64,000 bases of DNA from positions 62,001 through 126,000 of the forward strand of contig NC_014414.1 of the NCBI RefSeq assembly GCF_000152825.2. The letters are read 5' to 3'. Under the pieces are notes generated by a model that worked only from the letters and a program-made list of their open reading frames with translations, had not been told where the DNA came from and made no database searches. Below, piece by piece: positions 1 to 64,000 of the stretch (its first letter is position 1; each line of letters starts with the position of its first letter). Both the position numbers and the translations under genes were made by a program. Source of the stretch: Parvularcula bermudensis HTCC2503. Lineage in GTDB: Bacteria > Pseudomonadota > Alphaproteobacteria > Caulobacterales > Parvularculaceae.

Positions 1-638
1 TGCGTCGTCATCTGCGTATTGGGATCGAAGGCGCGGATCGTCTCCAGCGTATCGCCGAAAAAGTCGAGACGAAGGGGCTCGTCCGTTCCCGGCGGGAACA
101 AATCGATCAATCCCCCCCTTACGGCATAATCACCAGGCTCCCTGACCGTCGAGGCGCGGGCATAGCCGTTCATCGTCAGGAAACTGATCAATTCGTCCAT
201 TGAGACGGATGCGCCGGGACGGGCCGAGAAGCTGGCCGTCGAGATCAATGCCTGGCTGGGCACCCGCTGGGTCATCGCGTTCACAGTCGTCACGATGACC
301 AGCGGCGTCTTGCCATTATGGGCATTGAGGGTCGAAAGCGCCGCCATTCGGGCCGCCACAATCTCCGGCGACGGCGACAGCCGATCATAGGGCAGACAAT
401 CCCATGCGGGAAAGCGCACAATCGGCACCTGCGGCGCGAAAAAAGCCAGGCTCCCCGCCAAAGCCGCCGCACGACTGGCGTCCCGCGCAATATGCACGAT
501 AAGCCCCCCCGCCTGAGACACCGCCTGCGCGATGATCAAGGCGTCGGCGCCCTCCGGGGCGCCATGGACGGTAAGGGGCCCCGGTTCCTGCCACGCCCGC
601 TCGGCGGAGATAGAAGACGTCGCCGAAACAAGCGCCAT
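1..638 (-). CDS. mfd: transcription-repair coupling factor Mfd, N-terminal part (runs off the window)
   Basis: Mfd is the DNA translocase that pushes stalled RNA polymerase off damaged DNA and recruits UvrA. About 212 N-terminal codons lie in the window and the frame stays open to base 1. The translation has the UvrB-like N-terminal module, including the stretch FPAWDCLPYDRLSPSPEI near residues 80-97 and VREPGDYAVRGGLIDLFPPG near residue 165, both typical of Mfd/UvrB. Two in-frame ATGs lie 6 bases apart at 644 and 638. The Shine-Dalgarno-like GGGAAGGA ends one base before the first but about 7 bases before the second, so I prefer 638. A terminator-like hairpin sits only about 20 bases upstream. 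Confidence 0.93.
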   Translation of the reverse strand, partial: MALVSATSSISAERAWQEPGPLTVHGAPEGADALIIAQAVSQAGGLIVHIARDASRAAALAGSLAFFAPQVPIVRFPAWDCLPYDRLSPSPEIVAARMAALSTLNAHNGKTPLVIVTTVNAMTQRVPSQALISTASFSARPGASVSMDELISFLTMNGYARASTVREPGDYAVRGGLIDLFPPGTDEPLRLDFFGDTLETIRAFDPNTQMTT

Positions 639-655
639 GGTCATTCCTTCCCGAC

Positions 656-695
656 AGAAAAGCGCCCAAGGGAGGATTTCGCTCCCTCAGGCGCT
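656..695 (-). terminator. Rho-independent terminator after dps, in the mfd leader
   Basis: On the minus strand AGCGCC and AGGGAG arms pair with CTCCCT and GGCGCT across a 7-base loop, with symmetrical 2-base internal mismatches. The run TTTTCTG follows. This fits a terminator for dps, about 65 bases after its stop. The U-run ends about 20 bases before the mfd start codon, so it could also act as an attenuator for mfd. Confidence 0.7.
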
Positions 696-759
696 CACCT
701 GATTTAAACGGCGTGACTGATAGCTAGCCCCCGCCGCGGCGACAAGGGAGGAGCGACGC

Positions 760-1209
760 TTAGTCGTCGATAGAGCTTTTCAGCATCCACCGCATTTTTT
801 CGTGCGCGGCGATCAAGGTACTGAGCAAATCCTCGGTCCCCGTGTCACCCACATCGGAGGCTTCGTCGAGGGCGCCTTCCGCATCCTCAAGCCATGTTGT
901 GTGATCTGAGACGAGGTTTTGCAGCATCGTGTCGGCGCTCGGCACCGCGTTATCGTTCTCCTTGATCGACGAGGCTTCGGCCATTTCCCGCGTGGAGAGC
1001 GGCGCTGTCACGCCAAGCGTGCGAATCCGCTCGGCGATATCATCGAGGCTCTCCCACATTGCGCGATAATGTTCCTCGAACAAATTATGCAGAGCGTGGA
1101 AGCGCGCGCCGGTCACATTCCAGTGATAGCTGTGGGTCTTGCCGTAGAGCACATAGGTGTTGCCAAGCACCTGAAGCAGTTTTTGGGCGATGGTTTCGGT
1201 CGTAGCCAT
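760..1209 (-). CDS. dps: Dps family ferritin-like DNA-protection protein
   Basis: Dps dodecamers oxidise and store iron and protect DNA in starvation or peroxide stress. The 149-residue protein has the Dps ferroxidase signature with correct spacing: H29, H41, D56 and E60 (YHWNVTG, then HNLFEEHYRAMWESLDDIAE). The length is usual for the family. ATG at 1209 is chosen because a strong AAGGAGG lies 7 bases upstream; the frame also opens with TTG 6 bases earlier, which has no spacing. No lysine-rich DNA-binding tail is visible at the N-terminus, so DNA binding is not assured. It sits alone between aspC and mfd, with its own terminator. Confidence 0.92.
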   Translation of the reverse strand: MATTETIAQKLLQVLGNTYVLYGKTHSYHWNVTGARFHALHNLFEEHYRAMWESLDDIAERIRTLGVTAPLSTREMAEASSIKENDNAVPSADTMLQNLVSDHTTWLEDAEGALDEASDVGDTGTEDLLSTLIAAHEKMRWMLKSSIDD

Positions 1210-1331
1210 GGTCAACCTCCTTATCGGTCGAAATCACTCCTCCAATGTATGGGGATTGCCGAACACCGCCGCAATTCAGTCCGTCAGCATGGCGTTTCGA
1301 TTATTTCGGTGGAACAGCATGGTCCATGACC

Positions 1332-2513
1332 TCAGGCGCAAAAGCGTTTGAGACGTCCCATTGCCTCCTCAAGGACGCTATCGGCCGCGGCAAATGACAG
1401 GCGGACAAATCCCGGCGCCCCAAAGGCGCTCCCCGGCACGAGGGCCAGCGCCTCCTCATCTAATAGGGCCGTGCAAAAGGCCGTGTCATCCGCCAGCCCC
1501 TTCCGCTTCACAACGCCGTTGATATCCGGAAAGACATAGAACGCCCCGCTGGGGGAAAGGCAGCTGATCCCCTCAATCCGGTTGAGCGTGCGAACGACGA
1601 GGTCGCGACGGGTCCGCAACGCCGTCCGCCAATCGGTCAAGAAGGAAGGCTCCATCCCAAGCGCAGCGACAGCCGCGGCTTGACTGATCGAACAGGGGTT
1701 CGAGGTTGTCTGTCCCGCCACCCGGCGGATCGCCGCCATAAGGGGGGCAGGACCGGCGCCGAAGCCGAGACGCCAGCCCGTCATCGCATGGCTCTTGGAA
1801 ACCCCGTTCACCGTCAGCGTCCGCTCGCGCATCCCCTTCATCTTCGCAAAGAGCGGACCGGGCGGCGATGCGTCAAACCGGATGAGTTCATAGATATCGT
1901 CACTCAGAACCAGGGCCCGGGGGTGCGCCTCGATGACCTCGGCAAGGGCTGCCGCATGCTCAAGAGGAAGGGTCGCGCCGCTGGGATTGTTGGGGAAATT
2001 GAGAAGAATCCAGCGCGTCTTCGGCGTCATGGTCGCCTTAAGGGTCTGGGGATCGGGCAAAAACCCCTGCCCCGCTTGGGTGGCAAGGATTACCGGCACG
2101 GCCCCGCACATCCGGACGATCCCGGGATAGCTGACCCAGTAGGGCGACGGAATGATCACCTCATCGCCAGGCTCTAACGTCGCCCGGAGAGCGGCATAGA
2201 TCAGGAATTTGCCGCCGGTCGTGGCGACGATTTCCTCGGGCGAAAGGAGAAAATCGTGATCTCGCCGATATTTTTCCGTGATCGCCGCTTTGAGCGCAGG
2301 TGTCCCGTCCACGGCCGTATAGCGGGTCTCCCCCGCCGCAATCGCCGCGATCGCGGCCTCTTTGACCGGCGCAGGCGTCTCAAAATCGAGCTCCCCCATC
2401 GACAAGGTGAGGACATCTCGCCCCGCCGCTTGGAGATCTCGTGCTTTTTGCGTAACCGCCATTGTCGCCGATGGGCCGACACGCGCTATGTCGCCGGAGA
2501 GAGATATTTCCAT
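1332..2513 (-). CDS. aspC: pyridoxal-phosphate aminotransferase, aspartate aminotransferase type
   Basis: This fold-type I aminotransferase most likely interconverts aspartate and oxaloacetate, as the alphaproteobacterial AspC/AatA group does; some members also use prephenate. The Schiff-base lysine is K240 in VSKSHAMTGWR. Other landmarks are TGGK at 99-102, SPYWVSYP at 123-130, NFPNNPSG at 172-179 and SDDIYE at 204-209. A C-terminal arginine in FVRLSF probably binds the substrate carboxylate. The 393-residue length is standard and residues near the N-terminus (PSATMAVTQKA) align with the family start, which supports ATG 2513 although no clear ribosome site precedes it. The substrate cannot be fixed from sequence alone. 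Confidence 0.9.
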   Translation of the reverse strand: MEISLSGDIARVGPSATMAVTQKARDLQAAGRDVLTLSMGELDFETPAPVKEAAIAAIAAGETRYTAVDGTPALKAAITEKYRRDHDFLLSPEEIVATTGGKFLIYAALRATLEPGDEVIIPSPYWVSYPGIVRMCGAVPVILATQAGQGFLPDPQTLKATMTPKTRWILLNFPNNPSGATLPLEHAAALAEVIEAHPRALVLSDDIYELIRFDASPPGPLFAKMKGMRERTLTVNGVSKSHAMTGWRLGFGAGPAPLMAAIRRVAGQTTSNPCSISQAAAVAALGMEPSFLTDWRTALRTRRDLVVRTLNRIEGISCLSPSGAFYVFPDINGVVKRKGLADDTAFCTALLDEEALALVPGSAFGAPGFVRLSFAAADSVLEEAMGRLKRFCA

Positions 2514-2625
2514 GGTGGGTCGTCAATGCGGCGACTGCATCGCCCTGACAAGCGCCGAATGGCCGGGAACCCCCCTGTCCTCGTCGCTTGTTGGGTAAAC
2601 TGTTGAGAAATGGCGGGGAACATTC

Positions 2626-3774
2626 ATGCGGTTTCACCTGATTCAAGCCCAGGCGGATCCTTCAGTAACGGTTGACGGCGTGGTGTCGTCCGTCACCCAA
2701 TCGGCGCAGGAGACCTGGTCGTGGCTTCTTGGGTCCGGCACGCAATGGGCCATCTGGGCGGCCGTCGCGGTGGGAATCTTCCTCGTCTTGCGCCTATTGC
2801 GGTCGATTCTCTCTGGCATTTTCCAGTCGTCAAAATTGCCGCAGAAATCGGTCCGCAACATTATCTCACGCCTATTCGCCGCAACGAATTCGTTGTTCTT
2901 GCTGGTTTTTTCATTCGTCGTCACCCGCCCATTCTTTATCGATGATTTGTCAGACCGCTGGTCTGCCGTCATCGGCTATGTCTTCATCATCGCAGCGGCG
3001 CTCCAGGTGGCCTTCTGGGCACGGGTGATCGTCAAGGCGCTGCTGAACAGTCTCGTTGCCAATACCGCCGAGGAAGAATCGACCCTCGAAAACGCCCGGT
3101 CGCTGATCACCCTCTTCGCGAATTTTGCGATCTTTGCCATTGCGGTCATCTTCATCCTCCAGAATTTGGGGCAGGATGTTGGCGCCTTGATCGCCGGCCT
3201 CGGGGTTGGGGGGCTTGCCATTGGTCTTGCGGCCCAGAGCGTCTTTCGGGACCTCTTTGCGAGTCTGTCGATCATCCTCGACAAGCCCTTCGTGAAAGGG
3301 GATTTCATCGCTTGGTCGGGCTTTCTGGGGACGGTTCAAAAGATCGGTCTTCGCACGACCCGGCTGACCTCCCTGTCGGGAGAGCAGCTTGTCGTCTCGA
3401 ACGACGACCTGCTTTCCAATGTGATCAAGAATTTCCGTCGCATGAATGAGCGGCGGGTCGTGCAAACGCTTGGCGTGACCTACCAAACCCCTCGGCGGGT
3501 GCTCGAGATTTTGCCGGAGCGACTGCGTGAGCTGTTGGAAGGACGGGAAGGCGTGCGCTTCGATCGCAGCCATATGTCCGGATATGGCGACAGCGCGATC
3601 ACATTCGAAACGGTCTATTACGTGCTCTCCCGTGATTACGCCCAGCACATGGATCTTCAGCAGGATATCCTCCTCGACATCCACAAGCTTTTCGAGGACC
3701 TCGGCGCAGAATTCGCCTATCCGACGCAAACCCTCTTTATCGAAGGGGAATGGGCGACCGGGCAGAGCACCTGA
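2626..3774 (+). CDS. MscS-family mechanosensitive channel
   Basis: Small-conductance mechanosensitive channels open under membrane tension and release solutes on osmotic downshock. The 382-residue protein has about five hydrophobic segments. The pore helix is rich in Gly and Ala (IAGLGVGGLAIGLAAQSV near residues 189-206) and is followed by the family sequence FRDLFASLSIILDKPF. The cytoplasmic beta domain follows. It is longer than E. coli MscS (286 residues) because of extra N-terminal membrane segments, as in YbdG/YnaI-type members. GGGGAA lies 6 bases before the ATG. It diverges from aspC. Confidence 0.92.
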   Translation: MRFHLIQAQADPSVTVDGVVSSVTQSAQETWSWLLGSGTQWAIWAAVAVGIFLVLRLLRSILSGIFQSSKLPQKSVRNIISRLFAATNSLFLLVFSFVVTRPFFIDDLSDRWSAVIGYVFIIAAALQVAFWARVIVKALLNSLVANTAEEESTLENARSLITLFANFAIFAIAVIFILQNLGQDVGALIAGLGVGGLAIGLAAQSVFRDLFASLSIILDKPFVKGDFIAWSGFLGTVQKIGLRTTRLTSLSGEQLVVSNDDLLSNVIKNFRRMNERRVVQTLGVTYQTPRRVLEILPERLRELLEGREGVRFDRSHMSGYGDSAITFETVYYVLSRDYAQHMDLQQDILLDIHKLFEDLGAEFAYPTQTLFIEGEWATGQST

Positions 3775-3825
3775 CCCCGCGATAAGGCGCCGCAATTTTG
3801 TGGGGCCATCCCTTTTCAGAAGGCG

Positions 3826-3965
3826 CCCCGTTTAAGGGGAGACAGCGGCCCGAGAGCTCTTTGGGAAGAGGAAGGGAACCGTAAGCGCCGGGCCGCTGCC
3901 ATGGAGGATGCGTCCTCCGGGTACCGGTGGGGCTGAGGAGGGCAAGGCACGAGGGGAGCTGCCTT
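3826..3965. other. dense cluster of inverted repeats, possible structured RNA
   Basis: This is the first part of the 422-base gap between the MscS gene and rpsF. It holds CCCC/GGGG arms at 3826-3839, a perfect 10-bp pair CAGCGGCCCG (3843-3852) with CGGGCCGCTG (3889-3898), a 6-bp hairpin GGAGGA/TCCTCC (3903-3918) with a TGCG loop, and AAGGCA/TGCCTT (3944-3965). I see no convincing reading frame and no match to 6S, tmRNA, SRP RNA, RNase P or a riboswitch I know. It may be the MscS mRNA 3' end or a small RNA on either strand. Confidence 0.4.
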
Positions 3966-3993
3966 TGATCCCTACCACCGATATATGTAGAAT
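3965..3993 (+). promoter_or_regulatory. sigma70-like promoter for rpsF-rpsR-rplI
   Basis: TTGATC (3965-3970) and TAGAAT (3988-3993) are separated by exactly 17 bases. Transcription would start near 4000, giving a leader of about 197 bases before rpsF. This is the best promoter-like match I found in the window. Confidence 0.55.
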
Positions 3994-4041
3994 AATGACC
4001 ACAATCTTTACGAGTGGTTAATCGCGCAAAAGGTGCTCCCG

Positions 4042-4070
4042 AAAAGCGCTTGTCCTCGCAGCGTTTTTTT
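4042..4070 (+). promoter_or_regulatory. terminator-like hairpin with T7 run in the rpsF leader
   Basis: AAAA and CGCT (4042-4050, one bulged G) can pair with AGCG and TTTT, and seven T residues fill 4064-4070. The stem is short, so the hairpin would be weak. It lies downstream of the proposed promoter and 127 bases before rpsF, the arrangement of an attenuator. Confidence 0.35.
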
Positions 4071-4108
4071 GCTTCACCCCGCCTTCGCATGAGCGGCGGT
4101 CGCTTCCC

Positions 4109-4129
4109 ACCGGGATGGTCCCAACGGGT
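4109..4129 (+). promoter_or_regulatory. asymmetric hairpin in the rpsF leader, candidate S6:S18 binding motif
   Basis: ACCGGGA (4109-4115) pairs with TCCC and GGT, closing a TGG loop, with an unpaired AACG on the 3' side only. Leader RNAs of rpsF in many bacteria bind the S6:S18 complex through a hairpin with an asymmetric internal loop and a conserved CCG. A CCG is present here at 4110-4112, though inside the paired arm. The match is suggestive only. Confidence 0.25.
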
Positions 4130-4196
4130 ATGTCGAGCCGAAGGCGTCGCGCGGCCCTCCAGCCCCGATGTCTCCGCCGCCAGAAAAGGAGTGACC

Positions 4197-4529
4197 ATGC
4201 CTCTATACGAGCATGTCTTTGTTGCGCGTCAGGATATCAGTCCGGCCCAGGTTGAGGCGCTGACCGACGAATTGCAGACTATCATTCGCGAAAACGGCGG
4301 CGAGATCCGCAAATCCGAATATTGGGGTCTGCGGAACCTTCAGTACAAGATCAACAAGAACCGCAAAGGCCATTACAGCCTGATGAATATCGACTCTCCC
4401 TCCGAGGCGATCGTCGAACTTGAGCGGCAAATGCGGATCAAGGAAGATATTTTACGCTTCATGACCCTGAAGGTCGAAGAACATGACGATGAGCCCTCGC
4501 CGGTCATGTCGCGACGCGACCGCGATTAA
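4197..4529 (+). CDS. rpsF: 30S ribosomal protein S6
   Basis: S6 binds the central domain of 16S rRNA with S18. The 110-residue protein starts [15 protein letters not shown] and carries the typical [19 protein letters not shown] strand-helix region near residues 41-59. An open frame extends about 180 bases upstream, but AAAAGGAG sits about 7 bases before ATG 4197 and the S6 family begins here. It is first in the order rpsF-rpsR-rplI, with 17 bases before rpsR. Confidence 0.98.
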
Positions 4530-4546
4530 GGGAAAGGACCTCCAAA

Positions 4547-4771
4547 ATGGCTAAAACATTTTTCCGTCGTCGGAAAACCTGCCCCTTCTCCGGTGAGAAA
4601 GCGCCGAAGATCGACTATAAAGATCCCAAGCTGCTCGGCCGCTATATCTCGGAAAAGGGCAAGATCGTGCCCTCCCGGATTTCCGCCGTCAGTGCCAAGA
4701 AACAGCGCGAGCTGGCCCGTGCCATCAAACGGGCGCGGTTTCTCGCCCTTCTCCCTTACACGACGGAGTAA
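4547..4771 (+). CDS. rpsR: 30S ribosomal protein S18
   Basis: S18 is a small basic protein that forms a heterodimer with S6 on the 30S platform. The 74 residues include the N-terminal [11 protein letters not shown] stretch with a conserved cysteine and the [21 protein letters not shown] core that defines the family. The length is normal for alphaproteobacteria. A ribosome site (AAAGGA) lies 9-10 bases upstream. The stop is 3 bases before the rplI ATG, so translation is probably coupled. Confidence 0.98.
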
Positions 4772-4774
4772 TCC

Positions 4775-5392
4775 ATGCAGGTCATTCTCCTAGAGCGGGT
4801 TGAAAAGCTCGGCTCCATCGGCGACGAAGTGAGCGTCAAAGATGGGTTCGCCCGAAATTTTCTCCTTCCCCGCAAAAAAGCGCTTCGCGCCACGGACGCC
4901 AATCGCAAGGTCTTTGAGGCACAGCGCGAAGCCATTGAGCAAGAAAACGCCGAGGCGCGCGAGAAGGCCGAACGCCTGTCGTCGTCCATCGCGGACAAAA
5001 CCTTTGTCGTCATCCGGTCCGCGTCGGACATGGGTCAGCTTTACGGATCCGTCAGCGCACGGGATATTGCCGAGATTGCGACCACGAAAAAGCTGAAGCT
5101 TCAGCGTAATCAGGTCCTTTTGAACGCGCCGGTCAAGGAATTGGGAATTTTCCCCGTTCGCGTGATGCTTCACCCTGAAGTCATTGTGAACATCAAGATC
5201 AATGTGGCGCGCAGTCAAGAAGAGGCTGAAGCGCAGGAGCGGGGCGAAAACATTCTCGCCAAGAAAGAAGAAGGCGTCGAACAGGTCGTTGGGACTGGTG
5301 AATTCGACGAATTCGGCGAGGCGCCGGCCGAGACCCCGGCGGCCACCCAAGGGGCGGATGCGCACAGCGATGAGGCCGAAGACCGCGCCTGA
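4775..5392 (+). CDS. rplI: 50S ribosomal protein L9
   Basis: L9 binds 23S rRNA domain V and spans two globular domains joined by a long helix. The N-terminal domain begins MQVILLERVEKLGSIGDEV and is followed by the KDGFARNFLLPRKKA signature near residues 23-37. At 205 residues it is longer than the roughly 150 residues in E. coli because of an acidic, Ala/Glu-rich C-terminal tail from about residue 150, an extension common in alphaproteobacteria. A strong terminator follows 64 bases after the stop. Confidence 0.98.
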   Translation: MQVILLERVEKLGSIGDEVSVKDGFARNFLLPRKKALRATDANRKVFEAQREAIEQENAEAREKAERLSSSIADKTFVVIRSASDMGQLYGSVSARDIAEIATTKKLKLQRNQVLLNAPVKELGIFPVRVMLHPEVIVNIKINVARSQEEAEAQERGENILAKKEEGVEQVVGTGEFDEFGEAPAETPAATQGADAHSDEAEDRA

Positions 5393-5456
5393 CGGGCATT
5401 GTTCATCTTTGGTCTGAACTCGTTCGCTTAACTGACCGAACTCACATCAAATACCG

Positions 5457-5480
5457 AAGGCGGGCTACGGCCCGCCTTTT
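5457..5480 (+). terminator. Rho-independent terminator of the rpsF operon
   Basis: AAGGCGGGC (5457-5465) pairs perfectly with GCCCGCCTT (5470-5478) around a TACG loop closed by C-G, a member of the extra-stable UNCG tetraloop class. A T run follows. It ends the rplI transcript. Confidence 0.93.
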
Positions 5481-5633
5481 CTATGCGGGTCTGCGGCGCA
5501 CTCCCGTGGTCCGGGGGGCGGTCTATTTCCGCTTTCAGAACGATGACCACCTTCCCTCGATTCTCCTCTTCCTCGGGGGGTCGGTGGAAAAGGGGGACTT
5601 TCCCACCTGCCCCTCCCCTCCTACGCTTGTCCT

Positions 5634-7112
5634 ATGGCAGATGGCAGCTCTCACACAGGTTTTGGTTCCGACGCGAAGGTCCCCTTTTCGATTGAGGCGG
5701 AACAAGCCGTTCTAGGCGCGATTTTATTCGACAACGAAGTATTTTATCGCGTCTCGTCTTTTCTCAAGTCCGATCACTTCTATGACCCGGTTCACGGACG
5801 AATTTACGAGACGATCGAAAAATTGATCGTCGGCGGGCGTCTTGCCAGTCCGGTGATCCTGGCGACCTTCCTCGAACAGGAACCGGCCTTCAAAGATGTT
5901 GGCGGCGAGGCGTATTTGAGCGACCTGGCGCGCGCGGTTCCCTCGACCGTTGGTGCCCAGGACTATGCCCGGGTGGTCTTCGACTTTGCCACCTCTCGCG
6001 GATTGATCCGTCTTGGAACGGATATGATCGAAAAGGCGCAGGCGGTCGATCTCGACGATGATCCGCAGGAGCAATTGGCCGCGGCAGAGGCGAAACTCTA
6101 CGCGCTGGCGGAAACCGGCCGCTTCGGTAGCGGATTTGAGAGCTTCGAGAACGCCCTCAAGACCGCAATAGAGCTGACAAACGCCGCCTATCAGCGAGGC
6201 GGCGGCCTTGCGGGCGTGTCCACCGGCCTCCGTGATCTCGATGAAAAGCTCGGGGGCCTCCACCCCTCCGACCTGATTATTCTCGCTGGACGTCCCTCCA
6301 TGGGGAAGACCGCGCTGGCGACCAATATCGCGGTCAACGCGGCTAAGGCCTATTTGCCCGAACGCCAGGCCGATGGCAGCATCAAAGCCAAATCCGGCGG
6401 GGTTGTGGGGTTGTTCAGTCTAGAGATGTCGGCCGAGCAGCTTGCCGGTCGTATTCTGTCTGAGTTCTCGAATATTCCGTCGGAGAAAATCCGCCGCGGC
6501 GATATCGATCAATCCGACTTCGAACAAATCTACGAAGCGGCGCGCCAGTTGAACGATATCCCGCTGCATATCGACGATACCGGCGGCTTGTCGATCGGCC
6601 AGGTCGCCGCGCGGGCCCGACGCCTGAAACGTCAGCATGGGCTCGATCTTCTCGTGCTCGACTATCTCCAGCTCCTCTCTGGCTCCAAAAAGGCCGGCGA
6701 TAACCGTGTGCAGGAGCTGACCGAGATCACCACGGGGCTGAAAGCCCTGGCGAAGGAACTGAATGTGCCGATCCTCGCCCTGTCGCAATTGTCGCGGCAG
6801 GTCGAAGCGCGGGAAGATAAGCGGCCCCAGCTGTCCGATCTTCGGGAATCGGGGTCGATCGAGCAGGACGCCGACGTGGTCATGTTCGTGTTCCGCGAGG
6901 AATATTATCTCGGTCGCGCCGAACCCAAGGAAGGCACAGCCGAACATGTCGAATGGCAGGAGAAGATGTCCGATGTGATGGGGCAGGCGGAGGTGATCCT
7001 TGGCAAGCAGCGCCACGGCCCCATCGGCACCGTCAAGCTCGCCTTCGATCCGCGCCGCACACGCTTTGGGAATTTGGCCAGTCCCGACCGCTTTCCCGAT
7101 CCTGGTCTTTGA
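5634..7112 (+). CDS. dnaB: replicative DNA helicase DnaB
   Basis: DnaB is the hexameric 5'-3' helicase that unwinds DNA at the replication fork and binds primase. The 492-residue protein has the N-terminal scaffold domain (IEAEQAVLGAIL near 20-31), a linker, and a RecA-type ATPase with Walker A GRPSMGKT at 219-226, GLFSLEMS (motif H1a), a hydrophobic Walker B LLVLDYLQLL and the QLSRQVE/LRESGSIEQDADVVMF motifs. It is full length with no intein. No ribosome site is evident before ATG 5634, and the 153 bases between it and the rplI terminator show no clear promoter. alr follows 30 bases later, as in many alphaproteobacteria. Confidence 0.97.
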   Translation: MADGSSHTGFGSDAKVPFSIEAEQAVLGAILFDNEVFYRVSSFLKSDHFYDPVHGRIYETIEKLIVGGRLASPVILATFLEQEPAFKDVGGEAYLSDLARAVPSTVGAQDYARVVFDFATSRGLIRLGTDMIEKAQAVDLDDDPQEQLAAAEAKLYALAETGRFGSGFESFENALKTAIELTNAAYQRGGGLAGVSTGLRDLDEKLGGLHPSDLIILAGRPSMGKTALATNIAVNAAKAYLPERQADGSIKAKSGGVVGLFSLEMSAEQLAGRILSEFSNIPSEKIRRGDIDQSDFEQIYEAARQLNDIPLHIDDTGGLSIGQVAARARRLKRQHGLDLLVLDYLQLLSGSKKAGDNRVQELTEITTGLKALAKELNVPILALSQLSRQVEAREDKRPQLSDLRESGSIEQDADVVMFVFREEYYLGRAEPKEGTAEHVEWQEKMSDVMGQAEVILGKQRHGPIGTVKLAFDPRRTRFGNLASPDRFPDPGL

Positions 7113-7142
7113 GCCGGCCGACGAGCAAGGCATAAAAGGGGT

Positions 7143-8291
7143 ATGTCCTCCCCCCCGGCTTCCCCGACCCTCACCGTCGATCTCGGCGCTCTCGGTCGTA
7201 ATTACGACGAATTGAAACGCCGCACCGGCGGCACCAGTGCCGTGGCCCCCGTGGTCAAAGCCAATGCCTACGGGCTTGGCATGCACGCCATCGCCCGGAC
7301 GCTCTATCGGGAAAAAGGGGCCCGCCTCTTCTTCACGGCGACCTGTCGCGAAGCCCTGGCGCTGCTCGTCGACGGCCAGCGGTTTTTCGATGACGCACCG
7401 CCGCGGGTTTACGTTCTCAATGGCTTTGATGGTGACAGAGCCCTGCAGGAAAAAGTCGGTTATCTCCCGATCCTAAGCGACTGGCAGGATGTCGGCGACT
7501 GGGTGGCCGGCGGCGGGGGACCTTGCGGAATCTCCGTCGATATCGGCATGAACCGACTGGGCATGAGCTTTCAGGACGCCGGCGGCCTGCCCCAGGACAC
7601 CCGTCTCAACCCAGACGATGTGCAGCTGATCATGATGCACTTGTCCCATAGCGGCGACCCCACCGCCCCGGAAAACGAGCTCCAGGCCGAGAAGTTCTTT
7701 ACCTCAGGGATGATGCTCGCCCGGCTCTATCCGAAGGCGCAATTCTCCCTCTCCAATTCCGGCGGGATCCTGCTGGGCCTTGCCCCCGAACAACAGATCG
7801 TTCGCGCCGGCTATGCCCTCTATGGCGGGGCGCCCAACGGCCTGCCGGGTCAGGGCCTCGATCAGGTCACCACCTTTGAGGCATCGGTGCTGCAAGTCCG
7901 CGATATCGGGAGCGGCGAGTCCGTCGGGTATAATGGGACCTGGCGGGCCGAGCGCCCCACCCGCCTTGCGGTGCTGGGGGCGGGCTATGCCGACGGCATC
8001 CAGCGGGCCTTGTCCAATCGCGGGGCCGTGTGGCTCGGCGGGGGCCTGTGCCCCATCCGAGGGGCCGTGTCGATGGATCTTGTCACCGTCGATATCACTG
8101 ATGCCCCCTCTCCCGTCACACGGGGAGACAAAGCGGAAATTTGGGGGGCACAGATCGATCTCGATCTCGTGGCGCGCCAGGCAGGGACCATCGGCTATGA
8201 CCTGTTGACGGGGGTGGGGTCGCGGGTCGAGCGCATCTATCGGCTCGCCCCCCAGGCGCCTCGCCCCCCCGCCGGATCAGGGGGTCAATGA
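7143..8291 (+). CDS. alr: alanine racemase
   Basis: This PLP enzyme makes D-alanine for peptidoglycan. The cofactor lysine is K39 in VVKANAYGLG. The second catalytic base is a tyrosine in AGYADGIQRAL, and RGAVSMDLVTVDIT marks the C-terminal beta domain. At 382 residues it matches the family. It lies directly downstream of dnaB and probably shares its transcript. Its last 15 bases overlap the end of the convergent ATP12 gene. Confidence 0.95.
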   Translation: MSSPPASPTLTVDLGALGRNYDELKRRTGGTSAVAPVVKANAYGLGMHAIARTLYREKGARLFFTATCREALALLVDGQRFFDDAPPRVYVLNGFDGDRALQEKVGYLPILSDWQDVGDWVAGGGGPCGISVDIGMNRLGMSFQDAGGLPQDTRLNPDDVQLIMMHLSHSGDPTAPENELQAEKFFTSGMMLARLYPKAQFSLSNSGGILLGLAPEQQIVRAGYALYGGAPNGLPGQGLDQVTTFEASVLQVRDIGSGESVGYNGTWRAERPTRLAVLGAGYADGIQRALSNRGAVWLGGGLCPIRGAVSMDLVTVDITDAPSPVTRGDKAEIWGAQIDLDLVARQAGTIGYDLLTGVGSRVERIYRLAPQAPRPPAGSGGQ

Positions 8292-8981
8292 CGCAAAGCG
8301 GAGCGTATCCTCGAAGTCGCGCCTTAGGCTCGCCTCCCTGATCGCCGCCTCGGCATCGATGCCCCAGCGTTCGGCCTGGAAGGTTTCATCGAGGCGCGAC
8401 GCCGCGAAAATCTCGTGCGCCGGGGCGTCCTCGTCGAGGGCGGCAAGGGCGAGCACCGCCGACCCCGTCATTTCGGTCAGCAGTTTCGCCGCATATAGGC
8501 GCTCAAGGGAATAAGGGTCGAGATACGCCTCGATCGCCGCCAGGCTCTTGGGGTCCTGCTCCACGGCGATGATCCCTTCAGTCACCGTCAGGGGGGCGCC
8601 GACCCTTTCGGCGAAGCGGGCCAGAAAGGGATCCCATATCTCTGCCTGCCGGGCCGCCAATCCCGTCTCCGGGGCGCGGTAGCAAAGAAGGTCCGAGCCG
8701 GCATAGGCGAGGATCGTTTGCCTCCAGGGGCCCCGCGCGTCCTCCCCGCCGTCGCGGGCAAAGCCGGTCAAGCGGGTGAGCGGCATCGTGGTGAGGTCGA
8801 TGATATCTTGCTGTTGGGACCATTCCGCAGCCAGCGCCTCGGCGAGGATTTGGCTTTCTGCGCCCAAAAGGTGCCGTCCCGGTGTCTTGGCCGGCCGCCC
8901 GTCGAGCTTGATGACATAGACCCCGTCCTCGGCCGCGACGGTCACGGTCTCATAAAAGCGCTTCGGTCCCGCTTCACTCAT
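8277..8981 (-). CDS. ATP12-family F1-ATPase assembly chaperone
   Basis: ATP12 proteins shield the F1 alpha subunit while mitochondrial or alphaproteobacterial ATP synthase is assembled. The 234-residue protein begins MSEAGPKRFYETVTV, continues with VYVIKLDGRPAKTPGRH near residues 21-37 and has an EW-containing helix (AEALAAEWSQQQ) and MPLTRL, all typical of the family. The open frame extends upstream, but the family starts here and the ATG overlaps the rluC-like stop by 8 bases, which implies coupling. It ends inside the last codons of alr on the other strand. Confidence 0.88.
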   Translation of the reverse strand: MSEAGPKRFYETVTVAAEDGVYVIKLDGRPAKTPGRHLLGAESQILAEALAAEWSQQQDIIDLTTMPLTRLTGFARDGGEDARGPWRQTILAYAGSDLLCYRAPETGLAARQAEIWDPFLARFAERVGAPLTVTEGIIAVEQDPKSLAAIEAYLDPYSLERLYAAKLLTEMTGSAVLALAALDEDAPAHEIFAASRLDETFQAERWGIDAEAAIREASLRRDFEDTLRFASLTP

Positions 8982-9936
8982 CGGGCCACTCCAAATCGTC
9001 CGGTCGCGAAAATCCGAAAATCGACCATGATGTCGCCATTCCTCCGGTGAGGTCCGCCGTGACCACCAAGGGCGGTCGCCCCCGCCGAGGCACATGCATT
9101 TGCCGACAGAAGAGATGCATCTGGTTCGGCAAGCCCTCAAGCACCGCTCCGGCTCCCCCATATTTCCGGTCACCGACAATCGGGGTGCCAATCGCCGACA
9201 AATGGACGCGGATCTGATGGGTCCGGCCGGTGTGGGGTCGAAGGGCGAGAAAGGCCGCCTTCTGTCCGGCGGTTTCCACCGTTTGATAATCCGTGAGCGC
9301 AGATTGACCCTGTTCGGTTCCGCGCATTTTTTCCCGCCCCGGCTCGCCGGCTTTTTCGATCCGCATATCGATACGACCGAACAGGGGATGGGGAACGCCT
9401 TTGGTGATCGCCCAATAGGTCTTGCCGATGCGATGTTGTTGGAAGGCAAGGCTTAGCGTCGCCGCGACGGCCCGGCTCTTCGCCAAGAGGAGCACCCCGC
9501 CCGTATCCCGGTCGAGGCGGTGCACCAGGCGGGGGCGCGCCTCCCCCTCCCCGAAGACATCGAGCATGCCGTCAATATGGATCAGGGTTTTCGCCCCCCC
9601 CTGAACGGCAAGGCCAGCAGGCTTGTTCAGGGCGAGGATGTCGTCATCCTCATAGATCACAAGGCCGCGCATCATCTCGGCCTCGGCGGGGCCCACAACA
9701 GGGCGGGACGGCGGCGGGGCGGCGGCTTCGGGATCGATCGGCGGCACCCGCACGACTTCTCCGCTCTCAACCCGGTGATCGGCTTTTACACGCCCCCCAT
9801 TGAGCCGGACCTGCCCTTTACGCAGCCATTTTTGGACTTGTCCCTGGGTGACGCCAGGGAACCGCCGTTTCATCCAGCGATCGAGGCGCTGACCCGCCTC
9901 CGCCGACGTCACCGTCACTTCCTGAACACCGCTCAC
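8974..9936 (-). CDS. RluC/RluD-type 23S rRNA pseudouridine synthase
   Basis: This enzyme isomerises uridines in 23S rRNA. An N-terminal S4-like domain (QRLDRWMKRRFPGVTQGQV) precedes the catalytic domain with the RluA-family active-site segment PRLVHRLDRDTGGVLLLA, whose Asp is the nucleophile. HTGRTHQIRVHLS is the second conserved motif. I chose GTG 9936, which overlaps the crcB stop as GTGA and gives the family-like start MSGVQEVTV; ATG 9948 is the alternative. The 320-residue length is normal. Assignment to RluC rather than RluD is not secure. Confidence 0.9.
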   Translation of the reverse strand: MSGVQEVTVTSAEAGQRLDRWMKRRFPGVTQGQVQKWLRKGQVRLNGGRVKADHRVESGEVVRVPPIDPEAAAPPPSRPVVGPAEAEMMRGLVIYEDDDILALNKPAGLAVQGGAKTLIHIDGMLDVFGEGEARPRLVHRLDRDTGGVLLLAKSRAVAATLSLAFQQHRIGKTYWAITKGVPHPLFGRIDMRIEKAGEPGREKMRGTEQGQSALTDYQTVETAGQKAAFLALRPHTGRTHQIRVHLSAIGTPIVGDRKYGGAGAVLEGLPNQMHLFCRQMHVPRRGRPPLVVTADLTGGMATSWSIFGFSRPDDLEWPDE

Positions 9937-10310
9937 GGACGCCCCCATCGCAGGAGCTGATGGCCGAGGAGAAAGCCGGCGATCGCCAGTCCCACCGACA
10001 GGCCGACATAAAGGCCGGCAAGGGTACTGCCGCGCTCCTTGTAAAGGGTCACCGCATCGAGGGCGAAGGTCGAGAAGGTCGTGAAAGCCCCCAAGCATCC
10101 CACCAATAAAAACGCGGCAAGAGGCGACTGGCGGTCTTCGAGGACGGTAACGGCCATCCCAAGGCCAAAGGAACCAAGCACATTGATGGCTAGAACCGAC
10201 CAAACGGGCTCCCCGCCGTGCCACGCCGTAAGGCTGCGTATGACGCCAAAGCGGGCCACCGCGCCAATGGCGCCGCCGATCGCAACGGCCAGATAGGTTT
10301 GAAAAGCCAT
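9933..10310 (-). CDS. crcB: CrcB/FluC fluoride channel
   Basis: Fluc channels are small dual-topology dimers that export fluoride. The 125-residue protein has four hydrophobic helices and the family signatures GGAIGAVARFG (12-22), INVLGSFGLG and GCLGAFTTFSTFALD, where the TTFSTF stretch lines the pore. I looked for a fluoride riboswitch upstream on the minus strand and did not recognise one. The stop overlaps the GTG of the pseudouridine synthase gene. Confidence 0.93.
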   Translation of the reverse strand: MAFQTYLAVAIGGAIGAVARFGVIRSLTAWHGGEPVWSVLAINVLGSFGLGMAVTVLEDRQSPLAAFLLVGCLGAFTTFSTFALDAVTLYKERGSTLAGLYVGLSVGLAIAGFLLGHQLLRWGRP

Positions 10311-10413
10311 GGAGACGCATAGCTCCCCCACCGCCCGACGCCAACCGGCCCCCCGGGCTTTCGTCCGATGCAGAGGTTCGCTATCAGGTGAGACCCGCGC
10401 AAAGTTCGAAGTG

Positions 10414-10980
10414 ATGACGTCCCCCTCCCCCCGTCCCTCCTCGCTGACCATCTCACGACCCGTCGTGCTCATCGGCTTGATGGGCGCGGGGAAGACCACG
10501 GTGGGCCGTCGTCTTGCCGAGCTCTTGGCTCTGCCCTTCAAGGATGCCGATGAGGAGATCGAGGACGCGGCGAATATGTCCGTCGCCGATATCTTCGAGA
10601 CCTATGGCGAAGGCTATTTCCGAGAGGGCGAGCGAAAGGTTATCGAGCGCCTGTTGTCCGAAGGGCCGATGGTCCTGGCCACCGGCGGCGGCGCCTTTAT
10701 GAACGCCGCGACCCGAGAGTTGGTGAAATTGAAGGCAATCAGCATATGGCTGCGGGCCGATCTCGACCTCCTGGTCAAAAGGACCGCGCAAAAAGCCACA
10801 CGGCCGCTCCTCCAACAGGGCGACGCGCGGGAGATCCTGGCGCGTTTGCTGAAAGAACGGGCACCGGTCTATGCCGAAGCGGACATCGTCGTTGACTCCC
10901 TTGAGGGTCCCCATCTCAAAACCGTGAACCGGATTATCAAAGCCCTCGACCGTCATGCCGAGGGCGGAGCGACCCTATGA
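10414..10980 (+). CDS. aroK: shikimate kinase
   Basis: AroK phosphorylates shikimate in aromatic amino acid synthesis. The 188-residue protein has Walker A GLMGAGKTT near residues 21-29, the shikimate-binding DADEEIE segment, a GGG motif (LATGGGAF) and the lid arginine region ATRPLL. An upstream in-frame extension is ignored because the kinase fold begins just after ATG 10414. The stop overlaps the aroB ATG by 4 bases. Confidence 0.95.
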   Translation: MTSPSPRPSSLTISRPVVLIGLMGAGKTTVGRRLAELLALPFKDADEEIEDAANMSVADIFETYGEGYFREGERKVIERLLSEGPMVLATGGGAFMNAATRELVKLKAISIWLRADLDLLVKRTAQKATRPLLQQGDAREILARLLKERAPVYAEADIVVDSLEGPHLKTVNRIIKALDRHAEGGATL

Positions 10981-12092
10981 CCCTCCGCCGTGTGCCCGTC
11001 GCCCTTGGTGAGCGTTCCTATGATGTCGTGATCGGACCTGGGGCCCTTGGACAGTCGGTCGAACGCTTGAGAGAGATTGTCGGCGGTGGACAGGCCGCCA
11101 TCGTCGCCGACGACACTGTCTGGGCCCAGCATGGCCATCAGGTTTCGGCCCTGTTGGCTGAGGCCCCCGTCATCACCGTCCCCCCGGGAGAGGGCTCAAA
11201 AAGCTTCGCCTCGTTCGAGCGCGTGGCCGAGGCCCTCCTGGCGGCCAATGTCGGCCGTGATGGGACGGTCATCGCCTTTGGCGGGGGGGTGGTCGGCGAC
11301 CTTGCCGGATTTGCCGCCGCGACCTTACGGCGCGGGTGCCGGTTTGTGCAGATCCCCACGACGTTGCTCGCGATGGTCGATAGCTCCGTCGGGGGAAAGA
11401 CCGCCATCAATGCGCGGGCCGGAAAGAACCTGGTCGGGGCCTTCTACCAGCCTGCCCTCGTCGTTGCCGATACCAGCCTGCTTCACTCCCTGCCGAACAG
11501 GGAATTGCGCGCGGGCTATGCGGAAATCCTCAAATATGGCTTCCTCGGCAATCGGGCCTTCGCCGATTATCTCGAAACCAACGGCAAGGTCATTCTCGAT
11601 CAGTCGCCAGACGAATTAGCCTATGCGATCGAGGTTTCGGTCCAAGAAAAAGCGCGGATCGTCGCCGCCGACGAGCGGGAAAAGGGCGAACGCGCGCTCC
11701 TCAATCTCGGGCATACCTTCGGCCATGCCCTCGAAGCGGCGGCGGGATATGATGGGCGTCTTCTGCACGGCGAAGGTGTCGCGGTGGGGATGACGCTCGC
11801 CGCGCGCTTTTCCGCTGACTGCGGGATGATCACCGAGGCCGAGGCCAAGCGTGTGGAGCGGATGATCGCCGATAGTGGGCTGCCCACCCGCCCCCAAGAC
11901 ATTCCGGGGCTGATCACCAGCGCCGCCGAGCAACGCGCCTTCATGCAACAGGATAAGAAAGTCGAGGCCGGGCAATTACGCCTTGTCCTGCTTGAGGCCA
12001 TTGGCGCGGCCCGGCTTGTCCGCAGCGTCGATGAGACGGCATTGATGGCCTTTCTGACGACCGCCTTTTCGACCGTATCGAGCGCTTCATGA
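10977..12092 (+). CDS. aroB: 3-dehydroquinate synthase
   Basis: AroB converts DAHP to 3-dehydroquinate using NAD and a divalent metal. The 371-residue protein contains GGGVVGDLAGFAAATLRRG near residues 103-121, the TTLLAMVDSSVGGKTAIN segment and the metal histidines in NLGHTFGHALE and LLHGEGVAVGM. It has normal length. It follows aroK with an ATGA overlap and precedes the CorC-like gene with another. Confidence 0.97.
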   Translation: MTLRRVPVALGERSYDVVIGPGALGQSVERLREIVGGGQAAIVADDTVWAQHGHQVSALLAEAPVITVPPGEGSKSFASFERVAEALLAANVGRDGTVIAFGGGVVGDLAGFAAATLRRGCRFVQIPTTLLAMVDSSVGGKTAINARAGKNLVGAFYQPALVVADTSLLHSLPNRELRAGYAEILKYGFLGNRAFADYLETNGKVILDQSPDELAYAIEVSVQEKARIVAADEREKGERALLNLGHTFGHALEAAAGYDGRLLHGEGVAVGMTLAARFSADCGMITEAEAKRVERMIADSGLPTRPQDIPGLITSAAEQRAFMQQDKKVEAGQLRLVLLEAIGAARLVRSVDETALMAFLTTAFSTVSSAS

Positions 12093-13348
12093 CCCTCATT
12101 CTCATTCTGTTCCTGCTCTGCCTGTCCGCCTTCTTCTCAGGATCGGAGACGGCGCTGACGGCGACGTCGCGGGCCCGCATCCGCACTCTTGAGCTGAAAG
12201 GTTCCCGCCCGGCCGCCGCCGTGCTCAAACTCACGGAGGACAAGGAACGGCTGATCGGCGCGATCCTTCTGGGCAACAACCTCGTCAACATTCTCGCCTC
12301 GGCCCTGGCGACGAGTTTCCTCGCGTCGATCTTTCCCGGCGGTCTTGGCGTTGCCCTCGCAACGGCGGTGATGACCATCCTCGTCCTGGTCTTCGCCGAG
12401 GTGATGCCAAAGACGGCGGCAATCTCCCGCCCCGATCGGTTCGCTATGGCCGTTGCGGTGCCGATGCAGGTCCTCGTGCGATTATTCGCCCCCGTCACCG
12501 CCGTGGTCCAGGCGGTGGTTCGGGTGACCCTCAGTACCCTTGGCGTCGATGTGTCAAACACCCACGTCCTGTCCCCCCATGAGGAACTCAAAGGCGCGGT
12601 CGATCTGCACCACGAAGAGGGCCAGATGGAAAAAGAGGCTCGGGACATTATCCGCGGTGCGCTCGAGCTCGACGACATCACGGTGGAGGAGATCATGATC
12701 CACCGTAAGAATATCGAAATGTTGGATGTCGACCAACCCAATCGCGATATCGTCGAAGCCGTTCTGCAATCGAAGTTTACCCGTATTCCTCTCTATAAGG
12801 ACAATCCCGACGATATCATCGGGGTCCTTCATGCAAAGGATCTGCTTAGGGCCTTATGGGCGCACGAAAACGACCCTGACCGCATTTCGATCCGAGAACT
12901 GGCGATGGAAGCGTATTTCGTGCCCGAGACCACGACGCTTCAGGAACAACTCGACGCCTTCAAAGCCACACGGCAGCATTTCGCCATGATCATCGATGAG
13001 TACGGATCGATCCAGGGCCTGGTAACCCTGGAGGACATCTTGGAAGAGATCGTCGGTGAGATCGAGGATGAATACGATGCCCCGATCATCGGGGTGAAGC
13101 GCCAGGCCGACCGATCGGTCATCGTGGACGGGACGGTCACCATTCGCGATCTCAATCGGATGATGGATTGGCGGTTGCCCGATGAAGAAGCCGTGACCAT
13201 CGCCGGCCTGGTCATTCACGAAGGACGCTGCATCCCCGATGTCGGACAGATCTTCTCCTTTTTCGGATATCGGTTCGAAGTCCTCAAAAAAAGGCGAAAT
13301 CAGGTGACAAGCCTGCGGGTGGTGCCCCTGGACGCCGTTAAACGATGA
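12089..13348 (+). CDS. HlyC/CorC (CNNM) family protein with DUF21 and CBS domains
   Basis: These membrane proteins are implicated in magnesium or cobalt efflux. The 419-residue protein has an N-terminal DUF21 transmembrane domain (residues 1-150, starting with LILFLLCLSAFFSGSETAL), two CBS domains around residues 195-330, including IMIHRKNIEML and QHFAMIIDEYGSIQGLVTLE, and a C-terminal CorC_HlyC domain. This gene next to aroB and near bolA is a conserved alphaproteobacterial arrangement. It overlaps both neighbours by 4 bases. Confidence 0.92.
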   Translation: MTLILILFLLCLSAFFSGSETALTATSRARIRTLELKGSRPAAAVLKLTEDKERLIGAILLGNNLVNILASALATSFLASIFPGGLGVALATAVMTILVLVFAEVMPKTAAISRPDRFAMAVAVPMQVLVRLFAPVTAVVQAVVRVTLSTLGVDVSNTHVLSPHEELKGAVDLHHEEGQMEKEARDIIRGALELDDITVEEIMIHRKNIEMLDVDQPNRDIVEAVLQSKFTRIPLYKDNPDDIIGVLHAKDLLRALWAHENDPDRISIRELAMEAYFVPETTTLQEQLDAFKATRQHFAMIIDEYGSIQGLVTLEDILEEIVGEIEDEYDAPIIGVKRQADRSVIVDGTVTIRDLNRMMDWRLPDEEAVTIAGLVIHEGRCIPDVGQIFSFFGYRFEVLKKRRNQVTSLRVVPLDAVKR

Positions 13349-14670
13349 GCGCTCCAGCCCCTCGCCGGGCGCTTGTCTTCATCTTTATCACCGTACTGTT
13401 GAGCATGATCGGTGTGGGCATCATCCTGCCCGTCATGCCCGCGCTGTTGACCGACCTGACGGGCTTTGCGGAGGGGGAGAGTGCCCGTCTCTACGGTTAT
13501 CTCATGTTCGCCTATGCGGCGATGCAGTTCTTGTTCTCGCCGGTCATCGGCGCGCTTTCCGACCAATACGGTCGGCGCCCCGTCATTCTGGTCTCGTTGT
13601 TCTTCTACGGCATCGATTTCCTTCTGATGGCCTTTGTCCCGACCTTTGGGTGGCTGGTCCTCGGTCGGCTTCTCTCCGGGGCGACGGCAGCGACATTCAG
13701 CACCGCCGGGGCCTTCATTGCCGATGTCTCGCCGCCGGAGAAAAGGGCCCAAAATTTCGGGATCATCGGTGCCGCTTTTGGCCTTGGGTTCATTATCGGA
13801 CCGGTTCTTGGGGGACTAGCCGCCGCCTACGGCCCTAGTCTCGCCATTCTCTTCCCCAGTGATAGCGGGGTTGCCTCTGCGCTGACGGCCTTCGGTCCCC
13901 GCTATCCGTTTCTGCTGGCCAGTGTCGTTATCTTCGCAAATTTTATCTTTGGGCTGACCGCCTTTCCCGAATCCCTACCCGTGGAGCGTCGGCGCGCCTT
14001 TGATTGGCGTCGGGCCAACCCCATTGGGGGGCTGATCTCCGTCAGCCGGAATCGGACGGTCCTCGTCATTATGGGGGCCTATTTCCTGATGCAGGTTGCG
14101 CATCATTCTTTTCCCGCCGTCTGGGCTTTCTATACGACGGCCAAATTCGGCTGGTCAGCCCTCTCGATTTCCCTTTCCCTTTCTTATGTCGGGATCACGG
14201 CCGCGGTCGTTCAGGGATATCTGACCCGGAAGGCGATCCCAGCCCTCGGCGAAACCCGGGCGGTCGTGATCGGCAGCGTGGCCATGGCTCTCTCCACCCT
14301 CGGCTATGCGTTCTTCACCCCGGCCGGACCGTGGGTCTATGTCTGGATCACCGTCGGCGCCCTTGGCGGTTTCATGATGCCCGGCATGCAAGCAAAGATG
14401 ACCAAGGCCACCGCCGAAGACGCCCAAGGGGAATTGCAGGGCGCCATCGCCAGCCTGTCCAGCATCACCATGGCCTTCAGCCCTCTGATGATGACCCAGA
14501 TCTTCGCAGCTTTCACCGATCGTACGGAGGGACAGGATTTCCCCGGCGCGCCCTATGCGGTGGCGAGCCTGTTTCTCTTCGCCTCCGGCGCCCTGTTTCT
14601 CTGGGGTGCCCGAAGGAATCGCCCCGCGCCGCCTGAGCCGATTGCCGCCCAAGACGCCGGGACCGCCTAA
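13345..14670 (+). CDS. MFS transporter, TetA-like drug/proton antiporter type
   Basis: The 441-residue protein has about 12 hydrophobic segments and the MFS motif between helices 2 and 3, GALSDQYGRRPVILVSL near residues 69-85. The start (FIFITVLLSMIGVGIILPVMP) resembles TetA/tricyclic efflux pumps. A loop of about 30 residues after helix 6 region (FPSDSGVASALTAFGPRYPF) is unusual. It overlaps the CorC-like stop by 4 bases, so it is likely co-expressed with shikimate-pathway genes although no functional link is obvious. The substrate is unknown. Confidence 0.88.
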   Translation: MSAPAPRRALVFIFITVLLSMIGVGIILPVMPALLTDLTGFAEGESARLYGYLMFAYAAMQFLFSPVIGALSDQYGRRPVILVSLFFYGIDFLLMAFVPTFGWLVLGRLLSGATAATFSTAGAFIADVSPPEKRAQNFGIIGAAFGLGFIIGPVLGGLAAAYGPSLAILFPSDSGVASALTAFGPRYPFLLASVVIFANFIFGLTAFPESLPVERRRAFDWRRANPIGGLISVSRNRTVLVIMGAYFLMQVAHHSFPAVWAFYTTAKFGWSALSISLSLSYVGITAAVVQGYLTRKAIPALGETRAVVIGSVAMALSTLGYAFFTPAGPWVYVWITVGALGGFMMPGMQAKMTKATAEDAQGELQGAIASLSSITMAFSPLMMTQIFAAFTDRTEGQDFPGAPYAVASLFLFASGALFLWGARRNRPAPPEPIAAQDAGTA

Positions 14671-14686
14671 CAGGCGAACGGGGCCT

Positions 14687-14956
14687 CTAGTCGGCCGCCG
14701 CGCCCCGCGCCTCGACGGAAAGGGCATGGACCGGCCCCGCCAGTTCCTCGGCGAGGACCTTGGTGATCGCCCGGTGACGGGCGAGGCGGGACAGGCCGTC
14801 AAAGGCGGCGGCCACGATCACCACGCGGAAGTGACTTTCCCCTGCCGCCCCGGCTTCGCTGTGGCCGGCATGGAGGTAACTCTGATCGATGACCTGAAGC
14901 TCGATCGGCGCGAAGGCATGCTGCAATTTCTCGGTAATCCGATCCGCCACACTCAT
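14687..14956 (-). CDS. bolA: BolA family protein
   Basis: BolA proteins pair with monothiol glutaredoxins in iron-sulfur handling and can affect morphology genes. The 89-residue protein starts MSVADRITEKLQHAF and contains YLHAGHSEAG and ESHFRVVIV, giving the conserved His and the second half of the class II KH-like fold, followed by RHRAITKVLAEEL. In-frame ATGs exist up to 21 bases upstream; the family start is at 14956. It is divergent from the J-protein gene and converges on the MFS gene with a 16-base gap. Confidence 0.92.
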   Translation of the reverse strand: MSVADRITEKLQHAFAPIELQVIDQSYLHAGHSEAGAAGESHFRVVIVAAAFDGLSRLARHRAITKVLAEELAGPVHALSVEARGAAAD

Positions 14957-15052
14957 GCTCAATCTCATTTTTCGCAAAACCAGCTACCACGCACGGGAAC
15001 GCCCATATAGTCAAGTCTGGTACGAAAAAGCGGCGCGTCCCATACTCTCCCA

Positions 15053-15700
15053 ATGCCAGATGACGGGTACAAATATAAACCTCGCATGGGTTTCGATATT
15101 CGGGTGAAACCGACGCGTGGGGGATCGAAGCGGCGGCGGCCGGTGGAAGAGACGGCCACTCGTCAGTGTGAGCACGAGGACTGTGCCGAAGTCGCCTCGG
15201 TGCGGGTCGCCAAATCGCCTGACCAGCCGAATATCCATATCTGGCTGTGCCAGGCCCACGCCCGGGAGCACAATAAGAATTGGAACTTCTTCGAGGGCAA
15301 AACCGATGCCGAGGCGGCGGCGATACGGAATCAGGCCCGCTATGGCGATCGGCCAACCTGGAAGATGTCCAAGAACGGTCGCGCCGCCGCCGCGGCAAAG
15401 GCAGCGATGGGGGGCGCGCAGGGCGCCGCCGAAGATCAACTCGGCCTCGCCAGCGATCGGCCACAGCCACAGGATGACGGGATCTATCGCGAAGGACGGC
15501 GTTTGACCCGACTTCAGGTTCAAGCCTTCAGGACACTGAATCTCAAACCGACCTCGTCCAGCGGCGATATCCGCAAGCGGTACGCAGAATTGGTCAAACG
15601 CTTCCACCCCGACTCCAATGAGGGGGATCGCTCAGCAGAGCATCAGCTCCAAGAAGTAATCAAAGCGCATCAGATTCTCAAAAAGGCCAACTTCATTTGA
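15053..15700 (+). CDS. J-domain protein with N-terminal Cys/His cluster
   Basis: The C-terminal J domain (about residues 155-215) carries HPD in KRFHPDSNEG and would stimulate an Hsp70 partner. The N-terminal half has CEHEDC near residue 40 and a LCQAH pair about 30 residues later, a spacing that could bind zinc. The J domain is at the C-terminus, as in the small J-proteins found beside bolA in many alphaproteobacteria. Its TGA overlaps the TTG start of the next gene. Confidence 0.9.
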   Translation: MPDDGYKYKPRMGFDIRVKPTRGGSKRRRPVEETATRQCEHEDCAEVASVRVAKSPDQPNIHIWLCQAHAREHNKNWNFFEGKTDAEAAAIRNQARYGDRPTWKMSKNGRAAAAAKAAMGGAQGAAEDQLGLASDRPQPQDDGIYREGRRLTRLQVQAFRTLNLKPTSSSGDIRKRYAELVKRFHPDSNEGDRSAEHQLQEVIKAHQILKKANFI

Positions 15701-16380
15701 GGGGGCAAAAGTCGGCGAGAGGCGCGGGGAGCCTTTCTGCCCTTCGTCGATGGGGGGCCTTCTTTGTTCTCGCTCTCCTCATCGCCGGATGCGGGGCGAC
15801 CGGTGGGGGCCTCGGGCTGACGAACAATGTTGCGCCAACGCCCAGCGACACACTGCCTCCCCTCCTCCTGATCCATCCCCCCTTCGCCGAAACCTATGCC
15901 TGTGCAGAGCATTGGGAGGGGGAGCATAAGAAACGCGGCGATGCCCTCGGCACCGATTGCTTCGTGATCGGCCAGGTGCCGACCCCAACGGGTGGCGTGA
16001 TCCTTTCTCCCTTCAAAAATCGTGGCTTTGAGAATAGCGATTGGTTTACTTACCGCGCCGCTATTCTGGCGCCTGTGGCGGGCACCGTTGCGCGCGTCGT
16101 CCGACGGACCGAGCCCAATCAGCCGGGCATCATTGGCGCCGCCCCGGCAACCTATGTCGAAATCGTCGACAGGGATGGAGTCCACATTGTCGTCGCTCAT
16201 ATCGAGGCCATCACCGTCGCCAGCGGAGACGAGGTGACGGCGGGCCAGGTGATCGGCCGGGTCGGCAATAATGGGCTTTCCCGAGCGCCTCATATCCACA
16301 TAGGGGCGTGGAAGGGCCGAACCGCCTATCAGCTGCGTCACGATCAGCAGGCGATGCTAGGAGGCCGAGGGCAGGACTGA
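15697..16380 (+). CDS. LytM/M23-like lipoprotein, probably lacking part of the zinc site
   Basis: A signal sequence with lipobox LIAGC predicts a 227-residue lipoprotein whose Cys is residue 32. The C-terminal half has the M23 fold: AAILAPVAGTVARVV, HIVVAHIEAITVASGD and APHIHIGAW, where HIH supplies the last zinc ligand pattern. The usual HxxxD before the first strand is replaced by a segment reading GFENSDWFTYR, so catalysis is doubtful. The start is TTG overlapping the J-protein stop; no ATG or GTG occurs before the lipobox, and AAAAAGG lies about 10 bases upstream. It may be a LytM regulator rather than a peptidase. Confidence 0.75.
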   Translation: MRGQKSARGAGSLSALRRWGAFFVLALLIAGCGATGGGLGLTNNVAPTPSDTLPPLLLIHPPFAETYACAEHWEGEHKKRGDALGTDCFVIGQVPTPTGGVILSPFKNRGFENSDWFTYRAAILAPVAGTVARVVRRTEPNQPGIIGAAPATYVEIVDRDGVHIVVAHIEAITVASGDEVTAGQVIGRVGNNGLSRAPHIHIGAWKGRTAYQLRHDQQAMLGGRGQD

Positions 16381-16417
16381 TCTTGCCCCGCGGCGCGCGG
16401 CGGATTAGGCGGTCGCC

Positions 16418-16777
16418 ATGACCGACGATCCGATCGATACTGACGGCGTGAGCCTGACGACCATCATATACGGCTTGTATCTCATCGCCCTTTTTACCGG
16501 CTTTCCTTTCTTTATCGGCGTGATCATCGCCTATGTCGCCCGCGACGGCGTTACCCCCGCAGCCCGTAGCCATTATGATCACCAAGTGCGGATCTTTTGG
16601 ACCGTGCTGATCACGGGGGTCGCGATTGCCATCCTGATCGCGACCTTCTTTCTGGCGCCGCTGGCCTGGCTGCTTGCCGCCTATATTTGGGTGTGGGTAT
16701 TCATCCGCTGCATTCGCGGCCTTCGGGGGTCGAGCCGGGGCGATCCCTATGAGGGGCCAAGGGGCGCCCTGCCCTGA
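16418..16777 (+). CDS. small multi-pass membrane protein, DUF4870-like
   Basis: The 119-residue protein has an acidic N-terminus and three hydrophobic segments at roughly 15-40, 60-80 and 80-105 (IIYGLYLIALFTGFPFFIGV, then ILIATFFLAPLAWLLAAYIW). A short conserved-looking SHYDHQVRIFW lies between the first two, resembling the FHxxQ stretch of Tic20/DUF4870-type membrane proteins. Function unknown. It stands between the LytM-like lipoprotein and an ABC-F gene in the same direction. Confidence 0.75.
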   Translation: MTDDPIDTDGVSLTTIIYGLYLIALFTGFPFFIGVIIAYVARDGVTPAARSHYDHQVRIFWTVLITGVAIAILIATFFLAPLAWLLAAYIWVWVFIRCIRGLRGSSRGDPYEGPRGALP

Positions 16778-16822
16778 GGGAGGGGAGGACGTTCCTCTTC
16801 CCCGCACGGCGAGGCCATAGCC

Positions 16823-18721
16823 ATGCTTCACATCAATGACCTAACCTATCGGGTGGAAGGGCGAACCCTCTTCGACCAAGCCACGGCGATGATCGCGCAG
16901 GGGTGGATCGTCGGCTTTACCGGCCGGAACGGCACCGGGAAATCCACCCTGTTTCGGCTGATCCAAGACCAGATCAGCCCCGATGGCGGCAGCCTTTCGC
17001 TCACCCCCGGTCGCCGCATTGGCGGGGTCGCGCAGGAAGCCGCGGCAACCGAGGATACCCTGATCGAAACGGTGCTGGCCGCCGACACCGAGCGCGCCGA
17101 CCTTCTGCACCGGGCCGAGCACGCCACGGACCCCCATGAGATCGCGAGAATTCAGACCCGCCTGGCCGATATCGATGCCTATTCGGCTGAGGCACGGGCC
17201 GCCCAGGTCCTGTCCGGTCTTGGCTTTGACAGTGTCGATCAACGGCGTCCCTGTGCAGAGTTTTCAGGCGGGTGGCGGATGCGTGTCGCCCTCGCCGGCG
17301 CGCTCTTTGCGGCGCCGGATCTGTTATTGCTCGATGAGCCCACCAATTATCTCGATCTGGAAGGCGCCGTCTGGCTTGAGACCTATCTCAAGAAATATCC
17401 CTATACCGCAATTGTGATCAGCCATGATCGCGGCCTTCTCAATCGCTCCGTCAGCCATATTCTCGCCCTTGAAGGCGGAAAGCTTTCGGTCCACCCCGGC
17501 GGCTATGATACCTATGCCCGGCGGCGGGCGGAGCAGCAGCGACTGGCCGAAGCGCAGGCCCATAAGACCGAGGCTCAGCGGGCCCATATGCAGGCTTTTG
17601 TCGACCGCTTTCGCGCCAAGGCCAGCAAAGCGAAGCAAGCCCAAAGCCGTCTTAAGGCCCTTGAAAAGCTCAAAAGCAGCGATGTGCCCTTGGACGAAAG
17701 CACAACGCCGTTCGTTTTTCCGGCGCCAAAACCGGCCATGGCCCCGCCCATCGTCCGTCTACAAAGTGCCGACCTTGGATATGAGGAGGACCGTCCGGTC
17801 CTGCGCGACCTCACCTTACGGATCGACGAAGATGACCGGATCGCGATCCTTGGGACCAACGGGCAGGGAAAATCGACCTTGGTCAAAGCGATTGCCGGCC
17901 GCCTCTCCCCTCTCAATGGCAATGTATATGCCCATAAAAAGCTCAAAATCGCTTATTTCGCACAGCACCAATTGGACGAGTTGCGCCCAGACGAAACCCC
18001 TTATGACCATGTCAAAGCCCTGATGCCCGAGGGGACCGAAGCGCAGATCAGGGCCCGTACGGCTGGGTTGGGCTTCGGACCGGAGAAGGCCGATATCCCT
18101 GTACGGAACATGTCCGGGGGAGAGAAAGCCCGATTGCTCCTTGGCCTGATCGCCTTTGAGGGGCCACATCTCATGATCCTCGACGAGCCAACGAACCACC
18201 TCGATATTCAAAGCCGCGAGGCCTTGATTGCGGCTCTCGACGCCTATCCGGGCGCTGTGCTGCTCATCACCCACGATGCCCATCTGGCCGAGGCGACGGT
18301 GGACCGCCTGTGGGAAGTGAAAAACGGCGCCGTTCATATCCTGGACGAAGATATCGACAATTACCGCGCCCGCATTCTGGCCTCGGCGAAAGCCGCCGGT
18401 GAACAGAAAAAGACCTCGGGGAAGACTGGGCCCACAGCCCCGACCCCTGCCGATCACCGACGCGAAGCGGCCGCCCGGCGGGAGGCTCTCAAGCCCCTTC
18501 GGGCCCATATTACCGGGCTCGAAGGCGAGATCGCCCGCATCGATGGGGTGATTGCGCAGATGGATGATATCCTTGCGACGCCGGGCTTGTTCGATACCGA
18601 TTTAGCGCGCGCCACTGATATCAGCCAAAAGCGGGCCCGCGCTGAGGAGAAAAAAGCCGCCCTCGAGGAAGCGTGGTTAGAGGCGTCCTCCCAGTATGAA
18701 GAGGCCATCGCGGCCGATTAA
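16823..18721 (+). CDS. ABC-F family ATPase (Uup/YheS-like)
   Basis: ABC-F proteins have two ATPase domains and no membrane part; most act on the ribosome. The 632-residue protein has Walker A GRNGTGKST near residue 33, signature FSGGWRMRVALAGAL and Walker B LLLDEPTNYLDLE, then an arginine- and lysine-rich interdomain linker (about 230-290), a second Walker A GTNGQGKSTL, MSGGEKARLLLGL and LMILDEPTNHLD. A C-terminal coiled coil (about 555-630) resembles that of Uup and YheS. Its stop overlaps the end of the next, convergent gene by 4 bases. Confidence 0.93.
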   Translation: MLHINDLTYRVEGRTLFDQATAMIAQGWIVGFTGRNGTGKSTLFRLIQDQISPDGGSLSLTPGRRIGGVAQEAAATEDTLIETVLAADTERADLLHRAEHATDPHEIARIQTRLADIDAYSAEARAAQVLSGLGFDSVDQRRPCAEFSGGWRMRVALAGALFAAPDLLLLDEPTNYLDLEGAVWLETYLKKYPYTAIVISHDRGLLNRSVSHILALEGGKLSVHPGGYDTYARRRAEQQRLAEAQAHKTEAQRAHMQAFVDRFRAKASKAKQAQSRLKALEKLKSSDVPLDESTTPFVFPAPKPAMAPPIVRLQSADLGYEEDRPVLRDLTLRIDEDDRIAILGTNGQGKSTLVKAIAGRLSPLNGNVYAHKKLKIAYFAQHQLDELRPDETPYDHVKALMPEGTEAQIRARTAGLGFGPEKADIPVRNMSGGEKARLLLGLIAFEGPHLMILDEPTNHLDIQSREALIAALDAYPGAVLLITHDAHLAEATVDRLWEVKNGAVHILDEDIDNYRARILASAKAAGEQKKTSGKTGPTAPTPADHRREAAARREALKPLRAHITGLEGEIARIDGVIAQMDDILATPGLFDTDLARATDISQKRARAEEKKAALEEAWLEASSQYEEAIAAD

Positions 18722-19605
18722 GGACGGCTTTCGGCAAGAGCGGTCTTTGTCTTGAGGTAATCGCGCCGGGCGATCTGAAACGCTTGTTCAGAATCGCGCT
18801 CCTCCCGCCGCAGGGCGCTCATACTGGACCGCAGCAGGGCGCTCCGATCCTCCAGGCGCTCCGCCTCCTGCAACAGCGCCGCCCGCCTATCGGCGTCGCG
18901 GGTCTGCCTGAGCTGGCTGAAGAGCCCGTTGAGCCGTTGCTCATTGAGGGCGAGAGCGGCCTCCGCATCGGCGATGGCCGCCGAGGCCCTCTCCTTCGCC
19001 GCCTTCGCCGTGGCATAGGTCGTCCCCACGGCGTAGACTTGACGATTATAGCTGTCCGACGCCACCAGCGCGACCAGTTGGCGACGGGCCCCCTCCTCCG
19101 CTCCGCGCTGGGCCTGAAGACGGGTGATCTCATCTCTCAGGTCGCCCCGCCGAAAGGCATCGTCTTCGCCCTCAAGCGCCTGGGTCAGCGCATCGATCTG
19201 CCCATCGAGCGCCGTGAGACGATCATCGTAGACCTTGACGGTCGCCGCCGCCATTTCTTTGCACAAAGCCGGGGTCACGCTCTCTTCGGTCTCGCCGAGG
19301 CTGGCCGATCCGGCTTCGAGGAGGCCCATCGGCTCACAGGCCGTAAAAAATCCCGCCTGCCAGCCATCGAGAAACGCGGGCCCCAGGCGCCCATCAGTTG
19401 AGGGGCGGGAGGTCGAAAACAGTCTCGGAAATCGGCATTTGCTGAGGAAAAGCTCTCTTGCATCCACGGGATGGCGGGCAAAGGAGCCCGCAAGGAAGCC
19501 TTCTTGCCGTGCCGTTTCGACGGTACAGACGCTCCCCAAGTCCGATGATTGTGTCGCAGCCCCGAATAGAGCGGTGACGCCGACGATCAGATGACTGACA
19601 CCCAC
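18718..19605 (-). CDS. secreted DUF2799-like coiled-coil protein of unknown function
   Basis: The 295-residue protein starts with a hydrophobic stretch (MGVSHLIVGVTALFGAATQ) that may be a signal peptide. Residues 25-95 contain cysteines and a repeated Gly-aromatic pattern (EGFLAGSFARH, then FLDGWQAGFFTAC) like that in DUF2799 proteins. From about residue 125 it is a long Ala/Glu/Arg-rich coiled coil. I cannot assign a function. It lies downstream of scoB beyond a hairpin terminator and converges on the ABC-F gene. Confidence 0.7.
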   Translation of the reverse strand: MGVSHLIVGVTALFGAATQSSDLGSVCTVETARQEGFLAGSFARHPVDARELFLSKCRFPRLFSTSRPSTDGRLGPAFLDGWQAGFFTACEPMGLLEAGSASLGETEESVTPALCKEMAAATVKVYDDRLTALDGQIDALTQALEGEDDAFRRGDLRDEITRLQAQRGAEEGARRQLVALVASDSYNRQVYAVGTTYATAKAAKERASAAIADAEAALALNEQRLNGLFSQLRQTRDADRRAALLQEAERLEDRSALLRSSMSALRREERDSEQAFQIARRDYLKTKTALAESRP

Positions 19606-19663
19606 CGCTTCCCCCGAATGCCTTAGGCTCGGCGGAGCTTATCTTCGTTAAGGGTCCGGCGGC

Positions 19664-19690
19664 AAGGGCCCGTCGCGACGACAGGCCCTT
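19664..19690 (-). terminator. hairpin after scoB, probable terminator
   Basis: AAGGGCC (19664-19670) pairs with GGCCCTT (19684-19690), with inner CGTC/GACG pairs and a bulge of three bases. It lies 14 bases beyond the scoB stop. There is no good T run on the minus strand, so termination may be weak. Confidence 0.5.
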
Positions 19691-19703
19691 TCCCGTGCAA
19701 GGG

Positions 19704-20339
19704 TCAGTCGGTCAACGCGGCGGCGGTGACTGACTTGACCTCATCGAAGCTCACCCCGGGGGCCAGTTCGACAACCTTCAAGGTCTTGTTTTCCTTGAGG
19801 ACGTCAAAAACACCCAGATTGGTGATGACGCGATCGACGCAGGACACGCCGGTCAGCGGGAGCGAGCATTCCTTCAGCAATTTTGGTTCACCGGACTTAG
19901 AGGTGTGGTCCATCAGCACCACGACGCGCTTCACCCCTGCGACGAGGTCCATGGCCCCCCCCATGCCCTTCACCATTTTACCGGGGATCATCCAATTGGC
20001 GAGGTCCCCAGCCTCGGAGACCTCCATGGCCCCAAGGATCGACAAGTTGATGTGTCCCCCCCGGATCATGCCGAAACTGTCGGCGGAGGAGAAATAGGAC
20101 GTTTTCGGAAGCTCAGTGATGGTTTGCTTTCCGGCATTGATGAGATCGGCGTCGAGCTCATCCTCATAGGGAAAAGGCCCCATGCCGAGCATGCCGTTCT
20201 CCGACTGGAGCGTCACGTCCATGCCGTCGGGAATGTAATTGGCAACCAGGGTGGGAATGCCGATCCCCAAATTGACGTAGAAGCCGTCTTGCAGCTCTTT
20301 CGAGGCGCGCTCGGCCATATTGTCGCGTGTCCAAGGCAT
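19704..20339 (-). CDS. scoB: 3-oxoacid CoA-transferase subunit B
   Basis: SCOT moves CoA from succinyl-CoA to acetoacetate, opening acetoacetate for use. The 211-residue B subunit carries the catalytic glutamate in [12 protein letters not shown] near residue 50 and the family start [23 protein letters not shown]-type segments ([15 protein letters not shown]) bind CoA. It follows scoA with a 14-base gap. Confidence 0.94.
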
Positions 20340-20353
20340 AATCGTTCTCTTTC

Positions 20354-21058
20354 CTATGCCGCCCGCTCACGGGTGGTGACCCGCTCGATGCGTTTTTCCT
20401 GATCCGCTTGAAGAATACGGTCGACGAAAATTCCCGGTGTATGGATCATGTCAGGATCGAGTTCGCCCGGTTCGACCAGATGTTCGACCTCGGCGATGCA
20501 GACCTTGCCCGCCGTGGCCATCATCGGATTAAAGTTACGCGCGGTCTTGCGATAAACGAGATTGCCGAGCGTATCGCCTTTCCATGCCCGCACGATGGAG
20601 AGATCGGCGATCAGCGCGGTCTCCATGATGTAGCGCTCCCCGTTGAACTCCCGCTCCTCTTTCCCATCGGCGATGATCGTGCCGACCCCGGTCTTTGTGT
20701 AGAAGGCCGGAATGCCCTTGCCCCCGGCAGCGATCCGCTCAGCGAGGGTCCCCTGTGGATTGAACTCCAGTTCGATCTCACCCGACAAATATTGCTCTTC
20801 GAAGATTTTGTTCTCACCAACATAGGATGAGATCATCTTCTTGATCTGCCGGGTCTGGAGCAGCAGCCCAAGTCCCCAATCGTCAACGCCGCAATTATTG
20901 GCAATGACGGTCAACTCTTTGGCTCCGCTGTCCCGCAGCGCCAATGTCAGCGTCTCTGGAATACCGCAGAGACCGAACCCTCCGGACATGACGACCATCC
21001 CGTCGAAGGGGACCCCCTCGAGGGCCGCCTCAGCGTTTTCATAGACTTTATTTACCAT
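20354..21058 (-). CDS. scoA: 3-oxoacid CoA-transferase subunit A
   Basis: This is the CoA-binding partner of scoB. The 234-residue protein has the CoA-transferase signature [19 protein letters not shown] near residues 19-37 and [17 protein letters not shown] 21058 is preceded by GGAGGAACGG and fits the family; the longer open frame upstream is not supported. Substrate preference (acetoacetate or another 3-oxoacid) cannot be told from sequence. Confidence 0.94.
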
Positions 21059-21233
21059 GGCATCCGTTCCTCCACCCCTGCGCACACGGGTCGTTCCCCC
21101 CGCTAGGGACGACACGCAGTGTAGGGGCTTTCCGCTTGGCAAAGAACTGTAAAGAACATCGCAACGCGAGGGGGGGGGCCAACGGAAAAGCCCCCGTCTG
21201 GCCGCGGCGCGGGTCTGAGCCACATGGTCGAGT

Positions 21234-22508
21234 ATGTCTCAATCATCGATGTTCCCCGAAGCTGGGGCCGCCCCCCTGGCCTATGCCTCGTCCTTGGCCT
21301 TTGTGCCGACACGAGCGGCTGCCCTTGCGCGACTCGACGCCTTCGCACCCAATATGGGCAGTCTTTATGCGAAAAATCGGAACCGCGACGATGGACCTGC
21401 GGATCGACGCTACGTTTCCTGTCTGTCACCTTATCTTCGGCATCGGCTGATCACCGAGCAGGAGGTCATTGCCGCCGCTCTCAACCGGTTCGCCTTTTCC
21501 ACTGCGGAAAAGTTCATTCAGGAGGTCTATTGGAGGACTTATTTCAAGGGCTGGCTGGAGCGTCGCCCCTGGGTCTGGGATCTCTATACGGATGACCGAG
21601 ACCGCCGGCTTAATGAATTGAGCGGCGATCAAGCCACGGCCTATCAGGCGGCAGTCGAGGGCCGTACCGGCATTGACGGTTTCGATGCCTGGACAAAGGA
21701 ACTCATCGCCACCGGCTATTTGCACAATCACGCGCGGATGTGGTTCGCCAGTATCTGGATCTTTACCCTTCGCCTCCCTTGGAGTTTAGGCGCTGACTTC
21801 TTTCATCGGCATTTGCTTGACGGCGATGCCGCCTCCAATACCCTCTCCTGGCGATGGGTCGGCGGACTGCATACAAAGGGCAAAACCTATCTCGCCCGTC
21901 CAAGCAATATCGAGAAATTCACCAATGGGCGTTTCTCTCCGTCGCCGGAGGACCTCGCCAAGGAGGCCCCGGCCCTTGAGGATGATTGGAACGGTGAGCC
22001 TGGCGATCCGCCCGGCGACTTACCGCTGACGAGCCGCGACCCGGCTTTTTTGTTGCTGCATGAGGAGGATCTGGGATTGGAGACCCTTCCCGTGGAAAAG
22101 GCACGCCTTGTCGGGGTAGGCCTGTTCGTCGATCCGGCATGTCGCAGCGCGGCACCGGTGGGGGGTCTTGTGTCTCAATTCACCCAAGGCGCGATCGACG
22201 ATACGCGCCATCGGGCCAAAACGGTGGTTGGTTGCGATGCCGTCATTGTACCGGACGAGGACAATCTGCTGGAAGCGGTCACCGCCGCCGGCGCCAACAC
22301 CGTCATCCTGCCCTATCTGCCCGTAGGCCCATTAAGAGGTCCCGTAGCCAGAATGACAGGAAGGCTTGCCGCGGAGGGATTTCGCGTGGAGACGATGCTA
22401 CGGTCCCACGACCGCCATGCATGGCCCCACGCGTCAAAGGGCTTTTTTAGACTCAAGAAAAAGATCCCCTCACTGATCGCGCGAGAGCGAACGCCGTCCC
22501 TCCTCTGA
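21234..22508 (+). CDS. photolyase/cryptochrome-like FAD protein with apparently permuted domain order
   Basis: The first 240 residues resemble the photolyase FAD-binding helical domain: RLSPYLRHRLITEQEV-like start (LSPYLRHRLITEQEV), FIQEVYWRTYFKGWLE, RTGIDGFDAWTKELI, TGYLHNHARMWFAS and DGDAASNTLSWRW. The alpha/beta antenna domain that normally precedes this is absent. Residues about 265-424 instead read like that domain placed last: AFLLLHEEDLGLE (compare WFRRDLRLxDN), VGVGLFVDP, a helix then AAGANTVILPYLPVGP, and a closing HDRHAWPHASKGFFR. Standalone FAD-domain relatives exist in Rhodobacterales. Light-driven repair or signalling is inferred, not shown. The nearest upstream gene is divergent scoA. 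Confidence 0.75.
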   Translation: MSQSSMFPEAGAAPLAYASSLAFVPTRAAALARLDAFAPNMGSLYAKNRNRDDGPADRRYVSCLSPYLRHRLITEQEVIAAALNRFAFSTAEKFIQEVYWRTYFKGWLERRPWVWDLYTDDRDRRLNELSGDQATAYQAAVEGRTGIDGFDAWTKELIATGYLHNHARMWFASIWIFTLRLPWSLGADFFHRHLLDGDAASNTLSWRWVGGLHTKGKTYLARPSNIEKFTNGRFSPSPEDLAKEAPALEDDWNGEPGDPPGDLPLTSRDPAFLLLHEEDLGLETLPVEKARLVGVGLFVDPACRSAAPVGGLVSQFTQGAIDDTRHRAKTVVGCDAVIVPDEDNLLEAVTAAGANTVILPYLPVGPLRGPVARMTGRLAAEGFRVETMLRSHDRHAWPHASKGFFRLKKKIPSLIARERTPSLL

Positions 22509-22516
22509 CGAAAGGG

Positions 22517-23347
22517 TTAGCGGTCCCAGCCAGGATTGGTGCGGGCCAGTCGTCGCATCAGGCCAGGCCAAACCAATTTATCGCCTATGCCAGGGGCCCA
22601 TGCGGGTTGGCTCTGGCGTCCGACGAGCTGGGCCAGATCGGGTCCCGCATCGCGAAGCGTCCCCCCCGCTTGCGCCAGAATTTGCGCGTGACAGGCCCGT
22701 TCAAGGAAATACATCCGTAAAAAGGCGATCGCGCAATTGGGCCCTGTAGTCAGCGTGCCATGGTTCCGAAGAATGAGAAACGAGCGGTCGCCCATATCCG
22801 CCACGAGACGCGCCCGTTCCTCCGTGTTTGTCGCAATCCCCTCATAATCGTGATAGGCGAGATCGTCGTGAACCTGCATCGCAAATTGGCTGTAGCGGCC
22901 AAGCCCGCCTTCCTGGGCGGCGACGGCAACGCCATAGGGGCTGTGCAGGTGGAGAACCGCGCCGGCATCGTGCCGCGCCCCGTGGATCGCTGAATGAATG
23001 ACAAAGCCCGCGGGATTCGCCTGATACGGACTTTCGTCGATCTTCCGGCCGTCGAGATCGATTGTGAGCAGCGCGGAGGCGGTCATCTCCTCAAAAAGGA
23101 CGCCATAGGGGTTGATCAGGAAACGAGGATGTCCCTCCATTTCCGGCAGACGCACAGAGATATGGGTAAAGACGAGATCGTCCCACCCAAAGAGTGCGAC
23201 CAACCGATAGGTCGCGGCCAGCTCGCACCGTAACCGCCATTCTTCCTCGGTGACGATGCCTTTTACGCTCGGCAAAGACGCCGGGTCGATTTCCTGTGGC
23301 GTGATTTTTGCCATTGGGTCATCGACCGTTGAGGCAGACTGAGGCAT
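22517..23347 (-). CDS. class II aldolase/adducin family protein
   Basis: Zinc aldolases of this family cleave or handle phosphorylated sugars, though many bacterial members lack a known substrate. The 276-residue protein has GWDDLVFTHISVRLPE (near 55-70), AVLHLHSPYGVAVAA with two zinc-ligand histidines, and LRNHGTLTTG with a third. GGGGGAGG lies 6 bases before ATG 23347, supporting that start. It diverges from nadK and converges on the photolyase-like gene, 8 bases apart. Confidence 0.9.
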   Translation of the reverse strand: MPQSASTVDDPMAKITPQEIDPASLPSVKGIVTEEEWRLRCELAATYRLVALFGWDDLVFTHISVRLPEMEGHPRFLINPYGVLFEEMTASALLTIDLDGRKIDESPYQANPAGFVIHSAIHGARHDAGAVLHLHSPYGVAVAAQEGGLGRYSQFAMQVHDDLAYHDYEGIATNTEERARLVADMGDRSFLILRNHGTLTTGPNCAIAFLRMYFLERACHAQILAQAGGTLRDAGPDLAQLVGRQSQPAWAPGIGDKLVWPGLMRRLARTNPGWDR

Positions 23348-23468
23348 GTATTCCTCCCCCGGCCGTGTCGGTTCGGCATCGGCCGGCCAATATTGTTTGC
23401 GCTTACCTTATGGGTCAGCAACAGACGCGGCAACAACCGCCGCGGCAGAAAGGACACCGGGGATTGCG

Positions 23469-24248
23469 ATGGGGATCGAAACCACTCCCGGCAGAATTGC
23501 CTTCGTCGCGGGCGATCGTCCCGATGCCCAGGACGCCTTCGCAAGGCTAACCGCCCTTTACGGCCAAACGACGACCGAAGAGGCGGATGTCATCGTTGCC
23601 CTCGGCGGTGACGGCACGATGCTGGAAACCTTGCGACACGCGCTGCCGCTCAATGTCCCCGTCTATGGGATGAATTGCGGGACTGTCGGCTTTTTGATGA
23701 ATGCCTATGACCCCGAGGGGCTGCTCGACCGTCTTGCCGCGGCAAATCCCGTCGTGATCAACCCGTTGAAGATGACCGCCGAGGATCGGCGAGGGCAAAT
23801 TCACGAGGCCATGGCGATCAACGAAATCGCGCTTCTCCGCGAAACCCGCCAAACGGCACGGATTGCGGTACGGGTGCAGGGCAGGACGCGTATGGATCAA
23901 TTGATCTGCGATGGCATCTTACTGTCGACCCCTGCCGGCTCCACGGCCTACAATCTTTCAGCCCACGGCCCGATCCTCCCGATCAACTCCAACTTGCTCG
24001 CGCTCACACCGATCAGCCCGTTTCGCCCGCGTCGCTGGCGCGGGGCCTTGCTCAGCTATGATGCGACGGTGGAATTCGAGGTGCTCGAACCTGACTTTCG
24101 GCGCGTCTCCGCCACGGCGGACAATATGGAAGTCCGGGATGTCTATAAGGTGACGGGAAGCATTTCTTCCGATGTGCGTATGACCCTTCTCTTCGACGCA
24201 GGCGCAGGCCTTGAAGAACGCGTGCTAGAGGAACAATTCGCCTATTAA
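23469..24248 (+). CDS. nadK: NAD kinase
   Basis: NadK phosphorylates NAD to NADP. The 259-residue protein has the GGDGTML motif near residue 41, GMNCGTVGFLMN, the NE-containing segment AINEIALLRE and the glycine-rich STPAGSTAYNLSAHGPI region, then NMEVRDV. The frame is open 123 bases upstream, but the kinase begins at ATG 23469, with GGGG 6 bases before it. The length matches alphaproteobacterial enzymes. Confidence 0.95.
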   Translation: MGIETTPGRIAFVAGDRPDAQDAFARLTALYGQTTTEEADVIVALGGDGTMLETLRHALPLNVPVYGMNCGTVGFLMNAYDPEGLLDRLAAANPVVINPLKMTAEDRRGQIHEAMAINEIALLRETRQTARIAVRVQGRTRMDQLICDGILLSTPAGSTAYNLSAHGPILPINSNLLALTPISPFRPRRWRGALLSYDATVEFEVLEPDFRRVSATADNMEVRDVYKVTGSISSDVRMTLLFDAGAGLEERVLEEQFAY

Positions 24249-24338
24249 GGTTTTTGTCCCGAGGGGCGCGGCGTTCAGGCTGTGTTAACCGATGGGGCTT
24301 TAACGTTTCTTGCCAAACCGTTTGCTCTCGGAGGATGC

Positions 24339-26243
24339 ATGGGCGCCCAAGCAGTCCGGCTCACCAGCATCGATATTGATAACGCGCTCACCAACGCGCA
24401 TCTTGAACTCGCCTTTCAGCCCATCATGGCGTTGCAGTCCCGCGCGGTCAGTCGTTACGAAGCTTATGTCCGTTGGGATCATCCTGGCCTTGGCAGTCTG
24501 CCTCCCGGCGCCTTCCTGTCGTTTTTCGAATCACAAGGGCGGATCGGCGATCTCACCCGCTATGTCCTTCGGCATGCCGTCCGCGAAGCGAAAAAAGCCA
24601 ATATCACCGCCCCCGGCGGCGTCTCGATCAATCTTGCCTTCGGCGATCTCGTGGATGAGCGGTTGCCGGGCGATATCGCCGAAATTCTCGACCGTTATGA
24701 ATGGGCCCCGGAGAGGCTGACCCTCGAATGCCCGCAATTCTCGCCGGAGGTCTCCGCCGACGAACAGGCGGAAGCCTATGGCCGGTTTCGGGAATTGGGC
24801 TGCGAGCTCGCCCTCGAAGTCAGAGGGCGCGCCAGCGATGCCATGAAGACCTGGTCGCCTTTCCCGTTCCAGGAAATCAAGACCGGCGGCCCCGGCGTGT
24901 TACGCCAAGTCCGCTCTCGCCGGGGCGCACCGGGCCTCAGTACGCTGTCCGAACTCCTCGCCTTTGCCAAACAGCGGCAGGTGCGGATCGTCGCGGTGGG
25001 GGTCGAGGACCTGCAGGCGGCGCACGCCCTGACCCAGCTTGGCTTCGATCTCGGCCAGGGCAATGCCTTGGGACGGGCCGCTGCGCTCAAACCCGAAGCA
25101 GCAGCCGAAGGACAGGACCCGGCAACCTATCTGCCGAAAATCTCCCCCCTCGATCTCTCCCAGGAGGAGGAGGCCCACCGCCGCCAGGCGGCAGGGCGCG
25201 AAGCGCAAATCGCGGCGGCGAAACGGGCGGCTTTGCGGCGACTGAAAACCTCTCCCTCCCTCAATCGGCCGAGCGACCCGGCACACCAAGCCGTCACGGC
25301 GGCGCGCAAGCTACAGGTCCGGCTGGAAACAACCTTCGAGGCGGCCGACAGGGCCCCTGCGGCGACCGGGGGGGCAAGTCATGCCCCGAAAAATGCCGCG
25401 GCCACGGCGACGAAAACCGAGACGCCGATTGATGCCCCCCCTTCCGCCACAGCGCCCTCCGCGCAACCGGAAAAGGGGGGCAGCTCTGCTCTCCCCGCCG
25501 CTGCGCCTTTCGGTCTCTTCCCCCCCGACCCGGTCTGTCTGACCGGTCCCGTGGACGGTCGGACTCTGATCCTTACCGTGCCCCCCGCGCACAGCTTGCC
25601 GATCGATTGGGCCGTCGATGCCGCAGCCCATGCCGTTGACGGCGATTCGATCAGCCCCGGGCCCTTGTTGCGGGCGGCGCTCGCCGAAACGGCAAAGGGA
25701 CAGGTCGATGTCGAAACGGTCGACCTTGGGCGAGAAATGAGGCAGACGGACCTTGTGAATGACCTTGCCGAAGATACCGTCGACCCCGCCGACCTGTTGG
25801 ATGCGCTGATTGCTGAGTTACCTGAAGTCCGGGACGAGGACGCAGGCGCCGCAGACTCGCGCGCTGATCTGCCCCCTGTGGAGGCCCCGGCCTTCCTCGC
25901 CCGTGGGCGGGTACAGAGCCGAGATCACTTGGTCCTCCGTCTGTTGAAGCGGAAATACCGGATCACCCATTTCTGGCCCCGCTCATTCAAGCGGGCTCTC
26001 AAGGCCTATAAAGCGCGGAAGGCCACCGATCAGACGCAGGACACGCTCTACCGTGACTGGGGTCAGCAGAATGCCGTTCCGGTCATGACCGTAGGCCACG
26101 ATCAAGCGCGGATCATCCCCATGGAGGCCTATCAGCGGGGTGCCCGTGGCGAGGGCGGGACGATGGCCGTCGAACCGCGCCAGGATGCGCCGGCCCTCAA
26201 GGTCGGGCAAGAGAGCGACCGCCCGCTCCCACAGTCGGGCTAG
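24339..26243 (+). CDS. degenerate EAL-domain protein with a long unassigned C-terminal region
   Basis: Residues about 15-255 align with c-di-GMP phosphodiesterase EAL domains but key residues are missing. EAxxRW is kept as EAYVRW and the substrate Gln in LGQGN remains. The metal-binding DDFG is replaced by a segment reading EVRG, and AEGVE is AVGVE. It is therefore unlikely to hydrolyse c-di-GMP and may only bind it. A Pro/Ala-rich linker (about 280-400) leads to a C-terminal region I do not recognise, ending in a basic stretch (LLKRKYRITHFWPRSFKR). GGAGG before ATG 24339 fixes the start. The last 261 bases overlap thiO antisense. Confidence 0.8.
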   Translation: MGAQAVRLTSIDIDNALTNAHLELAFQPIMALQSRAVSRYEAYVRWDHPGLGSLPPGAFLSFFESQGRIGDLTRYVLRHAVREAKKANITAPGGVSINLAFGDLVDERLPGDIAEILDRYEWAPERLTLECPQFSPEVSADEQAEAYGRFRELGCELALEVRGRASDAMKTWSPFPFQEIKTGGPGVLRQVRSRRGAPGLSTLSELLAFAKQRQVRIVAVGVEDLQAAHALTQLGFDLGQGNALGRAAALKPEAAAEGQDPATYLPKISPLDLSQEEEAHRRQAAGREAQIAAAKRAALRRLKTSPSLNRPSDPAHQAVTAARKLQVRLETTFEAADRAPAATGGASHAPKNAAATATKTETPIDAPPSATAPSAQPEKGGSSALPAAAPFGLFPPDPVCLTGPVDGRTLILTVPPAHSLPIDWAVDAAAHAVDGDSISPGPLLRAALAETAKGQVDVETVDLGREMRQTDLVNDLAEDTVDPADLLDALIAELPEVRDEDAGAADSRADLPPVEAPAFLARGRVQSRDHLVLRLLKRKYRITHFWPRSFKRALKAYKARKATDQTQDTLYRDWGQQNAVPVMTVGHDQARIIPMEAYQRGARGEGGTMAVEPRQDAPALKVGQESDRPLPQSG

Positions 26244-26993
26244 CGCGCCCTCCTCGGCCATGGCGGGTTCCTCGGTTGCGCCCACATAGAGGCGCCCATC
26301 CGCCTTGGGACAGAAATAAAGGTCAGCGGTGCGCACCACATGGCGGGTGGGAAATCCCGGCCATTCGACCAGCACAGCCCTGCCCCTGACAGAGGTCAAT
26401 TTGGGCAGATCTCCCGCTAACAACGCCGCGCTTCCGACCCCGGCCGCGATCACGAAGCGTGCGGCCGATACCCTCGATCCGTCGGAGAGGAGGGCCGCCC
26501 CCGCCTCAAGATCCAACGCCTCCACGCGCCCTCCGCGCCGCTGCCCCCCGGCCTTTGCCAAAGCTGTGGCCAACGCCCCATGCACCCGCCGGGGATCGAC
26601 CTGTCCTTCATCGGCGATCAGACAGGCGGGCCCTAGCGTCGCAAACCCTTCGGGAACGGCAATAGGCGGACCCGCGACCGGCGGCGGCGCTTGTCGATCG
26701 GCAAGGGCGATAATCCCCTCACGGCGATAGTCGAGGGTCAGCCCCGACGCTTTCACCAATCGATCGTGAAATCCCGACCAGAGCGTCAAACTCTCATATA
26801 ATAGATCCGCAAGCCCCGGCGCCGCCCGCGGATGCTGCGCCTCGAACGAGGGGGCCAACATCCCGGCGGCGGCGAGAGAGCCCGTCATCTCGCTCTGTCC
26901 CAGCACGGTCACGGTCTGGCCCGCTTCGGCAAGCGCCCAGCCGACAGCCATCCCGATCAGTCCGTCCCCGATGATGAGCGTATCCGTCGACAT
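25983..26993 (-). CDS. thiO: FAD-dependent amino-acid oxidase, ThiO (glycine oxidase) type
   Basis: Glycine oxidase supplies iminoglycine for the thiazole ring of thiamine. The 336-residue protein has the dinucleotide motif IIGDGLIGMAVGWALAEAG at the N-terminus and the D-amino-acid-oxidase end DPRLIVAYGHDRNGILLTP. AGGGG is 8 bases before ATG 26993. No other thiamine gene is nearby and no THI riboswitch is visible, so another amine substrate is possible. The 3' end, past the last conserved motif, overlaps the EAL gene by 261 bases tail to tail. Confidence 0.85.
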   Translation of the reverse strand: MSTDTLIIGDGLIGMAVGWALAEAGQTVTVLGQSEMTGSLAAAGMLAPSFEAQHPRAAPGLADLLYESLTLWSGFHDRLVKASGLTLDYRREGIIALADRQAPPPVAGPPIAVPEGFATLGPACLIADEGQVDPRRVHGALATALAKAGGQRRGGRVEALDLEAGAALLSDGSRVSAARFVIAAGVGSAALLAGDLPKLTSVRGRAVLVEWPGFPTRHVVRTADLYFCPKADGRLYVGATEEPAMAEEGALARLWERAVALLPDLEGRRILARFDGHRPALATGTPLIGLHGDDPRLIVAYGHDRNGILLTPVTVERVLRLIGGLPRFIGLESPLE

Positions 26994-27020
26994 CGCTCAG
27001 CCCCTGCGCGCCGATACCGG

Positions 27021-27569
27021 TCAGCGCAAGCCGCCGATCAGTCGCGTTTTCACCGCGCTCTCGGCCGAGGAACCGAAATAGTAATTGACCACCGCCGCGG
27101 TCATGGTGGCGAGCGCCCCGAGCATAATGGAGAACATGGTTCCCGCCCCCTCCGGCACCGGCAATGCCACCATAAAGATCAACGTCACGAAAAACCCAGA
27201 TATGATTCCCATGCCCAGAATGGCGGGGGTCGGATCTTTGGTCTTCACCTCCCGCGCCCGGGCATCGGCCCGGTCCGCCGCCGCTATGCGCGCAAGGTCG
27301 ATGCGGCTGTCCAATACGGCGTGGCGGAAGGCGATCTCCGCCTCCTTAATGGCCCCTACGGTTTCAGGATCGCCCCGTCCCGTCGCCTCAATGATCGGTC
27401 CCCAGTCATCCGCCGTGCTCGGCTGGCCGCCGAGGACCCTCTTAGACAGGATGTCCGCCGCTGCGCCCGCCAGGGGCCCCCCAAGAGCGGCCGCGAGACT
27501 GGGCGCCACCTCCCCAAGCAAACGCCGCAGCGGAGCGGGCGGCGCAGGGGCCGCAGTGAAATGGTTCAT
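27021..27569 (-). CDS. GTA-type 3TM holin family protein
   Basis: The 182-residue protein matches the pattern of the holin family linked to gene transfer agent release: an N-terminal APSLAAALGGPLAG stretch, a middle amphipathic helix with EAEIAFRHAVLDSRID near residue 80, then two strong hydrophobic segments (GIISGFFVTLIFMVALPVP and MFSIMLGALATMTAAVVNYYFGSS). Holins make membrane holes that let an endolysin reach the wall. No phage or GTA structural genes are near. ATG 27569 is chosen over the TTG codon just upstream because GGGGAGG is 6 bases before it. thiO follows 27 bases downstream. Confidence 0.75.
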   Translation of the reverse strand: MNHFTAAPAPPAPLRRLLGEVAPSLAAALGGPLAGAAADILSKRVLGGQPSTADDWGPIIEATGRGDPETVGAIKEAEIAFRHAVLDSRIDLARIAAADRADARAREVKTKDPTPAILGMGIISGFFVTLIFMVALPVPEGAGTMFSIMLGALATMTAAVVNYYFGSSAESAVKTRLIGGLR

Positions 27570-27621
27570 CAAGCCCTCCCCTTATGGCGTCTGTACTATA
27601 GGCCCGCCGCACGGAGGGGGG

Positions 27622-28908
27622 ATGAATTTGCGACGGGGGAAAAAGCCCCTTTGCGCCAATCGCCAAACGGGCCCAGTCTGTCTCATTGGTAGAAGAGAAG
27701 TTCGGGCCCCTGTGTATGTCGTCCTCATACCTATCGTTCTGATTGGTCTGTCGATCGTCATCGCCAGGCGGGGCCTGGTCGCCCCGCTTCTCCGACGCCC
27801 GATCACCATCCTCGCGGCGGGATCGGCGGTAGGATTCCTGCTGAATTGGGCGGAAATCAATATCGGCACCAGCGTTCCCATGGCGGTCGCCAGTCGGTTC
27901 GTCCTCGGCATGCTGGTTTTCACGGCCGCCCTCCAATGCCGCCTGTCACGTCTGCCCAAAGTCTCCGGGATCGCAACCCGTCTGATTGCGATCTGCTTTC
28001 CCCTGACCGTGATCGTTTACTGGATTGCCGGGATTGTCATCGTTCCGGACACCGCCTTTTTGTCGGCCATGGCGGTCGCCATGGCGGTATCCCTCAGCGG
28101 TACGCCCACCCCCGCCTCCGCTCTCCTGACGGCGCCGGTCGATCCGCGTCTGGTGGTGAGCAGCCGTGTCGAAGCCGGGGCCATGCTCCCCCTTGTGCTA
28201 CCGCTGATTATGACGGTCATCGGGATCGGGCTCGACCCCGATCCGCAGCGCGGCTTTTTCGGCAATGCCGCGGTCGCTGCGGTGATGAGCTTTGCGGCGG
28301 GGGGCAGTCTGGGCCTCCTGGCCGCGTGGTTTTTCCCCCTCGACAGCGGTGATTTTCCGATCGCGCCCCTCGCCCTTGCCCTTGGGGCCTATGCCTTGGC
28401 CCTGATTTTCGGGTTTGAGCCCGTGACGATGATGGCGGCGACCGGCCTTCTTTACGCTGAAGAAGCGGATCTTTCCGCCCCGGTCCGCACCCGCCTCTGG
28501 CGGGTCACCGAAAGCGTTGCGACACCCTTTATTCTTGCGCTGTTTGGCCTGGCAGCGGTTCCCTATGCCATTCTCGGCGGGGGGGCGAGCGTCTGGATTC
28601 TCGCTCTCATCGCCTTTCTTGTCGCGCGCCGCGCCGCCCGATTCTTCACCCTCAATACCGCTCGACTGGCCGCCCACGAGCGCCAATTCCTCACTTGGTA
28701 TGGCGGCGCGCCGGGGCATTTAACGGCGCTCGTGGTGACCTATATGGCAGTCGCGGGACTAGGGATCAGCGACCAGGCCTTGTCATTCGGCGTTGCGGTG
28801 GTGGTCGTTGGCCTGGTGGTTGGGCGTCTGCTCGACCGCATCCTTATACGGCGGCTCGTGCAACAAACCGCCCTGGCCGAAAAACGCCGATACGGCGTCG
28901 CCCTATAG
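27622..28908 (+). CDS. multi-pass membrane protein, cation:proton antiporter-like
   Basis: The 428-residue protein has about 12 hydrophobic segments and resembles CPA2/NhaP-type antiporters in layout, with a helix carrying PTPASALL (residues about 165-172) and a later AATGLLYAEEADLS. I see no complete signature, so the substrate is unknown. ATG 27622 follows GGAGGGGG closely; GTG 27712, just before the first membrane helix, is an equally reasonable start. It diverges from the holin gene with 52 bases between. Confidence 0.7.
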   Translation: MNLRRGKKPLCANRQTGPVCLIGRREVRAPVYVVLIPIVLIGLSIVIARRGLVAPLLRRPITILAAGSAVGFLLNWAEINIGTSVPMAVASRFVLGMLVFTAALQCRLSRLPKVSGIATRLIAICFPLTVIVYWIAGIVIVPDTAFLSAMAVAMAVSLSGTPTPASALLTAPVDPRLVVSSRVEAGAMLPLVLPLIMTVIGIGLDPDPQRGFFGNAAVAAVMSFAAGGSLGLLAAWFFPLDSGDFPIAPLALALGAYALALIFGFEPVTMMAATGLLYAEEADLSAPVRTRLWRVTESVATPFILALFGLAAVPYAILGGGASVWILALIAFLVARRAARFFTLNTARLAAHERQFLTWYGGAPGHLTALVVTYMAVAGLGISDQALSFGVAVVVVGLVVGRLLDRILIRRLVQQTALAEKRRYGVAL

Positions 28909-28955
28909 ACGCCCTCCCCGGAATTTGTGAATAACGCCGATAATACTGGGGAAAG

Positions 28956-28975
28956 TTCGGCTCTAGAGAGCCGAA
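28956..28975. promoter_or_regulatory. perfect inverted repeat, possible operator
   Basis: TTCGGCTCT (28956-28964) and AGAGCCGAA (28967-28975) are perfect 9-bp arms separated by AG. With only 2 bases between arms it suits a dimeric regulator better than an RNA hairpin. It lies about 85 bases before the TipN-like gene, in a 149-base gap with no clear promoter. Confidence 0.4.
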
Positions 28976-29057
28976 TCGCTCTGCAAAGAGTGCACACCTC
29001 AACGACCTCTTAACGCTGTCGGTCCACGGAGCGGCACCGGGAAGGAGCCTTTCGGCG

Positions 29058-30749
29058 ATGTCGACGCCTGCCAGCCAGGATCCAGCAAGCGATGACGCGC
29101 TCAGCGCCGATGGCGCCCCCCCGCCGCATGAGACGGTCATCCCCCTGACGGCGCCGGAACGATCCTGGTCGACCGCCCCCTTGGCGGAGGAGGCAGAGGG
29201 ACCCCACGGCGCCCCCTGGACCGGGGCGAGCCGCCGACTTTGGACCAGCGCGAAGATTACCGCGATCGGCCTTGTCCTTCTCTTTCTCATCGGGTGGCCC
29301 CTGGGGACTGCCCTTGCCCATTTCCAGGCGACCGGTCTGTGGCGGCTGCGCCTTGGATCGACGATATCCACCCTGCCCTGGCTCCTCACGGTGAGCATTC
29401 TTGTGCTCGCGCTGGGCTATGCGGGGGCGATTGCGTTGCGGCTTGAGCGGGCCGCGTCTCGACTCACGGCGGGGATTGCCCGGGGGGGCGATGATATCGG
29501 CGCGGCCGCCCGCCACCAGGTCACGGCGCTGAATGACGAGATCGATCGCGCCCTGGCCCGGCTTGCGGACGCAGAGCGTCTGATCCGCCATCAGGTGGCG
29601 GCCATCGACAATGCGGGGGCGGCCATCGAAAAGGGGGCAGCGGCGGGCACCCAAAAGCTATCCGAGGAGCGGGAGGCTCTTCTCGCCCTGGCCGAGGATA
29701 TGAACGCCACGGCCGATCAAGTGGCGGAAAAAATCGCCGAGAAGACCCAGGCGGCCAATGAGGCGCAATCCGCGTCCTCCGCTCAGTGGCAAGCCCAGGA
29801 GCGGGAACTCGACCAGCAAATCAAGCGGCTCGAGGCCATTTCCACCGAGAGCTATGCGCGGTTCGAAGCCTTGGCCGACGCCATGGAGGAGCAGCGAGCC
29901 ACCGATGCGGCCGCACAGCAGGAGGGCCGGGCGGCGGAGACCGAGCGGCGCCACGCTGTCGTTGAGTCCCATGTCGACAAAATCGCTGCCGCCCAGACCG
30001 CCTTGAAAGAACAATCAAGCCGCCTTGAAGAGCTTATCGCCGAGCAGCGGGCGCGGGCCGACCGCCTGGCCGCCGCCATCAGTGCCCATGCCGAGCGGCT
30101 GGGCACGGTCGACCTCCCGCCGTCTCCCGAAACGACGCCGGACACTGATCAGGGCTGGGCGCCGCGGGCAAAGTCATGGAAGGCGATCCTGACCGGGGTC
30201 AAGGCACAGCAGGAGATGCCGTCGGAATCCCTTTCCCTCCCGCCCCCCCCTAGCGCCCCCCTCGCCCTTGAGACCGAAGAGCCGGCGCCGCCGGCGGCCC
30301 CCTCGCCCCCCCAAGACGACCCCGCCCCCGTCGCGGCGGATCTGTTGGAACGCTGTCTCCTCCGGGCGCAGAATTACAGTCTCGCCCTGCAAACCCAGCT
30401 ATTCGGCTCCCCCTCGAAAGATGATTTGCGCCGCTTTGAGAAAGGGGAGCGGCATCTGTTCGCCAAAATGCTGAATGCCCGGGACAAGACCTTGCTGAAA
30501 GCGCGCATCACGGCGGAACTCGACAGCAATAACGTCTTCCGTGGCCGCAGCCTCGCGTTTTTAAGAGACTTCAGCCTTCTGGTCGAAGCCCTGCCGGAGG
30601 CGGCGGGAAATCCCGACATCGTCGAAAGCTATCTCAACACGCCCCTCGGCCAGCTCTATGTCCTGATCGGCTCCCTATTGGACGCGCGCCGGGGCGGCGC
30701 CAACGGCCTCGGCGATGAGGTCGAGCGACCAGGAGATGACGTCGTCTGA
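29058..30749 (+). CDS. TipN-like polar coiled-coil membrane protein
   Basis: The 563-residue protein has a Pro/Ala-rich N-terminus, two membrane helices (about 70-95 and 105-130), a long coiled coil (about 135-350), a proline-rich linker (about 355-440) and a helical C-terminal domain with LRRFEKGERHLFAKML and a closing LGQLYVLIGSLL. That order, and a C-terminus of the type RFxxGxRxxFxRxL then GxLYxxI, recall TipN-related proteins that mark the new pole in Caulobacterales. TipN itself is larger. The assignment rests on architecture and remembered family features. The 3' end overlaps the next gene, on the other strand, by 75 bases. Confidence 0.5.
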   Translation: MSTPASQDPASDDALSADGAPPPHETVIPLTAPERSWSTAPLAEEAEGPHGAPWTGASRRLWTSAKITAIGLVLLFLIGWPLGTALAHFQATGLWRLRLGSTISTLPWLLTVSILVLALGYAGAIALRLERAASRLTAGIARGGDDIGAAARHQVTALNDEIDRALARLADAERLIRHQVAAIDNAGAAIEKGAAAGTQKLSEEREALLALAEDMNATADQVAEKIAEKTQAANEAQSASSAQWQAQERELDQQIKRLEAISTESYARFEALADAMEEQRATDAAAQQEGRAAETERRHAVVESHVDKIAAAQTALKEQSSRLEELIAEQRARADRLAAAISAHAERLGTVDLPPSPETTPDTDQGWAPRAKSWKAILTGVKAQQEMPSESLSLPPPPSAPLALETEEPAPPAAPSPPQDDPAPVAADLLERCLLRAQNYSLALQTQLFGSPSKDDLRRFEKGERHLFAKMLNARDKTLLKARITAELDSNNVFRGRSLAFLRDFSLLVEALPEAAGNPDIVESYLNTPLGQLYVLIGSLLDARRGGANGLGDEVERPGDDVV

Positions 30750-31322
30750 GGCATCGATGGCAACGCGATTGAGCGCTTCGACCGCCCCCTCTCGCCCCCG
30801 CCCTTCGATGGGGATCGTCCTGTCGATGATCCGTGTGCCAAGGGTTCCCCCCTGCGCATCGACCAGCCGCGCCCCAAAGCTGAGCCGGGCGGCTTCGGGC
30901 GATACCGTTCGATCAAGATAGAAAGCGCGGAGATCGGTCTTGAGCTCGAAATCTGCGCCGACCGGCAGATCGGAACGATCGCCCACCGCCGTCAGGGCCC
31001 CAACATTCTCAAAGCGGCGTTCAAGATAGGTCCGAAACAGGACGGGAACTCGGTCGGTCCATTCGGATCCGTCAAGATACTCGAACTGATACGGCGCCGT
31101 TTTCACGGCGACATTAAAGGTGTTGAGGACGGCCTCTGCATCCGGGTCGGCAATCACGAGCGTGGCATCGATCGGCCGAGAGGTCATTTCGACAGGTATA
31201 TCGACGTCAAGGGTAACCCGGGGGGGCAAATCAGCGGCATCCGGCAGGATACTGACGCAGCCGGCAAGGGCGGCGGCGGCAGCGGGGAAGAGCAAAAAAC
31301 GGTTCACGAACACAATGATCAC
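30675..31322 (-). CDS. ABC-type transport auxiliary lipoprotein (PqiC-like)
   Basis: A signal sequence with lipobox ALAGC gives a 215-residue lipoprotein. Proteins of this kind link MCE transport systems to the outer membrane. It resembles the auxiliary lipoprotein family: a strand region DATLVIADPDAE, QFEYLDGSEWTDRVPVLF near residues 79-96, a YL helix and ADFELKTDLRAFYLD. Its ATG overlaps the mlaD stop by 4 bases, making it the last gene of the Mla-type operon. Confidence 0.82.
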   Translation of the reverse strand: MIIVFVNRFLLFPAAAAALAGCVSILPDAADLPPRVTLDVDIPVEMTSRPIDATLVIADPDAEAVLNTFNVAVKTAPYQFEYLDGSEWTDRVPVLFRTYLERRFENVGALTAVGDRSDLPVGADFELKTDLRAFYLDRTVSPEAARLSFGARLVDAQGGTLGTRIIDRTIPIEGRGREGAVEALNRVAIDASDDVISWSLDLIAEAVGAAPARVQ

Positions 31323-32251
31323 CTTGCTGTAGGTCGGCCTTCGCCAACAAAGAATGCCGCCGGATTACGATCGAATTCGAGCAAGATTGCCTGGGTCGTA
31401 TCGACCAGCCGGCTGGCTTTGTTCACCATTGCAACAGCCGCGCCGAGTCCTTCGCGGGTGAAGCTCCTGATCGCGCCCCGGTTCTCTTCGAGGACCTCGC
31501 GCATCTCGACAATCAACTCTTGCAGATCGACCGCCGCATCGGCGAAAGCCTCGGTGGCTTGGCGAACATCGCCGTCAACGACCGTTTCAACATCGGCCAA
31601 GACTGCATCGAGGCGGGCCGACGCGGCGCTGATATTCTCCGCCGCCACCCGCATCTCGGTGCTGACCGCAGCGGCATTGTCGATGATAAGGCCGATCTCG
31701 TTTTCGCGGTCGGCGAAGATGTCGGTCAGACTTTCGACATCGGCGAGCACCCGCCCCACCGCTTCGGCATTGCGCTGACTGATCAGGCGCTGAAGGTTCA
31801 ACGCCAGCTCCCCTGAGGATTCAAGGACCGCCGCGACACCGCCGAGATTGGCATCGATAGTCGGGATCCGCTCGGGACTGACATTCTGCAAGAGAGGCGC
31901 TTCGGGCGATCCGCCGGTAAACTGGATAACGGCAAGGCCGGTCACCCCAGCCAGTTCCAGCTCAACCCCGGTATCGGTCTTAACAGGGGTGCCCTGATCA
32001 ACCCGAACGAGGGCGAGAGAGCGATTTGGATTCTCCTGATCGAGTTCGAGGGACGCGACCTCTCCCACAGGGATCCCGTTGAATAGAACATTGGCGCCTT
32101 CTTGCAGCCCGGAGATCTTTTGCGTGAAGATAATCCGGTACTCATCATATTCGCTCCGCGCAGAGCCGAGCCAGAGGGTGAACAGGACCGTCAGGACGAT
32201 CCCCCCCAGCATGAAGGCACCGATCAAGACATAATGTGCTCTGGTTTCCAT
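31319..32251 (-). CDS. mlaD: MlaD-family MCE substrate-binding protein
   Basis: MlaD proteins are inner-membrane anchored and form a lipid-conducting ring in the periplasm. The 310-residue protein has one N-terminal membrane helix (about 8-28), the MCE domain at 35-115 (ISGLQEGANVLFNGIPVGEV) and a long helical tail with repeated amphipathic segments (about 130-290). GGAGGG lies about 8 bases before the ATG. It follows mlaF by 13 bases. Confidence 0.9.
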   Translation of the reverse strand: METRAHYVLIGAFMLGGIVLTVLFTLWLGSARSEYDEYRIIFTQKISGLQEGANVLFNGIPVGEVASLELDQENPNRSLALVRVDQGTPVKTDTGVELELAGVTGLAVIQFTGGSPEAPLLQNVSPERIPTIDANLGGVAAVLESSGELALNLQRLISQRNAEAVGRVLADVESLTDIFADRENEIGLIIDNAAAVSTEMRVAAENISAASARLDAVLADVETVVDGDVRQATEAFADAAVDLQELIVEMREVLEENRGAIRSFTREGLGAAVAMVNKASRLVDTTQAILLEFDRNPAAFFVGEGRPTAR

Positions 32252-32264
32252 GGGTCTTTCCCTC

Positions 32265-33083
32265 CTAAGCGTCCAGGCCGGGACGGGTCGGGGTGGCTGA
32301 TGACTGGGGGGTGCTGAGAAACGCGGCGCGCCCCCGGGGGCCGCTGAAATAGTCCTTGATCCAGGGGTGATCGAGGGCGCTGACTTCGCTGATCGGGCCG
32401 GTGGCGATCACCTTTTTTTCGGCCAGAACAGCGATCCGGTCGCAATCCCGGTAGAGACTGTCGAGATCATGGGTAACCATGAAGACGGTGAGGCCAAGAC
32501 TGTCGCGCAGCCCCAGTATCAATTCGTCGAACTTTGCGGCGCCGATCGGGTCGAGACCCGCTGTCGGCTCGTCGAGGAAGAGAATGTCAGGGTCAAGAGC
32601 GAGCGCCCGCGCCAAAGCGGCGCGTTTGCGCATCCCGCCGGAGAGCTCGCTTGGATATTTTCCCCCGGCCGACATATCGAGACCGGCCATGGAGATCTTC
32701 ATCGCGGCGATTTCCTGAGCCAGCCGATCGGAAATCGACAAATGTTCTCTGAGCGGCGCCATGACATTCTGGGCGACGGTCATGGAAGAGAAGAGCGCCC
32801 CGTCCTGAAACAAGATCCCAATCCGCTGCGTCAGCAACGCCTGCGCTTCCTCGGTCAGACGCGTCACATCCTTGCCAAGAAGCTGGATCGTTCCCCCCTG
32901 GGGTGACCGCAGCCCGACAATGGCCCGCAAGAGAACCGACTTCCCCGTCCCCGAGCCCCCTACGACCCCGAGAATCTCCCCCCGGCGCACATCGAGATCC
33001 AATTGGTCGTGGACGCGGAATGGGCCGAACTGGTTGACCAATCCCCGCACTGAAATCACCAGGTCGCTTTGCTCCGCCATCAT
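32265..33083 (-). CDS. mlaF: Mla-type ABC transporter ATP-binding protein
   Basis: The ATPase drives lipid movement by the MlaFED complex. The 272-residue protein has Walker A GGSGTGKSVLLR near residue 40, signature ELSGGMRKRAALARALALD, Walker B ILFLDEPTAGLDP and the switch histidine in VTHDLDS. The ATG overlaps the mlaE stop by 4 bases. Confidence 0.93.
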   Translation of the reverse strand: MMAEQSDLVISVRGLVNQFGPFRVHDQLDLDVRRGEILGVVGGSGTGKSVLLRAIVGLRSPQGGTIQLLGKDVTRLTEEAQALLTQRIGILFQDGALFSSMTVAQNVMAPLREHLSISDRLAQEIAAMKISMAGLDMSAGGKYPSELSGGMRKRAALARALALDPDILFLDEPTAGLDPIGAAKFDELILGLRDSLGLTVFMVTHDLDSLYRDCDRIAVLAEKKVIATGPISEVSALDHPWIKDYFSGPRGRAAFLSTPQSSATPTRPGLDA

Positions 33084-34222
33084 ATGTCGAGCTCCAAGAA
33101 CAGCATCGCAAATAGGGCATCGAGCAGGATGACGAGAAACAGCGATTGGACAACGGCCATGGTCGTGCGACGGCCGAGTTCTTCAGCGGAATTTTCGACG
33201 CTCATCCCATGGTAACAGCCGACCACCGCGATAACGAAGGCGAAGAACGGCGCCTTGACCAAACCGACAAAGAGATTTTCGACGGTCACAATCTCTTGGA
33301 GGCGCCCGATAAAGAGCTGTGGCGGAATGTCGAGGGCGAGCCATCCGACCACCCCGCCGCCGAGAAGGCCCAAAAACCCCGCCAGGAAGGCAAGGACCGG
33401 GAGGGTCAATACCAGAGCGATCGTGCGCGGGAGGATCAAGGCATCAAGGGGGCTAATCCCCAGGGCCCGCATCGCGTCGATTTCCTCACGGAGTTTCATC
33501 GAGCCGATCGAGGCGGTAAATGCGCTCCCCGATCGGCCGGCAATCAGGATCGCCGTCAACAGAACACCGAACTCCCGAAGGACCGAAATGCCCACCAGTT
33601 CGACGGAGAAGACCTCCGCGCCGAATTCCGAAAGAACCCGGGCCCCCATAAACGCCACCACGGCGCCGATCAGAAATGACATCAGGCCGACGATAAGCGT
33701 CGAATTCAGGCCGGCTTCCTCCATATGGGCGACCGTTGCGGTCAGCCGGAAGCGGGCAGGCGACATGATCGTCCCGGCCAGGCGCGCGACGACGGATCCG
33801 ACAAAACTTAAAATCGCCAGCCCCTCATTGCCGACAGCGATCGTCCCCTGGCCCACCCGGTTCAGCAGGAGAATGAAGGATTTCCGCCGGGGCGGATCCC
33901 CCTCGCAATCGGCGATATGCGCCGCCATGCGCTCCATCAATTCGTGCTGGGGGTCGGTCATGCCGGTCAGCGTGGCAATGGCTTGCGGTCGTCCTTCGCC
34001 CATGCATCGATGGCGCAGACGCTGGAGCATCAGCGCGCCTGCGGTGTCCAGCGCCTCGATTTGCGAAAGGTCGATTTCGGCGAGATCTTCGCGCGGACCG
34101 AAATTCAAGGCTCTGATCTTTGAATCAATTTTCGTCAGGCCCCCACGAAGGGTCCATTCGCCTTTGGGGATGAAGCGTTTTTCAGTGGCTGACCCCGACA
34201 GATCGAAACTCGCTATCGTCAT
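33080..34222 (-). CDS. mlaE: MlaE permease with fused N-terminal STAS domain
   Basis: The permease of an MCE lipid-transport system. Residues 1-95 form a STAS domain (LAEIDLSQIEALDTAGALML), which in enterobacteria is a separate protein, MlaB. The permease part has about six membrane segments and the family stretch GRSGSAFTASIGSMKLREEIDAMRALG-type loop (SGSAFTASIGSMKLREEIDA). ATG 34222 gives 380 residues; ATG 34252 is an alternative. It is the first gene of the four-gene minus-strand operon. Confidence 0.92.
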   Translation of the reverse strand: MTIASFDLSGSATEKRFIPKGEWTLRGGLTKIDSKIRALNFGPREDLAEIDLSQIEALDTAGALMLQRLRHRCMGEGRPQAIATLTGMTDPQHELMERMAAHIADCEGDPPRRKSFILLLNRVGQGTIAVGNEGLAILSFVGSVVARLAGTIMSPARFRLTATVAHMEEAGLNSTLIVGLMSFLIGAVVAFMGARVLSEFGAEVFSVELVGISVLREFGVLLTAILIAGRSGSAFTASIGSMKLREEIDAMRALGISPLDALILPRTIALVLTLPVLAFLAGFLGLLGGGVVGWLALDIPPQLFIGRLQEIVTVENLFVGLVKAPFFAFVIAVVGCYHGMSVENSAEELGRRTTMAVVQSLFLVILLDALFAMLFLELDI

Positions 34223-34401
34223 TGCCTTCACTAACTTAGGGCGGACCCGCACATCGTATCCTATTCACCATGACACAGGAGCCTGAACGGGGTCTGAAGA
34301 CGAGCGAAATCGTGCCAAACCATTGCTGTAGCGGCCAGTGACGTGCGATGGGCCTTATCCGCGGCATGCGTGTTTTAACCTTATTGAAGTAGGACGGCCG
34401 A

Positions 34402-36663
34402 ATGCTCGAACAACGGCTCCAGCAACGGCTTCGTCTCCTGGCCATCCCGGCCTTCACCTTGGTCGGGATTTTGGCGTTGACCGCCTTACTCTCCTCCCGG
34501 ATGCACGGCGTGCAGCCGCGGGAAACCTTTTTCGACCTCTTCTTACAGGCCGCCCCCGCGCCGCTTGAGCAAGCCGAAACGATCGCCCTGATCGATATCG
34601 ACCAGGCCAGTCTCGATAATTTAGGGCCCTGGCCCTGGCCGCGAACCGCCATCGCCCGATTGGTCGCCGCCGCCGAGCGCGCCGGCGCGCGGTCGGTCAC
34701 TGTCGCCCTCCCCCTAGAGGGGCGCGACCCCCTATCACCGGACAATCTTGCCGCCTTTCTGCCGCGCAACGAGGAAAACGGAGATACCATCCGCCAATTG
34801 CAGGCCATGCCGACAACCGATGCAGCCCTTGGCGCGGCGGCCCGGGCCCTCCCCACCGCCGTCAGCGCCGGGGCCGGGGCGCGGTCCTGGATCGGCTGGC
34901 AACGCGCCGACTTTGAGGGCACCCCCTGGCTTCGCGCCATAGACAATGACGGGCGCTCAGGGCTTGCCCTGCCGATTGCCCCTCTCTCCGCGGGGATCGA
35001 GCGTGCCCTGACCGACACCTCCGCACCGGTGGTCGGTACCTGGCTCAAAGACAGTGATGGGCAGGTCCGGCGGCTCCCTCTCTTATGGGCCACGGCCCAG
35101 GGCCCCATGCCTGCGACGGCGCTCGCCCCCTTTGCCTTATCGGGGGGCGTAGCGGTGGATCTCGCCGCCACCCGGCGGGAGACCGGCGCGCCCCCCCCGA
35201 CCGCCCTGACCGTCGGCGGGGCGAACAAGATCCTCCTCGGTCCGAAGGTGGACCTTCGCTATTGGCCCGGACGCACTGACACCCTCGATACCGTCCCCGC
35301 CTGGCGGGTCCTCGAAGGCGGGGCGCAATGGTCGACGATGCTACGGGATCGTGATGTCTTTATCGGGGAGAGTGTCACCAGCGACGGCGTGGCCCAAACC
35401 CCGTGGGGGGAGATCAGCTTCGCCCATCTTCATGCCCATATGGCCCGCCAGATCGTCGCCGGCGATGTCCCCATACGGCCGGTGGTCAGCGGGGTCACGG
35501 AATTCGTCCTGACCCTTCTGGCCGGGGCGATCACGATCGCCGCCGCGATCTTTGCCCGCCCCCTCGCCGCCATCATTGTCAGCGTGGTGGTCGCCCTTCT
35601 GTCCGTCGTCGTCTTCCTCTGGATCTTTAGTGAAACCGGCCGACTGTTCGACCCAAGCTTCATTATTGGCGCGGCCCTTGGCGCCCCTCTGGTCATCTTT
35701 ATCGTCGTGGTCGGCAATATCTTGATGCGTGACGATGCCCTGCGCGGTGCCTTTCACGGCAATCTGCCGCCGGCGACGATGGAGCGTTTACAGAAATCGA
35801 CGAGCGGTCCCTTGCTCAACGGGGTACGCCGTGAAGTGGTGGTTCTGTCCTGCGGCTTCCGCCTGCCCGAGGGCCTTGAAGCAAAGTTTCATGCCCGTCC
35901 TGATGATTTCGTCCGGTTCTGCGGCGCTGCGAACGATGCCCTAAGGCGGACGATCCTTAGCCATGGCGGTACCGTCGATTTCGCCGAAAACGGGCGACTG
36001 ATGGGATATTGGAACGTTCCCGAAGTCCTGCCGCATCCCATCGAGAAGGCCTGCGCCTGTGCGCTCGCCATGATCGACGAGATGAACAATCTGACGGAAA
36101 ATGTGCAGACCGCGGCCTTTGCCGCAGGCGGACTATTGAGCGATACCGAAATGAGTTTCGCGGATGCCAGTGTCGAAGTCGGCATTGCCGTCGGTGAATG
36201 CTTTGCCGGACCGATCGGACTTGGCACCCGCAATCGCTATGGCGTTGTTGGCCCGGCCGTCACCATTGCGCGTCAATTGCGGAGCCGCTCTGGATTTTAC
36301 GGTCCCGCCATCGTGACCGATGATCGTATATTTGAGGCGCTGCGGCATCATTATGCCTTTCTCGACCTCGATGTGCTGCGCTTCTCCGAGGACGATACGG
36401 CGCACACGATCTATGGTCTGGTGGGCAATCCTTTCCTCAAAGCCTCCAAAGCGTTTCGGGAGCTTGCCGACGTGCAGCGTGAGATGGTCGGCGCCTGGCG
36501 CCTCGGGGAGTACGCAAAGACAACGATCCACCTGCAACGGTTACGCGGCTTTCCCGGCGTGCCGGATGGGTATGTCGAGCGCTTCGACGCTCGCTTAGCC
36601 CAGGCGAGAGGCCAGCGGCGGAGCCTGGACCGCGGAGACCATATCGAATGCCTCAAAGCATGA
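34402..36663 (+). CDS. CHASE2-domain protein with catalytically dead class III cyclase domain
   Basis: The 753-residue protein has one N-terminal membrane helix, a periplasmic CHASE2 sensor (about 35-350, with DIDQASLDNLGPWPWPR), three membrane helices (about 365-445) and a C-terminal cyclase-like domain (about 470-680). In that domain the residues needed for catalysis are replaced: the first metal Asp position reads VVLSCGF, the second reads ENGRLMGYW instead of GDGxMxxF, and VNxAxRL reads VTIARQL. The base-selecting region reads RYGVVGPAV. It therefore probably senses or binds rather than making cAMP. It diverges from mlaE by 179 bases. Confidence 0.85.
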   Translation: MLEQRLQQRLRLLAIPAFTLVGILALTALLSSRMHGVQPRETFFDLFLQAAPAPLEQAETIALIDIDQASLDNLGPWPWPRTAIARLVAAAERAGARSVTVALPLEGRDPLSPDNLAAFLPRNEENGDTIRQLQAMPTTDAALGAAARALPTAVSAGAGARSWIGWQRADFEGTPWLRAIDNDGRSGLALPIAPLSAGIERALTDTSAPVVGTWLKDSDGQVRRLPLLWATAQGPMPATALAPFALSGGVAVDLAATRRETGAPPPTALTVGGANKILLGPKVDLRYWPGRTDTLDTVPAWRVLEGGAQWSTMLRDRDVFIGESVTSDGVAQTPWGEISFAHLHAHMARQIVAGDVPIRPVVSGVTEFVLTLLAGAITIAAAIFARPLAAIIVSVVVALLSVVVFLWIFSETGRLFDPSFIIGAALGAPLVIFIVVVGNILMRDDALRGAFHGNLPPATMERLQKSTSGPLLNGVRREVVVLSCGFRLPEGLEAKFHARPDDFVRFCGAANDALRRTILSHGGTVDFAENGRLMGYWNVPEVLPHPIEKACACALAMIDEMNNLTENVQTAAFAAGGLLSDTEMSFADASVEVGIAVGECFAGPIGLGTRNRYGVVGPAVTIARQLRSRSGFYGPAIVTDDRIFEALRHHYAFLDLDVLRFSEDDTAHTIYGLVGNPFLKASKAFRELADVQREMVGAWRLGEYAKTTIHLQRLRGFPGVPDGYVERFDARLAQARGQRRSLDRGDHIECLKA

Positions 36664-36952
36664 CCCTGCGGCTCTGCTCGACCGGCCCAGGGCTTGAGGA
36701 TAGGCTTGAGGATGGATCCACCGCCTAGAACCTTATCAGGTCTATCGGCTGCGAGAGGCGCCTCTGGACCTTTAGGTTGATCGCATTGTCGTCACCCGAA
36801 CCGGTGCCCCCTTCGCCAGCAAATGCTCAAGAGAAGTCTTGGGGGGTCAGATCACGAAAGCGTGCACGACCGCGCCCACCGCGCAGGGCCCTTCTTCTCC
36901 CTTGCGAGGCTCGCGAGGGCGTCAGGCTATATGGGGAAAGCCCTCGACAGCG
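36664..36952. other. 289-base gap; nothing found except a short tandem repeat
   Basis: No convincing gene is present. A 12-base unit (GGCTTGAGGATA, then GGCTTGAGGATG) is repeated in tandem at 36691-36714, just after the CHASE2 gene. I see no terminator with a T run. Confidence 0.5.
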
Positions 36953-37612
36953 TCAGCGCTGACCGCTTGTCGTTCCGGGCTGGGCGTAAACAGTCCGATC
37001 GCCGGTCTCCGCCACGCGAAGGGCGACCAGATCCGCCATCTGAGAAAGGTCGCTGATGGTCTGGCTATAGGCATCGCGCAGGTCGCGAATCAGCGCCGGT
37101 GACACATCCGCCCCCTCCCGCTCAAGCACTTCGAGCGAGGACACATAAAGCCGACGACAAAGCCGGGCGTCGCCGATCGCCCGCTCCACCGCCGCAATAT
37201 CCGCCGGCAGGGGCAGGATCGCGTCGGCGGTCTGGCGACTGACCTCCACCACCCGGCGAGCATCCGACAACGATTTGTCAGCGTCCATCACGACGGCCTC
37301 AACAGGATCCTCATGGGAGATCTGAATGGCGTCGACATAGGCGTCGATCGCGGCTTGTCGTCCAATCTCTGCGTCGGTTCCGAAAACAAAGGACACAAAC
37401 CCGCTACCGGATACATCTTGCCACGGATGATCGGCCAGTTCTTCGGTCGCGGCCTTGAGCGCCAAATGCTCCGACGCGGCGCGCGAAAGGGCCGTCTTAT
37501 TGGTCTCATAGCCGGGCACGGCGACCTTGACCGAAGCACAGGCAGAGAGGGCAAAGACGGGAGACAGAGTGATGAGAAGTCGGCCGAGCGATCTTCCTTT
37601 CCCCTCACGCAT
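36953..37612 (-). CDS. hypothetical lipoprotein
   Basis: A signal sequence ending in the lipobox ALSAC (start MREGKGRSLGRLLITLSPVF) predicts a 219-residue lipoprotein. The mature part is mostly helical, with no Cys beyond the lipobox and LCRRLY. I do not recognise a domain. ATG 37612 is chosen because it begins a proper signal peptide; the longer open frame adds a second basic segment. It is divergent from the iminopeptidase gene. Confidence 0.7.
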   Translation of the reverse strand: MREGKGRSLGRLLITLSPVFALSACASVKVAVPGYETNKTALSRAASEHLALKAATEELADHPWQDVSGSGFVSFVFGTDAEIGRQAAIDAYVDAIQISHEDPVEAVVMDADKSLSDARRVVEVSRQTADAILPLPADIAAVERAIGDARLCRRLYVSSLEVLEREGADVSPALIRDLRDAYSQTISDLSQMADLVALRVAETGDRTVYAQPGTTSGQR

Positions 37613-37711
37613 ATGCCTACTACGCCTCACAAGCCCAATAATCCTCAACTGCCACATCATTACTCAGGCGTGAACCTGAGAAGTTACTGATTTCTGACCC
37701 TTAGGGAGAGT

Positions 37712-38683
37712 ATGACTGCTCAGATGGTGCAACGCAAACTCTATCCACCCCATGATCCCATTGAACGCGGCCGTCTCCGCGTCTCCGCCCTCCACGAAAT
37801 CTATTACGAGGTGAGTGGTCATCCCGCCGGGCGCCCCGTCGTGGTTTGCCATGGCGGGCCGGGCGGGGGCTCTACCCCCTCAATGCGGCGATTTTTCGAC
37901 CCCCATCGGTACCGAATTGTGTTGTTCGACCAGCGAGGATGCGGGCGCTCGACGCCCCATGCGGAATTGCGGGACAATACAACCTGGGACCTCGTCTCGG
38001 ATATGGAGGCCTTGCGCGCCCATTTAGGCATTGATCGATGGCAGGTCTTTGGCGGATCCTGGGGGTCGACGCTGGCCCTGGCCTATGCCCTTACCCACCC
38101 CGACCGTGTGAGGGAGCTGGTGCTCCGGGGGATCTTCACGCTGCGGCGCGCCGAACTCCTTTGGTTCTATCAGGAGGGCGCCAATTGGCTCTTTCCCGAA
38201 GGCTGGCAAGCCTTTCTCGCCCCGATCCCTGAGGAGGAACGCGGTGATATGATGGCCGCTTATTACCGACGTCTGACCGGATCGGATCGCGCCACCCAGA
38301 TCACGGCTGCCAAAGCGTGGTCGGTCTGGGAGGGCTCAACGGTATCGCTTCGCCCCTCGCCTGAGCGGATGGCGGGCTTCTCGGCGGAGACCTTCGCCCT
38401 CGCCTTCGCCCGGATTGAATGCCACTATTTCGTCAATGGGGGATTTTTCGCGCAGGACGACTGGATCCTCGACCAAGCGCCTCGGCTCGCTGAGCTGCCC
38501 GGCGTCATTGTGCAAGGCCGATACGACGTCGTCACGCCCATGCGCACCGCGTGGGAGCTGCATCGCCGATGGCCGGGCAGTGAGCTCGACATCGCTCCAG
38601 AGGCGGGTCATGCCGCCAGCGAGCCGGGGATTGTCGATCGCCTGATCCGCGCCACAGACCGGTTTGCCGATCTCGACGCCTAG
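37712..38683 (+). CDS. pip: proline iminopeptidase
   Basis: This alpha/beta hydrolase (peptidase family S33) removes N-terminal proline from peptides. The 323-residue protein has the oxyanion HGGPGGG at 47-53, DQRGCGRS at 73-80, the nucleophile S116 in GGSWGS, the acid in GRYDVVTP and the histidine in EAGHAASEPG. The length is normal. GGGAGAG precedes ATG 37712; a second ATG four codons later is possible. Confidence 0.95.
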   Translation: MTAQMVQRKLYPPHDPIERGRLRVSALHEIYYEVSGHPAGRPVVVCHGGPGGGSTPSMRRFFDPHRYRIVLFDQRGCGRSTPHAELRDNTTWDLVSDMEALRAHLGIDRWQVFGGSWGSTLALAYALTHPDRVRELVLRGIFTLRRAELLWFYQEGANWLFPEGWQAFLAPIPEEERGDMMAAYYRRLTGSDRATQITAAKAWSVWEGSTVSLRPSPERMAGFSAETFALAFARIECHYFVNGGFFAQDDWILDQAPRLAELPGVIVQGRYDVVTPMRTAWELHRRWPGSELDIAPEAGHAASEPGIVDRLIRATDRFADLDA

Positions 38684-38714
38684 GGGCCCTCACCGCCCGT
38701 GGGGGCACAAGGCC

Positions 38715-40223
38715 TCAATCGAGCAGCGGGACGATAATCGCCCCATACAACAGAACGAGGCCCACGGCGATCGGCGCCACCCACCGCACCAATGTCTGCC
38801 ACAGCGCAAAAGTGCTGTCATTATCGAAGCGCAATTCTTCCTTTGCGGCGGAGGTGGAAATCGCCCACCCCGCGAAGAGCGCCGTAATCATGCCGACAAA
38901 GGGCTGAAGAACTGTCGTGGCGAGGGCATCGATCGCATCAAGGAAGTTCATGCCCTGAAAGAGCGGGATCGCATCGAGGGGAGACCAATCATTGAAAAAG
39001 GTCGCCGCTACGGTCTGGGGCACCTGGCTCAGCGCGTGACCGATCCCGATCAGAAAGGCGAGCCCCCCAAGACAGATCGCCCCGATAACCCGCCGACGTG
39101 CCTTTTGAGCAGGCGGGACATCGTAATCTCCATCGGCCCATGACACCGAGGTTTCGAGCAGCGCGATGGCCGAGGTCAGGGCGGCAAACAGCGCCATGAC
39201 AAAGAACGCCAGGCCGAACAGGCTGCCGAAAGGCATGAGGTGGAACGCGCGCGGCACCGTGACGAATAGGAGGCCAAGGCCGGGATCGTTGTCCCCCATC
39301 ACATCGGCACTGAGCACCGGAGAAGCAAAAACGATCGGAAATAAGGCGAGCCCGGCAATCAGTGCCACCGCCGTATCGGCTGTGGCAACGATCTGCGAGG
39401 AGCTCTTAATGTCCGTCTCACGGCTGAGATAGGTCCCGTAGGTCAACATCATCGCGGCGCCGAGGCTGAGAGAGAAAAAGGCTTGCCCCACCGCCCTCAA
39501 CAGGGTCGAGCCGGTCAGTTGGCTAAAATCGGGGGTGAAAAGGAAAGTAAGAGCCTGCATCGCCTCCCCCGTCACGAGACTGAACGTCGTCAGGCCAAGC
39601 AGTAGCACGAAAAAGATCGGCATCATGACATTGGCCGCCGCCTCGATCCCGCTTTTCACCCCACGGGAGAGAATGAACACGGTCGCCGCCATGAACAGCG
39701 CGTGCAGAACGATCATCCGGCCCGGCTGGCTGAGAAGCTTTGGAAGGATCCCGCCGATCTCCTCATCGCTCTGCCCTTCGAAAGCGGGGGCGGTCAGCGC
39801 GACAGGGCCCTCCGCGACGAACCGACCGCCAATATCGACGGCGAACACCTGGATGAAGTGCAAAATCCAGCCGGCCAGGACGGAATAATAGCTGACGATC
39901 AAAAAGCTCGCCAGGATACCGAGGATTGGGAAAATCACCCATGCCCGAGTGCGTCCCTCGGTCCTGGCCAGACGGCTGACCGCCGCAATGGCAGAGCCGC
40001 CGCCGCGCCGACCGATCATGAACTCAGCAATAAGAACGGGCACCCCGATAAACAGGATCGTGGCCAGATAGACGAAGATAAAGGCGCCCCCGCCGGAATC
40101 CCCTGCGACATAGGGAAAGCGCACGAGATTCCCAAGTCCGACCGCCGAGCCCACCGCCGCAAGGATGAAAGCGGCCCGTCCTGACCAATTCTCGTTACTC
40201 TGTCCGGTCCCAGCTACTGCCAT
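38715..40223 (-). CDS. sodium-dependent NSS-family transporter
   Basis: NSS (SNF) transporters import amino acids or similar solutes with sodium. The 502-residue protein has about 12 helices and the family start WSGRAAFILAAVGSAVGLGNLVRFPYVA, here within residues 13-40, with the unwound glycine region of helix 1. Helix 6 region LGAAMMLTYGTYLSRETDI also matches. No substrate can be assigned. It converges on pip. Confidence 0.9.
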   Translation of the reverse strand: MAVAGTGQSNENWSGRAAFILAAVGSAVGLGNLVRFPYVAGDSGGGAFIFVYLATILFIGVPVLIAEFMIGRRGGGSAIAAVSRLARTEGRTRAWVIFPILGILASFLIVSYYSVLAGWILHFIQVFAVDIGGRFVAEGPVALTAPAFEGQSDEEIGGILPKLLSQPGRMIVLHALFMAATVFILSRGVKSGIEAAANVMMPIFFVLLLGLTTFSLVTGEAMQALTFLFTPDFSQLTGSTLLRAVGQAFFSLSLGAAMMLTYGTYLSRETDIKSSSQIVATADTAVALIAGLALFPIVFASPVLSADVMGDNDPGLGLLFVTVPRAFHLMPFGSLFGLAFFVMALFAALTSAIALLETSVSWADGDYDVPPAQKARRRVIGAICLGGLAFLIGIGHALSQVPQTVAATFFNDWSPLDAIPLFQGMNFLDAIDALATTVLQPFVGMITALFAGWAISTSAAKEELRFDNDSTFALWQTLVRWVAPIAVGLVLLYGAIIVPLLD

Positions 40224-40353
40224 TCGATCGAATTCCTTTACTCAGCGCCAACGCTCGTCTCGAGAGAATTAGCCGTTCTTTTACGCCGCTTAGCAATACT
40301 CGCGAGGTCATCAATCGCGGATAGACGGCGAAGCCGACGGAGAATGTCAATCT

Positions 40354-40716
40354 ATGACGACGGAACAGCACGCGGTCATCGACGAGGACCAGCTTGGTGG
40401 CCTGGCCGAAGTGGCCGGGACAGAAGCCGTCCAAGCCATTCTGGACGCCTTTTGGTCGTCGACAGAAGAATTATCCACGGAGCTGTCGACAGCTTTGCAC
40501 GATGCCGATGCGGAAAACGCCATTAAACTCGGCCATGCCCTTAAGGGATCGTCGGCAAATGTCGGCGCCGCGGCGATGGCCGCCCGGGCCAAGGCCATCG
40601 AATTGGCAGCGCGCGAGGGCGAGCTTGATGTGGCGCAAAAAGCGTTCATCGAATTCGCCAAGGACATCAATGCAACCCGTCTCGCCATGGACAATTTGCT
40701 GATCCGCTACGGGTGA
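40354..40716 (+). CDS. Hpt-domain phosphotransfer protein
   Basis: The 120-residue protein is a single histidine phosphotransfer domain. The phosphorylated residue is H61 in KLGHALKGSSANVGA, the standard Hpt signature. Such proteins shuttle phosphate between hybrid kinases and response regulators. No kinase or receiver gene is adjacent, so its partners are unknown. It lies between the NSS transporter and rodA, converging on rodA with 10 bases between. Confidence 0.88.
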   Translation: MTTEQHAVIDEDQLGGLAEVAGTEAVQAILDAFWSSTEELSTELSTALHDADAENAIKLGHALKGSSANVGAAAMAARAKAIELAAREGELDVAQKAFIEFAKDINATRLAMDNLLIRYG

Positions 40717-40726
40717 CGCCGCCGGA

Positions 40727-41914
40727 TTAGGGATGGATGAGACGGTCGGTCTTCCAGCCCCGGGTCCGCAAGGTATCTTGATCGCGGTCAATCCAGGTCG
40801 AAAGAACAAGACCAAAGCCGCCCATCATCGCCAGCATGACCGTGCCCCCATAGGACACAAGCGGTAGGGGCACCCCCACCACGGGGGCGAGCCCCATGAC
40901 CATGCCTGTATTCACCAGGACATAAAGGACAAGGGTCACCCCGATACCAAGGCTCATCAGGCGGCCGAAATGACTGCGCGCCGATCGGGCGACATGCACG
41001 GTCAGGAGGAAAACGGCCAAATACGCCCCCAACAGGAGAAGCGCCCCCCGCAGACCGAATTCCTCTCCGAAAATCGTAAAGATAAAATCCGTGTGCTTTT
41101 CGGGCAGGAACCCAAGCTGACTCTGCGTCCCCTCAAGCATCCCCTTGCCCTCGACACCGCCCGACCCGATGGCGATCTTCGATTGGTTGGCGTGGAAATT
41201 GGCGCCCAAAGGATCGTAGGTAGGATCAAGAAAAGCGGTCACCCGCTCCCACTGATACGCCTTGACGAGACCGGTCTGGATCCCCCCCGCAATACCGAAG
41301 AATGCCGCGAAAACGCCCACCAAAATGTATCGCCAGCTCAGCCCGGCGAGGAGAATCATCGCGACCCCGGAAAACCCGATCAGCAACGCCGTGCCGAGGT
41401 CAGGTTGAATAAAGACAAGCCCCACGGGGACAGCAATCATCCCCAAGGGCGCGAGAAGACCGCTGATCGTGGAGACGCGCTCGAATTCGAGCCCGTGATA
41501 GTACCGGGCCAGGGCCATGACGAGGGCGATCTTCATCATCTCCGAGGGCTGTAGGCGAAACCCGCCAATGGCGATCCATCGCTGCGAGCCATTCACCACT
41601 TCGCCGAAAACCGGCACCATCAGCAAGAGAACGATCCCGGCGGCATAGAGGGGATAGGCAAGGGAGAGCCACACCCGCAACGGGATCATCGCGACAATGA
41701 ACAGCCCACCAGCCCCAATAAAATAGCGGATCAAATGGGTCTTGGCATATTCATCCATGTCGCCAAGAGACACGGAATAAAGCGTGAGAACCCCCGCCCC
41801 GGCCAGCCCGGTCAGCACCAGGATCAGCGGCCAGTGCAACCGGGCGATACGCGGGCCCAGCTCAACAAGGGAGCGGCGACCAAGGCTTGGCATGGATTGA
41901 AAGACGCCCATCAT
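40727..41914 (-). CDS. rodA: rod-shape glycosyltransferase RodA
   Basis: RodA is the SEDS peptidoglycan polymerase of the elongasome and works with PBP2. The 395-residue protein has about ten membrane helices, the catalytic-loop region SRFRLQPSEMMKI-like stretch (GGFRLQPSEMMKIAL), FIQPDLGTALLI and PLVSYGGTVMLA. Its ATG overlaps the mrdA stop by 4 bases (ATGA); another ATG follows immediately. Last gene of the mre operon. Confidence 0.95.
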   Translation of the reverse strand: MMGVFQSMPSLGRRSLVELGPRIARLHWPLILVLTGLAGAGVLTLYSVSLGDMDEYAKTHLIRYFIGAGGLFIVAMIPLRVWLSLAYPLYAAGIVLLLMVPVFGEVVNGSQRWIAIGGFRLQPSEMMKIALVMALARYYHGLEFERVSTISGLLAPLGMIAVPVGLVFIQPDLGTALLIGFSGVAMILLAGLSWRYILVGVFAAFFGIAGGIQTGLVKAYQWERVTAFLDPTYDPLGANFHANQSKIAIGSGGVEGKGMLEGTQSQLGFLPEKHTDFIFTIFGEEFGLRGALLLLGAYLAVFLLTVHVARSARSHFGRLMSLGIGVTLVLYVLVNTGMVMGLAPVVGVPLPLVSYGGTVMLAMMGGFGLVLSTWIDRDQDTLRTRGWKTDRLIHP

Positions 41915-43884
41915 GTCTCTCTCAGTCCAGCCATACGGCGCTGGATGACCGCACCGGGCTCATAGAGGTCATGCTTGGACGGATTACCAGGATCCTTATC
42001 CAGCACCGCTCGCATAAGGTCGCGCGCCCGCGGTGCGGCTGACCGGGACCCCGAGCCGCCATGTTCGACCACAACGCTGATGGCGTAACGCGGGCTTTCA
42101 ACCGGGGCAAAGGCAATGAAGAGCGCGTGGTCACGCTCGTTCCACGGCAATTGGTAGTTTGAGAATGGCTGCCCGGTTTGCGGATTGATCCGTAGGCTTC
42201 GGACTTGGCTGGTCCCGGTTTTGCCCGCCATACGGTAGTCGGGCAGCAGTCGCGATCGCGCCGCCGTCCCCCACCGGTTCACCACCGCATCAAGACCATC
42301 GCGTACCGCGGCGAGATGCGAAGCTTCCACCCCGATATCCTCGAAATCTTGAACGGGAACGGAGTCGGTCGCGACCCCACGGACGATCCGCGGCATGACC
42401 CGTTTGCCTGAGGCGATCCGTGCACTCATCACCGCGAGTTGAAGCGGAGTTGCAGTGGTCGCCCCCTGACCGATGGCCACCGAAAGGGTTTCGCCGGGGA
42501 ACCATGTCTGGTTCGCCGGATTTGTCCGATAGCGGGTTCTCTTCCATTCCGTACTGGGAACGATTCCGCTCTTTTCATTCTGCAAGCCGATATCGAATGT
42601 CTGCCCCAGACCAAACCGCTGGGCGACATCGGCAATCTGATCGATCCCAAGGCGAGCGCCCATATTATAGTAATAGACATCGCAGGAGTGCTGGAGCGAC
42701 CCGACCAGGTCGACCGAGCCGTGCCCTTCACGCTTCCAACAACGAAAGCGCTGCCCCCCGTAATAGTAATAGCCAGGACACCGGAACCGGGTTGTGGGAG
42801 AGATCCCCGCTTCGAGGGCCGCAATCGCGGTAATCGCCTTGAAGGTCGACCCGGGGGGATAGACCCCAGAGACCGGCTTTGAGATGAGCGGATTTTGGGG
42901 GGAGGTCGATAATTCCCGCAAAGTGGCAGGATCGACATCGGTGGCGAAAAGATTGGGGTCGAAAGCAGGCGTCGAGGCGAGGGCCAGAATATCTCCCGTG
43001 ACAATATCGAGGACAACCGCGGCACCGCTGGCGGCGCTAGGCCGCTCGGTCCCTTCAGGATATTCCTCATAGTCCGCCGACATGATCTCCATCGCCTTGG
43101 CCTGGATCTCATCGTCAATCGTCAGGGCAAGAACTTTTCCAGGGACTTGCGGCCGTCCACGCTCATCCTCCTCGGCAAGAACGCGCCCAGCAGCGGTCAC
43201 CTCAATCGTTTGCGACCCCGCCTCTCCCCGCAGCACCTCGTCATAACTCCGCTCAAGCCCGTTCTTTCCAAGGCGAAATCCCGGCTGGAGGTAGAGAAGG
43301 CGCTCTGTCCGTTCTGAGACCCCGGCGAGGTCCTGGGCCGTCGCGGCCCCGACATGTCCGAGGAAAGGCGCAACCACCTCCCCATCGGGGTAATAGCGGC
43401 TTTCCCCAACCTCCGACGAAATCCCCTTCAGGCGAGAAGAATGATAATTGACGGCGGCATATTGTTCCCAGGTCACATCGTCGCGAACAGTAATCGGCAC
43501 GAAGGGCTGATTGCGCGTCCGCTCGACCTCACGCAGCGCCGCTTTGATTTCCTCATCCGACAGCGGAATAAGCGCCGCAAGATTGACCAGCGCCGTCCGT
43601 TCATTCTCCGCTTCCTCAGGGATCAGCAGAATTCGGAAGTTCTGCCGGTTGGTGGCCAACACCTTGCCATAGCGATCGACGATATCACCGCGACCCGGCA
43701 CCACAATTCGCTGCTTGAACCGATTATTGTCCGCCTTCGCTGCGAATTCATCGTATCTTTTCACCTGCAGATCCCACAGACGATAGACGATGCCTCCGAA
43801 AAGCGCCGTCACTCCCCCGGTGACCAGGGTGGCTCTGCGGGTAAAGGTCATCTGCCGCTGGGTATCGAACGGTTCAACTTTCAC
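41911..43884 (-). CDS. mrdA: penicillin-binding protein 2 (elongation transpeptidase)
   Basis: PBP2 crosslinks lateral-wall peptidoglycan. It has a membrane anchor near the N-terminus (VTGGVTALFGGIVYRLWDL), a dimerisation domain with RGDIVDRYGKVLATNRQN, and a transpeptidase domain with the serine in PPGSTFKAI, SCD in QHSCDVYYYN and AGKTGTSQV. I chose GTG 43884, which overlaps the mreD stop as GTGA and gives 657 residues; an ATG 54 bases earlier would overlap mreD further. Confidence 0.94.
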   Translation of the reverse strand: MKVEPFDTQRQMTFTRRATLVTGGVTALFGGIVYRLWDLQVKRYDEFAAKADNNRFKQRIVVPGRGDIVDRYGKVLATNRQNFRILLIPEEAENERTALVNLAALIPLSDEEIKAALREVERTRNQPFVPITVRDDVTWEQYAAVNYHSSRLKGISSEVGESRYYPDGEVVAPFLGHVGAATAQDLAGVSERTERLLYLQPGFRLGKNGLERSYDEVLRGEAGSQTIEVTAAGRVLAEEDERGRPQVPGKVLALTIDDEIQAKAMEIMSADYEEYPEGTERPSAASGAAVVLDIVTGDILALASTPAFDPNLFATDVDPATLRELSTSPQNPLISKPVSGVYPPGSTFKAITAIAALEAGISPTTRFRCPGYYYYGGQRFRCWKREGHGSVDLVGSLQHSCDVYYYNMGARLGIDQIADVAQRFGLGQTFDIGLQNEKSGIVPSTEWKRTRYRTNPANQTWFPGETLSVAIGQGATTATPLQLAVMSARIASGKRVMPRIVRGVATDSVPVQDFEDIGVEASHLAAVRDGLDAVVNRWGTAARSRLLPDYRMAGKTGTSQVRSLRINPQTGQPFSNYQLPWNERDHALFIAFAPVESPRYAISVVVEHGGSGSRSAAPRARDLMRAVLDKDPGNPSKHDLYEPGAVIQRRMAGLRET

Positions 43885-44402
43885 GCGGGACTTGGTCCTC
43901 TCTCGGAACGGCGGACTGTCAAAAAGACGTAGGCGCAAGCGGGGTACATTAGGATCGTCACCAGGAGCTGAACCGCCAGAGGCCGCACAGGCAAAACCTC
44001 CGCAAAGACGAGGGAGCTCAGCCCCCAGAGGATCGCCCCCACCGCCGCGACGAGCATCGCGAATAAGACCGCAATGACGCGATGGAGACGCCCTTTCAGA
44101 TAATCATGCTGGGCGAGCACCGCATAATGAAGAGATAGAAACACGGTCGCCCAAAGGCCCAAGGGACTGGCGAACAAGAGATCCTGCAACAGACCGGCGG
44201 CAAAGGTGATCGGGGCGGGCAGCGCATTCGGTGCATAGGCGGCGTACAGGAAAATCACGATGAACGGCGCCAGAGGCAGCGGGACACTATGTCCGAAGAC
44301 CTTGAGAGGCGTAATCATCAACAGAACGGCCGAAAATAATATCAGCCCGGGGGCCGCAGCCGTGAGGAGCCGACTGAGAAGACCGCGCTCGTCACCCATC
44401 AT
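43881..44402 (-). CDS. mreD: rod shape-determining protein MreD
   Basis: MreD is a small membrane protein of the elongasome. The 173-residue sequence has five to six hydrophobic helices and the family-like ITFAAGLLQDLLFASPLGLW near residues 65-84. The frame is open 183 bases upstream inside mreC, but hydrophobic MreD sequence begins after ATG 44402 (another ATG follows at 44399). The start overlaps the mreC end by 11 bases. Confidence 0.92.
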   Translation of the reverse strand: MMGDERGLLSRLLTAAAPGLILFSAVLLMITPLKVFGHSVPLPLAPFIVIFLYAAYAPNALPAPITFAAGLLQDLLFASPLGLWATVFLSLHYAVLAQHDYLKGRLHRVIAVLFAMLVAAVGAILWGLSSLVFAEVLPVRPLAVQLLVTILMYPACAYVFLTVRRSERGPSPA

Positions 44403-45297
44403 CGGCCTCCGGCGGACGGCCAGAGAGGATTTCCTCAAGCTCGACATCGCTGGGGAAGGCGTAATCGACCACCCGCACCAAATCCGGGGTCGTAAAATTG
44501 CCGAACAGCTCGACCCGAGGCCGCCCCTTGCCGTCGCGTCCTGCGGTAACGACGCCCACCGGCAAGCCGCGGGGCAGCATTCCATCCGCGCCGGAGGTCA
44601 CGACTCGGCTGCCGGGGGGCACGCGCTCAATATCAGCGTCGGCAAAGACATCAAGGACCGGATCCCCTGCGGAACGTCCGGCAAGGATTGCCTGAACCTC
44701 GACTTCTTCGATGAACACCGGCAGTCGACTTTGCTGATCTGTGAGCAAGAGGACCCGCGCGGCGGACCGGCCCGCGGACACCACATGCCCCACCATGCCG
44801 CCATCGTCGACGACGGCCAGCCCCAGCTTGACCCCGTCATTGCGCCCCGCGCTCAAGATCAGCGATCGATCAAACGGCCCCTGGCTCTCACCGATGACGC
44901 TGGCATCGACGAAGGTCGCAGGCGTTGGCAGCTTGGTATCGAGCAAGCTCTCATAATACGCCAATTGCCGCCTAAGGGTTCGCGATTCCTCCATCCATAC
45001 CCGCAATTCGGCGTTTTCCTCGCGGAGGCGCTTATTCTCCGCATAGATCCGAAAATAATCTTCGATATTCCCGATCCGAGAGGAGAGCCAGCGGCTCGGC
45101 GCCCCGAAAATACTGACGACCGGCTCGGCGATATCGAGCACCGTCTCCCGCGCGCGCTCGAACACACTCGCCTGCGCGCCAAAAAAACTCGATAGGGTCA
45201 TCGTCGCGGACAACGCCAGAAGGAAGACAATCCCGTATCTCTTGGGGCGCCCTCTGACGCCCGCCCCTTCTCGGCGCAATTCGGTGTATACGGTCAT
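44392..45297 (-). CDS. mreC: rod shape-determining protein MreC
   Basis: MreC is a periplasmic scaffold linking MreB to PBP2. The 301-residue protein has one membrane helix (about 22-42), a coiled coil (about 75-115, with NKRLREENAELR) and the beta-barrel domain containing NDGVKLGLAVVDDGGMVGHVV and GLPVGVV. The length is usual. It begins 88 bases after mreB. Confidence 0.94.
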   Translation of the reverse strand: MTVYTELRREGAGVRGRPKRYGIVFLLALSATMTLSSFFGAQASVFERARETVLDIAEPVVSIFGAPSRWLSSRIGNIEDYFRIYAENKRLREENAELRVWMEESRTLRRQLAYYESLLDTKLPTPATFVDASVIGESQGPFDRSLILSAGRNDGVKLGLAVVDDGGMVGHVVSAGRSAARVLLLTDQQSRLPVFIEEVEVQAILAGRSAGDPVLDVFADADIERVPPGSRVVTSGADGMLPRGLPVGVVTAGRDGKGRPRVELFGNFTTPDLVRVVDYAFPSDVELEEILSGRPPEADDG

Positions 45298-45318
45298 GAC
45301 AAGGCCTTTGCGGCGAAG

Positions 45319-45342
45319 GGAATGTCACACCACGACATTTCC
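45319..45342. repeat. inverted repeat between mreB and mreC
   Basis: GGAATGTC (45319-45326) is mirrored by GACATTTCC (45334-45342), with one extra base in the second arm and a 7-base spacer. It lies 21 bases upstream of the mreC start. It could be a hairpin that protects or processes the mreB message, or an operator. No T run follows. Confidence 0.35.
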
Positions 45343-45385
45343 GATGATTAGGCGGCTTCCGGCCCTCGTTTCAAGACGGCAGGGA

Positions 45386-46513
<1,128 letters not shown>

Positions 46514-46548
46514 TCAAGACGGGTTAACCGTTCAGCCTGCAATTGCCC

Positions 46549-47292
46549 CTAGCCGTCCAGCCCTTGCAATGTCGACTGCCGCAAGCGCCGGAAAATAACG
46601 CGAACAACCAATAAAAAGCCCAGCCACGCCAGCAATAACAGGCCGATGGTCAATAAGTCCCTCGGATCTCGGCTTTGAAAGAACCCCAATAATTCGTCGA
46701 CCTGCTCGGTGAAGACCGAGAGGAAGAGGATCTTCGGGGCAATCCCTATTCCCGTCCCCAGCCAAAACTTCCAGATCGCAATATGCGCCGCCCCGCAGAT
46801 CGCATTGATCACGATAAAGGGGGCGGAGGGGGTGACCCTGATGAACATACTGGCCAATAATCCATGCTGGCGCACGACCTCGATCATCGTTGCCGCCCGC
46901 CCGGCACTCAATTTTCTGACGAACCGTCCGCCGAACACCAATCCCAGAACGAAGGTCAGCGTGGCTGAGCACATGGTGGCGATCCAGCTGTTGAGGGCCC
47001 CCGTCACCGGCCCGAACACGGCCACGGTTCCCGCGATCAGAAGGGTCTGCGGAAATCCCACCAGGGCGAGCGCGCTAAAAACCGCGATGACCCCTATGAG
47101 GGCAAACGGACTCGCCGCGACCCTATTCATGATCTGGTTGAGGCTAGACTGATCAATCCCCAGCCAGTCGGCGCCGAATACGATCAAAACGGCAATGATC
47201 GCGATCAGCAGCAAGGTGACCAAGAGGGAGCTAAGGGCCCGCGCATCCATATTATTGAAGAAATGCGCAAGTTTCTGGAACAGCGTGACCAT
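46549..47292 (-). CDS. TVP38/TMEM64 (VTT-domain) membrane protein
   Basis: VTT/DedA-like proteins are membrane transporters, some implicated in lipid scrambling. The 247-residue protein has about six hydrophobic segments and the VTT core: FPQTLLIAGTVAVFGPVTG near residue 80, then FVLGLVFGGRFVRK and FIRVTPSAPFIVINAICGA. I chose ATG 47292; a GTG 87 bases earlier would add a hydrophobic stretch. It ends 126 bases before the mreB start on the same strand. Confidence 0.82.
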   Translation of the reverse strand: MVTLFQKLAHFFNNMDARALSSLLVTLLLIAIIAVLIVFGADWLGIDQSSLNQIMNRVAASPFALIGVIAVFSALALVGFPQTLLIAGTVAVFGPVTGALNSWIATMCSATLTFVLGLVFGGRFVRKLSAGRAATMIEVVRQHGLLASMFIRVTPSAPFIVINAICGAAHIAIWKFWLGTGIGIAPKILFLSVFTEQVDELLGFFQSRDPRDLLTIGLLLLAWLGFLLVVRVIFRRLRQSTLQGLDG

Positions 47293-47405
47293 TGGGCCCC
47301 CGGGGAAGAAAACAACACTCAACACAAAGCCGCCCACCGGCTCTTCCAAGACGGGCCGATACCAGCGGAAGCTCTGCACGGACAGACCCGCCCGCGCGAT
47401 GCGTC

Positions 47406-50400
47406 CTACTCCGTCTCCTGGCGCGAGGTCGAGAGCGCCGGATCAGGCTCCCGGGAATTCGCCCCGCCGAACGGTTCAAATAGGCGCCGCAAAATCCCCG
47501 GTGTCAGGGCCGCCGCCGAATTCACATCGATACGCACCTCATCGAATTCCCCCGTCACCCTGTAGGCAATGGCGAACATCCCCTCCCCCTCCCGCGAAAT
47601 GAAGAGGTCTCCGATCCCTGGAATTTTCCCCGCAAGACTGTTGACGGGATAGGCCGGGACAACCGACCCGAAGAGCGCGACCTCCTCCTCGCGGAAATCG
47701 ACCTGACCGCCGGCCGTAAGGCCAAGGGAGGAGCCGGTCATGCGCGTTTCGGAGAGGGAAAGCATCCCTTCGGCGAGGCTGAGCTGTCCCACCAATCCGT
47801 CAAAGGCGATCCCCTCTCCGTTGAGGATATTTTCGAGCCCATCGAGGGAGGCGATCGACAATAGCCGTGCCACCGTGGGCGCCCGGCGCAGGATGAGATC
47901 CCCCGTGCGGAACTCGCCATAAAGGCCGCCCTCGGCGGGGAGGGTGGCCTCAAAAGCGGCCGCCGCCCCCCAGACCGATTCGATCCCGAAGAGCCCCCGG
48001 AGCAATTGGCCGAAATCGGAGGTCTCAACCATCAATTTTGCGTCCTGCCCCTCACCGGCGGGGGCCAGTCGACTGGCGAACGTCCCCTCTCCAAGGCGAC
48101 CATCGGCGATAAGGCGCTCGACCCGCTCACCATCGAACAGCCCCGATACGGTAAGATCATGGAGAGCGGTCCCGGCCTTCAGATCGACTTTATCAACATT
48201 GAGATCGAGGCTGACTTTTCCGGGCAGGCCAATCGTTCGCCGAGGGCGGCCGGACAGGCGCCGCCCAATCAACGGGGTCGCGTCGACATACCGGCCCTCC
48301 GCTTCGATCACCAGGCCATCTTCGATCCGCTCGGCCCGCAGCGCTAAATCCGCCGCCCCTGCAATCCACAGCCGGGTGAGTTTGAGATCGTCCAGCCCCC
48401 CGGTCGGCCCCATGCGCAATTGTCCTTCGGCGATCGCGCCGGGGGTTTTGAGGCTGAAATCCTCGATCGACAGCGCCCGTGACCCCGCGTCCTCCGGTCC
48501 GCGGGCGACGGACAGGTCGATCGTCCCCCCCTCGCCCGCCGCTTTGAAGATTGTCCCGTCCGGCCATAGGAGCGTGGCGCGCTTGAGATCGGCCCCGATC
48601 GTCAAATGATCGAAAGCCGTATGTTGACCGTATCCTTCAATTCTTGTGATCACCTCGCCGCGGACAAAGCGACGCAAAGCCAGCCCGAAGCTCTCCCCCG
48701 CGCTGGCCGACAGACGCATTGAGGCGTCAAGGGTTCTGAGGCTGCCCGCGGCAAACCCGCGATGCCAGCGAAATTGCGTCGGCATGCCGTCGGTCTCGAC
48801 ATCCCCCGCGATGGTCAATCCCTCGGGGGCCAGCGTGACGGTGCCCTCCCCGCCGCTCACGCGGACGCCCGCGAAAATGTCAGGATAGGAAAGATCGCTG
48901 AACACCCCGCTGCCGGAGAATCGATAATCTTCGATAGGGACAAAGACCTTCATGGGGCGGACAATTTCGAGATCGAACCGCGTCTGTCCGCCGAAATTGC
49001 GCGGCACATAGCCGGCCGTGGTGAGGAACCGTTGCGGCGCCTTATCGACTTCGCTGAGGACATCTCTCAAGGACCCCTCGATCTGCACGGCAAAGGTCGC
49101 GGGCGCCTCCCTCGGGATCAGTTGCGGGATGTCGACACTGCCGCCGGTCACCCGCGCGGCCCCCAACCGCCCCGAAAACGCCTCGAAGAGAAGTCGGTTA
49201 TCGTGAATCCGAAAGCGACCGGAGAGATCGGTGATCGGGCTCATCGTTGGGACATGCCGTACCGTCGTATCGTCCGTCCTGAAGGAGAGATCGACAACGG
49301 CCTGATCGGGTGTGGGCGGATAGGCGGCGGTCATGGCAATATCGGTCACCGTGCCGGCCAATATGTTGGCCTGCGCCCAGCGTCGAACGCCATCGGCGGC
49401 CGGGAGGGGCCAGGCCCTTAAGATATCCTGCGGGGAGAGGGGGCCGGGGATCCCCGCCTCGGCCGCCACCCGGAGCGGCGCGTCTTGGGGGAGGGAAACC
49501 TCGACATTGCCGGTCAGGACAGATCCTAAAACCCCCGCCTTAAGGGTGGTCACGGACAACAGCCGATCGGTCCAATCATAGGTGCCCATGAGGCGCACCG
49601 CCTCAAGCGCGAGGGGCCCCTCCAAATAGGCATCGGCGGTGATATCCACCTTCGGCGCGCTCAGGGCGAAACGGTGAGCCGCGCCCCCCTCCAGCGGGGT
49701 GAGGCTGCCGGCAAACCGGCCCTGCCCCAAGGGACTGACAACACGAAGATCCAAGATTTCCATCCGTCGCTCGCCGGGGGTGGCGACCCCCACAAGACCG
49801 ATCTCGTCAAAGGGGAATTGCCGATCCTGCGCCGTGAGGGTCCCGTCATGAAGGCGGAGGTCGATGTGTGTCGTCGCCGGCTGCCCTGGGCGGGGAAGCG
49901 AGGCGTCGATCTCGCCATTGAGGGTGCCCGACACGGCAACCGGCAGATCTCGGCCGATCAATTGCTCGATCGCCTCATTGGCAACGACCCGATCGAGCTC
50001 CAGCCGCACCGAGCCGTAACCGTCAGGCCCCAACAGATCCGCCCGTAGACGGGCCGCGCCGCCCCCCTCAAAGGGGATATCCATGCTCAGCGCCGGCGAT
50101 CGCCCATCGACCGAGAGGCGCAGATCCCCCGACAGGGTCCCCGCAAGGCCCGCCTCGGCCGTCCCATAATCAACCCGGAAATCGCGAAACAACGCCCGAT
50201 CAAAGTGTCCGCCAAGCCGATCCCACAGGGTCATCACGCGGCCAAGGGCTTCCACAAGGTTGAGGGAGGGGCCCGCCCGCTCACCGCCGAGGGATACCTG
50301 CCCCCCATCGACGATGAGATCGCTGATCGCCACCTGCCCCCCGATCAGGGCCCGAACATCAAGCGCTATGGTCGCGTTCGGAACACTCAGACGGGTGCCC

Positions 50401-50672
50401 GTCCCGGTGGTAAAATCAAGCCGTTCGGCCTTCAGGCTCAATAAGGTGACGGCATCTTCGTCATGTATCAGGCGCAGAGCTTCGAAGGCCAAATCGGACT
50501 CCGGCATGGCGGCGCTGAGGGCGCCTCTGATCGGCCCCTCAAAGGGCGCGAGGGACACCCCGTCCCCTGAGAGGGTCTTCGCCGTGAGAATGACAAGTCC
50601 GACGACGCCGCCAAAGATCAGAGCAAGACTACGACCGAGCCGACAGAAATGATGAGTGAGGCGCTGGCCCAT
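47406..50672 (-). CDS. large AsmA/YhdP-like protein (DUF3971 and AsmA-like C-terminal region)
   Basis: Proteins of this kind are long periplasmic beta-rich bridges thought to carry phospholipid to the outer membrane. The 1088-residue sequence has one N-terminal membrane helix (about 14-32) followed by uniform, strand-rich repeats. The C-terminal part has an AsmA-like segment (VGQLSLAEGMLSLSETRMTG, then LTAGGQVDFREEEVALFGSV) and VNSLAGKIPGIGDLF, as in YhdP/DUF3971 proteins. It starts divergently from bcp, 183 bases away, and probably shares a transcript with the VTT gene. Confidence 0.87.
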   Translation of the reverse strand: MGQRLTHHFCRLGRSLALIFGGVVGLVILTAKTLSGDGVSLAPFEGPIRGALSAAMPESDLAFEALRLIHDEDAVTLLSLKAERLDFTTGTGTRLSVPNATIALDVRALIGGQVAISDLIVDGGQVSLGGERAGPSLNLVEALGRVMTLWDRLGGHFDRALFRDFRVDYGTAEAGLAGTLSGDLRLSVDGRSPALSMDIPFEGGGAARLRADLLGPDGYGSVRLELDRVVANEAIEQLIGRDLPVAVSGTLNGEIDASLPRPGQPATTHIDLRLHDGTLTAQDRQFPFDEIGLVGVATPGERRMEILDLRVVSPLGQGRFAGSLTPLEGGAAHRFALSAPKVDITADAYLEGPLALEAVRLMGTYDWTDRLLSVTTLKAGVLGSVLTGNVEVSLPQDAPLRVAAEAGIPGPLSPQDILRAWPLPAADGVRRWAQANILAGTVTDIAMTAAYPPTPDQAVVDLSFRTDDTTVRHVPTMSPITDLSGRFRIHDNRLLFEAFSGRLGAARVTGGSVDIPQLIPREAPATFAVQIEGSLRDVLSEVDKAPQRFLTTAGYVPRNFGGQTRFDLEIVRPMKVFVPIEDYRFSGSGVFSDLSYPDIFAGVRVSGGEGTVTLAPEGLTIAGDVETDGMPTQFRWHRGFAAGSLRTLDASMRLSASAGESFGLALRRFVRGEVITRIEGYGQHTAFDHLTIGADLKRATLLWPDGTIFKAAGEGGTIDLSVARGPEDAGSRALSIEDFSLKTPGAIAEGQLRMGPTGGLDDLKLTRLWIAGAADLALRAERIEDGLVIEAEGRYVDATPLIGRRLSGRPRRTIGLPGKVSLDLNVDKVDLKAGTALHDLTVSGLFDGERVERLIADGRLGEGTFASRLAPAGEGQDAKLMVETSDFGQLLRGLFGIESVWGAAAAFEATLPAEGGLYGEFRTGDLILRRAPTVARLLSIASLDGLENILNGEGIAFDGLVGQLSLAEGMLSLSETRMTGSSLGLTAGGQVDFREEEVALFGSVVPAYPVNSLAGKIPGIGDLFISREGEGMFAIAYRVTGEFDEVRIDVNSAAALTPGILRRLFEPFGGANSREPDPALSTSRQETE

Positions 50673-50855
50673 TCCGATGTCGTTATCCTCTCCGGTCCGC
50701 CTCGGTACAGCATTGTTGTTATTTTCTCACTTCTAGGCTGGAGGATCACCACCGCCCAAGCCCTGCGCCGCATTACAAATGCGATGGTTGTCGCTAAACA
50801 CCCGCGGGCAACCGGGATGGTGATGCCCTCACCCCCCAGAAAGTGGAGGATTATC

Positions 50856-51320
50856 ATGGTCGAGATCGGAAACGCCGCACCATCGTTTGAATTACCATCG
50901 GAGAATGGTAATGTTTCTCTAAGCGATTTCAAAGGGAAGTGGCTGGTTCTTTATTTTTATCCAAAAGATGACACGTCAGGCTGCACCAAGGAAGCGATCG
51001 GCTTCTCCGAGCAATTGGATGCCTTTCGCGAGGCCGGGGCTGAGGTCTTGGGCGTCTCCAAAGATTCTGTCGCAAAGCATCAAAAATTTCGGGAAAAGCA
51101 CGACCTGACCGTGCCCCTCGCCTCCGATGAAGGCGGGGACATAATCGACCTCTATGGCGTGTGGGTCGAGAAGAGCATGTATGGCAAGACCTATATGGGC
51201 ATTGAGCGCGCCACCTTTCTGATCGACCCCGAGGGCGTGGTCCGAGAAATATGGCGTAAGGTCCGTGTCCCGGGGCATGTCGACAAGGTGCTCAAAGCGC
51301 TCACCGATCATGCAGGATGA
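50856..51320 (+). CDS. bcp: thioredoxin-dependent peroxiredoxin Bcp/PrxQ, one-Cys form
   Basis: Bcp reduces peroxides. The 154-residue protein has the peroxidatic C43 in DDTSGCTKEA and GVSKDSVAKHQKF. The usual resolving Cys five residues later (CTKEAC) is I48 here, so it must use another thiol. GGAGGA precedes ATG 50856 by 5-6 bases; the longer upstream frame is ignored. The end overlaps the next gene by 11 bases. Confidence 0.93.
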   Translation: MVEIGNAAPSFELPSENGNVSLSDFKGKWLVLYFYPKDDTSGCTKEAIGFSEQLDAFREAGAEVLGVSKDSVAKHQKFREKHDLTVPLASDEGGDIIDLYGVWVEKSMYGKTYMGIERATFLIDPEGVVREIWRKVRVPGHVDKVLKALTDHAG

Positions 51321-52152
51321 AAGGCGGCGGCGTCTTGCCGCCGTACTACTGACCTCGGACCCGCTCCTTAAGGTCGAACGGGCCCTTGCTGGGGTCGAGA
51401 CAACGGATATTGACGGCCAGGCCGAGGGTCGGGACAGCGACCCTGCCGACCTCGACCCATGGCCATTGCCGGCCCGTCGAGCCCGTCCACCTCTATTGGA
51501 TCCCGCTGACATGCCCAAAAGGGGGAGCGGCTCCGACCGGGGGCGCGCCGCGCTCTTGCATGCCATCGCCCATATTGAGATCAATGCCATCGACCTGGCC
51601 GCCGATATGGCCGGGCGCTTCACGCCAACTTTGCCCGCCGCAGACAGGCAGGCATTCCTCGATGACTGGACGGCGGTCATGATGGACGAGGCCCGGCATT
51701 TCCGTCTCCTTACGGAAAGATTGGTCGCATACGGCGTCAGCTACGGCGATCTCCCCGCCCATTCCGGCCTGTTCGATGCCGCCCTCAGGACACGGGATGA
51801 CGTCGCTGCCCGTTTAGCGGTGGCCCCCTTGGTCCTGGAGGCGCGTGGCCTCGATGTGACCCCGGCGATGATCAATCGCCTGCGCCGGGCAGGCGATACG
51901 GAAAGTGCGCGGGTCCTTGAGGAGATCTATGAGGACGAGATCGGGCATGTTGCCGCAGGGGTGCGATGGTTCGAGCGGGTTTGTGCGCATCGGGGCCTCG
52001 CGCCCGCGACCGCCTTCCGTGATTTGGTGGCGGCATATTACGGCCCCGGCCTCAAAAAGCCCTTCAATCAAGAGGGGCGGCGGCGGTCGGGATTCCCGGT
52101 GACGTGGTATGACGCGCCCGAGTTGCAGAAGTCATTTACCACTTCATCCTAA
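51310..52152 (+). CDS. DUF455 ferritin-like protein
   Basis: DUF455 proteins are four-helix, ferritin-like proteins of unknown reaction, possibly di-iron. The 280-residue protein has AIAHIEINAIDLAADM near residues 88-103, DEARHFRLL near 130 and EIYEDEIGHVAAG near 210, which supply the E, E-x-x-H pairs expected of a di-iron site. It ends PVTWYDAPE, close to the family C-terminus. The start overlaps bcp, implying coupled expression with a peroxidase. Confidence 0.85.
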   Translation: MQDERRRRLAAVLLTSDPLLKVERALAGVETTDIDGQAEGRDSDPADLDPWPLPARRARPPLLDPADMPKRGSGSDRGRAALLHAIAHIEINAIDLAADMAGRFTPTLPAADRQAFLDDWTAVMMDEARHFRLLTERLVAYGVSYGDLPAHSGLFDAALRTRDDVAARLAVAPLVLEARGLDVTPAMINRLRRAGDTESARVLEEIYEDEIGHVAAGVRWFERVCAHRGLAPATAFRDLVAAYYGPGLKKPFNQEGRRRSGFPVTWYDAPELQKSFTTSS

Positions 52153-52338
52153 ACCGCGGAGAAACGTGACCAAAAGTTTCAACACCGTTTAATGAAATTC
52201 CGGTACGACTGCCTTGGAAGTCTTGCGCCAGCCGCCCATTGTGTGTGTTATTGTAACAGTCAGGGTAAATGGGTTCTGGCCTGCTTTTTGTGTACCGATT
52301 GAGGTACGCATCAGTCGCCAGCCTACGGGGGCCAAATA

Positions 52339-53709
52339 ATGGGCCGAGATTCAGGCCGAATGGGTCGCAAGATCGGACGTTTTTTCCGTGAGCGGCAGAT
52401 TTATCATCGTTCTGAAGGCGTCGTTCGCTTTATCAAGCTGTCGGCGCGCACTCAAATCGCCATGGCGACCATTCTGGGCACGGCCCTGCTCTGGGTCGCC
52501 TATGCGTCGGTCAATGTCGTCTTTAAGGAACAGATCATCGTCGCCAAGGATCAGGAGCGACGGGATCAAGAAGCGGCCTATCGGCGGCGATTGCAGACCG
52601 CCGAAGGCGCCTATGAAGAAATCCAAGCCCTCAATTACGCCTATGAGCGGGAATTCGACGCGGCCATCACCGGCCTGACCCGCGAATATGAAGCCCTCAG
52701 ATCCTTAGTCGAGAACAAGGCGGCCGTGGATCGTCGTTTCCAGGCCCTGGCCGAGAACCTCTCCGCCGCGGGCGCCCCCGGGGGAACCCGTCGTCAGTCG
52801 ACCAATCGCTTGATGATCGATCCGGTCGGTCGCGAACCGACGCCAAGGCAATCCCGCATTTCCGCCCTGCGGGAGGAGGCACTGAATTCCGTTCAGGGGA
52901 ACAGGGTCGCCGCCGGGATCGACGATGCGGTGTTGCAGCGGGTACGCCAGGACTCCGCCGCCCTTTCCGCCCGCCAAGTGGTGCTGATGGCCAGCCTCGA
53001 AGAAGATATGCGGCGGGCTATTCGCGAGCGTCAGCGTATTTTGGGACATACCGGGGTCGACCTCTCCCCGATGGTCTCTTCCGTTCGGCAATCCACTGCC
53101 GACGCCCAATATTCCGCTGTCGCGCCGGCCCCCACTGATGACGGCAGCTTTATCGGGCAAGGGGGGCCGTTCATTCCCGCCGATCTCGGGAGTGACGCGT
53201 CCCCAACCGACCCCACGGCTTATTTTCGCAGTGCCGCGCGGGTCCACGATACCTTCACCGAGCTGGTGACCCTTAACGAAGCCCTGTCCGCCGTCCCGCT
53301 CTCTCAACCGCTCAAAGTGCCTCACCGCATGACGTCCCGTTTCGGGATCCGGTGGGATCCGATGCGTCGCAATGTCAGGGCCGCCCATAAGGGCCTCGAT
53401 TTCGCCGCCCCGCGGAACAGCCCCCTTTTGGCGACCGCGCCTGGTAAGGTCACTTTTGCCGGCTGGCGCAGTGGGTTTGGACGGACCGTCGAAATCGACC
53501 ATGGCAACGGGTTCAAAACGCGCTTCGCCCATATGAACCGCATTAAGGTCAAAGCGGGGGATGTCGTTGAGTTGCACGATGTCGTCGGCCTTATGGGCAG
53601 CACCGGCCGGTCGACAGGGACCCACCTGCACTACGAAATTCACTATCGGGGACGGCAGGTTGATCCCCTGAAATTTATCGAGGCGGGACGGTATGTTTTC
53701 GAGAGTTAA
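52339..53709 (+). CDS. M23 (LytM) peptidoglycan endopeptidase with membrane anchor and coiled coil
   Basis: The 456-residue protein has a basic N-terminus, one membrane helix (about 40-60), a coiled coil (about 75-145), a second helical region (about 190-260) and a C-terminal M23 domain. The zinc motif is complete: RAAHKGLDFAAP and THLHYEIHY, with RFAHMNRIKV between. It probably cleaves peptidoglycan crosslinks. The bactofilin gene overlaps its end by 17 bases; this pairing resembles lmdC-bacA of Hyphomonas, which controls cell shape. A GTACC/GGTAC repeat at 52292-52307 lies 31 bases before the ATG. Confidence 0.93.
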   Translation: MGRDSGRMGRKIGRFFRERQIYHRSEGVVRFIKLSARTQIAMATILGTALLWVAYASVNVVFKEQIIVAKDQERRDQEAAYRRRLQTAEGAYEEIQALNYAYEREFDAAITGLTREYEALRSLVENKAAVDRRFQALAENLSAAGAPGGTRRQSTNRLMIDPVGREPTPRQSRISALREEALNSVQGNRVAAGIDDAVLQRVRQDSAALSARQVVLMASLEEDMRRAIRERQRILGHTGVDLSPMVSSVRQSTADAQYSAVAPAPTDDGSFIGQGGPFIPADLGSDASPTDPTAYFRSAARVHDTFTELVTLNEALSAVPLSQPLKVPHRMTSRFGIRWDPMRRNVRAAHKGLDFAAPRNSPLLATAPGKVTFAGWRSGFGRTVEIDHGNGFKTRFAHMNRIKVKAGDVVELHDVVGLMGSTGRSTGTHLHYEIHYRGRQVDPLKFIEAGRYVFES

Positions 53710-54364
53710 GAGTCAGCGCCGGGCGCAGGAGCCCTCGTCCCTTCCTGACGAGGTACCCGACCCCTCCCAGCCGTCGCGTAAAGCCTCCGCCAAGCCAAAG
53801 ACCCAGCGTACCAATCGTGGCCCCAGCGTCCCCTCGATCATCAGCGGCGATATGGCCATTCGCGGTGTCATCGAGAGCACCGGAGAGGTGCAATATGACG
53901 GGCAACTCGAAGGCGATATCCACGCAAAGACACTGATCGTGGGGGACGGGGCCAGCGTCGAAGGGGAAATCACCGCTGAAAAGGTGCGGATTTCCGGCAC
54001 GGTCAAAGGGGCGATCAAGGCGATCGAGGTCGAAATGGCCAATACCGCCATCGTCACCGGTGACATCACTCACAAATCGCTGATGATCGAAAGCGGCGCC
54101 CGCTTCGAAGGGAAATGTCAGTATAGCGATGAGCCGCTCGGCACGGTGACACCGCAACTGGCACTCTCAAGTCCGCCTGCGGACAATGCCCAGCCGACGG
54201 AAGCCGGGGGCACACGGCCATCACTGGCGGCGCCCGATACCAATCGTCTTGAGAGCGCAGCGCCGCCGCGCCGTCGTCCCACGCCGCTGACCAGCGGGAC
54301 GACGACCCAGGGCAGCCAACGGCAATTTGTCAAACGTCCAACCAACGCGGCAACGCTGCGCTAA
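53693..54364 (+). CDS. bacA: bactofilin
   Basis: Bactofilins polymerise into beta-helical filaments that position wall enzymes. The 223-residue protein has a disordered N-terminus, the bactofilin core at about 47-150 (SIISGDMAIRGVIESTGEV, GQLEGDIHAKTLIVGDGASV, EGEITAEKVRISGTVKG) and a Pro/Ala-rich tail. Stacked six-residue repeats are clear. It overlaps the M23 gene and is probably its partner. Confidence 0.94.
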   Translation: MFSRVKSQRRAQEPSSLPDEVPDPSQPSRKASAKPKTQRTNRGPSVPSIISGDMAIRGVIESTGEVQYDGQLEGDIHAKTLIVGDGASVEGEITAEKVRISGTVKGAIKAIEVEMANTAIVTGDITHKSLMIESGARFEGKCQYSDEPLGTVTPQLALSSPPADNAQPTEAGGTRPSLAAPDTNRLESAAPPRRRPTPLTSGTTTQGSQRQFVKRPTNAATLR

Positions 54365-54471
54365 CCCGCCCGATTGCCTCACGACTGATGAATCGCCGAG
54401 GGGATCACTCCTCAGGCGAGGCGCCAGCGACCATGAGAGCCATATCGATCAATCGGAGTCGCGAAATGGCT

Positions 54472-55347
54472 CTACCGGAAATCGATCCGCCGCAGGCGCC
54501 CCCCATCCGCCGTGTTTTCCAAAAGGGCAAAGGTTGAAAACCCCAAGGTCCCGCCACGCATCCGCCCCGCGAGAAACAAGAGATGCTCGCCGTCGCCGTC
54601 ATCGTCGAAATCGGCGTGGCCAATATCGGTGATCCGCATATCGAGGGCAGCGCTCTGGGCCGACCATCGAGGCGGCGTCCCCTCTAGGGCCGTGATCGCA
54701 GGGCGCATGGCCCGCTCATCGGGAAGGGTTGGCCAGTCCGCTTCGGGAACGTCTTCGAGCAGCGCCCCCAGGGGGGTCCCGTCAAAGCGGCTCCGCTCAG
54801 CAGGTTGGGCCAGGGCTGCCAGACGCCGTAATCCGCAATATCGCAGGAACCGAGCTTCATCGGCGCGGTCGGCGGTTGTCAGCCCTCCCCATCCCTCCGC
54901 CCACAGCTCGGCAAATTGCTCACAGGTTCGCACCATTCTCACCGGCGCTTCATAATCAGTGGGGTGGACAAGCGAGGCGGTCACGGGCCGCCGCTGTCCA
55001 TCCGCCGTCAGCATATCGGTCGGCTCCGGTGGAGAGGAGAGCAGCGAGCTCCGCGACGCACAGGCCCCGCCCGGTAAAGTATCGGGCAGGCACAGGGTCA
55101 CCTCCACCTCGGTTTCACCGACAGCGCCCGCCTTCGCCGCCGGAAGATCCGCCTTCAGATCGACGACAAAAATCTCTCCGCCATTCTCCTTATAGGGAGA
55201 AAACACTCCCCCCTCTTCCCTCGCCTCCGCATCGCCACCGCGCGGCGTGCGATGATCGGCTCGGTCCGTGCCGCCCTGGAGGGCCACTCGCAACCCGATC
55301 GTCGCGACAAGCCCCATGGCCAGAATGATCACTGCTTCCTTCCGCAT
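54472..55347 (-). CDS. hypothetical secreted or membrane-anchored protein
   Basis: The 291-residue protein begins MRKEAVIILAMGLVATIGL, a signal or anchor. The middle contains paired cysteines (VTLCLP, GGACAS, VRTCEQF, RYCGLRRLA). The C-terminal part has an acidic loop DFDDDGDGEH, like a calcium loop of FG-GAP or EF-hand-type repeats, followed by LLFLAGRMRGG. I do not recognise a family and cannot assign a function. It converges on the bactofilin gene. Confidence 0.65.
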   Translation of the reverse strand: MRKEAVIILAMGLVATIGLRVALQGGTDRADHRTPRGGDAEAREEGGVFSPYKENGGEIFVVDLKADLPAAKAGAVGETEVEVTLCLPDTLPGGACASRSSLLSSPPEPTDMLTADGQRRPVTASLVHPTDYEAPVRMVRTCEQFAELWAEGWGGLTTADRADEARFLRYCGLRRLAALAQPAERSRFDGTPLGALLEDVPEADWPTLPDERAMRPAITALEGTPPRWSAQSAALDMRITDIGHADFDDDGDGEHLLFLAGRMRGGTLGFSTFALLENTADGGRLRRIDFR

Positions 55348-55442
55348 ATGCCCCTCACCTCCCCCAAAAGGGTCCCAAGCCCCTGTTTCTTCATAGCGAT
55401 AAGCGCGGCAGGATGCGACCGCCTTGGCGCCGCAAGCCTTGG

Positions 55443-55865
55443 TCAGAGAAGGCCAAGGTCGGAAAGAGACACCCGCAGCTCAGCGGGCAGGCGCGCGCCC
55501 TGATCGTCCGACGACATATCCTTTGGGGCGTCCTCCCCGGCGAGGTAACGCCAGCCTTGAAAAGGCCGCCGTGCAAGGGCCCGCACGGGGATCAAGGTCG
55601 GATCGAGGTCGAGGCGACAGGCCGCGCGTCCATCATCAAGGGTGACGCGCTCGATCCCCACAATTCCCTGACGGCAGGCGAAGTGCCCCTTGATCACCCA
55701 ATAGAGCGAGCCGCCCGACAGGATCTCGCTGGCCCGGCGCGGCATCATGCGCGTGATGTGAAAGGGATTGGGGCGACCGCCATGGCGACGCAACTGCCGC
55801 TGACGGATGCTGAGCGCTTCGAGATCGTCGATCCCCACCGCCAATTTCATGAGATGAAGGGTCAA
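55443..55865 (-). CDS. DUF1489 family protein
   Basis: DUF1489 is found almost only in alphaproteobacteria and has no known role. The 140-residue protein matches by its start MTLHLMKLAVGIDDLEAL and by HITRMMPRRASEILSGGSLYWVIKGH near residues 35-60, followed by CRQGIVGIE. Its ATG overlaps the lysozyme stop by 4 bases. Confidence 0.87.
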   Translation of the reverse strand: MTLHLMKLAVGIDDLEALSIRQRQLRRHGGRPNPFHITRMMPRRASEILSGGSLYWVIKGHFACRQGIVGIERVTLDDGRAACRLDLDPTLIPVRALARRPFQGWRYLAGEDAPKDMSSDDQGARLPAELRVSLSDLGLL

Positions 55866-56848
55866 GACCGGCCGTAAACCCGCGCCACCTCGACGGCCCG
55901 TCGCCGCTTCATACTATGCCGCGACGCCCGCTTCGCAATGACATAGGCGATGAAATAGAAGGCCACGCCCCCTGCCCCCATCAGCCAGAGGGGAAGTTCG
56001 GCATGCACCCTGTCCATCATGGCCGCATCGAGGCCCAGGGGCGTCAACAGGCCAGGCCAGGATTGGTCAATCAGCAGGACACCGCTGAGACCGATGACGA
56101 ACAGGATCATCAGGCCCGCCACCGCCGCCCCGATGGTCACCCCGATATCTTCACGCTCCTCGGCCTTGGAAATGATCATCTTACTCGGGTCACCGGTCAG
56201 CGCCTGTTGGGCGTGGAAGAGGGCCTGGAGCCGCATTTCCCGCTCCTCCGGCGTGAGGTTTTTGTCCCGGCTGCGACGGAAGGCATCGAAATCAAATAGC
56301 GGCGCATTGGTGACCTCCGCCGCCTCTCGGATCGCCCCATCACATTCGGCCGCAGGGCTGATTTCCGACGTGGGCACCACCAATTCCGCGTCGGTGGGCA
56401 TGAGGAAAAGCGATTTCTCCGCGGCCCGGCGGCGGACCAGGCCATCGAGCTTCACCAAGCGACCATCGACCCGCGCCCGGCTCCACCGCTCAATAGCGTC
56501 CGCCGCGGCGAGCTTGTCGCCATCGTTCAGCTTGGCGAGCACCGTCGAGCGGCGAAAATTCTCCTCCCCGATATTGAAGATCAAAGAGACAAGGGCGTCG
56601 TGTTCGTTCTGGTTGAGGGGGCAACGTACCGTCGATTGGATCAGCCCTTCGATCGGGCCAATGTCATCGGCGAGCAGCCGCGCGGCCTCCTTTTCGGTGA
56701 CCGTCATGCCTTGAGCGGCCGTTTTACGGTGACCATAGCCAACCGACCAAAGCCGTTCGCCGTCCGGCAGCGCGGGCTCGGCCTGCGCTGTCAGCCGCAA
56801 GCCCTCATAGGCTTTGATCAAATTCAGCCCGGTCTGACCCGTCTTCAT
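55862..56848 (-). CDS. membrane-tethered GH24-type lysozyme
   Basis: Residues 1-155 resemble phage T4/P21-type lysozymes: IKAYEGLRL with catalytic E15, VGYGHRKTA, TEKEAARLLADDI, LNQNEHDALVSLIFNIG and LVRRRAAEKSLF. The expected catalytic Asp eight residues after the Glu reads Glu, and the loop to VGYGH is longer than usual. The remainder has a charged linker and two hydrophobic segments (about 245-270 and 295-318), tethering the enzyme. The 328-residue length follows ATG 56848; a GTG 48 bases upstream is weaker. Most such phage enzymes lack the tail. It may be a domesticated endolysin. Confidence 0.78.
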   Translation of the reverse strand: MKTGQTGLNLIKAYEGLRLTAQAEPALPDGERLWSVGYGHRKTAAQGMTVTEKEAARLLADDIGPIEGLIQSTVRCPLNQNEHDALVSLIFNIGEENFRRSTVLAKLNDGDKLAAADAIERWSRARVDGRLVKLDGLVRRRAAEKSLFLMPTDAELVVPTSEISPAAECDGAIREAAEVTNAPLFDFDAFRRSRDKNLTPEEREMRLQALFHAQQALTGDPSKMIISKAEEREDIGVTIGAAVAGLMILFVIGLSGVLLIDQSWPGLLTPLGLDAAMMDRVHAELPLWLMGAGGVAFYFIAYVIAKRASRHSMKRRRAVEVARVYGRS

Positions 56849-57055
56849 GGTCGAGAACTCACCCTGCACCCCCCGCAGATCGGAGATATCTAACACCGAT
56901 GTTAAGAGGTACCACGGGCCCGCCCGCTTGAACAGACAGGGACATTAACCTTCTGGCCGCAGTGACGTGACACTCCTATATAATTGGCCTAGTGTTTGCA
57001 GTATCTTAACCGGTCGCCAACGGGGCGATTGCAGATAAGGTCGAGACTCTCTGGC

Positions 57056-57784
57056 ATGCGAAACAATGTATTGCGTTCCCTTGCTCTCCTGGCCATTGGC
57101 GGCCTCGGCGCCCTGGCGGGGTACGGCGTTGTCCAAATGACCGATGAGACGGCGCCCATTGCCGATGAAACGGCGGCGGCCGACATGACCGCTGAGAACA
57201 CGGCGACGACCGACGAGTCTCCCACTGAGACACAGGATCTGTCGCAATTGGGCGCGACCCTGCCCGGTGAAGACGAGGCCAGCGCGGTCGATGTCGCGGC
57301 GGCGGATAGCTCATCCACCGAGGCGACCGCGGCCGATGGGCAAGCCTCCGCCGAAGGCGACACCTCTTCCCCTGAAGAGGGAGAGACACCGACAAACAGC
57401 TTCACCAAAAACCCCGTGCGCCTGGCGAAGCGGGATGATGGCACCTATTACTCGGCGAATCCTGTGCGCCTCGCAAAGCGAGATGACGGACGGTATTATA
57501 CCGAAGCCTCGCCCACCAAGGTCTTCGACCCCTGCACCAAGGCGGACGGCACCCCCTATGTCGGGCCGGGGACAGCGGTGAACGCGTTCGCCCCCGTCAA
57601 TCCGTGTCTGCCTCAGGCGACCCAGGTGGCCTTTGCCGGCCAGCCGACGCCGGTCGTCCCGCCAACGGCGACCGCCATTGATATCAGCTATCTCGACCCC
57701 AGCTTCGGTGGACCGCTGATCCCCGGCGGTTTTGGGCCGGAGCCCCCTGCGGGTGATCCGGGGTCTGATTACAGCGCCCTTTAG
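57056..57784 (+). CDS. hypothetical secreted protein with a duplicated 16-residue motif
   Basis: The 242-residue protein has a signal or anchor (RSLALLAIGGLGALAGYGVV), an acidic Thr/Ala/Glu-rich spacer (about 28-115), two tandem copies of NPVRLAKRDDGxYY at 119-134 and 135-150, and a Pro/Gly-rich tail with two cysteines. No family is recognised. ATG 57056 starts the signal peptide; the longer frame begins with TTG. A TATAAT element lies at 56979-56984 without a good -35, and TTAACC occurs upstream. Confidence 0.68.
   Translation: MRNNVLRSLALLAIGGLGALAGYGVVQMTDETAPIADETAAADMTAENTATTDESPTETQDLSQLGATLPGEDEASAVDVAAADSSSTEATAADGQASAEGDTSSPEEGETPTNSFTKNPVRLAKRDDGTYYSANPVRLAKRDDGRYYTEASPTKVFDPCTKADGTPYVGPGTAVNAFAPVNPCLPQATQVAFAGQPTPVVPPTATAIDISYLDPSFGGPLIPGGFGPEPPAGDPGSDYSAL
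57410..57505 (+). repeat. two 48-base coding repeats, same peptide, different codons
   Basis: Units 57410-57457 and 57458-57505 encode 16-residue motifs identical at 13 positions. At 8 of those 13 positions the codons differ synonymously (for example AAC/AAT, CCC/CCT, CTG/CTC, CGG/CGA). Confidence 0.9.
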
Positions 57785-57797
57785 GCGACAACGCCCA

Positions 57798-58805
57798 TTA
57801 AGCAACAGGCGCCCGGTCGGGTGCCTCAGCTTTTGCCGACACCGTCTCAGCCACATCGACGAGCCAGGCCGGGCACGCTTTTGCCGATCGCCCCTCCTCA
57901 GAGAGCTGACGGCGCCATGTCTTCGCCCCTGGCTGTCCATGATAGAGCCCGAGCATATGCCGCGCATAACGCCAAATCGGGACCGCCTCCGCTGCCGCCC
58001 GGTCGGCCACCGCCTCGACGATTTCAAGGCGTGAGCGCGCCGCCGGGGGGGCGCCGAACAGGCGCTGATCGACCTCACTGAGGAGGAAGGGCTGCTCATA
58101 GGCCGCCCGCCCCAGCATGACCCCTGGGAAGGTGGTGAGCCATCGCTCGGCCGCCGCGCCCCCCGCAAGACCGCCATTGAGAATGAACGACAGGGCGGGA
58201 CGTCGCTGCGCCTCCCGCACCACCAGATCGTAATCGAGGGGGGGGATGGTGCGGTTCTCCTTCGGGCTCAGCCCCTCAAGCCAAGCCTTCCGGGCATGGA
58301 CGATCACGGTTCTGACGCCGGCCGCTTCAACGGCGTCCAAAAAGCGGGGCAACGCCTCTTCAGGGGACTGATCGTCGATGCCGATGCGGCACTTGACCGT
58401 CACCTCGCAAGGAACCGCCGCGGCCATGGCGCGCACCCCCTCCGCCACCGTCTCCGGCTCCGCCATCAGACAGGCGCCGAACCGCCCCGACTGCACCCTG
58501 TCGGAAGGGCAACCGACATTGAGATTGATCTCATCATACCCCGCTTGCGCGCCGATGGCGGCGACCTCGGCCAGCTTGCGCGGGTCGCTCCCGCCGATTT
58601 GCAAGGCAACGGGATGCTCGGCGGAATCAAAGCCCAGCAGGCGATCCCGATCGCCATGCAGGATCGCTTCGTCCACGACCATTTCGGTGTAAAGCCGCGC
58701 CTTTGCCGACAACAAACGGTGGACCCACCGACAATAGCGGTCGGTCCAGTCGATCATCGGCGCGACGCAGAACCGATGGCTATGATGACCGTCCTTGGGG
58801 CTCAT
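57798..58805 (-). CDS. dusA: tRNA-dihydrouridine synthase A
   Basis: DusA reduces uridines in the tRNA D-loop using FMN. The 335-residue protein starts HRFCVAPMIDWTDRYCR, has the active-site Cys in NLNVGCPSDRVQSGRFGACLM-type region (GCPSDRVQSGRFGACLM), VKCRIGIDD, VHARKAWLEGLSPKEN and NGGLAGG. Its ATG overlaps the surE stop by 4 bases. Confidence 0.95.
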   Translation of the reverse strand: MSPKDGHHSHRFCVAPMIDWTDRYCRWVHRLLSAKARLYTEMVVDEAILHGDRDRLLGFDSAEHPVALQIGGSDPRKLAEVAAIGAQAGYDEINLNVGCPSDRVQSGRFGACLMAEPETVAEGVRAMAAAVPCEVTVKCRIGIDDQSPEEALPRFLDAVEAAGVRTVIVHARKAWLEGLSPKENRTIPPLDYDLVVREAQRRPALSFILNGGLAGGAAAERWLTTFPGVMLGRAAYEQPFLLSEVDQRLFGAPPAARSRLEIVEAVADRAAAEAVPIWRYARHMLGLYHGQPGAKTWRRQLSEEGRSAKACPAWLVDVAETVSAKAEAPDRAPVA

Positions 58806-59566
58806 TCCGCAAGGTCGTCGAGGGCCTTTTCAAGGGCCGGCATCGTCGGCTCATGGGTAAAAGCCAGGTGCAGCGGCGTGACGGCAACCAGGCCATCATA
58901 GATCGCCCGGAGGTCGGTGCCCGCCGGCGGCTCTTCGGGCGTCCCCTGAAAACCGAACCAGTAATAGCGGCGTTGGCGAAGATCGGTCCGTTCCTCGGCA
59001 TACAGCTCAACATTCGCTCGCCGTCCCTGATGACAAACGGCAACGCCGCCGACCTCCTCCGGTCCACGATTGGGAAAATTGACGTTCATCACGACATCGT
59101 CAGGCCACCCCACATCGAGAAGCCGTTTCAAGACTTTGGGGCCCCAGGCCCTCGCCGTATCCCAACGCGGTTTGTTACGATCCATGCGTGCCTGGGAAAA
59201 GGCGACCGAGGGAATTTTGTAGGTCATGCCGTGCAGCGCAACGGCGATCGTGCCCGAAAAAGAGACATCTTCGGCGAGATTATGCCCGTTATTGACCCCG
59301 GAAAGGACGAGGTCGGGGCGACGGTCGAGAAGATGCCCCACCGCGAGTTGGACGCAATCCGTCGGCGTCCCATCCACAGCGAAGCGCTGGTCGCCTTCCT
59401 TCCGTATCCTGAGGGGTCGGGTGAGCGTGATCGACCGCGACATACCGGATTGATCGATTTCCGGCGCGACCGTCCAGACATCGTCTGACAGGGTCCTGGC
59501 AATATCCTCCAGCGCCGCAAGGCCGGGGGAGTGAATACCGTCATCGTTCGAGCACAAAATACGCAC
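58802..59566 (-). CDS. surE: 5'-nucleotidase SurE
   Basis: SurE is a metal-dependent nucleoside-5'-phosphatase linked to stationary-phase survival. The 254-residue protein has N7-D8-D9 in MRILCSNDDGIHSPGL, SGVNNGHNLAEDVSFSGTI-type metal region (LSGVNNGHNLAEDVSFSGT) and the expected length. It is usually near serS and pcm in alphaproteobacteria; serS is here but pcm is not in this stretch. Confidence 0.95.
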   Translation of the reverse strand: MRILCSNDDGIHSPGLAALEDIARTLSDDVWTVAPEIDQSGMSRSITLTRPLRIRKEGDQRFAVDGTPTDCVQLAVGHLLDRRPDLVLSGVNNGHNLAEDVSFSGTIAVALHGMTYKIPSVAFSQARMDRNKPRWDTARAWGPKVLKRLLDVGWPDDVVMNVNFPNRGPEEVGGVAVCHQGRRANVELYAEERTDLRQRRYYWFGFQGTPEEPPAGTDLRAIYDGLVAVTPLHLAFTHEPTMPALEKALDDLAE

Positions 59567-59569
59567 TGA

Positions 59570-61119
<1,550 letters not shown>

Positions 61120-61163
61120 TCATCTCGCCCCGCAAGCGTCGGCATGGCCGTGAAGAGGGCTAT

Positions 61164-62339
61164 ATGGGACCCATGGCCGATGGATCCTCCCCCGCCCCCA
61201 CGATCGACCTCGTTCCCGCAATGGCCGAGATCGACAAGGGATCATGGGATGCCCTGACCCAGAGGGCGGACCGCCCTTCCTATCCCTTTGCCAAATGGGA
61301 TTTCCTTGAGGTGCTCGAGCGATCGGCGGCCGTGCGTCCCGAAACCGGCTGGGGCCCTCGACATCTGGTGGTCAAGCGGGGAGCGGAAATGGTGGGGGTC
61401 ATGCCGCTCTATCTCAAAGCTCATAGCCGCGGCGAATTCGTCTTCGACCACGGCTGGGCCGACGCCTATGACCGGGCGGGGGGACGCTACTACCCCAAAT
61501 TCCTCGCCGGTATCCCCTTCACCCCCGCCACGGGCCCCCGTCTCCACGCCGCGACAGCCGACGCCGAACGCCTCCTCATCGAGGGCGCCGCCCAGGCGAC
61601 CGACCAACTCGGCCTTTCCTCCCTTCACATCACCTTTCCCGTACCCGAGGAGGTCGAGCGATTGCGGGCCGCCGGTTATCTCATCAGGACGGGCACGCAA
61701 TATCGGTTCGAGGACGAAGGGTTTGGCGATTGGGACGGCTTCCTCTCCGCCCTCGCCTCCCGCAAGCGAAAGGGGTTGCGGAAGGAGCGCGCCGCCATCG
61801 CCGAAGCCGGGATCGAGATCGAATGGATCACCGGCAGCGGGATTACCGAAGATGTCCTCGATCATTTCTGGACGTTCTATCAGGATACCGGTGCCCGCAA
61901 ATGGGGCACCCCCTATCTGACCCGCAGCTTTTTCTCGATGATCGCCGAGGTGATGGCGGATGAGATCCTGTTCGTCTTCGCCAAGCGGGCCGGCCAAGCG
62001 ATTGCCGGGGCGATGAATTTTATCGGCGGGGATACGCTTTATGGCCGATATTGGGGGTGTACCGAGCACGTCCCGTTTCTTCATTTCGAGGTCTGCTACT
62101 ATCAGGCCATCGATTTCGCGCTCCAGCACGGTCTCCGCTTTGTCGATGCCGGCGCCCAAGGCGAACACAAGATCGCCCGTGGCTATCGTCCGGTGACCAC
62201 CTATTCTGCGCATTACCTTCCGAACCCTTCCTTTCGGGAGGCGGTGGAGCGCTTTCTCGACGCTGAGAGGCGCGAGGTCCAAGACGCCATCTCCTATCTG
62301 TCCGATTTTACCCCGTTCAAGAAAACCGAGGGGCCGTGA
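61164..62339 (+). CDS. FemAB-like/GNAT protein (DUF482, peptidogalycan biosynthesis type)
   Basis: The 391-residue protein matches the FemAB-like group by HLVVKRGAEMVGVMPLYLK-type strand (VVKRGAEMVGVMPLYLKAHS), EFVFDHGWADAYDRAGGRYYPK, SLHITFP, SALASRKRKGLRKERAA near residue 200 and GRYWGCTEHVPFLHFEVCYYQ. Family members are thought to transfer amino acids or acyl groups to wall or lipid precursors. AGAGGG lies 4 bases before ATG 61164; ATG 61173 is an alternative. It diverges from serS and its TGA overlaps the next GTG. Confidence 0.85.
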   Translation: MGPMADGSSPAPTIDLVPAMAEIDKGSWDALTQRADRPSYPFAKWDFLEVLERSAAVRPETGWGPRHLVVKRGAEMVGVMPLYLKAHSRGEFVFDHGWADAYDRAGGRYYPKFLAGIPFTPATGPRLHAATADAERLLIEGAAQATDQLGLSSLHITFPVPEEVERLRAAGYLIRTGTQYRFEDEGFGDWDGFLSALASRKRKGLRKERAAIAEAGIEIEWITGSGITEDVLDHFWTFYQDTGARKWGTPYLTRSFFSMIAEVMADEILFVFAKRAGQAIAGAMNFIGGDTLYGRYWGCTEHVPFLHFEVCYYQAIDFALQHGLRFVDAGAQGEHKIARGYRPVTTYSAHYLPNPSFREAVERFLDAERREVQDAISYLSDFTPFKKTEGP

Positions 62340-62746
62340 AGGAAATCGCGCGGTTCTACGACCCCGAGGAGGCCCTGATCGCCGCGGGCTTTCTCCGTGC
62401 GCAGGGGCTCAGCGTCCACCTGGCGGATGAAGCCACCCTCGCAGCCCAGCCCCATTTGCGCATCGGGCTCGGCGGCTATCGTCTGCTCGCCGATCAACGG
62501 GACGCGCATATGGCGCGTATCGCCCTCAATACCATTGCGGCAGCTTCCTCCTCGCCCGACACGCCCCCGGCTGAGAGAAGTGACGGCGCTCCCGATCGTT
62601 GCCCGCAATGCGGCGGCCCGCTGCGCCGCCGTCGGCACCGGCTGCTTCCGGCTCTTTTGCTGCTGACCGGGGCCCTCTTTCCCTTTTCCCGGGCCGGCAA
62701 GGAATTGCGTTGCGGCACCTGCGGCCATAAACAGCAGGCCCCGTAA
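62336..62746 (+). CDS. DUF2007-like protein with C-terminal zinc ribbon
   Basis: The 136-residue protein begins with GTG, overlapping the previous stop as GTGA. Residues 1-65 resemble the DUF2007 putative signal-transducing domain (RFYDPEEALIAAGFLRAQG). A hydrophobic stretch near 103-113 and four cysteines as CPQCGG and CGTCGH suggest a zinc ribbon split by a membrane-associated segment. Function unknown. Confidence 0.75.
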   Translation: MKEIARFYDPEEALIAAGFLRAQGLSVHLADEATLAAQPHLRIGLGGYRLLADQRDAHMARIALNTIAAASSSPDTPPAERSDGAPDRCPQCGGPLRRRRHRLLPALLLLTGALFPFSRAGKELRCGTCGHKQQAP

Positions 62747-62755
62747 GGAGTGGCT

Positions 62756-63184
62756 ATGGACCTTTCGACCCCCTACGACCCCGAGAATGTCTTCGCGAAG
62801 ATCCTTCGCGGCGATATTCCGGCTGCGGTGATTGCCGAGACCGATGACACCCTCGCCTTTATGGACGCCTTTCCCCAGACGAAGGGCCACAGTCTCGTGA
62901 TCCCCAAGTCACAGGCCACCAATCTGTTAGAGATCGGCGAGGCCCCCCTCGCCGCCTTGATCGCGGAGACCCAGCGCATTGCGCGGGCCGTCCACCGCGC
63001 TTTGCAGCCCGATGGCATTCGATTGATGCAATTCAACGGCAGCGCGGCGGGCCAATCGGTCTTTCACATCCATTTTCACATTCTGCCGATATGGGCGGAT
63101 CAGGCCCCCGGCCCCCATGGCCAAGGCCAGGCAGACCCTGAGACCCTGAGCGCGCTGGCGGAGGACATCCGTGCCGCCCTCTGA
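62756..63184 (+). CDS. HIT-family nucleotide-binding protein
   Basis: HIT proteins hydrolyse nucleoside phosphoramidates or dinucleotides. The 142-residue protein has the histidine triad HIHFHILPIW near residue 104, with FAKILRGDIPA and ALIAETD-type start (VIAETDDTLAFMDAFPQTKGH). AAGGAG stands 5 bases before ATG 62756; the in-frame GTG 6 bases earlier overlaps that site. The end overlaps the SDR gene by 14 bases. Confidence 0.93.
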   Translation: MDLSTPYDPENVFAKILRGDIPAAVIAETDDTLAFMDAFPQTKGHSLVIPKSQATNLLEIGEAPLAALIAETQRIARAVHRALQPDGIRLMQFNGSAAGQSVFHIHFHILPIWADQAPGPHGQGQADPETLSALAEDIRAAL

Positions 63185-63881
63185 TCAACTACGCCTTATC
63201 CTCGTGACCGGCGCGTCCCGCGGCATTGGCCGGGCCCTGACCGTCGCCCTGGCGGCGGCGGGTCATCACCCCATCGCGCTTGCCCGCACCCAAGGGGCCC
63301 TCGAAGCCCTCGACGACGAGATTACCGCCGCCGGGGGCCGGGTGACGATGATCCCCGCCGATCTGACCGATCGCGAGGCCATGGCCCGATTGCCCGAAGC
63401 GTTGGCGGCGCGGTTCGGTCGCCTCGACGGGTTCGTCGCCAATGCCGGGAGTCTCGGCGATCTGACACCGATTGCGGACATTCAAGAGAAGATGTGGGAC
63501 CGCACGATGGCCCTCAATGTCACGGCGAATGCATTCTTGCTGACAGGCCTTGATCCCCTCCTCCGTCAATCGGCGGCGGGACGGGTGGTCGGGATCACCT
63601 CAAGTCGTGCGCGGAAGTTCAAACCCTTTTGGGGCCCTTATTCGGCGAGCAAAGCGGCCTTCGAAGCGGTCTTTCTGACCTATGCGGCGGAGACGGAGGA
63701 GAGCGCCCTCAGGGTCAATCTCGTCAACCCAGGTCCAATGCGCACGGCCATGCGGGAGAAAGCCATGCCGGGGGAGGATCCAGCGAGCCTGCCGCCCCCC
63801 GCAGCACTGGCTCCACTGGTCCTCGACCTTCTCTCTCCCGAAGAAGACCGTCACGGTCAGCTGGTGACCTTCTCGGCCTGA
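63171..63881 (+). CDS. SDR-family NAD(P)-dependent oxidoreductase
   Basis: The 236-residue short-chain dehydrogenase has VTGASRGIGRAL near residues 12-23, NAG (FVANAG) near 90, serine in GITSS, and the YSASKAA catalytic pair near 157-161. The Asp after strand 2 is missing (ALARTQGALE), which favours NADP. The substrate is unknown. The start is GTG, inside the HIT gene. Confidence 0.9.
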   Translation: MPPSDQLRLILVTGASRGIGRALTVALAAAGHHPIALARTQGALEALDDEITAAGGRVTMIPADLTDREAMARLPEALAARFGRLDGFVANAGSLGDLTPIADIQEKMWDRTMALNVTANAFLLTGLDPLLRQSAAGRVVGITSSRARKFKPFWGPYSASKAAFEAVFLTYAAETEESALRVNLVNPGPMRTAMREKAMPGEDPASLPPPAALAPLVLDLLSPEEDRHGQLVTFSA

Positions 63882-63883
63882 GG

Positions 63884-63911
63884 CCCCAGGGGCGCGGGCG
63901 CGCCCTTGGGG
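63884..63911. terminator. GC-rich hairpin between convergent genes, probable terminator
   Basis: CCCCAGGGGCGC pairs with GCGCCCTTGGGG around GGGC, twelve base pairs including one G-U. It starts 3 bases after the SDR stop. No T run follows on the plus strand, so it may serve as a bidirectional or weak terminator. Confidence 0.5.
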
Positions 63912-63924
63912 TCCTGAGGGTCAA

Positions 63925-64000
63925 TTATAGTTGAAAGCGGATCTGGTCGGCCCAGAAGCGCTCAAGGCGTTCGAGGGTCGTATTGGTGGTGTCCATCATC
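63925..64000 (-). CDS. C-terminal end of an unidentified gene (runs off the window)
   Basis: The minus-strand frame that ends at TAA 63925-63927 stays open to the window edge and reads ...TLERLERFWADQIRFQL. At 25 codons I cannot identify the product. Position, convergent to the SDR gene beyond a hairpin, fits a real gene end. Confidence 0.4.
   Translation of the reverse strand, partial: MMDTTNTTLERLERFWADQIRFQL

Follow-up and report, generated by a model that had tools for sequence, protein, structure and literature searches.

A probable NewPHL-type photolyase of Parvularcula bermudensis in which a shortened antenna-type domain follows the FAD domain

The window analysed here, a stretch of 64,000 nucleotides from the Parvularcula bermudensis HTCC2503 genome (a single contig of 2,902,643 bases), contains an open reading frame for 424 amino acids that starts with ATG, ends with TGA, and is best read as a gene for a photolyase of the NewPHL type. 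The gene and its parts are as follows:

21234..22508, + strand: putative NewPHL-type photolyase gene with its stop codon, encoding 424 aa (ORF call, relatives, AlphaFold2 model)
21288..22019, + strand: N-terminal catalytic FAD-binding domain with linker, about residues 19-262 (PF03441 match; VIA-align to 1iqr)
21522..21533, + strand: E97 and W100, matching E. coli E274 and W277 (1dnp alignment; 57/57)
21726..21740, + strand: N165 and M169, matching E. coli N341 and M345 (1dnp alignment; 57/57)
21780..21782, + strand: W183, matching E. coli W359 (1dnp alignment; 57/57)
21837..21857, + strand: N202, W206 and W208, matching E. coli N378, W382 and W384 (1dnp alignment; 57/57 each)
22020..22505, + strand: antenna-type alpha/beta domain, about residues 263-424 (AlphaFold2 of this part alone, Foldseek, VIA-align, hhalign)
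22407..22448, + strand: C-terminal HDRHAWPHASKGFF motif with most of the invariant C-terminal residues (D393, G403 and F405 invariant)

The neighbouring genes, as judged by eye from their translations, are metabolic, with CoA-transferase subunits upstream and a class II aldolase-like frame downstream, all on the minus strand. The comparison of 81 neighbourhoods (the window locus and those of 80 relatives) showed a canonical-antenna photolyase near the NewPHL-type gene in 13 loci and an FeS-BCP-like gene, recognized by eye, in eight, and neither was close by in the window. A canonical-order photolyase also lies close to a NewPHL gene at, for example, L156:1727-3307 and L157:2185-3792. A renalase-like flavin amine oxidoreductase was seen near NewPHL genes in eight of the 81 loci, and directly 3′ of two of the split gene pairs described below; genes of this kind are L046:4868-5932 and L153:4175-5290 (both PF01593), and L154:1953-2960 (by eye).

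The relatives were drawn from 585 confirmed GTDB matches, the best 80 of which, with start codons assigned by a scripted rule, are 396-445 residues long and come, by title, from Alphaproteobacteria, Gammaproteobacteria, Actinomycetota and others. All 80 contain the C-terminal part, and one of them (L037) runs off the end of its contig. Two alignments were used, in which the window protein was joined by 56 or by 30 of the 80 relatives, while the C-terminal profile was built from 103 rows and the profile of the canonical antenna domain from 35. One further locus (L107, in genome G341) contains a NewPHL-like sequence split across frames, which is probably a decayed copy. Large secondary replicons also carry NewPHL-type genes, as eight plasmid records, including NZ_CP025613, NC_008043, NZ_CP058351, NC_014818 and four others, match 80% or more of the query at a single site; six of the eight annotate the near full-length match as "FAD-binding domain-containing protein."

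The data showed that the FAD domain comes first, as the earlier note had claimed from the sequence. PF03441 (FAD_binding_7) matched residues 94-220 with an E-value of 2.4e-22, which covers profile positions 1-127 of 203. The search of PDB sequences gave 46 rows up to an E-value of 1, and the best stretches of these lay within residues 9-261 and belonged to photolyases and cryptochromes, apart from a single row with an E-value of 0.74. For 1tez there was an additional, very weak alignment of residues 278-330 with antenna residues 16-67, which alone is not significant. In the structural comparison, residues 19-246 of the AlphaFold2 model matched 1iqr with a VIA-align Z of 15.8 over 210 residues (rmsd 2.8); such whole-model alignments to PDB entries extend over the FAD domain and say little about the remainder. 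Among the other structural matches, a chain from trypanosome mitoribosome assembly intermediates was similar to the FAD-domain part (7pub_Ff, Z 15.2) and to the antenna-type domain (7pua_Ff, Z 9.4), and hence this chain Ff looks photolyase-like.

To relate the FAD domain to known photolyase chemistry, eight residues of the E. coli enzyme were mapped through the 1dnp alignment, and identical counterparts were found for all eight in each of the 57 aligned sequences. Two of these residues, E. coli E274 and W277, are contacts of the cyclobutane pyrimidine dimer (CPD), W382 and W359 are the proximal and the second tryptophan of the electron-transfer dyad, and N378 lies near flavin N5. A tryptophan at the column of E. 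coli W306 was found in none of the 57 sequences. The call of a dyad depends on how the variable stretch of residues 118-143, around residue 128, is aligned, because 10 of the 57 sequences have a tryptophan somewhere in it. The invariance of the mapped residues and the absence of Trp from the W306 column lead to the prediction that the protein is a CPD photolyase whose electron-transfer chain is a Trp dyad. The four-cysteine Fe-S site is absent, as the window protein has only three cysteines, at positions 63, 303 and 334, and no cysteine column is filled in more than 27 of the 57 sequences.

The remainder of the protein was predicted to be a second folded domain. The AlphaFold2 model of the whole chain is a confident two-domain model (pLDDT 93.2, pTM 0.90), and residues 262-424 modelled alone gave similar values (pLDDT 91.8, pTM 0.85). 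The predicted order of elements in the C-terminal domain is β270-276, β291-298, α311-332, β336-338, α342-352, β356-360, α368-380 and β384-388. The sequence patterns which the earlier note had proposed as strands fall on predicted strands: FLLLHEEDL on 270-276, LVGVGLFVDP on 291-298 and NTVILPYLPVGP on 356-360. When the domain model was submitted to Foldseek, ranks 1-14 were all photolyases or cryptochromes, although only rank 1 (6lz7, E 8.1e-4) was below an E-value of 0.001. VIA-align matched the domain to 1np7 with a Z of 10.6 over 145 residues (rmsd 4.6) and to 8ijy with a Z of 10.2 over 117 residues (rmsd 2.7); many of the photolyase alignments have an rmsd of 4 to 5 and extend beyond the antenna domain in the matched structure. 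The best unrelated folds, universal stress protein and cyclic 2,3-diphosphoglycerate synthetase, reached a Z of 8.9, and thus the margin of the photolyase antenna over other Rossmann-like folds in these model comparisons is modest. The Foldseek ranks and the Z values up to 10.6 speak against an unrelated fold of this half, which the earlier note had named as a risk to its proposal, and the model indicates that the C-terminal half shares its fold with the N-terminal domain of photolyases. The AlphaFold2 model, Foldseek, VIA-align and hhalign support the reading that the chain ends in an antenna-type alpha/beta domain whose strands have retained their internal order.

The sequence comparison of this domain with the antenna domain gave fainter signals. 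No Pfam or NCBIfam family matched residues 259-424 over its cut-off (best E-values 0.17 and 0.22, respectively), and when 31 C-terminal members were scanned with Pfam, BLH_phosphatase was found in five (best E 8.3e-4) and DNA_photolyase in two (best E 0.0045). The search of PDB sequences with the C-terminal alignment profile returned ten rows, none of them a photolyase, and the best (E 0.003) was to ETV6 fusions over 25 residues. The Pfam antenna family PF00875 had no match over its curated cut-off in the window protein. In a profile comparison, hhalign aligned the NewPHL C-terminal profile to the 35 canonical antenna domains over 95 columns (score 31.3, probability 49%, E 1.7e-4). Without insertions the hhalign score was 28.6 (probability 31%). 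This value was reached by none of 200 column shuffles (maximum 21.1) and not by the reversed profile (13.7); with shuffled blocks of ten columns it was exceeded by at least one of 200 in a first run (maximum 32.9) and reached by none of 500 in a second (maximum 26.9). The direct link between the C-terminal and the canonical antenna profile is suggestive.

A stronger link was provided by a sister group of proteins that consist of the FAD domain only. In each of the 12 alphaproteobacterial genomes examined for this group (ten with E ≤1.2e-80 in one scan, and two from another) the 3′ end of the FAD-only gene is overlapped by a downstream frame of the same strand, which continues for 129-157 codons after the stop codon of that gene; 22 weaker rows of the first of these scans were counted as NewPHL by E-value and frame length. 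These downstream frames, which we call Phr5-like, lie at L153:3762-4280 and L154:2929-3432, and further in L155, L161-L165 and L167-L170. They usually end in an RFF-x-YWNK-like motif, for example RFFRYWNK, of which the HDRHAWPHASKGFF motif of the window protein is a possible counterpart in the profile alignment. With regard to the concern of the earlier note about homologs lacking the C-terminal half, none was found among the best 80 of the 585 relatives; the sister group does include chains without it, namely the FAD-only proteins.

The Phr5-like frames were first chosen by eye, and the significance of their relationship comes only from the profile-profile comparison of the 12. When the open frames of L153, L154 and L155 were searched with HMMs of the canonical antenna domain and of the NewPHL C-terminal domain, no significant match to the Phr5-like frames resulted (best E 0.7, in L154). 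Five of the 12 frames were scanned with Pfam, and no family exceeded its cut-off in these; PF00875 appeared below the cut-off in two of the five (E 0.013 and 0.1), where chance-like matches were equally large. In the hhalign comparison, the profile of the 12 frames matched the canonical antenna domain over 136 columns with a probability of 96% (E 5.2e-9) and the NewPHL C-terminal domain over 131 columns with a probability of 61% (score 32.0), and neither score was reached by any of 100 block shuffles. The bridge through the Phr5-like frames supports homology more strongly than the direct comparison, and at the sequence level the view that the C-terminal domain is a diverged and shortened homolog of the antenna domain is supported.

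The relationships of the FAD domains were compared in a tree of 44 sequences, which included 17 of 103 NewPHL-type, 16 of 35 canonical and nine of 12 FAD-only domains (L165, L168 and L169 being omitted), as well as two divergent neighbours. The NewPHL-type and FAD-only sequences each formed one group (support 100/98 and 98/97), and the 17 and nine rows stood together against the 18 canonical-order rows with support of 100/100; the tree is unrooted and samples none of the DASH, class II and FeS-BCP families. A cysteine cluster of the form C-x2-C-x5 to 7-C, which resembles part of the Fe-S site, is kept in three of the nine FAD-only rows of the tree (L155, L167 and L170) and is absent from L153, L154 and L161-L164.

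These data bear on the circular permutation proposed in the earlier note. The inversion of the domain order was borne out, but as a history gene fusion or fission is at least as likely as permutation, because in some relatives this order is spread over two frames that overlap. We see about an even chance that the FAD-first order goes back to the joining of a FAD-only gene to the stand-alone antenna-type gene that followed it, an event separate from the fusion that gave the canonical order. This history agrees with the two overlapping frames in the sister group, present in 12 of 12 genomes, and with the description of Phr6 as fused Phr4 and Phr5 in two Cyanobium strains in the available text of PMC9426592. 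On the other hand, the split state could be the derived one, and the tree is unrooted and lacks the DASH, class II and FeS-BCP families. A broader proposal can be put forward tentatively, at slightly less than even odds: the FAD-only "short photolyases" would be two-gene enzymes with an overlapping downstream gene for an antenna-type partner, which would be homologous to the canonical antenna domain as well as to the NewPHL C-terminal domain. In the NewPHLs this pair would be fused, and photolyases would owe their two domain orders to two separate fusions rather than to a permutation.

It is less likely that a canonical antenna-FAD photolyase underwent true circular permutation, through tandem duplication and trimming, and that the split pairs are later fissions. 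Such a history would fit a C-terminal domain that is homologous, in unchanged internal order, to the N-terminal domain of canonical photolyases, but the fusion of adjacent genes explains the split sister group more simply, and the searches, which had other aims, met no tandem or half-permuted intermediate. A literature search for photolyase and circular permutation gave no permuted photolyase as judged by titles and the beginnings of abstracts.

It is improbable that the C-terminal part is instead an unrelated Rossmann-like domain which caps the FAD pocket and resembles the antenna by convergence of fold. Such convergence could be suggested by the universal stress protein and cyclic 2,3-diphosphoglycerate synthetase folds, whose Z is within 2 of that of the best photolyase, by the lack of a Pfam family over cut-off for this half, and by the failure of the antenna and NewPHL C-terminal HMMs to match the Phr5-like frames significantly. 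However, the first 14 Foldseek ranks are all photolyases or cryptochromes, and the Phr5-like profile links both domains with scores that none of 100 shuffles reached.

Regarding function, we consider it about 90% probable that the gene encodes a NewPHL, a CPD photolyase driven by blue/UV-A light in which the FAD domain precedes a shortened antenna-type domain. In this enzyme FAD would be photoreduced via the two-tryptophan chain of W206 and W183, and the dimer, held in a pocket lined by E97, W100, N165, M169 and W208, would be cleaved by an electron that FADH− supplies. The C-terminal domain would probably pack on the FAD domain and close its pocket rather than harvest light, and the likely substrate would be CPDs in single-stranded DNA. 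In NewPHLs the C-terminal domain has been reported to seal the FAD pocket. The domain order, the predicted fold, the homology and the residue conservation come from the present data; the FAD binding, the light dependence and the specificity for CPDs and single-stranded DNA are ascribed to the window protein by analogy with the NewPHLs, as far as the available texts describe them. The reading of the protein as a light sensor (cryptochrome) and not a repair enzyme is very improbable, since, even though several FAD-domain matches are plant cryptochromes, the mapped CPD-contact residues are invariant and the characterised NewPHLs are reported in the available text of PMC13274461 and PMC9426592 to repair CPDs.

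Also encoded in the same genome are a photolyase of canonical order (482 aa) and one of the PF04244 type (522 aa); at E 1e-85 the genome gave no match to DASH. NewPHL has been suggested as a substitute for DASH. DASH occurred in none of 23 NewPHL-bearing genomes (best E <1e-70) versus 34 of 398 genomes overall (P 0.12), a comparison which is confounded because all 23 belong to the class of the window's genome and none of the 34 does.

When the window protein is compared with known systems, DASH is similar in having a related FAD domain and a reported niche in CPDs of single-stranded DNA. In DASH the antenna domain comes first. A DASH assignment was rejected, as the window protein scored 71.6 bits with TIGR02765, for which the cut-off is 317.05. 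The class I CPD photolyases (1iqr, 1dnp) share the fold of the FAD domain and the CPD active site, but they carry the antenna N-terminal to the FAD domain, an arrangement that the window protein lacks, and their FAD domain is longer at its C-terminal end. The class I enzymes also have the full Trp triad.

A closer relationship is seen with the short photolyases (SPL) and with Phr4 and Phr5, as the FAD domain groups with the NewPHL-type and an antenna-type domain follows it; there, however, this domain is encoded by an overlapping frame of its own, whereas in the window protein it is in the same chain, and an SPL has no alpha/beta domain in its chain. By domain content and order, the FAD-only proteins probably correspond to SPL or Phr4, and the overlapping frames to Phr5. 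According to PMC9649867, Xu et al. (2021) proposed that short photolyases represent an ancestral minimal form with a single domain. If they are generally paired with an antenna-type partner, this idea needs revision, and photolyases would be a case of two domains joined in both orders. The remaining interest lies in the split relatives and in the origin of the two domain orders.

The closest likeness is to NewPHL. The statement of the earlier note that all known photolyases have the antenna first does not hold, as the available texts describe NewPHLs with "inverted domain topology" (PMC13274461, with reference to Emmerich et al. 2020), Phr7 with an N-terminal FAD domain and a C-terminal Z-domain, and Phr4 and Phr5 of marine Synechococcus together with Phr6, which are also FAD-first, in reverse order (PMC9426592). 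In the same partial sources, Phr7 is without the four-cysteine Fe-S site (PMC9426592), the Dinoroseobacter shibae NewPHL has a "mere Trp dyad" (PMC8948257), and an asparagine near flavin N5 is conserved in NewPHL (PMC12083526). The window protein correspondingly has, in one chain, an N-terminal FAD domain followed by a short C-terminal second domain, it has no four-cysteine Fe-S site, and both the dyad (W206 and W183) and the flavin asparagine (N202) are present in 57 of 57 sequences. NewPHLs are reported from Alphaproteobacteria, for example Dinoroseobacter and Methylobacterium, and the window protein is likewise alphaproteobacterial. No difference from NewPHL was found when the known members, for which the accessions A8LJA9, M7YZC8, Q2N8F4 and B6IPR5 are given (PMC13274461), were compared by their available descriptions. 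By these four features NewPHL is the best reading of the window protein, and as the FAD-first architecture was, according to those texts, already published under this name in 2020, the protein is a further example of it.
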